This document shows positions 1-26,711 of a stretch of 26,711 nt of DNA, piece after piece (positions within the stretch are counted from its first letter, which is position 1; every line of letters starts with the position of its first letter). Below the pieces are notes generated by a model, which was not told the DNA's origin, made no database searches, and saw nothing but the letters and a program-made list of their open reading frames with translations. A program made the position numbers and the translations under genes. The DNA comes from a virus. The stretch covers positions 1 to 26,711 of IMG/VR virus record IMGVR_UViG_3300048672_000315. One strand, 5' to 3'.

Positions 1-409
1 TGTCCTGCAATGCCCGTTGTAGTCGTTTATCTACAACAATAGCCGCCACCGTGTCCCGAATGCGTATCGTTTTGGTTATTACCGTCCGTAGCGTGTCCCG
101 TTGGGTGAAATTAAGCGTATCAGTTCTAAGGTCGGTATGTGTTTCAACCGTTACCAAAGTGTCTGTTTTGGTCTGAAAAGTGGTATCATTGGCGCAGGGC
201 CACAGGTCGGAACCTTTGTGCCAGGCATCGTTTAACAGTTTAACATCCGCTTCCACCCGGCTCAACGCTTTGGCATCTTTCCGGGCCGCTATTTTTTCAG
301 GGTTGCACCCGCTCAGACTGATAAGAAGCATGATACAAAAAAACATTACAAGTATCACCGCCAAAACACGCAGCAGCCAATCAAAAAAATTGGGGTTTAT
401 AGTTTTCAT
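1..409 (-). CDS. Phage lipoprotein, possibly spanin-like; 3' end beyond the window
   Basis: The frame opens with ATG at 409 and runs off the left edge after 136 codons, so the C-terminus is missing. The N-terminus has a hydrophobic segment (about residues 12-33) ending in a lipobox, LSGC, with Cys35 as the predicted lipidated residue. The rest is hydrophilic, rich in Thr, Asp and Arg, with a loose recurring pattern of the type TDTL/RDTL (about residues 80-125), which suggests an extended beta or coiled rod. Its ATG overlaps the stop of the holin-like gene (ATGA), so the two are probably translationally coupled. A lipoprotein next to a small two-helix membrane protein at the end of the late operon fits a lysis cassette, with this protein as an outer-membrane spanin-like component. 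That role is inferred from position and architecture only. Confidence 0.7.
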   Translation of the reverse strand, partial: MKTINPNFFDWLLRVLAVILVMFFCIMLLISLSGCNPEKIAARKDAKALSRVEADVKLLNDAWHKGSDLWPCANDTTFQTKTDTLVTVETHTDLRTDTLNFTQRDTLRTVITKTIRIRDTVAAIVVDKRLQRALQD

Positions 410-567
410 TGTTTTGGTGTTTTACCGGTATAAAAACCGATTACGCCGGTAGCCACAGCTACTGCAACCCCGATATAGACTTTTACAGTCCCCTGAATGT
501 CAAGTACAAGAAGGCTACCCCCAACGGCTACAATAAGGCCGCAAATGTTTGTAATTGTGTCTTTCAT
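406..567 (-). CDS. Small two-helix membrane protein, holin-like
   Basis: This 53-residue protein starts at ATG 567 (MKDTITNICG), one base after the upstream stop. A longer reading to 615 would use a non-ATG codon inside the neighbour and is not favoured. Two hydrophobic segments, about residues 8-22 and 30-48, are separated by a short polar turn, and a basic tail (GKTPKQ) follows. Size and topology are those of small class II holins, and small proteins of this type sit near the lysis end of Bacteroidota phages as I know them. Its stop overlaps the lipoprotein start. No endolysin is visible in the window; it may lie left of position 1. The gene is well supported, the holin role only moderately. 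Confidence 0.65.
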   Translation of the reverse strand: MKDTITNICGLIVAVGGSLLVLDIQGTVKVYIGVAVAVATGVIGFYTGKTPKQ

Positions 568-568
568 C

Positions 569-1207
569 TTAGTAGAATTTTTTGTGCTTGTTAAAGATAT
601 TTGAAAGTTTGTCAACTGCCGAATAAATTATCACCCGATCATCGGCGGAAAGTTCCTCCCTGACGGTTGATGCAATCGAACAGTAAAACACTTTAGAATG
701 GTTTTTTGTAGTCATAAGGTGAAAAACTTTACTCATTTTAACCCCCTGGCTTTCGTAAATATCCCGCAATTTTGACGGGCCCATCTCAGAAGTCTTTAAT
801 TTAACCATCCCGGCACTTAGCATTTCACTGAAAATATCGTAATAAGGCGTATCAGCTTTCCATCTTTGTATTTCGTCAATAATCGGTTTCACATTTTCTT
901 CCGCGGCAAGTTTCTCGTATTGGGCCGTAATAAACAGGTTTTTCCCGGCTGCTAATATACCGGCGCTGTCCTCGCCTACAAACACCATAAAACGGTTACA
1001 GAACGTAGTATCAACTACATTCTGCATTATCCGGTGAATATCGGCTATATCTTTGGTGTTTTCGGCAAGATCAACCACGTTGCCTTTTTTCTTTTTAATG
1101 TAGTTGAAAGTCTCCCTGACAAGAGTAGCAACGGCTGACCCGCCAAATATGCCCCCTATGAACTCCCCCCAGTCAAAAGATAGTTTGATGATACTATTGT
1201 GTTGCAT
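569..1207 (-). CDS. Conserved phage protein of unknown function
   Basis: This is a 212-residue protein starting at ATG 1207, whose A overlaps the last base of the tail-fibre stop (TAATG). Residues about 12-32 are Gly/Ala-rich and hydrophobic (FIGGIFGG...) and could be a membrane segment or amphipathic anchor, followed by a basic patch (KKKKGN). The remainder looks like a soluble alpha/beta domain, including a stretch around DIYESQGVKMSKVF, and I see no catalytic motif. I have the impression of a recurrent family in Bacteroidota phages downstream of tail-fibre genes but cannot name it. The position between the tail fibre and the holin-like gene suggests a host-interaction or lysis-related role, which is inference only. 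Confidence 0.6.
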   Translation of the reverse strand: MQHNSIIKLSFDWGEFIGGIFGGSAVATLVRETFNYIKKKKGNVVDLAENTKDIADIHRIMQNVVDTTFCNRFMVFVGEDSAGILAAGKNLFITAQYEKLAAEENVKPIIDEIQRWKADTPYYDIFSEMLSAGMVKLKTSEMGPSKLRDIYESQGVKMSKVFHLMTTKNHSKVFYCSIASTVREELSADDRVIIYSAVDKLSNIFNKHKKFY

Positions 1208-3531
1208 TATTTTATTCCGTTTCGGGTTAAAATTGCTTTTAATTCATCCAGTTGGTAACGCAAATTATCAATTTGTAATTGTTTATTGTCATTTTCTTTT
1301 TTCAGTTCCTGAACAGCCTTAACCAAAGTTGCTATGATTGGCTTCTCGTCAATACCCTTAAATTCATCACTCTCAACATACGCTTCCGGAAGTACGCCTT
1401 TAATTTCCTGTGCTAAAAACCACAGATATTTATTTGTCACCCCTAAACTGTCTGATTTCATCCGGTATTTTGTCGGCTTTAACCGGCTGATAACATCCAA
1501 TCCACTACCGATATACCGTTCAAAATCTTTCTTTTTGGTGCTGTCTGAAAGGGCTGTATAAGCCCCGGTGCTTTGGTCGAAATATCCTAACCGTGTGCCG
1601 CCTTCATTGAAAAGGGAAAGGTTATTGCTACCGTCCAACTGCCAAGCCATAGATTGTGTTCCTGCTGTATTGTTCAATCCTATATAAGAACCGGAAGTAT
1701 AAGTATTAGACCCATCCAAATAGGCCTCGTAACCATATTTGGTTTGCAAAATACCCTCTGTTCTGAACCGGTATTTATTTGTACCTGAATAATCGTAATC
1801 AATGTGGTTACTTGTTATTTTCTGCACCCAGTTTCCAATGGTAAATGTTGAAAAAGCAGCATCTGAACCTGCAATGTTGTTTGCGTTAAAATTCCCGCTG
1901 GCATCACGTTTAACGAGCGTGCTGGCAATGTTTGAACTGCTTAAACTTATCTGCCCGCCATCAGTGGTGAAGGTAGCCGTAGACACCCCGCCGCCGGTTA
2001 TTTTGTAACCTGCGGCCGTAACGTAGTTAGTAACGGTCAAAGAATTAAGTGTCCCTAAACTTGTAATATTAGGCTGCGCTGCTACTGTCACCGGATTACC
2101 ACTTCTTTGGTAACCGGAAAACGCTGATGCCGTGTCAGAAATATTCACTTTCAAAGCGATTAAACTGTCAACATAGCTTTTAGGCGTAACTGAATTGGTA
2201 GTCAATAATCCACCTTTGTTGTTCACATAATTTATAAGCCCATAAGATGTTGTGTTCTGTGCGCTGTCAACTATCAATGCGGGTAATTCACTACCACTTG
2301 TTGTTGTTGTTGACACTCTTGCATATCCGGCATAAGTGTATGCGTTATATATACCACCATAAATTTTAGCACCACCCAAAGTAGTAGAACCTTGTCCTGT
2401 TTTTGAACCAAGAACTACCGCAGCTTCATTGTTAGCCGAAGGGGTTGCTTCATTCCATGCTGTGTAGGCGGGGGTTGACGAGCCGACTAAAAACATTCTA
2501 CCCTGATTAAGACCTACACTTGATGAAGGATAATTTCGTGAACCCCATTGCAATGACCCAAGTCCGCCAACGTAAGCTCGTTCCCTACTCGCCCCGGAGC
2601 TGTTTGTAGTTCTGATTTCTAAGAACCCGCTCCCATCAGTAGTATTTTCAATGCCGCCTCTTAATTCTGTACCTCCCTGATAAGTAGCGCCCATCCCTGT
2701 TTTTGTTGAAAGCCATAAAAAAGACTTACTGGAAGTATCTAAGTTCTCGTTCCAAACTATTAACCCGTTCTGTGAACCTGAACCGTAGTCACCGTTCATT
2801 ATATGCCGCCCGGCACTGTTTGCACTCGTTGAAGTTGGCCAGTTTAAAGTGCCCCCAGCGAATAACTGCTTCCCTCTTAAAACGCTGTTTACTGTTTGTA
2901 TTGTATCTCCTGCGCTTACCCCGCCTTTAACCGTTGCTTTACCAGTAGTCTGTGCAAGTGTCAATGAATAATCTGTCGGGAAGCCAAAATTGAACTGGTT
3001 TACCCCGTCTGTCTCAAAGTTCATAGAGTTTGTACCCTTGTGAATCAGGAACGATTTTGCATTTCTGCCGGCAGTTCCTATTTCTCCCCGTTGCAATCTA
3101 AGACCGTAGTTTGTCCAATAAGCATCCCCGATAATATCCAAATACCCTACCCCGCTGTCTGTTCTGTTGTACCCGACTTTAATCGCTGCGTCCGTTGGGT
3201 TTGTTGAACCATCGAAGAAAATAATATTCGCAGACTGGGAAAGTTTGCTGTTACCGATAGTATTTGTTCCTGTGAAAATTGGGATATAATTCAAAGTACC
3301 TGGCCCTATTTGAGAACTTAATTTCCCCCATGCACCGGAATTGCTCCATCGCCAATAAAGTGACTGATCGGCCCTGTTTGCCAATACTACAATACTATCC
3401 GCTGACGTTGCTGCAGCAGTGTCTTTTGACTGCCACCAAATGCCAGGGAAGCGGGTTTTTACCCCTGTATTGCTTTGGGCATTAGCAGATAAAATGAATA
3501 AAGAAAAAAGAATTGAAAAAATTATTCTCAT
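1207..3531 (-). CDS. Tail fibre with signal peptide and C-terminal S74 intramolecular chaperone
   Basis: This 774-residue protein starts at ATG 3531. The N-terminus is a convincing Sec signal peptide: basic MR, a hydrophobic core, and an ANAQ/S cleavage region at about residue 19. A long Gly/Ser/Thr/Asn-rich beta-type region follows (about 20-650), as in trimeric fibres. The C-terminus is a Peptidase_S74 (endosialidase chaperone) domain beginning LSDSTKKKDF. Ser662 and Lys667 have the S-x4-K spacing of the autocleavage dyad, and the conserved stretches IDEKPIIATLVKAVQEL and a terminal coiled coil follow. In this family the chaperone trimerises the fibre and then cuts itself off, here releasing about 113 residues. 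The signal peptide is odd for a virion protein made in the cytoplasm. The product is likely the receptor-binding fibre. Confidence 0.85.
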   Translation of the reverse strand: MRIIFSILFSLFILSANAQSNTGVKTRFPGIWWQSKDTAAATSADSIVVLANRADQSLYWRWSNSGAWGKLSSQIGPGTLNYIPIFTGTNTIGNSKLSQSANIIFFDGSTNPTDAAIKVGYNRTDSGVGYLDIIGDAYWTNYGLRLQRGEIGTAGRNAKSFLIHKGTNSMNFETDGVNQFNFGFPTDYSLTLAQTTGKATVKGGVSAGDTIQTVNSVLRGKQLFAGGTLNWPTSTSANSAGRHIMNGDYGSGSQNGLIVWNENLDTSSKSFLWLSTKTGMGATYQGGTELRGGIENTTDGSGFLEIRTTNSSGASRERAYVGGLGSLQWGSRNYPSSSVGLNQGRMFLVGSSTPAYTAWNEATPSANNEAAVVLGSKTGQGSTTLGGAKIYGGIYNAYTYAGYARVSTTTTSGSELPALIVDSAQNTTSYGLINYVNNKGGLLTTNSVTPKSYVDSLIALKVNISDTASAFSGYQRSGNPVTVAAQPNITSLGTLNSLTVTNYVTAAGYKITGGGVSTATFTTDGGQISLSSSNIASTLVKRDASGNFNANNIAGSDAAFSTFTIGNWVQKITSNHIDYDYSGTNKYRFRTEGILQTKYGYEAYLDGSNTYTSGSYIGLNNTAGTQSMAWQLDGSNNLSLFNEGGTRLGYFDQSTGAYTALSDSTKKKDFERYIGSGLDVISRLKPTKYRMKSDSLGVTNKYLWFLAQEIKGVLPEAYVESDEFKGIDEKPIIATLVKAVQELKKENDNKQLQIDNLRYQLDELKAILTRNGIK

Positions 3532-3532
3532 A

Positions 3533-3901
3533 TTATGTGTATTGAATAGTTAAAGTTTCATCAACGAATGGTAAATCAGTTGATGGCGTAATTTCTCCGG
3601 TTGACGCGTTGAAAAGTATCTGTTCTCCGATTGGTGTACCGCTTTCAATTATCTCTCCTGTCCCAATTCCTCCCCTTAAAATCAAAAGCAAAGTTTTACC
3701 TATCAGTGTGGCATCTGTCACACTTGTGCCAGTGGCATTAGTAATATAAAGTTTCTGAACACTTGCCCCCGCTGAACCGATTAAAGCAGCCAACTGAGCC
3801 AACGTTATTTTTTTTGTACCCGGATTTGAACTATCATAAATAGCCATCAGGTCACTAATGACCGGCGTTACAGATGATAGTTGGTCTATTCTTTTATCCA
3901 T
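3533..3901 (-). CDS. Small virion-associated protein, probably tail tip or fibre base
   Basis: This is a 122-residue protein starting at ATG 3901. The N-terminal half contains KRIDQLSSVT...DLMAIYDSS...GTKKITLAQL, a signature I associate with proteins encoded next to tail fibres in Bacteroidota phages. The C-terminal half is beta-rich with regularly spaced glycines (ILRGGIGTGEII, GTPIGEQILF), compatible with a small jelly-roll or adhesin-like fold. It lies just upstream of the fibre gene and overlaps the end of the preceding tail-terminator-like gene by eight bases, so it is translated with the late tail genes. A fibre attachment or minor structural protein is the best guess; no enzymatic motif is visible. 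Confidence 0.6.
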   Translation of the reverse strand: MDKRIDQLSSVTPVISDLMAIYDSSNPGTKKITLAQLAALIGSAGASVQKLYITNATGTSVTDATLIGKTLLLILRGGIGTGEIIESGTPIGEQILFNASTGEITPSTDLPFVDETLTIQYT

Positions 3902-4370
3902 AATTAAAAGTTGTTGGAACTTGACATCTGTTTACTAAATAAGGCATCTTTATGGTAAATTGAAGTCTTACCCCTGCATTGAAATCCTCTGTATCTTCTG
4001 TGTACATTTCTATCGTACTGTCGGGTAATACATTCCAAACAGGGTCAAACTTTTGGTATCTTAACTGAGAAAAAATATCATGTGCCACTTCTCGCATATC
4101 AGATAATACTTCAGTCTGATTAAAAGTATTATCACTACTGTCACCTCCTTGAATATTTCTATCCATGAAAAACAAAGTACAACTCATCCTACTTTCGCTG
4201 TTTTGCCCTATCTGACCGGAAATAGTTTCCGAAGGAATAGACATAAAACAAGCCGGGTAAGTAATATCAGAACTCAAGAAATCATCAGCATCGCCAAAAA
4301 AGAATGTGTTAATTTGTGCGTGCGCTTCTGCTATCTCTTTTATCCTTTGAATTATTTGATTTAGAGTCAT
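3894..4370 (-). CDS. Minor tail protein, tail-terminator/completion-like
   Basis: The start is the ATG at 4370 (MTLNQIIQRIKEIAE), giving 158 residues; an upstream reading to 4391 would need an ATT codon. The N-terminal helix with QIIQRIKEIAEAH, the central strand region YPACFMSIPSETI, and the C-terminal stretch from about TIEMYTEDTEDFNAGVR to a hydrophobic strand and PYLVNRCQVP resemble small proteins that cap the tail tube or join it to the head. It sits directly after the connector gene, as head-tail joining proteins often do. It overlaps the 44-codon upstream reading frame by 62 bases. Assignment to the tail terminator is by size, fold impression and context. Confidence 0.55.
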   Translation of the reverse strand: MTLNQIIQRIKEIAEAHAQINTFFFGDADDFLSSDITYPACFMSIPSETISGQIGQNSESRMSCTLFFMDRNIQGGDSSDNTFNQTEVLSDMREVAHDIFSQLRYQKFDPVWNVLPDSTIEMYTEDTEDFNAGVRLQFTIKMPYLVNRCQVPTTFNYG

Positions 4371-4443
4371 TCTTTTTCTTTTGTTCTTCAATGAATTTCT
4401 GCAACTTCATTTGATTCTTCAAATGATACGTTTTATTACTCAT
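4309..4443 (-). CDS. Small basic protein overlapping the tail-terminator-like gene
   Basis: This 44-codon frame is opened by an ATG at 4443-4441 that overlaps the connector stop at 4442-4440 (ATGA), the same coupling used elsewhere in this genome. The product is highly charged and Lys-rich, with YHLKNQMKLQKFIEEQKKK as a likely helix in its first half and a Ser/Asn/Arg-rich tail. It ends inside the next gene in a different frame. It could be a genuine small accessory protein, or a short coupling frame that delivers ribosomes to the ATG at 4370. The ATGA overlap and the helix-like composition support translation; no function can be named. Confidence 0.45.
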   Translation of the reverse strand: MSNKTYHLKNQMKLQKFIEEQKKKNDSKSNNSKDKRDSRSARTN

Positions 4444-5018
4444 CTGCATCCTTTTTTAAAGTTACTCGCTGCAACTGGATAAAATCCTCCATTACAGTTA
4501 CAGTCATCACCTAAGTACATACTTGCCTTAAATGCTGTATGTTCAGGTCTGATTGTATCTATTCCGTTCCCAGGCGCATCGTATTCAGGAAATAAAGTGT
4601 GATTTTGCAAAACGTATCTTGCTAATCTCTGCCCGTAATACTCAGCCCTTGCCTTAAACTTGTTTGCCACTTCAATAATATCCTGCATATCAGGCGTTAC
4701 AGTATTTTCACTGCTTTTCCTTATAGTTCCTTTGTTATAATTCTGATAAGACAGCATCACAGGACTTTCAGAAAGGGTATAATAACAAAGTGCATCCCAA
4801 ATGTAGTCTTCGAGTAAAGTAGTATAGTCCCCGCTTGTTCCACTGCCGTCAATGTCACTCTGTAATTTGTTCATCAGGGCCGTCCCCAAAATTGGAAGAA
4901 TATAAGAATCCTGACAGAACTTAATATCAGGCTTAACCTGCTTTTCGTCTACGTTTGAATGCAGACCTGTTCTGTCCTTAATCCCTTGAACTGATATAAG
5001 TAATGTGTTACTGCTCAT
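4440..5018 (-). CDS. Head-tail connector/adaptor protein, DUF6712-like
   Basis: This is a 192-residue protein starting at ATG 5018. The N-terminal part reads ...ISVQGIKDRTGLHSNVDEKQVKPDIKFCQDSYILPILGTALMNKL in substance, with the QDSYILPILG helix that I associate with the DUF6712 family of Bacteroidota phage proteins. The predicted structure is mostly helical, like gp6/gp15-type head completion proteins that bind the portal ring. The C-terminus is Cys-rich (DDCNCNGGF). It lies three bases after the portal gene and directly before the tail-terminator-like gene, the expected place for the portal-to-tail adaptor. Confidence is good for the family and moderate for the exact role. Confidence 0.7.
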   Translation of the reverse strand: MSSNTLLISVQGIKDRTGLHSNVDEKQVKPDIKFCQDSYILPILGTALMNKLQSDIDGSGTSGDYTTLLEDYIWDALCYYTLSESPVMLSYQNYNKGTIRKSSENTVTPDMQDIIEVANKFKARAEYYGQRLARYVLQNHTLFPEYDAPGNGIDTIRPEHTAFKASMYLGDDCNCNGGFYPVAASNFKKGCR

Positions 5019-5021
5019 TGT

Positions 5022-7016
5022 TTATTTTTTACGCATTACGAGTTGAGAAAACCACCTGTGCCGGCAATGTTCTTTAATATCACCGCTATCATTCCACCAT
5101 CCACCTCTACGGTCAAAAACAGAATAACCAACACGTGCTGAAATCTGTTCAATATCTGCCCGTGAATAAACTCTGTCTAAACTCATCAAAGCCCGGCAAA
5201 ACTCACGTGAAGGATGAGCTGATGTATTCCTTTCATTTGCAGGTATCTCCGGAAGCCACTCATATGAATACCTTATCAAAAATTCTGTTGTCTGTGGCTT
5301 AACAGCTTCGACAATCTTGCTAATCGGTTGGGTTAATTTCCTTTCCAGTACGATATTTTCTGTGTCACCTTTACCGATTGTTGTTTGGGTAACATTAATC
5401 AGACCTTTATTTACGGCTGCAGAAATAATATCGCTCACTCGTTTTACCGATATTTTCAAGTTATCAGCAATAACTTCCGGGGTAACCCTTTTATCCTTGC
5501 TTATCAAATCCAGCACATTAGCTTCAATTTGGCTTACATCAGCGAATAACTCATGTTCTGAATCATCTGTAAATCTTTGACGGCTTCTTATTACTGAGAA
5601 GTTACTTTTAGCTTCACCGAACTGTGAGAACACGGAAATTTCATCCTCTGCGCTCATCTGTATTGGTAATTCGTCAATGCCTAACATTGTTTCAATATCA
5701 TCATCGTTCAATCCCAAAGCGTTTTTTAGCATTACAGTAGCTGCTTCTTTTGTCAATTTCCCCTGTCCAACCTGGCGAATAATCCTTAACAGTTGCTGAT
5801 GCTGTTTCCCGGTAAGTGAACGCAATGCCTCATTAGTACCTTGCTGTTGCGGTGCTATTGTCTGCTGTGCTTCAGGGTATTTAGTCGGGTCTACCCCGGC
5901 TAATTCATAAATAAACTGCTTTGGAAGAATGTCTTTGATGTCCGTAAATGTAGGGTTAAGTCCCAAAGGATTTACCGGAATTATTTTTAAAACCTGTGTT
6001 TCACCGGCATAACTCGCAAGCATATTAAATACACCTTCCAAAAACATCTGTTTATCATTGGCGTAAGTATTCTTGAATATATCGTAAGCATCCTTTAATT
6101 CAGTAGTGCCGCCAAGTTTACCTGGTTGTGCAATTCCGAATAAAGACGGTGATGGAATTTCATGGCCCGCATAAATATTCTCCTGTATGATGTTTTTAAT
6201 AGGAGTGAAATCCTCCTTTGTCATGTCAGAAGCACCCAAGTCATCAATTATTGGCTTGCGGGCTGCATCCTGAACAAACGATAATATAAATTTCTTGCCA
6301 TCTGAACCGGTGAACCTTTTTTCAAACATCCGGGTTGTATCTCTTTTTTCCTCGTCTGTTGGTTCACCATTCGGCAAGGTAATCAACTTTGAAGGGGTAA
6401 AACCTGTTGAAGCATTTCCTAAAATGTGCTTGCTTACCTCAATGTCACTTTCGATGTAATTAAGTGCGGAAAAATACGATGGCAAAGGATATGCCCTACA
6501 TCCGGGACGGTATTCCTTAACGAATAAAATCTGTTTCTTTGTTCCGCTCGCAGGATCAAAAGCAGGTAAAACTTCTGCTTCACTTTTACGGTCTAAAATG
6601 TCCCAATTATCTTTATACCAAAACTGTGTATTGTCTTTATTGGTTCTGATTTTCAGGTAGTCAATATGGCTAATCTGTGTTACCTGTCTACCAATTTTAG
6701 ACCATATTACTTCCAAATAAGACCCGCCAAATGTTTCAATATCCAAAGAAACCTTTTTTGAAAGTACATTCAGCATGAACTTAGCAACAAACCCGGAATC
6801 TTCACCGCTCTCAGTAGTCCAACCGTTCCCGGTAATGTACTTTACTTTATTCCTAACAATAGCCCCATGCATTGCTGAGCTATTGTAAAGGCTAAGTAAG
6901 TAATCAGGGTAATCATTTCTTTCACCAAATTCAATATACCCTTTACCCCTTTTTTCCTTAAAATAAGGCTGCTTTGCCTCTGCAAATTTCAATATTACTA
7001 AGTTGCTTTCACTCAT
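5022..7016 (-). CDS. Portal protein fused to winged-helix and MuF-like C-terminal domains
   Basis: This is a 664-residue protein starting at ATG 7016. Residues 1 to about 385 look like a phage portal: RNDYPDYLLSLYNSSAMHGAI, NKVKYITGNGW, the wing/crown region, and GHEIPSPSLFGIAQPGKLGG, which precedes the pore helix. Residues about 400-447 hold LTGKQHQQLLRIIRQ...QGKLTKE, a helical segment I know from Bacteroidota phage portals. Residues about 492-545 form a winged helix-turn-helix (VSQIEANVLDLISK...ISVKRVSDII). Residues 578-664 carry FCRAL, YSRADIEQIS, DRRGGWW and EHCRHRWF, with Cys607, Cys651 and His653 placed much as in MuF-type minor capsid domains. The portal forms the dodecameric DNA gate at the head vertex. 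The extra domains exceed the usual 400-500 residues and may add minor-head functions. It overlaps the upstream gene by four bases. Confidence 0.8.
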   Translation of the reverse strand: MSESNLVILKFAEAKQPYFKEKRGKGYIEFGERNDYPDYLLSLYNSSAMHGAIVRNKVKYITGNGWTTESGEDSGFVAKFMLNVLSKKVSLDIETFGGSYLEVIWSKIGRQVTQISHIDYLKIRTNKDNTQFWYKDNWDILDRKSEAEVLPAFDPASGTKKQILFVKEYRPGCRAYPLPSYFSALNYIESDIEVSKHILGNASTGFTPSKLITLPNGEPTDEEKRDTTRMFEKRFTGSDGKKFILSFVQDAARKPIIDDLGASDMTKEDFTPIKNIIQENIYAGHEIPSPSLFGIAQPGKLGGTTELKDAYDIFKNTYANDKQMFLEGVFNMLASYAGETQVLKIIPVNPLGLNPTFTDIKDILPKQFIYELAGVDPTKYPEAQQTIAPQQQGTNEALRSLTGKQHQQLLRIIRQVGQGKLTKEAATVMLKNALGLNDDDIETMLGIDELPIQMSAEDEISVFSQFGEAKSNFSVIRSRQRFTDDSEHELFADVSQIEANVLDLISKDKRVTPEVIADNLKISVKRVSDIISAAVNKGLINVTQTTIGKGDTENIVLERKLTQPISKIVEAVKPQTTEFLIRYSYEWLPEIPANERNTSAHPSREFCRALMSLDRVYSRADIEQISARVGYSVFDRRGGWWNDSGDIKEHCRHRWFSQLVMRKK

Positions 7017-7384
7017 GGGATAATAAATTCAGTTGATACCGTTGGTTCTGTGAATATTGTAGTTGCCTCATTCAGTTGCATTAATCCTGTTTCCAGTAAG
7101 TTCAATCCAGAAGGATTTGTATTTGTTGTGCTTGTCTGTTCGTAAACATTGTACACCCACTGGCTATCCTTTGCATTTGGAAACAGCGTATTTACAACGA
7201 ATGAAAACTTATTATACCTGTCTTTAAATAAAGAAACATCATATGTATTTAGCTTCACGAATCGTACCTGAGTATTGGTTGTGCGACCTGTGAAAACAAA
7301 AAGGTAGTTAGGATCTGTTAACAGCTCCTTTTCCGTCAAAGTTAAATAAACGTATTGTGTTTGTCCTTTTGTCAGCACTACCAT
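7013..7384 (-). CDS. Phage structural protein of unknown function, portal-proximal
   Basis: I place the start at ATG 7384 (MVVLTKGQTQ), giving 123 residues; a longer reading to 7399 uses TTG and would overlap the promoter-like motif. The protein is beta-rich: VLTKGQTQYVYLTLTEKELL, YLFVFTGRTTN, and VRFVKLN at the start, then SQWVYNVYEQ. This pattern recurs in small Bacteroidota phage proteins near the portal and suggests a head-decoration or joining protein. It is the first gene after the terminator behind the tail-tube gene and the first of a new late transcript that continues into the portal, with which it overlaps (ATGA). The gene is firm, the role unknown. Confidence 0.6.
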   Translation of the reverse strand: MVVLTKGQTQYVYLTLTEKELLTDPNYLFVFTGRTTNTQVRFVKLNTYDVSLFKDRYNKFSFVVNTLFPNAKDSQWVYNVYEQTSTTNTNPSGLNLLETGLMQLNEATTIFTEPTVSTEFIIP

Positions 7385-7388
7385 GATA

Positions 7389-7420
7389 GTATATAGCAAT
7401 CATGCCTTTATTTGCCCAAA
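7389..7420 (-). promoter_or_regulatory. Promoter-like element for the portal-fibre-lysis operon
   Basis: TTTG (7420-7417), a 21-base spacer, then TATATAC (7395-7389), followed by four bases and the ATG at 7384. The same arrangement with identical spacings precedes the prohead protease and scaffold genes. The TTTG lies immediately after the U-tract of the terminator at 7427-7450, exactly where a new promoter is needed. Spacer and boxes resemble the Bacteroidota -33 TTTG / -7 TAnnTTTG pattern, with the last part of the -7 box changed to AC. Confidence 0.55.
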
Positions 7421-7450
7421 AACAAAAAGCCCGACCATATAGCCGGGCTT
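7418..7450 (-). terminator. Rho-independent terminator after the tail-tube gene
   Basis: On the minus strand the arms AAGCCCG (7450-7444) and CGGGCTT (7433-7427) form a 7-bp stem around a 10-base loop, followed by TTTGTTTTT. It lies about 20 bases downstream of the tail-tube-like stop codon and separates the capsid transcript from the portal transcript. Confidence 0.85.
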
Positions 7451-7469
7451 ATTATCAAAGATTATTTAT

Positions 7470-7991
7470 TTATGTTCCCGCAGTTAGCAGTGTAGCAACT
7501 GTTGCTGAATCAACAACTGGAGCAAGTGCCGGCTCTTTTGCAGTGTAAGTAAAAGTGTAACCGTTTCTATCACCCGCTGCCGTTCCACTACCTGAATTGC
7601 CACCGGTAGCATACAATGACCTTGTTTTACCGAGAAGCCAATAGTTACCGTTTGCATCTTTTACCACTGCAACCAATCTGTTCTTATTCAGCAAAAGCAG
7701 TTCATTTCTGAGGGCTACCTGCATTTTATTCAGAACTATGGTCAGCTCCTGTTGGTAAAATTCTGTGCCGTTTTCGATTGAACTGTTAAGGTTCTCAACG
7801 AAAAATGCCACTTCCTGTTCCTGTTCGTACTTTCTGAAAACAGACCCGGTTGCCTTTGTAATCGCTGTAACCGTTCCTGATGCCTCAGTTACAGAAGATA
7901 CATTCCCTTTTTCAATGAAGTAAATCTCAATAACTCCACCTACCGAATCCCGGCAATCAAGGGTATATCCTGTTGTTAATGCACATGCCAT
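7470..7991 (-). CDS. Abundant virion protein, probable major tail tube protein
   Basis: This 173-residue protein starts at ATG 7991 (MACALTTGYTLDCRDSVGG). The family signature includes CRDSVGGVIEIYFIE at the N-terminus, a central helix plus strands (ELTIVLNKMQVALRNELLLLNKNRLVAVVKD), NYWLLGKTRSLY, and GDRNGYTFTYTAKEPALAP near the C-terminus. I know this family from Bacteroidota tailed phages, always close to the major capsid gene. The beta-sandwich-like pattern and high-expression position fit a tail tube subunit. It is the last gene before a strong terminator, and an attenuator-like hairpin separates it from the capsid gene. A capsid decoration protein is the main alternative. Confidence 0.6.
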   Translation of the reverse strand: MACALTTGYTLDCRDSVGGVIEIYFIEKGNVSSVTEASGTVTAITKATGSVFRKYEQEQEVAFFVENLNSSIENGTEFYQQELTIVLNKMQVALRNELLLLNKNRLVAVVKDANGNYWLLGKTRSLYATGGNSGSGTAAGDRNGYTFTYTAKEPALAPVVDSATVATLLTAGT

Positions 7992-8007
7992 GATTTGATA
8001 TTTTAAA

Positions 8008-8031
8008 GCGGGCAGCTTTTACACTACCCGC
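8008..8031 (-). terminator. Attenuator-like hairpin between capsid and tail-tube genes
   Basis: On the minus strand GCGGGTAG (8031-8024) pairs with CTGCCCGC (8015-8008) in an 8-bp stem with one G-U pair and an 8-base loop. It is followed by TTTAAAATAT, a weak U-tract. It lies within six bases of the capsid stop. It could terminate part of the transcripts or protect the 3' end of capsid mRNA. Confidence 0.5.
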
Positions 8032-8036
8032 ATTGA

Positions 8037-8987
8037 TTAAGCTATGATGAATTTTACGATTTCGTCAGGGAATGCTACCTGAACACCGGCTTTGAAACCG
8101 ATATGCAAACGCACGTTACGGTTATCCTGGCTGTACCACATTTCAACATTATCATTCTCATCGAGAAGGTCAGTTCCGAAGAACATGTTTGAAACCCTCA
8201 TGGCAAAGAAATCATTTGCGCCGTCCAGTCCGTGAACAGCAGTAACTATGTACTGTGTGCCAGGGATTTTAAACTCACCATCAGATAACTGGCCCTGACC
8301 GTAGTTGAACAGGTTTGCGTTTACGTGTGCATCCACAATCAGATCGAATACATCCCATCCGCAGAAAATGCGAACATCGGCTTTACCTTTTACCTTTGCA
8401 GGCAATGCATTTTTAATGGCCTTTACAATGTAAACTGCATTGGTAACATCAACACTTGTTACAGTAGCTGACACATACGGCGTGCTGTTTGCATTGATAA
8501 CACCGGAAGCCGCCTGAATGATTTTTGAAAGACCATCAAACTTGTTCAGATTGATGTCGGTTGATGCTGTGTCACCCTGCCAAATAGCTGTTTCCAACTG
8601 CTCCGCAATGGTAGCTGTTTTCAAATCCATGTATTCCTTTGCGAATACCGCTTCGGTGTAAGTCCCACCGGCTGGAAGTGCCTTTTGCAAGTAATAGGCT
8701 TCCAGTGTCTTAGGGCACAGTGCTTCTTCAACTTTAATCTTACCAACTGTAAGAGTACGCTGAGTAAATGCAGTTGTACCTGAAGGCTCAAATGCACATC
8801 CGCTATCGTCCTGGAATGCGGCATCGGTTGTCATTTTGTTAACCGTTTCGGCTGATTTTACCTCAACCATAACGTTACCCATTGATTGAATCATCTTTTG
8901 GGTTTTAGCCTCAAAAAGTGAACGGGTAAAAATCAACCTTTCATCTTCTTTAACATAGGCTACTAACGTGCCTGCTGAATATGCCAT
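8037..8987 (-). CDS. Major capsid protein, HK97-like fold
   Basis: This is a 316-residue protein starting at ATG 8987. The order of elements fits a HK97-fold capsid subunit: an N-terminal arm, a long spine-helix region (EAVFAKEYMDLKTATIAEQLETAIWQGD in part), a middle A-domain with VYIVKAIKNALPAKVKGKADVRIFCGWDVFDLIVDA in substance, and the C-terminal NVRLHIGFKAGVQVAFPDEIVKF strand region. It follows the prohead protease and scaffold-like genes, as capsid genes typically do, and is followed by a structured intergenic hairpin. Capsid subunits assemble around the scaffold and portal before DNA packaging. No N-terminal propeptide is obvious within the gene, consistent with a separate scaffold being the protease substrate. 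Confidence 0.85.
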   Translation of the reverse strand: MAYSAGTLVAYVKEDERLIFTRSLFEAKTQKMIQSMGNVMVEVKSAETVNKMTTDAAFQDDSGCAFEPSGTTAFTQRTLTVGKIKVEEALCPKTLEAYYLQKALPAGGTYTEAVFAKEYMDLKTATIAEQLETAIWQGDTASTDINLNKFDGLSKIIQAASGVINANSTPYVSATVTSVDVTNAVYIVKAIKNALPAKVKGKADVRIFCGWDVFDLIVDAHVNANLFNYGQGQLSDGEFKIPGTQYIVTAVHGLDGANDFFAMRVSNMFFGTDLLDENDNVEMWYSQDNRNVRLHIGFKAGVQVAFPDEIVKFIIA

Positions 8988-8992
8988 TGTGT

Positions 8993-9550
8993 TTAGTTTT
9001 TATTTTTTGAAAAAGTTTCTTGAATTTCTTGTATGCGTCTTTCGCGCTCATTTTTTGGAAAACCGAAAGCGTTTTTCTGTGGTTCTGTTGGTTCTGTTGC
9101 CGGAAGTTCCAATGATTGCTCAACGAGTGAAACAAGGTCTTTGAAAGCCGCCTTTAATGCTTTCAGTTCGTCTTTTGCCAACTTCAATTCATCTTTCAAT
9201 GAATTTTCAGCAACGGAAAACTCTGTTTTTGTCATCATTTCAGGCATTGGCTCAGTTTCAACCTCTCCCCCCGGAGATACTTCGGTAATCAAACCAGTGG
9301 CATCTACTTCGATAGTAGAACCATCAGCAAGGATATATTCACCTTCTGCCGCCTGTGTTTGCGCTCCATTGGCATCAACAGTTGCCACCTTACCACCCGG
9401 CTCAAGTTTGTCAATCATGACCTTTGTGCCGTCTTTCAAAGAGTATTCTTTCATTTCAACAACAGGTGCAACCGCTGCTGCCGGTTCAACTGTGGGCTGA
9501 ACATCTTCAAATACTGCTTTGATTTTCTTTAAAAGTTCTGTTGCGTTCAT
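8993..9550 (-). CDS. Capsid scaffold-like protein
   Basis: The ATG at 9550 (MNATELLKKIKAVFEDV) is the likely start, giving 185 residues; the frame extends to 9601 only through a non-ATG codon and the upstream spacer. An N-terminal helix leads into a low-complexity Glu/Pro/Ala segment and short strand repeats (YSLKDGTKVMID, EYILADGSTIEVD). A helical coiled-coil stretch follows at about residues 118-155 (SLKDELKLAKDELKALKAAFKDL), then a charged C-terminus (ERERRIQEIQE). An acidic, coiled-coil protein between a prohead protease and the major capsid gene is the classic scaffold arrangement. It would guide capsid assembly and be degraded by the protease. A promoter-like element lies directly upstream. 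Confidence 0.7.
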   Translation of the reverse strand: MNATELLKKIKAVFEDVQPTVEPAAAVAPVVEMKEYSLKDGTKVMIDKLEPGGKVATVDANGAQTQAAEGEYILADGSTIEVDATGLITEVSPGGEVETEPMPEMMTKTEFSVAENSLKDELKLAKDELKALKAAFKDLVSLVEQSLELPATEPTEPQKNAFGFPKNERERRIQEIQETFSKNKN

Positions 9551-9554
9551 AACT

Positions 9555-9586
9555 GTATATAGTTTATTTTTTAGAATATGGACAAA
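9555..9586 (-). promoter_or_regulatory. Promoter-like element for scaffold and capsid genes
   Basis: TTTG (9586-9583), 21 bases, TATATAC (9561-9555), four bases, then ATG 9550. TTTG is part of CCTATTTG directly after the protease stop TAG. The same stop-plus-CCTATTTG arrangement occurs after the tape measure gene. Confidence 0.55.
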
Positions 9587-9590
9587 TAGG

Positions 9591-10178
9591 CTAAAGTTCA
9601 ATACTGTTAAGCATCGCCTGTATCTTTTCTACCATTTGCTCCGGTGTACTTTTTTTAGGTTTGTAAGTAAAAAGACCCTCAACGGAAAACCCTTTGAAAG
9701 TCCCGTCTTTAATCATCTGCCAAACACCATCATTATTAATCTTGAACGACCCAAACCATGACCCATCAGCTACATCTTCATACCCGTTCATTGGCATTTT
9801 TCCGAGTGACCTGTCTACTATCCAACTTTCAAACATGGTTGCCCCTTCGACAATCATTTCACCGTCATGCATCAGGTTCACATTTGACTGAAATCCCTTA
9901 ATAAAGAACTTTTGGGCTATTTTTTCAATCGTTGGAGCGTTAAACATGGCGTAATACTCACCGAACTCATCATCTTTACGGTAAATAGGCATATCTGCCA
10001 CCATCAAAGGGCCGGTAATAATCTGCTTTTCAGCGTTTACTGCAAATTTTTCCTTTACTTCATTGAACTTTTGCCAGTTCATTTGAATAGCCGGACGGTC
10101 AACAAGTGCCACATAGTTCACCTCTGTGCCGGCTGTTTCATCTTCGGAAATATCGAGTAAATAAATAGGTAAATCCAT
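9591..10178 (-). CDS. Prohead maturation protease, XkdF-like (Peptidase_S78_2)
   Basis: This is a 195-residue protein starting at ATG 10178. Its N-terminus MDLPIYLLDISEDE...NYVALVDRPAIQ matches the XkdF-like entry to the fold. His104 in NLMHDGEM and Ser165 in FKGFSVEGLF are placed as the His/Ser pair of S78-type prohead proteases, with GSWFGSFKI and the W..IKDGT helix between them. Such enzymes cut the scaffold and sometimes the capsid N-terminus during head maturation. It lies between the tape measure gene and the scaffold-like gene. The catalytic assignment rests on motif position, without a third residue located. Confidence 0.8.
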   Translation of the reverse strand: MDLPIYLLDISEDETAGTEVNYVALVDRPAIQMNWQKFNEVKEKFAVNAEKQIITGPLMVADMPIYRKDDEFGEYYAMFNAPTIEKIAQKFFIKGFQSNVNLMHDGEMIVEGATMFESWIVDRSLGKMPMNGYEDVADGSWFGSFKINNDGVWQMIKDGTFKGFSVEGLFTYKPKKSTPEQMVEKIQAMLNSIEL

Positions 10179-10182
10179 GCTT

Positions 10183-10214
10183 GTAAATATTATTTTGTTT
10201 CAAAAATGGTCAAA
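10183..10214 (-). promoter_or_regulatory. Promoter-like element for the prohead protease gene
   Basis: TTTG (10214-10211), 21 bases, TATTTAC (10189-10183), four bases, then ATG 10178. It starts in CCTATTTG immediately after the tape measure stop TAG. Spacing is identical to the elements at 7389 and 9555. Confidence 0.55.
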
Positions 10215-10218
10215 TAGG

Positions 10219-11958
10219 CTACCCAAACCTTGCTGAACGCTCTATTTTCCTAACCTTACTTTGTGCATTTGTGATGTCATTTTCAACTACATAAGCCTTA
10301 ATAGCCTGATTTCCTAAAGCATTGATTGAACGCTGATCGAGCGTAACCTGGCTGGAAGCTATTGTCTGTGGCTGTAATGGACTGGCAGATGACAATGAAG
10401 GAACAGCCCCTCCACCGGAACCGCCCGGAACCGGCAAAGGAGTTGAGATAATCTTTTTTACCGAAGCCAAACCTGATGCAATAACCGTTGCTGCTGTTGC
10501 TATCCCCAAGAATCCTCCCTGCGCCAGTGCTTTAGTTGCCCCCTGGTAAGTATTGATAATAGCCGCCCCAATGGATAAAGCCTTTCCCGCTACTGTTTGC
10601 TGACCAATTAAATCAGCCACAGCATTCAATCCGGCAACAACTGCCATCGTTTCATCTTCTGTAAGTTTCTTTTTTGCATCAGCCGCTGCCTTATCAGAAG
10701 CAATTTTAGCCTCATTTGTGGCTATTGCGCTGCCTTGCTCTTTTGCCTTTGCCTCAAGGAATGACCCTAACCCTGTTTCACGTGAAACCTTTAGAAATTC
10801 CTGATAGTCCGCCTCCTGTTGTTTCAGTTTTTCTTTTTCTAACTTATCAGCTTCAATTTTGTCATTTGTGAGATTAACGACATTTTTCGTAGCATCAAAA
10901 GTCGAAATCTTCCCTTCACGGGCTGCTTTTCTTTTATCGTAGTAAAACAGCTCATCTTTCAATTGTAAGTCGAACCTTCTTTTTTCCTCTTCCTGTTGTT
11001 TTAAAAATTCTTCTTCCCTTTTTTTACGGTCTGCTTCTTTCTGTTTATTGAAAGCATCTGACCTTTTAGAATCTGCATCAGCTATTATTCTGTTCCGTTG
11101 ATCAAAAGCCTGAGCAATAAATTTGTTCTTATCTTCTTCGCTTAATTTCTCATCATTCAGAAAATCAAGTTTCTTTTTTTTGTAGTCCAAATCAGCCTTA
11201 AACTTCTGATTTGTGTACTGGTCGTACTTGTCAGCATTTAATTCAAGGAACCGCTCACCTTCTTTCAGTGAATCCTCTGTATCTTTTTTCAGTTTATCCA
11301 AAGCCCTGGAAGCTTCAGAAGTAACACCGATAAAATCAGTAACAGTATCAACCAACTTTCCGAAGAACTCGCCAACCTTTGCTAAACCCGGCAGGAAATC
11401 TAAAACAGCCTTTTTTACTTTCTCAAAATTAGCTACCAATAATCCCAACCCAACTACCAAAAGTCCTATTCCCGTTGATGCAATAGCTCCTTTCAGTGTA
11501 CTAAACGCCCCTGAAACTTGTGTTTTAATAACAGCCCCTAACTGCTTGAAAGAATCAATACTTTCCCCTACTGCCTGCAATCCTTGTGATAAAGCCAAAG
11601 CAGATTGAACCTTTAAAAGTGACTTTTGAACATTCTCACTCTCACCTCCAAGCAAAGCCATGCCGCCCTGTAAAGCAGAAAATCCACCTGCTACACCGGA
11701 TATAGAAGCGCTGAACGCTTTAAACTTAGCATCTGGATTGAATGCATCAACCAAAGCCTTTGCATCTCCAATCCGGTCTTTAAGTTCAGCGGCCCGCTTT
11801 GCTGCTGTAACGGCTTCTTTTGAAGTTGCCCCGAACTTATCAGACAATACGGATACTTCATTCTGTGCTTCCCTGAGTTGTTTTTTAATGCTCCCAACGG
11901 ATTGAATGACCGAATCACCCCCGTTTAGTTTAAGGTCTACACCTACTATTTCACTCAT
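10219..11958 (-). CDS. Tail tape measure protein
   Basis: This is a 579-residue protein starting at ATG 11958, overlapping the upstream tail gene stop (ATGA). The N-terminus (KLNGGDSVIQSVGSIKKQLREAQ) and the helical region that follows are typical of tape measures. Hydrophobic segments are at about 160-180 (IGLLVVGLGLLVANF) and about 440-500, with a long, highly charged coiled-coil region between (about 215-400, KQQEEEKRRFDLQ). The C-terminus ends in a Gly/Ser/Pro linker and a conserved-looking AIKAYVVENDITNAQSKVRK tail that I know from Bacteroidota phages. The protein sets tail length and is ejected with DNA. At roughly 0.15 nm per residue the tail would be about 85-90 nm, so a siphovirus is likely. 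Confidence 0.85.
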   Translation of the reverse strand: MSEIVGVDLKLNGGDSVIQSVGSIKKQLREAQNEVSVLSDKFGATSKEAVTAAKRAAELKDRIGDAKALVDAFNPDAKFKAFSASISGVAGGFSALQGGMALLGGESENVQKSLLKVQSALALSQGLQAVGESIDSFKQLGAVIKTQVSGAFSTLKGAIASTGIGLLVVGLGLLVANFEKVKKAVLDFLPGLAKVGEFFGKLVDTVTDFIGVTSEASRALDKLKKDTEDSLKEGERFLELNADKYDQYTNQKFKADLDYKKKKLDFLNDEKLSEEDKNKFIAQAFDQRNRIIADADSKRSDAFNKQKEADRKKREEEFLKQQEEEKRRFDLQLKDELFYYDKRKAAREGKISTFDATKNVVNLTNDKIEADKLEKEKLKQQEADYQEFLKVSRETGLGSFLEAKAKEQGSAIATNEAKIASDKAAADAKKKLTEDETMAVVAGLNAVADLIGQQTVAGKALSIGAAIINTYQGATKALAQGGFLGIATAATVIASGLASVKKIISTPLPVPGGSGGGAVPSLSSASPLQPQTIASSQVTLDQRSINALGNQAIKAYVVENDITNAQSKVRKIERSARFG

Positions 11959-13961
11959 AAATCAATTACTTTTAATAATTCAACCTCTGTTGTTCCAAGG
12001 TAAATCGGGTTATAATTCTTTATCTTATTCAACCTGAACAAAACACCATCCAACCATATCAACTTTGAGAAATCCAACTGCATGATGTCAACTGCTGTCA
12101 AATAAACCCTCAATGTTATTAATTTACTGTCCTTATCTGTTATCTCAGCTATATACGCTGAATGGTACGAATTGAATATGTTAGCTGTTGGGTATCCGGT
12201 TGGACTGAATTGTAATTGTTTTGGCGCTCCGAAATTCAGGTCATTAGTCGGGGTTACAGGGTCGTTAACGTGTCCTGCATACAGGTAAGTTGTTGGCGAA
12301 CCCAATACAGTAGCACCGTTAAGGATATTATATGAAGTACAGGTCATTTTTTTTAATTGAGAAAGCCTGAATACATGATCCATAGCAGTTTCCGTTGTGC
12401 CTGATAGTTTATAAATAGCCTGATAAACTTTATCCGTTCCGGTGTTCTGATACAAAATACTGTTAGCAAAACCAACTTCTAACACATCGGTATCTTTTGA
12501 GAACTCAAATTCAGTATCATAAATTCTTTCTCCATATCCTTCATTGTACGCCTTTCGATAGTTCTCATTATAGAAATCGTTATCCTCTTTGAACTTGTAT
12601 TGGTAAAACCTGGCATTTAATTCTGATAATGGGCTACTGATTATCGGTGATGACCTGTCAACTTTTTTTGAGTAGTCAATGGCATTTTCTGCATTAGGCG
12701 GGTAGAAGTCAACATAAGGTTCAATCAATATCTTGTTTTCATCAAAAGCAGTTTCGTACACATACAGATTGAAATATTTCAAAATCCAAATAAAGAAATC
12801 TCTTTGAAAAATACCTTTCGGGATGGTATCATTAACCCTGATGGCATCACCTAACAAAACAGGCGTAAGGATAGCCGCTGCTGCAGTAGCATCAAAATTC
12901 CCTGAAACGGTTATTGTGTTTGTCAATGCAATACTTGTTACACGAACAGAAATAGTATCTGTTGGCGCAAACGTAACCCCATTTACACTTAAATCATACT
13001 GCACACCTAATTCAGTAACTGTTAATGAATTTATTGTTGCTCCATTCTTTCTAACCTGAATAGTTACAGGGTCAGGATAGCCTGTGTAGTCTTCAATAAC
13101 TACAAATATGGCAAGGTTTAAAACAACAGAAGAAGCCCCCCCGTAGGTGAATGTAATGTTGTCACTTGTGGTAAACGCTCCAAGCGTTACCGTAGTCCAT
13201 ACCATGTTGTAAGTGATGTTGTCAAAGTCAGACTGTGATGCAGCTATCAAACTCAAAACCCCGGTATTGCTTGCCTGCAATGTTTTTTGATTGTGGCAAA
13301 TTGCCAATCTATCAAACAAAGATTCATTAAAAAAGTTACTTGTTACAGTGTAAGTCGTTGCACTGATTATCTTTTCAAGATACTCCCGAACAAACAAAGC
13401 GGGCCGGAAGGCCTTGTACTGGAAATCAATTTTATTAGTTGATACTTCACCGTAGTCAACCAATGGGAATGTAACACCTGAACCTGCAATCGTGTCCCAT
13501 GATGCAATGATATTTGCATAACTCCAAACAGTATCGTAAGCTGAAAAATCCAAATCCTCCAACCTTCTGTTACCTAACTGATTTATAAACCCGCCCAACT
13601 CACCAAAGATGTAACATGTGTATTCTATTTCACCATCGGTATCAATAATTTCAGTAAGTCTTAACGACCCTTTGAACACTTGTATATTATCTACTAAAAC
13701 GACACATTTAGCAGATACCATCGGGTTAAAATTATACCCTATGTTTGCTGATGCTGAATTATACAGATTTGAACTTCCCATATTGAACACATGCCCGAAA
13801 ACTTTATTGTTTACCTGATTGCCAGGGATAACAACTGTTTTACTAAACGATGTGTTTTTACTTCCAAAATCTTTAACATCATCAATGGCATAAGTAAACG
13901 ATGTATCAATGTCATCGAATAAATCCAACTTTGTGTTCTCAACGTATATCTGTGTCCTCAT
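11955..13961 (-). CDS. Distal tail/baseplate structural protein
   Basis: This is a 668-residue protein starting at ATG 13961, coupled by ATGA overlaps to both neighbours. The N-terminal 130 residues contain FTYAIDDVKDFGSKNTSFSKTVVIPG and ANIGYNFNPMVSAKCVVLVDNIQVFKGSLRL, a signature I associate with a large Bacteroidota phage tail protein encoded beside the tape measure gene. The rest is beta-rich, with a Thr/Val/Ile-rich domain at about 240-370 that looks Ig-like and a C-terminal part with DFSKLIWLDGVLFRLNKI. No enzymatic motif is seen. The position suggests a tail-tip hub or distal tail component. Confidence 0.65.
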   Translation of the reverse strand: MRTQIYVENTKLDLFDDIDTSFTYAIDDVKDFGSKNTSFSKTVVIPGNQVNNKVFGHVFNMGSSNLYNSASANIGYNFNPMVSAKCVVLVDNIQVFKGSLRLTEIIDTDGEIEYTCYIFGELGGFINQLGNRRLEDLDFSAYDTVWSYANIIASWDTIAGSGVTFPLVDYGEVSTNKIDFQYKAFRPALFVREYLEKIISATTYTVTSNFFNESLFDRLAICHNQKTLQASNTGVLSLIAASQSDFDNITYNMVWTTVTLGAFTTSDNITFTYGGASSVVLNLAIFVVIEDYTGYPDPVTIQVRKNGATINSLTVTELGVQYDLSVNGVTFAPTDTISVRVTSIALTNTITVSGNFDATAAAAILTPVLLGDAIRVNDTIPKGIFQRDFFIWILKYFNLYVYETAFDENKILIEPYVDFYPPNAENAIDYSKKVDRSSPIISSPLSELNARFYQYKFKEDNDFYNENYRKAYNEGYGERIYDTEFEFSKDTDVLEVGFANSILYQNTGTDKVYQAIYKLSGTTETAMDHVFRLSQLKKMTCTSYNILNGATVLGSPTTYLYAGHVNDPVTPTNDLNFGAPKQLQFSPTGYPTANIFNSYHSAYIAEITDKDSKLITLRVYLTAVDIMQLDFSKLIWLDGVLFRLNKIKNYNPIYLGTTEVELLKVIDL

Positions 13962-15196
13962 CTGTACTGGCTGTTATTGTATTTACCTACTTCGATACCG
14001 ATTTCAAGATTGAATAACTGGTCTGACTTTTCCAGTTTATACTCGTAATTCGTGTCATTGAAAGTAATCGGGAAAAATGCTCCATTCACTTCTAAATAAG
14101 CAATGGAAGAAGCTACCAACTGAGCTAACCAATGGTAATCATTCTCACTAACGTAGTCCGAAATCAGTCTGTAACTGTCTGTATGTTGGTTTGAGAAAGT
14201 TATCTTCCCTTCATTGTATCGGTTGAACTGATCGTTGTTTGTCATCTCGCTACCGCTCAATTGATATGATGCCCGTCTGAATGATTTACGGTCAAACCTT
14301 GTTGAACGCTTATTTACCAAATTGAACCCGAAAGTATCATACCCCCCTAACCGATTAAGGAAATGAACATTTACCGGGTTTGTCCGTGGGTAGCATACGT
14401 GCTTAATAGTTATCCAGTTTGAATTTATACTTCCAGGGAAGTTCAGACGAACTTTGTACCCGTAATTATCCTCTGTGATAAATTCACTGACTAAATATTC
14501 ATTAATAGCTGCTGCTGAAAAATTGAACATCGCAAAGCATTTGGTAGTAAATACTTCACCGGCCCCGGTGGAAGATGTACCGTTATTTGTTCCATCTTCA
14601 TTAATTTTCTGAATCTCAATGCTATCGTACCCACTTGAATAAACATCAAAAAGGAATGAAATAAACATCCGTTTCCCAAAGATCAATTCAACGTTATCCT
14701 TATCCCTTTCGGTCAGCCAATCATCTGCATAGTTTGATATTAACAAATTATCGTACTGACTTGACAATAACAAATCCCCTTCACCGCCACCCAATGACAA
14801 AATACCATCAAAGAACAAAGGCGGGTAGAAATTATACCCTGCATAAGCCCCATTGGTTAAATTGGAAGTTAATATTCCTGAAACTTCTTCCCCGTACTGA
14901 ATTTCATAATCAATTTTCAGTTTATTTGAAACATGGTTTAAAACCGTAGTACCTGATGGCTCAAAGTAATTCTCAAAGTAATTCCTTACTATTGGCGCAG
15001 AATTGAATATCCCATAACTATTTTCTGCAGAAGGGGAAGGCGTTGCTTTTACCCTGGCAACCAACCCGCCGGAAACAATAACATCAAACACGAATTTGAA
15101 GTTATCTTGCGTAACATTGTCAGAAGAAACTACAAACCACGCATCATCATGAAGCGAATGAAAGTCAGCCGGGGTTGAAAGTACTGTTATTGCCAT
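13958..15196 (-). CDS. Tail/baseplate structural protein
   Basis: This is a 412-residue protein starting at ATG 15196, which shares one base with the upstream stop. It is rich in aromatic residues, Asn and short strands. It contains a central segment LNRLGGYDTFGFNLVNKRS and a C-terminal part YRLISDYVSENDYHWLAQLVASS that recalls proteins encoded upstream of tape measures in Bacteroidota phages. It lies between the tail completion gene and the large baseplate gene in a tightly coupled run, so it is probably another tail-tip or baseplate subunit. I cannot name a family. Confidence 0.55.
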   Translation of the reverse strand: MAITVLSTPADFHSLHDDAWFVVSSDNVTQDNFKFVFDVIVSGGLVARVKATPSPSAENSYGIFNSAPIVRNYFENYFEPSGTTVLNHVSNKLKIDYEIQYGEEVSGILTSNLTNGAYAGYNFYPPLFFDGILSLGGGEGDLLLSSQYDNLLISNYADDWLTERDKDNVELIFGKRMFISFLFDVYSSGYDSIEIQKINEDGTNNGTSSTGAGEVFTTKCFAMFNFSAAAINEYLVSEFITEDNYGYKVRLNFPGSINSNWITIKHVCYPRTNPVNVHFLNRLGGYDTFGFNLVNKRSTRFDRKSFRRASYQLSGSEMTNNDQFNRYNEGKITFSNQHTDSYRLISDYVSENDYHWLAQLVASSIAYLEVNGAFFPITFNDTNYEYKLEKSDQLFNLEIGIEVGKYNNSQYR

Positions 15197-15858
15197 TAGT
15201 TTTCTCTTGTTGTTTGAATAATCTGTAAGGACACATCTGCTGCCAGTGCCTCACTTAATATACCTATAAAGTTTTTATCGAATGTCGTTTTAATGGCATC
15301 ATCGAAGAAATGAGTAGCCCTGATACCTTTTCTTTTAACCGAAGAAGCTATCATGTACGCCAACGACTTTGTAATGTCTTTTTTGCGAAGCCCTGATGAT
15401 TTTCGTTCATTTTTGGTTGGCCCATAACGGCTTACATCGGTAGCCATAATCTTTGCTTTCCCGAATTTTAACCATGATTTTATGGCCGAAACATGTTCCT
15501 GTGATGGGTATTTGCTTTTGAATGCATAAGGAGAATCGGTGGTTTTACCAACCCCGGCAACCCCTTTATTTATAAAATCGTAGTATTTTGAAGCCTTTGA
15601 GCCTTTCGGATAACCAATTGAGATGATATAAGACCCTGAAACCTGTGAAATTGCGAATGTAATGTCCGTGGAAGTCAACCCGGATGCAACTGAACCTGAT
15701 TTTTCAAGGTTGTCAATGGCAGTTTTCAGAAACGCTTTGGCATATTCCTGCAAAATACCTTCAACAACCGGAAGGTTATCAGTAGCTTTCTGCTCTCCCA
15801 GTTCGTTTAGGAATTTTGTCTTTAAAAAAGATACCTGGTTTTTGGTAATACTTGCCAT
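15196..15858 (-). CDS. Tail completion protein, HK97 gp10-like
   Basis: The ATG at 15858 (MASITKNQVSFLK) is preferred over an upstream non-ATG codon at 15873, giving 220 residues. Segments YYDFINKGVAGVGK, SAIKSWLKFGKAKI, SLAYMIASSVKRKGIRATHFFDDAI and the terminal helix resemble gp10-like neck or tail-completion proteins, whose C-terminal R-x-x-FF-x-x-A helix is characteristic. These connect the head adaptor to the tail. It follows the hidden frame that ends at 15886, and its leader contains TATTTAC four bases before the ATG, half of the promoter-like element found at three other virion genes. Confidence 0.65.
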   Translation of the reverse strand: MASITKNQVSFLKTKFLNELGEQKATDNLPVVEGILQEYAKAFLKTAIDNLEKSGSVASGLTSTDITFAISQVSGSYIISIGYPKGSKASKYYDFINKGVAGVGKTTDSPYAFKSKYPSQEHVSAIKSWLKFGKAKIMATDVSRYGPTKNERKSSGLRKKDITKSLAYMIASSVKRKGIRATHFFDDAIKTTFDKNFIGILSEALAADVSLQIIQTTREN

Positions 15859-15862
15859 GCTT

Positions 15863-15869
15863 GTAAATA
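15863..15869 (-). promoter_or_regulatory. TATTTAC start-proximal motif
   Basis: TATTTAC is followed by AAGC and the ATG at 15858, identical in sequence and spacing to the start of the prohead protease gene (10183-10189). Unlike the three complete elements, no TTTG is found 21 bases upstream (GGAG instead). This is either a degenerate promoter or evidence that the motif acts at translation. Confidence 0.35.
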
Positions 15870-15885
15870 GCAATGGCAGAAATGG

Positions 15886-16155
15886 TTATCCTCCCCGAAT
15901 GATTTCTTTGTCGAAATTAGCCTTCCCTTTAAGATATGACATTGTATTGACGGCTTCTATCGTTCTTAGTTCATAAGCTTCCGATACCGTAATATTGTGG
16001 AAGTCGGCAATAGATTTGGTGGTAAATTGCCATCCAAATACGTGCATAAATCGTTCACCGACTTTTCGGACTGCTCCCGGCTCATCCCCTTGCTCACCCC
16101 CTCTCGTATCAAATAATCCAGGGAAACCTCTATCCAGTTCCTGTATACTTGATAA
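15886..16155 (-). CDS. Hidden overlapping frame, probable -1 frameshift extension of the tail assembly chaperone
   Basis: A second frame overlaps the end of the preceding gene and continues 80 bases past its stop, ending with TAA at 15888-15886. It reads as ordinary protein: ...RKVGERFMHVFGWQF, TKSIADFHNITVSEAYEL, IEAVNTMSYLKGKANFDKE. The aromatic FGW motif followed by a helix and a YLK..AN.DKE helix resembles the distal part of tail assembly chaperones. The frame is open upstream only to a TGA at 16197-16195. A run of nine T (16162-16154 on the minus strand) provides a T TTT TTT site. A -1 slip there would join residues 1-161 of the upstream protein to 89 residues of this frame (250 in all). 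Alternatives are a separate 53-residue protein from ATG 16047, a later slip site, or a miscounted homopolymer. Confidence 0.65.
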   Translation of the reverse strand, partial: LSSIQELDRGFPGLFDTRGGEQGDEPGAVRKVGERFMHVFGWQFTTKSIADFHNITVSEAYELRTIEAVNTMSYLKGKANFDKEIIRGG

Positions 16156-16637
16156 AAAAAAACACAGGAATTGTAAACAAACGTATAAGGAGCGTCAAGT
16201 AAATCATTGGCATACTGTTCATGCTTTGAGGAATCATACTTGTCATCTTTCCATCCAAATAGTGTTCTTTTTTGAGGGATCACCATCGAAGCAGCCAATT
16301 TATGCAGGTTACCTATAAAGTCCTGACCGAATGTTTTACCCTCGATATACCTGGCAAATGGCATTTGTCTGATGTCATAAATACACCTGTAACGCTTTCC
16401 GGTTACCTTAATGAACCTTTGCGGATGGCCTTCAATTTCTTTCTCAATGAATGATAAACTGTTCCTTTTTGATACATATTCACCCCACGGCATTGAATCA
16501 ATAACAGATTGCGGGACATTTAAAATAATCGAAAGCAACCGGCTTTCTACATCCAAACCAGTTTCATCGTTCTTTATTGAACGCCTTATTTTGTCAATCT
16601 GTTGGGCCTGTCTTACAGTTAATTGTTGCCAGTTCAT
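15966..16637 (-). CDS. Tail assembly chaperone-like protein (unshifted product)
   Basis: This is a 223-residue protein starting at ATG 16637, overlapping the large terminase stop (ATGA). The N-terminus, NWQQLTVRQAQQIDKI, then LSIILNVPQSVIDSM and a short strand FIKVTGKRYRCIYDI, followed by YIEGKTFGQDFIGNLHKLAA and a hydrophobic helix around FVYNSCVFFYQVY, fits the mainly helical chaperones that coat the tape measure during tail assembly. Such proteins are usually made in two forms by frameshifting, and an overlapping coding frame lies at the 3' end (15886-16155). Codon 159 (GTT) begins the nine-T run. Family assignment is by pattern and genome position upstream of the tape measure, although three genes intervene, more than usual. 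Confidence 0.55.
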   Translation of the reverse strand: MNWQQLTVRQAQQIDKIRRSIKNDETGLDVESRLLSIILNVPQSVIDSMPWGEYVSKRNSLSFIEKEIEGHPQRFIKVTGKRYRCIYDIRQMPFARYIEGKTFGQDFIGNLHKLAASMVIPQKRTLFGWKDDKYDSSKHEQYANDLLDAPYTFVYNSCVFFYQVYRNWIEVSLDYLIREGVSKGMSREQSEKSVNDLCTYLDGNLPPNLLPTSTILRYRKLMN

Positions 16638-17806
16638 GCAAATGAGTATTTACCCGGTGTCCCGGAAGTTTGGAATTTTCGCCATGCCAGTGCCAATGAG
16701 CATACGCAGTCATCATGAAGACCTGCCGGAGCGGAATATTTAACCCCTGACCTTGTAAACTCGTATTCAAAGTTACTCAATTCATCCGGGATAAGTCCTT
16801 CCGGAAATGTAATCTTTCTGCTTTGGATAGCAACAGCCAACCCCTCCATGAGTTGTTGTTTGCTTTGTTGGGTAAACTTAAATAGCTCTACATTCCCACG
16901 TACCCTGGTTATGTCCTCACCAATTGGGTCACCTACCCCGGTGCTATCAATGGCAATTCCGGCATGTGGAAGATTGAGTATCTTCTGTGTCGTGTTTCTC
17001 CAGTCGGTCTGAAACCTATCAAAGTGACAAACAGATCCATTTTTGTCTATCCCTATTATCACCGTCCAGTCATGGCTTTTAGCAAGGTCAATACCGTAAC
17101 AAACAGCCGGAAGTTTGGATAGCGGATAGGTACATTGATGGATAAATGCTTGTCCAAACGGGTTGGCTACATTGTCGTTAAATTCAGCCATGTACTCCTG
17201 ACTAAAAGCTAATTCCGGCAAATCGTGTTTGGCATCATCAATCTCTGACGGGTCTATAAACGGGTTTGTATAAGTAGACATCTGCCAGCTCATCCAATTC
17301 GGCTCTTCCCCCTTACCGCGCATGAATAGTTTATAAAAATCGTTCTTCCCTTTAGGGGTGGAAAGGAAAAAAGCATCCCCTTTTAAGTCTGTCAGGGTGG
17401 CCCGGACACTTTCCGTCCATACCTTCCATAGGTTTTTTGTAAAGGCACACTCATCCAATATGGCCCGTTTATACTTCCGTGACCTGCCGGCTAATTCATT
17501 TTCAAGGCTCCAAAACTCTATCCGGCCCCCGGTGATTAGTTCAATAAATTGGTGTTCATTTTTTCGCCTGATTATTGGCTCCAGCGCATTAATGCACTCG
17601 TTATAAGTCCCGTCAAGTAATTTATAAGTTGGTGTAAAATAACCAGTGGGGAACCCTTCAATAGCCGGTTCGGAAAGCAAATTAACAGCTAACGCAGATT
17701 TACCCCACCTTCGACCACAGCAAAGAACATTGAAGCGTTTAGCTTCATCAATTATCTTCTGTTGGTTCAGATGTGGTTGGGATAGTATTATCTCCTTTTC
17801 GCTCAT
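16634..17806 (-). CDS. terL: Terminase large subunit
   Basis: This is a 390-residue protein starting at ATG 17806. The N-terminal ATPase has Walker A GRRWGKSA (residues 31-38, Lys36), Walker B ILDE (116-119, with Asp118 and catalytic Glu119) and the coupling motif STPKGKN (149-155). The C-terminal RNase H-like nuclease has GIDLAKSHDW (Asp240), AIDSTGVGDP (Asp287) and HDDCVCSLALA (Asp365/Asp366), so all expected metal ligands are present. The enzyme cuts concatemeric DNA and drives it through the portal. It overlaps the small subunit by 59 bases and the chaperone-like gene by four. It is on the short side for the family but complete in both domains. Confidence 0.95.
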   Translation of the reverse strand: MSEKEIILSQPHLNQQKIIDEAKRFNVLCCGRRWGKSALAVNLLSEPAIEGFPTGYFTPTYKLLDGTYNECINALEPIIRRKNEHQFIELITGGRIEFWSLENELAGRSRKYKRAILDECAFTKNLWKVWTESVRATLTDLKGDAFFLSTPKGKNDFYKLFMRGKGEEPNWMSWQMSTYTNPFIDPSEIDDAKHDLPELAFSQEYMAEFNDNVANPFGQAFIHQCTYPLSKLPAVCYGIDLAKSHDWTVIIGIDKNGSVCHFDRFQTDWRNTTQKILNLPHAGIAIDSTGVGDPIGEDITRVRGNVELFKFTQQSKQQLMEGLAVAIQSRKITFPEGLIPDELSNFEYEFTRSGVKYSAPAGLHDDCVCSLALAWRKFQTSGTPGKYSFA

Positions 17807-18218
17807 ACTTTACTTTAATGGTTACCTCACCGGTGTTATCATTAGCTGACTTTTCAACAAGCCCATTTAGACGCTGCGTAATGCTTGGATTGTATATCCC
17901 TGACATCCCTCCTTCAATCTGATCCTGACGGATTATATGCTTTATGCGTGAACAGATAGGGGCGAAATCCGTGTACCTACCTTCTTTATTCTTTAGGTAA
18001 TCCTGAATATCATTCAATACCCCAACTTCAAAACAATGATTTTCAAACCCTTCCAATGTCAGCGGGCGTTCTTTCAGCCGGTTTACTTGTTTCCCTACTC
18101 CGCCGACAAAATCCTGAACACGGATTGGGTTGTCCTTTATTTTCTTTTTGTAGTCAAGAAAATGCTGCCAAAGCTCCTCAGGGGTTTTTATGTTCTTCGG
18201 TCTGCCTCTCTTTGTCAT
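17748..18218 (-). CDS. terS: Terminase small subunit, gp3-like DNA-packaging protein
   Basis: This is a 156-residue protein starting at ATG 18218, which overlaps the upstream stop (ATGA). It matches the GP3-type packaging family from memory: GRPKNIKTPEELWQHFLDY near the N-terminus, RPLTLEGFENHCFEVGVLND, the helix IQDYLKNKEGRYTDFAPICSRIK, and IRQDQIEGGMSGIYNPSITQRLNGLVEK. The last stretch is the most diagnostic. The protein recognises the packaging site and recruits the large subunit encoded directly downstream. The C-terminal tail is disordered and acidic, and is encoded in the overlap with terL. Confidence 0.9.
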   Translation of the reverse strand: MTKRGRPKNIKTPEELWQHFLDYKKKIKDNPIRVQDFVGGVGKQVNRLKERPLTLEGFENHCFEVGVLNDIQDYLKNKEGRYTDFAPICSRIKHIIRQDQIEGGMSGIYNPSITQRLNGLVEKSANDNTGEVTIKVKYERKGDNTIPTTSEPTEDN

Positions 18219-18787
18219 ATTTTTTCAAGTTTAATCCCAAAATTAGCTGCATGACCAAAAACACCCTGGTTCTCATCATCAAAGGTCATATTCAGCTTAA
18301 TCAGGTCTTTTATGCTGATGTCATAATATTCTTTACTTACCCATTTTGAAAAGCCCATACCTCCATCTATACCGCAAGTTAGCAAATTTTTGATACCTAA
18401 CATACCCATCCACATTACCACAAAGGATGAACTATTGCTGCATCTGTATACCGGTTCCCCTATGAACAAGCTTTCAGTTTGCCCGGTTATCAGGAAATCA
18501 CAGTCATATTCCCAAAAGTATGTATTATCATTATTCCGGTTGGTATTGATAATCCTTGTGGCTACTTTCCCTTTTGGTTTTATCCATTCAAAAGCCTGTT
18601 TATCTGCAATGAAATGAATATCAACGCTTTCGCAAGCATAAGCAGCGTCATAAACGGCAGCTATATTATGGGTACCCTTGTACTTTTGATAGTCGAAATT
18701 ATCTAGTGACGGGCCGGTACCCAATAATATCCACGGCTTAGTAAAAAACCAATCCATTCGCGTCAGTTCGTTTAAATGCTTGAGCAT
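18215..18787 (-). CDS. MptE-like/DUF115 family protein
   Basis: This is a 190-residue protein starting at ATG 18787, overlapping the glycosyltransferase gene by 16 bases. The nucleotide-binding-like loop LLGTGPSLDNF (about residues 21-31), DIHFIADKQAFEWI, and a later GIKNLLTCGIDGGMGF match the 6-hydroxymethylpterin-pyrophosphokinase MptE-like / DUF115 fold, which also occurs in surface-glycan and flagellin-modifying proteins and in phages. A sialyltransferase-like fold that binds a nucleotide or nucleotide sugar is expected. Coupling to a glycosyltransferase suggests both act on the same glycan, phage protein or DNA base. Substrate unknown. Confidence 0.65.
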   Translation of the reverse strand: MLKHLNELTRMDWFFTKPWILLGTGPSLDNFDYQKYKGTHNIAAVYDAAYACESVDIHFIADKQAFEWIKPKGKVATRIINTNRNNDNTYFWEYDCDFLITGQTESLFIGEPVYRCSNSSSFVVMWMGMLGIKNLLTCGIDGGMGFSKWVSKEYYDISIKDLIKLNMTFDDENQGVFGHAANFGIKLEKI

Positions 18788-19788
18788 ATTACTTTGTACC
18801 TTTTTTCGTTTATAGTTTTCAAATTGTGGTGCTTATTGCAGAACTCAAACAACTCATTCCCTTTTTCTTCCCTCATTGCTTTGTCATTTACAAGCTCTTT
18901 TATCCATCTGTACCAATATTGCTGTGTCCTGGCATAACATAAAGGCATCCCCAAATAAGGATTTACCTCACTTACTACTGCTGGATTTCTTTTAGCTGCA
19001 GTTTCAAGAACTTTTAGGTTTGATTTTAGGCTATTGAACTTAGTATCAAGTAAAGGAATCAGGCTAATGTCCGAATCACAATAGGCAAACATGTAGTTTT
19101 CAGGCTTTGAAAAGCTGTAAATCTGACTATCGAATCTAAGCCCAGTAGTAAATGCGCTAATCATGACATCCCAAACCGGCTTAGACTTCTCTGCGTAGCC
19201 TGCCATTACTGTTTTAATCTTACCCCTTATGTCGCCATCTGAATAAACACGTTGCATAGGGTATTTAAGTATTGAAATATCCTGTGCATGTGTATCAGAT
19301 CCAGACCAAAATAGCCTTACCTTTTCGCTTTGTTCCTTTACGTCAATGAATTGTCCTTCCCCGTAAGGTATAGCATTTGGTAGGATAAATACTTGTTTGT
19401 TTAGTTGGTAAATCTCATCAGCCAGGCGCTCATGCGTAGTGGTGCAGACATCCGCAATATGAATGTAATCTTCAATTTTCTGACCGAAATTATGGTCTTT
19501 GTAAACCTGGTATAAAACGTGGTGCGGGTCTAAGTTCCAGTAATCGTCATTATCAATCACTAATTTAAATCCATATTTATCCCGGTATTTTGCCATTTGA
19601 TTGGCCGGAGTGGAAAAAGAACGGTTCATCATTACTATATCAAACCCTTTTTCAAAGGTTTCTTCTGTTACATGGTTAGTGATATAGGCATAATCTTCCG
19701 GGTGTGACTGGAGCATATAAAGAACCGGCATTATAAGCCTATGGTAAGAAACACCACTTGCAGGATTGGCTATTACTAAAATCCTCAT
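18772..19788 (-). CDS. GT-B glycosyltransferase, GT4-like
   Basis: This is a 338-residue protein starting at ATG 19788 (MRILVIANPASGVSYHRL). The N-terminal Rossmann half has an early glycine turn, then FDIVMMNRSF and KLVIDNDDYWNLD. The C-terminal half begins at about residue 158 (RLFWSGSDTHAQD) and contains DISLIPLLDTKFNSLKSN and LKVLETAAKRNPAVVSEV (about 259-275), the donor-binding KS-x-x-K-x-L-E helix of GT4-type enzymes. It transfers a sugar from a nucleotide donor. Being embedded just before the terminase genes, it may modify a virion protein, host glycan or phage DNA. The gene is coupled to both neighbours by short overlaps. Confidence 0.75.
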   Translation of the reverse strand: MRILVIANPASGVSYHRLIMPVLYMLQSHPEDYAYITNHVTEETFEKGFDIVMMNRSFSTPANQMAKYRDKYGFKLVIDNDDYWNLDPHHVLYQVYKDHNFGQKIEDYIHIADVCTTTHERLADEIYQLNKQVFILPNAIPYGEGQFIDVKEQSEKVRLFWSGSDTHAQDISILKYPMQRVYSDGDIRGKIKTVMAGYAEKSKPVWDVMISAFTTGLRFDSQIYSFSKPENYMFAYCDSDISLIPLLDTKFNSLKSNLKVLETAAKRNPAVVSEVNPYLGMPLCYARTQQYWYRWIKELVNDKAMREEKGNELFEFCNKHHNLKTINEKRYKVICSSI

Positions 19789-20096
19789 CTTCTTACCCTC
19801 CTATTTGCCTTGTTTGGATGGATGGGAATATTTAATTCTTTCAGAAGTTTCTCCGGTTCTTCTGTTTCAATTACTGGGACATTCTGTGTTTCGTACCACT
19901 GTTTCAATCGTTTCATCATATTGAAAACGCATATAGGACACCAACTTGTCAGGTGGAATTTAGGGTCAATATAGGTTTTGTAAATGCGGGTAAACTCATT
20001 TAAGTTACCATTTTGATCCTTAAAGTACCCATGTTCAATAGTTTCAAATACGTTCAAATTTGCGTTAATGAACTGCCTATCTTCTATGCTTATCAT
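19785..20096 (-). CDS. Small Cys-motif protein of unknown function
   Basis: The start at ATG 20096 (MISIEDRQFINANL) overlaps the upstream stop (ATGA), so I prefer it over a longer non-ATG reading; 103 residues. The centre carries SWCPICVFNMMKRLKQWYE, a CxxC knuckle followed by a helix that might bind a metal or act as a redox pair. The C-terminus is basic (NKANRRVRR). It stands between a small membrane protein and the glycosyltransferase, with overlapping starts on both sides. No family recognised. Confidence 0.55.
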   Translation of the reverse strand: MISIEDRQFINANLNVFETIEHGYFKDQNGNLNEFTRIYKTYIDPKFHLTSWCPICVFNMMKRLKQWYETQNVPVIETEEPEKLLKELNIPIHPNKANRRVRR

Positions 20097-20317
20097 AAAT
20101 ATTTCTGAATTAATGGGGCCAAGCAACCTGGAATAAACATTGCACAAACAGCTTCTGAAACTTCAATAGGTAGAAAGTATAAAGCAAGTCCTACCCATGC
20201 AGCCAAACATACCGAACAATTGAACGGCCTGAAATTAAGCCTAAATTTCACATAAAGTTCAGCAAACTCAACCCAGTATAAGGTAAAAGCTATTGCCGCT
20301 GTGATTGTAAGTAACAT
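20093..20317 (-). CDS. Small integral membrane protein
   Basis: This is a 74-residue protein starting at ATG 20317, overlapping the sigma-like gene by 28 bases. There are two hydrophobic helices, about residues 2-18 and 36-64. A loop containing FRLNFRPFNCSVCLAAW lies between them, so CxxC sits at the start of helix 2. The next gene also has a CxxC, which may be chance. The helices could anchor a complex at the inner membrane or be an early lysis or exclusion protein. Function unknown. Confidence 0.55.
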   Translation of the reverse strand: MLLTITAAIAFTLYWVEFAELYVKFRLNFRPFNCSVCLAAWVGLALYFLPIEVSEAVCAMFIPGCLAPLIQKYL

Positions 20318-20805
20318 TTTATCTTATTTTTAGCTGAATCCAGTGTTCTCCTGACTGTTTTGTATGGTATTTTAGTTGACCGGCTCAGTTTCAATGCATT
20401 TGAATTGAACGTGAAAGCATATAAAAGGAACATATCCCGTTCATACAGCTCATCTCTTTTGTTGCTGAAAATTTGATCAAATTCTAACTTCCCAATCTTG
20501 CACTCATTTACCTCAATGGCCTCTGTCATGAGTCCTACATTTTCCGGTAATTCAATCAAGTTCCTGAAATTTCTGAAAAAAGTAGAACGATTTGATTTAA
20601 TCATGTTCAGCATTGTCCGAACTAAAAAGAACTTTAAATACCCTTTACTGTGCATCTCAATCAGTCTTTCATCAGGCATTTCAAGAAGTACCATGAACAT
20701 TTCCTGCCTTAAATCTTCCTGGAGGTCAAAAGGCTCCATCTTTTTTATAGCAGACTGAATATCCTCGCAACAGTATAATTCGTGTATTATCTCATTTTTG
20801 CACAC
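20290..20805 (-). CDS. RNA polymerase sigma-factor-like protein
   Basis: This is a 171-residue protein. The best start is GTG at 20805, since the upstream in-frame codon before TAT is a stop; the next ATG is residue 23. Residues about 26-75 resemble sigma region 2: FDLQEDLRQEMFMVLLEM, a linker, then KFFLVRTMLNMIKSNRSTFF. Residues about 118-165 resemble region 4: RDELYERDMFLLYAF, then a helix-turn-helix NALKLSRSTKIPYKTVRRTLDSAKNKI. The spacing is that of small group 4/ECF-type factors. A phage-coded sigma factor ahead of the terminase and virion genes would direct the host polymerase to late promoters. Sequence similarity is weak, so a non-sigma DNA-binding protein remains possible. Confidence 0.55.
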   Translation of the reverse strand: MCKNEIIHELYCCEDIQSAIKKMEPFDLQEDLRQEMFMVLLEMPDERLIEMHSKGYLKFFLVRTMLNMIKSNRSTFFRNFRNLIELPENVGLMTEAIEVNECKIGKLEFDQIFSNKRDELYERDMFLLYAFTFNSNALKLSRSTKIPYKTVRRTLDSAKNKIKCYLQSQRQ

Positions 20806-20840
20806 ATATTAAAAGTTGCGTAAATTTAATGGATGTGATT

Positions 20841-21056
20841 TTAATTTGCAAATTTATTTTTCCCATCATTTAACATTTTGTAAAACTCTTTTGCAATTTC
20901 ATCTAAGGTGAACGGAATGCAGTCTAAATACATCAACCTTTTATTGATTTCTCTTAGTAATGCAAGATTGCTTATTTCTTCCATTCCCATCTTAAATTCA
21001 CCGCATTCAACCCGGAGATTATTTAACTGTATCTCATAATGATCACGTAATGTCAT
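20841..21056 (-). CDS. Small protein of unknown function
   Basis: This is a 71-residue, mostly helical protein starting at ATG 21056, which shares one base with the NinG-like stop (TAATG). It contains LRDHYEIQLNNLRVECGEFKMG and REINKRLMYLDCIPFTLDEIAKEFYKMLND. The second half could be a helix-turn-helix-like or coiled unit. It is the last gene before a 35-base gap and the sigma-like gene. No family recognised. Confidence 0.5.
   Translation of the reverse strand: MTLRDHYEIQLNNLRVECGEFKMGMEEISNLALLREINKRLMYLDCIPFTLDEIAKEFYKMLNDGKNKFAN
20849..20856 (-). promoter_or_regulatory. Possible -7 box TAAATTTG upstream of the sigma-like gene
   Basis: TAAATTTG fits the Bacteroidota TAnnTTTG -7 consensus and lies about 44 bases before the GTG at 20805, inside the end of the preceding gene. 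No clear -33 TTTG at the right distance was seen, so it is weak. Confidence 0.25.
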
Positions 21057-21427
21057 TATCTGTTTTTGTAATGTTCAATAATTGCAATCAATTCTACCCG
21101 GCTCCATTTCTTCACTCCGTGCGCCATGCTTTCAAGTATTAAAACTTTCTGTTCGCCGTACTTTTTTACAAGGCCCTGGCGGTAGTTGATTAAGTTCCCG
21201 TGTAAGAAGTTATTACATCGTAAACATTGGCCATTTACATTCATTTCGTTGAACCTTAAATGTCCGTGATGCCCTGCGCTTAAATAATGACCTGCATGAT
21301 CTACCGGAGCGGGGCAACTGATACACCCGTTATCTTTGTCCCTGTTTCGAATGTATGCGTTGAAAACCTTAACAGCCTTTTCGGTTAGCTTTGGGATGCT
21401 GTCTGATTTAACTCTTATCACTTTCAT
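21056..21427 (-). CDS. ninG: NinG/Rap-like recombination endonuclease
   Basis: This is a 123-residue protein starting at ATG 21427, coupled by ATGA overlap to the small lipoprotein gene. It has a zinc-binding HNH-like core: Cys35/Cys38 in GCISC, HAGHYLSAGHHGHLRFNEMN, then Cys68/Cys71 in GQCLRCN, followed by NYRQGLVKKYGEQKV. This matches lambda NinG (Rap), a branched-DNA endonuclease that aids recombination and resolution of replication intermediates. The family usually has about 200 residues, so this is a compact form with the N-terminal part shortened. It sits with replication-type genes. Confidence 0.8.
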   Translation of the reverse strand: MKVIRVKSDSIPKLTEKAVKVFNAYIRNRDKDNGCISCPAPVDHAGHYLSAGHHGHLRFNEMNVNGQCLRCNNFLHGNLINYRQGLVKKYGEQKVLILESMAHGVKKWSRVELIAIIEHYKNR

Positions 21428-21585
21428 CTGAACGATTTAACACTCCTGTAATGCGTTTTAACCATATTATTCGCTCCAGCATACTTACGGAAGTAGTTTG
21501 CGTCATTGGTTGGGCAAGAACTTCGCAGCGGACGGCAGGAACTGAAAAGAATGATTAAAATGATGATTGAAAGAATATTTTTCAT
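21424..21585 (-). CDS. Small phage lipoprotein
   Basis: This is a 53-residue frame with ATG at 21585 overlapping the upstream stop (ATGA) and a TGA overlapping the NinG start (ATGA), so both ends are coupled. The N-terminus MKNILSIIILIILFSSC is a short lipoprotein signal with a lipobox ending in Cys17. The mature part includes SSCPTNDANYFRKYAGANN. The peptide would be about 37 residues after processing and anchored in the membrane. I have the impression that similar tiny lipoproteins occur in other Bacteroidota phages. A superinfection-exclusion or envelope role is possible but unproven. Confidence 0.65.
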   Translation of the reverse strand: MKNILSIIILIILFSSCRPLRSSCPTNDANYFRKYAGANNMVKTHYRSVKSFR

Positions 21586-22217
21586 TTGTCTGTTTTTATC
21601 CCGGTAATTTCTTCAAAAATAGCAGCGTCAAAGTTTGGAAGTGTGGTGAAATGCGCTTTGTTTTCGTCCGTCAAATCGCCCCAAAAATTCACCCACGCTT
21701 CTTTCATTTGGATTGTTTTTAAATACCCTCCTGTAGTTTCCCATTTCGGATGTGTTGCTTTTTCTTCTTCTGTCATCATGTGGTCGGGAACCCATATAGT
21801 AGGATCAATGGAATACATCAAGCTGTAGGCGGGGTGATTCTCCCATTCCTTAACCGTCATTTTAGATTCCTTGTTGAATAAGATGGCTTTAGGGTTTGTG
21901 TCGGTGCAGAATGCGCCGCTGTTCCTGTAGCCGCTGTTACTGTCGCCGCTGTTACAGTTGCCGCTGTTGACAAATCCGGCATTCTCTTTGCCTGTATTTG
22001 CACAGCCGGATTTCAACAAAACATCGGACGGAAAAGATTCAAGCCATTCGTTGGTGATGCACTCGTGTTCAATACACCATCCTAAATTGTCGTACACAAC
22101 TGACATAAGTTCTTCGGGTGTATTCGCTGATATTGCACGTTTGTACTGTTCAGCACAGGCACGCTTTTTTTTAGCTTTCTCAATTAGCTCTGATTTTAAT
22201 TCTTCAAAAGTTCTCAT
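21582..22217 (-). CDS. Pentapeptide-repeat phage protein
   Basis: This is a 211-residue protein starting at ATG 22217. A helical N-terminal part (FEELKSELIEKAKKKRACAEQYKRA) precedes six uninterrupted pentads of the form xNxGx (residues 73-102: ANTGK, ENAGF, VNSGN and so on), the Asn/Gly type of pentapeptide repeat. The C-terminal domain has IDPTIWVPDHMMTEEEKA and TTGGYLK...EAWVNFWGD and ends near FDAAIFEEITGI, a pattern I know from Bacteroidota phages and prophages. It lies between a promoter-like site and the lipoprotein. Pentapeptide proteins can mimic DNA, but this short Asn/Gly type gives no firm function. Confidence 0.7.
   Translation of the reverse strand: MRTFEELKSELIEKAKKKRACAEQYKRAISANTPEELMSVVYDNLGWCIEHECITNEWLESFPSDVLLKSGCANTGKENAGFVNSGNCNSGDSNSGYRNSGAFCTDTNPKAILFNKESKMTVKEWENHPAYSLMYSIDPTIWVPDHMMTEEEKATHPKWETTGGYLKTIQMKEAWVNFWGDLTDENKAHFTTLPNFDAAIFEEITGIKTDK
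21912..22001 (-). repeat. Six tandem 15-bp coding repeats
   Basis: Six imperfect 15-base units encode the xNxGx pentads of the pentapeptide-repeat protein. The last units are the most alike (GCCGCTGTT recurring on the plus strand), which suggests recent expansion and a potential for copy-number change. Confidence 0.75.
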
Positions 22218-22245
22218 TTGGTTTATTTTTTTGGTTAAGTTTTCT

Positions 22246-22253
22246 CAAATATA
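22246..22253 (-). promoter_or_regulatory. -7 box TATATTTG, promoter for the pentapeptide-NinG operon
   Basis: TATATTTG perfectly fits the Bacteroidota TAnnTTTG consensus in an AT-rich 54-base gap, about 29 bases ahead of the ATG at 22217. No strong TTTG -33 box stands at the usual distance. The gap separates the replication genes from the pentapeptide-lipoprotein-ninG run. Confidence 0.5.
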
Positions 22254-22271
22254 CAAATTATTTTGTAATAA

Positions 22272-22964
22272 CTATTTTTCTTTCAAAAGATTTTTAGCCG
22301 CCAATACCCTCGCATGAGCGTAAACCTGTTCTTCGGTCAGGCGTTGGAACGGTCTTAAATCATTCATTAAGTCAATCCTTGCTTTTGATATTAATTTAGC
22401 TTCTTTACCTATTGTAATATGGCTGAAGTAATCGTTCTCATCAAGCCAATCAATCACCGGCCCAATAATCACCATACTATCAATGTCCTGCGTTTTTGCC
22501 CGTTCTTTGTAATCTTCCCAAACTTTACCCCAATCTGTCTGAACAGCCGGCAGTTCTTTAACTTCTTCTTTTTTCGGTACGTACATTTGTTTAGCCCATG
22601 ACCTGAAAGCGGTTAAAATACGTCCAACGTACTCGCAGGAAAAGTTTTCAAAGTGCCTGGCATCCACTTCCAATCGTCCGGATGCCGCCATTTCAAAGGC
22701 TAATTTCAGTTCGTTTGGTGTATGGCCACCAAAGTTGCGCCTGAGGAACATAAAAAGCAAAGCCTTTTCATCACTGTTTGGCATATTGTTCGCCCTTATC
22801 CCCGTAAGGGCCATGGCGTACTTTAATGCAAAACCTATCTCATCATCGTTACAGACGGCTATTTTAGCACCTTCTACGGCTTTGGCAAGTTCTTCGCTAC
22901 CAGTTGCGCAGGGCTTCCATTCGTGCTGTTGAAGTGCCTGGTTTATGTGTTTCTGTATTTCCAT
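22272..22964 (-). CDS. Replication-region protein of unknown function
   Basis: This is a 230-residue protein starting at ATG 22964, overlapping the upstream gene by 68 bases. It contains DDEIGFALKYAMALTGIRANNMP, then DEKALLFMFLRRNFGGHTPNELKLAFEMAASGRLEVDARHFENFSCEYVGRIL in substance, and a C-terminal helical region. The motif around NFGGHT..ELKLAFEMA and HFENFS.EYVGRIL is common, as far as I know, in Bacteroidota phages next to replication genes. No Walker motif is seen, so a loader or adaptor role is more likely than an ATPase. Function is inferred from position only. Confidence 0.6.
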   Translation of the reverse strand: MEIQKHINQALQQHEWKPCATGSEELAKAVEGAKIAVCNDDEIGFALKYAMALTGIRANNMPNSDEKALLFMFLRRNFGGHTPNELKLAFEMAASGRLEVDARHFENFSCEYVGRILTAFRSWAKQMYVPKKEEVKELPAVQTDWGKVWEDYKERAKTQDIDSMVIIGPVIDWLDENDYFSHITIGKEAKLISKARIDLMNDLRPFQRLTEEQVYAHARVLAAKNLLKEK

Positions 22965-23172
22965 GATTTTTTAGCGGGAATAACCCCTGCCAGTTTTGGA
23001 TGATTGATTGATTGATTATCTGAATAGCTGTTTCTTCGTTCTGACCTGAGATGTTGTAAAGGTTGGTTAATGTTTTTTGCAGGCCTGTGGGGGTGTATTT
23101 GGCTAACTTCCGTTCCTTACGGTATTGGAGCCATTCTTCCCAAGCGGCTTTGAATGTGGGTGAGATGAACAT
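22897..23172 (-). CDS. Replication-associated protein, short WQGLF-type
   Basis: This is a 91-residue protein starting at ATG 23172. The sequence AWEEWLQYRKERKLAKYTPTG, then NEETAIQIINQSIIQNWQGLFPLK, is the motif found at the C-terminus of larger phage and prophage replication proteins (DnaD/primosome type) of Bacteroidota. Here it stands alone, without the usual N-terminal winged-helix domain. It begins ten bases after the IbrA-like gene and its disordered tail overlaps the next gene. It probably contacts a host replication protein, which is inference. Confidence 0.6.
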   Translation of the reverse strand: MFISPTFKAAWEEWLQYRKERKLAKYTPTGLQKTLTNLYNISGQNEETAIQIINQSIIQNWQGLFPLKNHGNTETHKPGTSTARMEALRNW

Positions 23173-23181
23173 AAAATCGTT

Positions 23182-24399
23182 TTAAAAGTCAGTAATTTGG
23201 GATGCTTTATTCCTTTTTTCTTTTATTGCCTTGTAAACTTCATAAGCCTCTGACTTTGGCTGAGTTTGCCCTAACCCTTTGCAATAAAAATCATTCCTCA
23301 AAATACATCGTGCCATTCGTTTCCATGATGGAGCCCAACATTTAACTTCCAAATCATGCGGAGCCTGGTCAGGTATTTTTTCATACCCCCTTTTCTTCCA
23401 CCCTACAATAAATTTCTGAAACCTTTCTCTGTAATGAGTTTGCATTTTACCTGGGAGAGATTTTAACAGGTAATTTACATATTGTTCCCAATTATACCCT
23501 TTTGGTTTTGTGACATCATTGTAGCCATTAATATTCCCATGTTCTTGAATGTAAAGAGATCCACTATTTACACCGGATACCCTGTTTAGCAATTTATACC
23601 AAGTATCAGGCTCTAAAATATGGTACAACCAAAGGCCTTTTTTTTGATCATCACCGTAAGGCTGGCAAAGCCTTTGGTTGCTTAATTTTACCCCAGCCAT
23701 AGTCATAAGATCATAAACCTTATTATGTGGCAAATGCTTATTTTTTGCGTGGAATACCCAAATATCTTCCGTTCTCCAATCGTAAATAGGGTAAATATTA
23801 TAAAGACAATTTGAAAGTTTTGTAGTCCATTTATAACCGTTAAATGTCAGGTTTTTCTTTGTTGAAGTAATTGCTTTATACCTGTGTAAACTTTCATCTG
23901 CTCTGATACCTATAAAACCTGCAGTTAAACTATCTCCGGCATACCATTTGCCAAAAATCACCATAAATTCTTCAAACTCCATCTTCGGTATGTAGAAATC
24001 ATAGTCAAAAGGATTGCAGAACTCTTCCGGTTTTTCTCTTACCCAAATGTCTTTATTTTCTTCATCCCAACAAACCCATTTAGGCTGGAAGTCACTAACT
24101 GCATTTCTTAGTAATAACTCTCCGCAAAACCAATGAAGATCAATATTGTCTTTGTACATGTTTACCATTGTTCTCAAATGGTCTATTGTGTTAGAATATT
24201 GAGCTTCAAGGTCAATGATTAAAACACCTACTTTTTTGTTTCTCAAAATAGCTTCTTCCATAACAAGGTGCATCATTACGGTACTATCTTTACCACCGGA
24301 AAAGCTTATATAATACTTTTCAAAAGAATCAAAAACTTTAGATATTCTTTCTTTTGCAGCCTGTAAAACGTTTTTCTGAATATATGATTTTGTAGCCAT
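23182..24399 (-). CDS. IbrA-like PAPS reductase/ATP pyrophosphatase family protein
   Basis: This is a 405-residue protein starting at ATG 24399. The PP-loop SGGKDST (residues 34-40) binds ATP pyrophosphate in this superfamily. IIDLEAQYSNTIDH (about 61-74), GFIGIRADESLHRY (161-174) and IYPIYDWRTEDIW (202-214) follow the IbrA pattern, and the C-terminal half with LSNQRLCQPYGDDQKKGLWLYH and GYNWEQYVNYLLKSLPGKM matches the DUF3440 region. Family members adenylate or activate substrates for sulfur or nucleotide chemistry; IbrA itself is known as a regulator encoded with IbrB on mobile elements. The IbrB-like gene is directly upstream. Distinguish from DndC, which shares the PP-loop but lacks this C-terminal part. 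The real substrate is unknown. Confidence 0.85.
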   Translation of the reverse strand: MATKSYIQKNVLQAAKERISKVFDSFEKYYISFSGGKDSTVMMHLVMEEAILRNKKVGVLIIDLEAQYSNTIDHLRTMVNMYKDNIDLHWFCGELLLRNAVSDFQPKWVCWDEENKDIWVREKPEEFCNPFDYDFYIPKMEFEEFMVIFGKWYAGDSLTAGFIGIRADESLHRYKAITSTKKNLTFNGYKWTTKLSNCLYNIYPIYDWRTEDIWVFHAKNKHLPHNKVYDLMTMAGVKLSNQRLCQPYGDDQKKGLWLYHILEPDTWYKLLNRVSGVNSGSLYIQEHGNINGYNDVTKPKGYNWEQYVNYLLKSLPGKMQTHYRERFQKFIVGWKKRGYEKIPDQAPHDLEVKCWAPSWKRMARCILRNDFYCKGLGQTQPKSEAYEVYKAIKEKRNKASQITDF

Positions 24400-24401
24400 G
24401 A

Positions 24402-25541
24402 TTAATAAAGTTCAGTTTGTCTACCAATACTCAATGCTTCCTGCATTGAAATTTCTTTTCTGTCATTGGCAATAAGCCATTTATTTAATGCTTCCAAAGC
24501 TATCCCATTGGCAGTTTCTTGCTCTTGTTCAGTCAATAAATTAAAACCTGAACAAAACCTGGAAGGGATGCCTAATTCATAACAAACAGATGCCTGACCT
24601 AACCATGCTATTCTATTCATTGACTTATTAGTCAAATAATGCTCACATGAATGCTTCCACTCTGTTATAACTTTGTCTAATGACTTTCTGAATAAATCTG
24701 AATCTTTAAGAAATTCAGCGTATGCCATTTCACACTGTTCAGAACTCATGCCGTCTTTCTTTGTAGAATAAAACCCGGCTTTGTGACATTCCCATTTTTC
24801 AAAAGTGTGAAAAATTCTGTCTTTATCCTGTTCGTTTGGTATTTTATACTCAGCCATTAAATCTTCTGTGATTTCGTCCGTCAATACCTGGTATTCATTT
24901 TCTACATAATCAGAAGATTCCCATGCTTGAGAAAAATCATTGTCTGAAAACAAATGTTCCAACCCTGATATTTGACAAAGCCTTAACACTTCTTCTTCGT
25001 CCATGCCAAGCTGTTTAGATATTCTCTGATTGCTCCAGTTTCGATTTTTTAACTCAATAACAATTTCACTCATAGCATTTACCTGATGTTTACCTCTGGC
25101 CCTGTTATGTCTGATAGTAGATGCAATACGGTCATTTGACCCTGATTGTTCTTTTCTAATATCAACCACTGGAAGATACCCTAATATCCTTTGTCTTACA
25201 ACTTTTGATTCCTTACCTACCCGGTTACGGTGGAATCCGTCAATAACTTCTGTTTTTTGTTTTTCAGGGTTGTTCCATGTTACTATTGGCTGAGTATACC
25301 CATCGTTTAAAATAGATATTTCCAAAAGTTCCATTTCAGGCGGGGCAACCTTATTAGGGTTGTAATCATTTGCGACAACATCATCAGAAATTACCCATTT
25401 AACAAAGTCTACTGGCTCGTTTTTGAATGGGCTTAGTTCGTGAATATGCTGCCTGATTTCGTTAATTAAATTGACCGTTTCTGACAATGACTTGTCCTTA
25501 AGAATATCGGTGATATACTCTTTCAAAAGTTCTGTTTGCAT
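24402..25541 (-). CDS. IbrB-like ParB/sulfiredoxin-fold protein
   Basis: The ATG at 25541 (MQTELLKEYITDIL) starts a 379-residue protein; a longer reading to 25607 would overlap the upstream gene with a non-ATG codon. After a helical N-terminus, residues about 48-107 form a ParB/Srx-like core: VISDDVVANDYNPNKVAPPEMELLEIS, DGYTQPIV and the DGFHRNR motif (101-107), which replaces the GERR of true ParB. RHNRARGKH lies at 144-151. A helix-turn-helix (WSNQRISKQLGMDEEEVLRL, 169-188) follows, then a long helical part. IbrB and related Srx-like proteins bind nucleotides or DNA and pair with IbrA. It is two bases upstream of the IbrA-like gene, so both form one unit. Confidence 0.85.
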   Translation of the reverse strand: MQTELLKEYITDILKDKSLSETVNLINEIRQHIHELSPFKNEPVDFVKWVISDDVVANDYNPNKVAPPEMELLEISILNDGYTQPIVTWNNPEKQKTEVIDGFHRNRVGKESKVVRQRILGYLPVVDIRKEQSGSNDRIASTIRHNRARGKHQVNAMSEIVIELKNRNWSNQRISKQLGMDEEEVLRLCQISGLEHLFSDNDFSQAWESSDYVENEYQVLTDEITEDLMAEYKIPNEQDKDRIFHTFEKWECHKAGFYSTKKDGMSSEQCEMAYAEFLKDSDLFRKSLDKVITEWKHSCEHYLTNKSMNRIAWLGQASVCYELGIPSRFCSGFNLLTEQEQETANGIALEALNKWLIANDRKEISMQEALSIGRQTELY

Positions 25542-25546
25542 GATAA

Positions 25547-25741
25547 TTATATTTCTTTTTTGATTAATTGTTGAGCAAGTCTGATTTGGGCCGGTACCAT
25601 AGTCCATTTTTTATTTGCTTCTGAGAAAGCGTCTATGTCACCGTTTTTTATTGCTTCACACATTTTCTTATACTCAATATTAGGTATCAATGGCTTTTCT
25701 TCTGATCCAATAAATTTGTGATTGTAAAGCGTTGTTTTCAT
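25547..25741 (-). CDS. Small protein of unknown function upstream of IbrB-like gene
   Basis: This is a 64-residue protein starting at ATG 25741 after an A-rich stretch. The sequence is charged and mostly helical: YKKMCEAIKNGDIDAFSEANKKW resembles a small helical-repeat unit, with QIRLAQQLIKKEI at the end. It is five bases before the IbrB-like ATG, so it is probably the first gene of this three-gene set. A structured leader (25756-25795) precedes it. No family recognised; it could be a partner of the IbrA/IbrB pair. Confidence 0.5.
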   Translation of the reverse strand: MKTTLYNHKFIGSEEKPLIPNIEYKKMCEAIKNGDIDAFSEANKKWTMVPAQIRLAQQLIKKEI

Positions 25742-25755
25742 TTTTTTTTATTTAA

Positions 25756-25795
25756 GGTAAGAAAATACTCCGCCTATATCCCGGAAAGTCTTACC
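25756..25795 (-). promoter_or_regulatory. Structured leader hairpin before the 64-aa gene
   Basis: On the minus strand GGTAAGA (25795-25789) pairs with TCTTACC (25762-25756). An inner TCCG (25785-25782) pairs with CGGA (25772-25769). The hairpin ends about 14 bases before the ATG at 25741 and is followed by an A-rich stretch, so it is not a terminator in the direction of the gene. It could control translation of the IbrA/IbrB operon or serve as a protein binding site. Confidence 0.35.
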
Positions 25796-25838
25796 TTTAC
25801 TTTGTTCAAATAAATGGTAATTGACTTTCGTTGAGATT

Positions 25839-25874
25839 AAAAAAGCCTGTTTGTTAACTCAGATGGGCTTTTTT
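25839..25874. terminator. Bidirectional rho-independent terminator
   Basis: AAAAAAGCC (25839-25847) is complementary to GGCTTTTTT (25866-25874), with an extra CTG/CAG pairing inside the loop. The A and T runs make it functional in either direction. On the minus strand it would end any RNA from the non-coding stretch before the 64-aa gene. Confidence 0.6.
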
Positions 25875-26069
25875 CACACCCTACCCAACCTTTCCTGTGA
25901 TCCCGTGGCACGTTTATCAGACTGTCTTTTATTCTTTCCGGTCAGTAGTTGAGGCGGTTACTCATTGCTACTTCTTTCGTCTAACGTATATAGTTGAAGG
26001 GTGGATTCTATTTAACTGATTATCTGCATCGGTAAGGTTAGAACCCGGTAAGAACCTGGAATGTCACAT

Positions 26070-26112
26070 AAAAAAAATAAGGGTTCCAGTCATAAGAGAA
26101 ACTGAAACCCTT
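26070..26112 (-). terminator. Terminator of the small RNA candidate
   Basis: On the minus strand AAGGGTTTCAGT (26112-26101) pairs with ACTGGAACCCTT (26090-26079), a 12-base stem with one A-C mismatch around a 10-base loop. One A and eight T (26077-26070) follow. This is a strong intrinsic terminator. It can also end the transcript of the winged-helix gene at 26208. Confidence 0.8.
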
Positions 26113-26166
26113 TTAAAGGCTTAACCAATAAACCACACACCAGCTCTTATTCTACTGTGTGGCTTT
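26070..26166 (-). ncRNA. Candidate phage small RNA, two hairpins
   Basis: A transcript of about 95 bases would start near 26166, just after the promoter-like TATATTGC. Hairpin 1 is CCACACA (26162-26156 on the minus strand) pairing with TGTGTGG (26139-26133), with a 16-base loop. A single-stranded linker (TTTATTGGTTAAGCC) follows, then the terminator hairpin. Hairpin, linker, intrinsic terminator is the plan of a bacterial small RNA. It lies 40 bases after the winged-helix gene, so a processed 3' UTR of that mRNA is an alternative. Target unknown. Confidence 0.4.
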
Positions 26167-26170
26167 GACT

Positions 26171-26200
26171 GCAATATACAACTTATTTCAAAAGAACAAA
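26171..26200 (-). promoter_or_regulatory. Promoter-like site for the small RNA
   Basis: On the minus strand TTTG (26200-26197), an 18-base spacer, then TATATTGC (26178-26171), a near match to TAnnTTTG. The overlapping TAATTTTG (26204-26197) is itself a full -7 match and could be used instead with a start about 20 bases earlier. Confidence 0.4.
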
Positions 26201-26207
26201 ATTATTT

Positions 26208-26492
26208 TTAAAATAAAGTCGGCTGATAGTTTACCGGCTTAATCATCCACCAATTTACTAAGCGTCCGGAATTTGGATCTTCCCCTTTCATTGCCTGTAC
26301 AACTAACCCGCTTTCCACTAATTCACCCCTACGTGGGGTAACCCTGTTTATTGGCCAGTTAATGTATTCGCTTATCTGTTTGTCTGTACACGGTTGTAGC
26401 TTACGGATGGTAATAAATACCTGCTGCCGGCAGAAATCACGGTTTGTTTTTTCTTTGTACGCAGATCCGGAAGTGTCATGGTCGTATGGCAT
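26208..26492 (-). CDS. Small winged-helix DNA-binding protein
   Basis: This is a 94-residue protein starting at ATG 26492. Residues about 22-66 form a winged helix-turn-helix: QQVFITIRKLQP, TDKQISEYINWPINRVTPRRGELVESGLVV, where PINRVTPRRGEL is the recognition helix and SGLVVQAMKG leads to the wing. C-terminal WWMIKPVNYQP is strand-like. Such small proteins in phage early regions regulate transcription or assist replication. It starts 11 bases after the preceding stop and is followed by the small RNA and its terminator. Confidence 0.65.
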   Translation of the reverse strand: MPYDHDTSGSAYKEKTNRDFCRQQVFITIRKLQPCTDKQISEYINWPINRVTPRRGELVESGLVVQAMKGEDPNSGRLVNWWMIKPVNYQPTLF

Positions 26493-26503
26493 GGTTAAAT
26501 AAT

Positions 26504-26711
26504 TTACTTTTTTTCGATTAATTCAAACCATTTTTTTGCTGTTTCAAATGCCATTAGGCGAAGGGTTGATTTTAAAGAATTGTCATTAGGAAATTCTTCA
26601 TTGTTGTTCCAAAAATTGTTATCCCATTCTTCTAAACTTCTATTATGACAACCCATTTTAACACGCTTCTCGCCTGATTCTGTAATATATGGTATTACTA
26701 TGTATTTGTAT
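26504..26711 (-). CDS. Partial protein of unknown function, cut by the right window edge
   Basis: An open frame enters from the right edge and ends with TAA at 26506-26504, giving 68 visible residues without a start. The visible part contains YIVIPYITESGEKRV, CHNRSLEEWDNNFWNNNEEF and MAFETAKKWFELIEKK. The N-terminal strand and W-rich helix with a C-terminal amphipathic helix look like genuine protein. It ends 11 bases before the winged-helix gene on the same strand, so it is the upstream member of that operon. No family recognised. Confidence 0.55.
   Translation of the reverse strand, partial: YKYIVIPYITESGEKRVKMGCHNRSLEEWDNNFWNNNEEFPNDNSLKSTLRLMAFETAKKWFELIEKK

Follow-up and report, generated by a model that had tools for sequence, protein, structure and literature searches.

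At four places along its minus strand, the phage genome analysed here carries a repeated sequence element directly before a virion gene. Judged from its sequence and its conservation, the element is very probably a phage-specific two-box late promoter that gives near-leaderless virion mRNAs and is most likely read via the phage's own sigma-like protein. The window covers an entire IMG/VR record (26,711 bases), in which the virion genes lie on the minus strand.

The repeated element in the window

The pattern TTTG-N21-TATWTAC-N4-ATG has exactly three matches in the window, all on the minus strand and each at the start of a virion gene. The first-pass annotation had reported three sites of identical spacing, each four bases before an ATG, and their coordinates proved exact. 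Element P4 (7382-7420) is formed by TTTG at 7417-7420, N21, TATATAC at 7389-7395, N4 and the ATG at 7382-7384 of ORF 7013-7384, the gene just before the portal gene. Element P3 (9548-9586) combines TTTG at 9583-9586, N21, TATATAC at 9555-9561, N4 and the ATG at 9548-9550 of ORF 8993-9550. Element P2 (10176-10214) combines TTTG at 10211-10214, N21, TATTTAC at 10183-10189, N4 and the ATG at 10176-10178 of ORF 9591-10178, which was identified with PHROGs as the head maturation protease. ORF 8993-9550 lies between the protease and the major capsid protein (MCP) gene and is named here, by location, the scaffold-position gene. The MCP gene (8037-8987, minus strand) follows it in the P3 unit and has no element at its own start. 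Two further details of the annotation were recovered: both copies of a shared TAGCCTATTTG-N-CCAT are present, and a terminator-like intrinsic hairpin, recognised from the sequence and similar in relatives, occupies positions 7427-7450 of the minus strand and ends directly before the TTTG of P4, thus preceding the 7389-7420 site.

A fourth site, P1 (15856-15869, minus strand), matches TATWTAC-N4-ATG, with TATTTAC at 15863-15869 and the ATG of ORF 15196-15858 at 15856-15858. It had been described as possessing the second half only. The second box is indeed present; the restriction to that half does not hold in full, as GGATAACC at 15884-15891 on the same strand, 20 nt before the box, may be an upstream half, though one without TG.

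No match to the complete pattern occurred in 100 dinucleotide shuffles of the window. TATWTAC-N4-ATG was observed 4 times against 0.12 expected, a count reached by no shuffle, and the four ATGs concerned are the starts of long minus-strand ORFs (123, 185, 195 and 220 aa). The motif was however picked post hoc, after inspection of the window, and when exact k-mers at a single offset from the window's 31 starts were searched without bias, none exceeded the null. The window alone would therefore not prove a function; the comparative data do.

Conservation at orthologous gene starts

Searches with the portal and MCP proteins yielded about 165 related loci, mostly metagenomic viral contigs, across which the virion gene order is kept; a protease query against viral contigs found no relatives. 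Two of these loci (L169 and L170) are contigs binned in a single Chitinophagaceae metagenome-assembled genome (UBA8137), a binning in one MAG that hints at the host family.

Absence of the element at orthologous starts in related phages had been named as an observation that would speak against it, and the element was found there. In the relatives the exact TATWTAC of the window broadens to YATWTA, and at these four genes its distance to the start codon is mostly 4-8 nt. Counted on unique upstream regions, YATWTA is found no more than 16 nt from the start in 78/78 orthologues of ORF 7013-7384, 45/51 of the protease gene, 34/37 of ORF 15196-15858 and 46/57 of the scaffold-position gene. The commonest distance from box to start is 5 nt. 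This distance applies to 37 of the 45 unique protease starts with a box and to 30 of the 34 for ORF 15196-15858, and for ORF 7013-7384 all 78 unique starts have the box at 4-8 nt. As a background, YATWTA stands 5 nt before 0.52% of all 35,811 ATGs in the related loci, the true sites being counted in. Five control genes exhibited it at 1 of 243 starts (MCP 0/47, g13961 0/45, g15196 0/40, g11958 0/44 and g5018 1/67). It was also encountered at g7991 (11/94) and at the portal gene (13/57), at both without a partner TG at the right spacing. Relatives whose protease shares 45-72% identity keep the element, whereas the bases around it have diverged.

Taken alone, the YATWTA box lacks specificity. 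When YATWTANNNNNATG was counted throughout 25 related records, it showed no excess over a reversed control. With a weight matrix combining the two boxes, the three sites of the window were the top minus-strand matches; since shuffled sequence sometimes scores as high, the matrix was not used for calling, and the sites need synteny to be recognised.

The TTTG of the window turned out to be only part of a larger upstream box that varies between clades, being TATTTGACCA here and TAAGTGATAA in most relatives, where the core is reduced to TG. The -7-like box is constant across clades and the upstream box clade-specific. At the scaffold-position gene, TG is found exactly 21 nt before YATWTA in 43/46 unique and 21/24 non-redundant sites, the best of 1000 shuffles reaching 8. 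The distance from box to ATG at this gene is 4, 5, 8 or 10-15 nt in different clades, and the 21-nt spacing to TG is still observed in 11 of the 14 non-redundant sites in which the box lies 8-15 nt from the ATG. For ORF 7013-7384, TG stands 20 nt before the box in 51/78 unique sites (22/36 in the shuffle-tested set), and for the protease gene 20 or 21 nt before it in 13/19 sites. At these three genes the fixed spacing exceeds 1000 shuffles. At ORF 15196-15858 no TG spacing rises above shuffles and a clear upstream TG is missing, which makes the upstream half of P1 weak; 81% of 16 non-redundant orthologues nevertheless keep a G at -21, and the TGATAAA seen at other sites in relatives sits where P1 has GGATAACC. 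Where the upstream gene ends relative to the box usually differs: at the protease gene its TAA stop precedes TG by 4 nt, whereas at the next gene a TGA stop coincides with TG. The box is therefore not conserved for the sake of the coding sequence.

Two of the four genes usually have a terminator-like hairpin ahead of the element; it was detected upstream of ORF 7013-7384 in 59/92 and of ORF 15196-15858 in 29/39 unique relatives. Conservation at the starts, fixed spacing and hairpins together form the anatomy of promoters heading transcription units. Among the other genes such a hairpin is frequent only at g7991, a gene without the element: it lies after the MCP gene and before ORF 7470-7991 (region 7470-8036) in 63/86 relatives. 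Attenuation or RNA stabilisation are possible roles for this hairpin behind the capsid gene.

A sigma-like protein and the parallel of phage P12024S

The candidate reader of the elements is a 171-aa protein with a GTG start, encoded on the minus strand at 20290-20805, just behind the NinG gene and shortly ahead of the terminase genes. A homologue was detected in 31 of 44 related records, including 24/24 of those of at least 30 kb; no close homologue was found in the isolated phages of the GenBank set. The protein gave no significant match in Pfam, PHROGs or PDB sequence searches, curated HMMs did not recognise Sigma-70 regions 2 and 4 in it, and one of its homologues showed a weak Sigma70_r2 match (E 0.07). 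An AlphaFold model (pLDDT 79), for which 19 diverse sequences were used, was compared with the PDB using Foldseek. ECF sigma factors ranked top, with SigL at a probability of 0.97 and an E-value of 0.028 (all E-values being above 0.001), and region-4 domains fitted the model at 1.8 A over 42-49 alignment columns with a TM-score of about 0.6. Given E-values never below 0.001 and no significant HMM match, "sigma-like" is the honest term. The putative recognition helix differs with the class of upstream box, reading YKT with TATTTGACC, YMS or YIS with TAAGTGATAA-type boxes and KQV with TAAATGTCC. This joint change of helix and box by clade is suggestive and is confounded by phylogeny. The proposal that the protein reads the element gains support from its presence in all the records of at least 30 kb and from the ECF-like predicted fold, and we infer this recognition from them.

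The Nonlabens phage P12024S (JQ823122; L361), an isolated phage with distant portal homology to the window phage (25% identity), offers a parallel. CGTTAMTW-N4-ATG occurs at six of its annotated starts (179, 3031, 5412, 23961, 25201 and 26802) against 0.17 expected, and ACAAA precedes GTTA by 14-15 nt at 5 of the 6 sites, plus one further start (21280). A de novo k-mer test recovered CGTTAATA at one offset in 5/59 starts, the null maximum being 3. The gene for P12024S_33 lies a few genes ahead of the terminase; the protein carries a sigma-70 region 2 annotation and passes the Pfam cut-off for it. The two phages are alike in having the box 4 nt before the ATG and a sigma or sigma-like protein encoded shortly ahead of the terminase; they differ in their boxes, AAAACAAA and CGTTAATA in P12024S instead of TATTTGACCA and YATWTA. 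That the geometry recurs with other boxes, and with a sigma protein at the corresponding locus, lends support to the general model. The AAAACAAA-N-CGTTAATA-N4-ATG repeats of P12024S also resemble ECF promoters (AAC...CGT).

Promoter reading, rival explanations and known systems

In the proposed mechanism, the promoter would comprise a -33-like upstream box, TATTTGNCCA in this phage, and the -7-like YATWTA about 20-21 nt apart. Such promoters would head the virion units formed by ORF 15196-15858 onward, by the protease gene, by the scaffold-position and MCP genes, and by ORF 7013-7384 with the portal gene onward. Host core RNA polymerase, most likely with the sigma-like protein, would recognise them. 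RNA usually begins about 6 nt beyond a -10/-7 hexamer. With a start about 6 nt after the -7-like box, the 5' ends are predicted at the start codon or within 1-2 nt of it, giving leaderless or nearly leaderless mRNAs. An RNA start at the element, late timing and leaderlessness are predictions of this model. The annotation had proposed a promoter with a variant second box, an mRNA start near the ATG and, as an alternative, a role in translation. The promoter reading is supported by the conserved orthologous starts and by a spacing of the box pair that is independent of the ATG; the variant second box and the nearly leaderless arrangement gain support as well.

In the translational alternative, YAUWUA-N5-AUG would guide ribosomes to the start codon in hosts that manage without Shine-Dalgarno sequences. 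Translation initiation in Bacteroidota depends on upstream bases, for instance A at -3 and -6 (PMC6847099), and the 5-nt distance prevails at the protease gene and ORF 15196-15858 and is the commonest at the other two, both of which would suit such a signal. However, in many relatives the box of the scaffold-position gene is 8-15 nt away from the ATG and still 21 nt from TG, the internal genes of the virion units, capsid gene included, are without a box, and two of the four sites are behind terminators. Because the two boxes slide together relative to the ATG, they point to a promoter and not to a translation signal, and we regard the latter as very improbable. A functionless origin, by chance or through common ancestry of the neighbouring sequence, could draw on the AT-rich genome, on the choice of the motif afterwards and on the non-significant exact k-mers of the window. 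It is refuted by the comparative data and deserves practically no credit: the element is kept at orthologous starts of diverged proteases while the flanks change, and its spacing is fixed beyond 1000 shuffles at three genes.

A more serious rival, still unlikely in our view, is that these are late promoters read by the host primary sigma factor (sigma-ABfr), perhaps with a phage activator on the upstream box, the sigma-like ORF having another role. The consensus promoter of Bacteroidota hosts has TTTG at -33 and TAnnTTTG at -7 with a spacing of about 20 nt (PMC7366714; PMC9723704). The phage element shares the TTTG-like upstream core and the spacing of about 20 nt, with TTTG near -33 at the three window sites, and its upstream box, which varies between clades, could serve to bind an activator. 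On the other side, every clade has YATWTA as its -7 box, which lacks the TTTG half of TAnnTTTG, the three sites having TATATACT, TATATACA and TATTTACA in place of TAnnTTTG at -7, so that the host primary sigma would need a deviant site. The upstream box of the phage is also longer than TTTG and varies by clade. Leaders in the hosts are longer, usually above 20 nt (medians 24-32 nt), with very short leaders making up 4-6% (PMC9723704; PMC7366714). Moreover, the sigma-like protein is universally conserved where a late regulator is usually encoded, and P12024S has a Pfam-supported sigma together with a different, ECF-like motif. TAnnTTTG, sought as a host-type promoter for early genes, showed no enrichment: the window has 28 copies where 33.4 are expected.

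The element recurs as two boxes at constant spacing before a group of phage genes, as do promoters served by phage sigma factors. In phages phiEco32 and 7-11, a phage-encoded sigma redirects host RNA polymerase to phage promoters (TAATGTATA) serving structural genes (PMC4331800). Phage-specific promoters for structural genes, probable ones here, are common to both systems, with a sigma reader that is putative here, whereas the host phylum, the boxes and the genome layout are different, and a fixed position relative to the start codon is not noted in the parts of that source consulted. TA-led leaderless bacterial genes, which are host genes transcribed with the main sigma, have a -10-like TANNNT some 10-12 nt upstream of the start codon (PMC3160421); the position of the phage box relative to the start codon fits, but YATWTA ends in A and TANNNT in T, which places the element outside that class.

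Extending the promoter reading, we lean slightly towards a picture in which aquatic Bacteroidota phages, a large and unstudied group, would possess a family of their own of small, very divergent ECF-like sigmas for late genes, start-codon promoters and leaderless virion mRNAs, with sigma and upstream box changing clade by clade and P12024S as a more distant version. If true, leaderless phage mRNAs would be made in a phylum whose hosts rarely make them, and the phages would rely on such messages in hosts without Shine-Dalgarno use. In the literature searched we found no description of a late promoter or late regulator of these abundant phages, and no earlier report of the present promoters, those of P12024S included. 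Candidates for both promoter and regulator are thus supplied together, along with a rule for finding late units in metagenomic genomes, an isolated phage, P12024S, for testing, and a natural series of sigma-promoter pairs for the study of specificity drift.

Elsewhere in the window, a glycosyltransferase-like gene (18772-19788; PHROG 7162, E 1e-60), with matches in 20 related loci, lies between the early region and the terminase. At 23182-25607 a PAPS-reductase/DUF3440 protein adjoins a ParB-like protein, a pairing often seen in phages.
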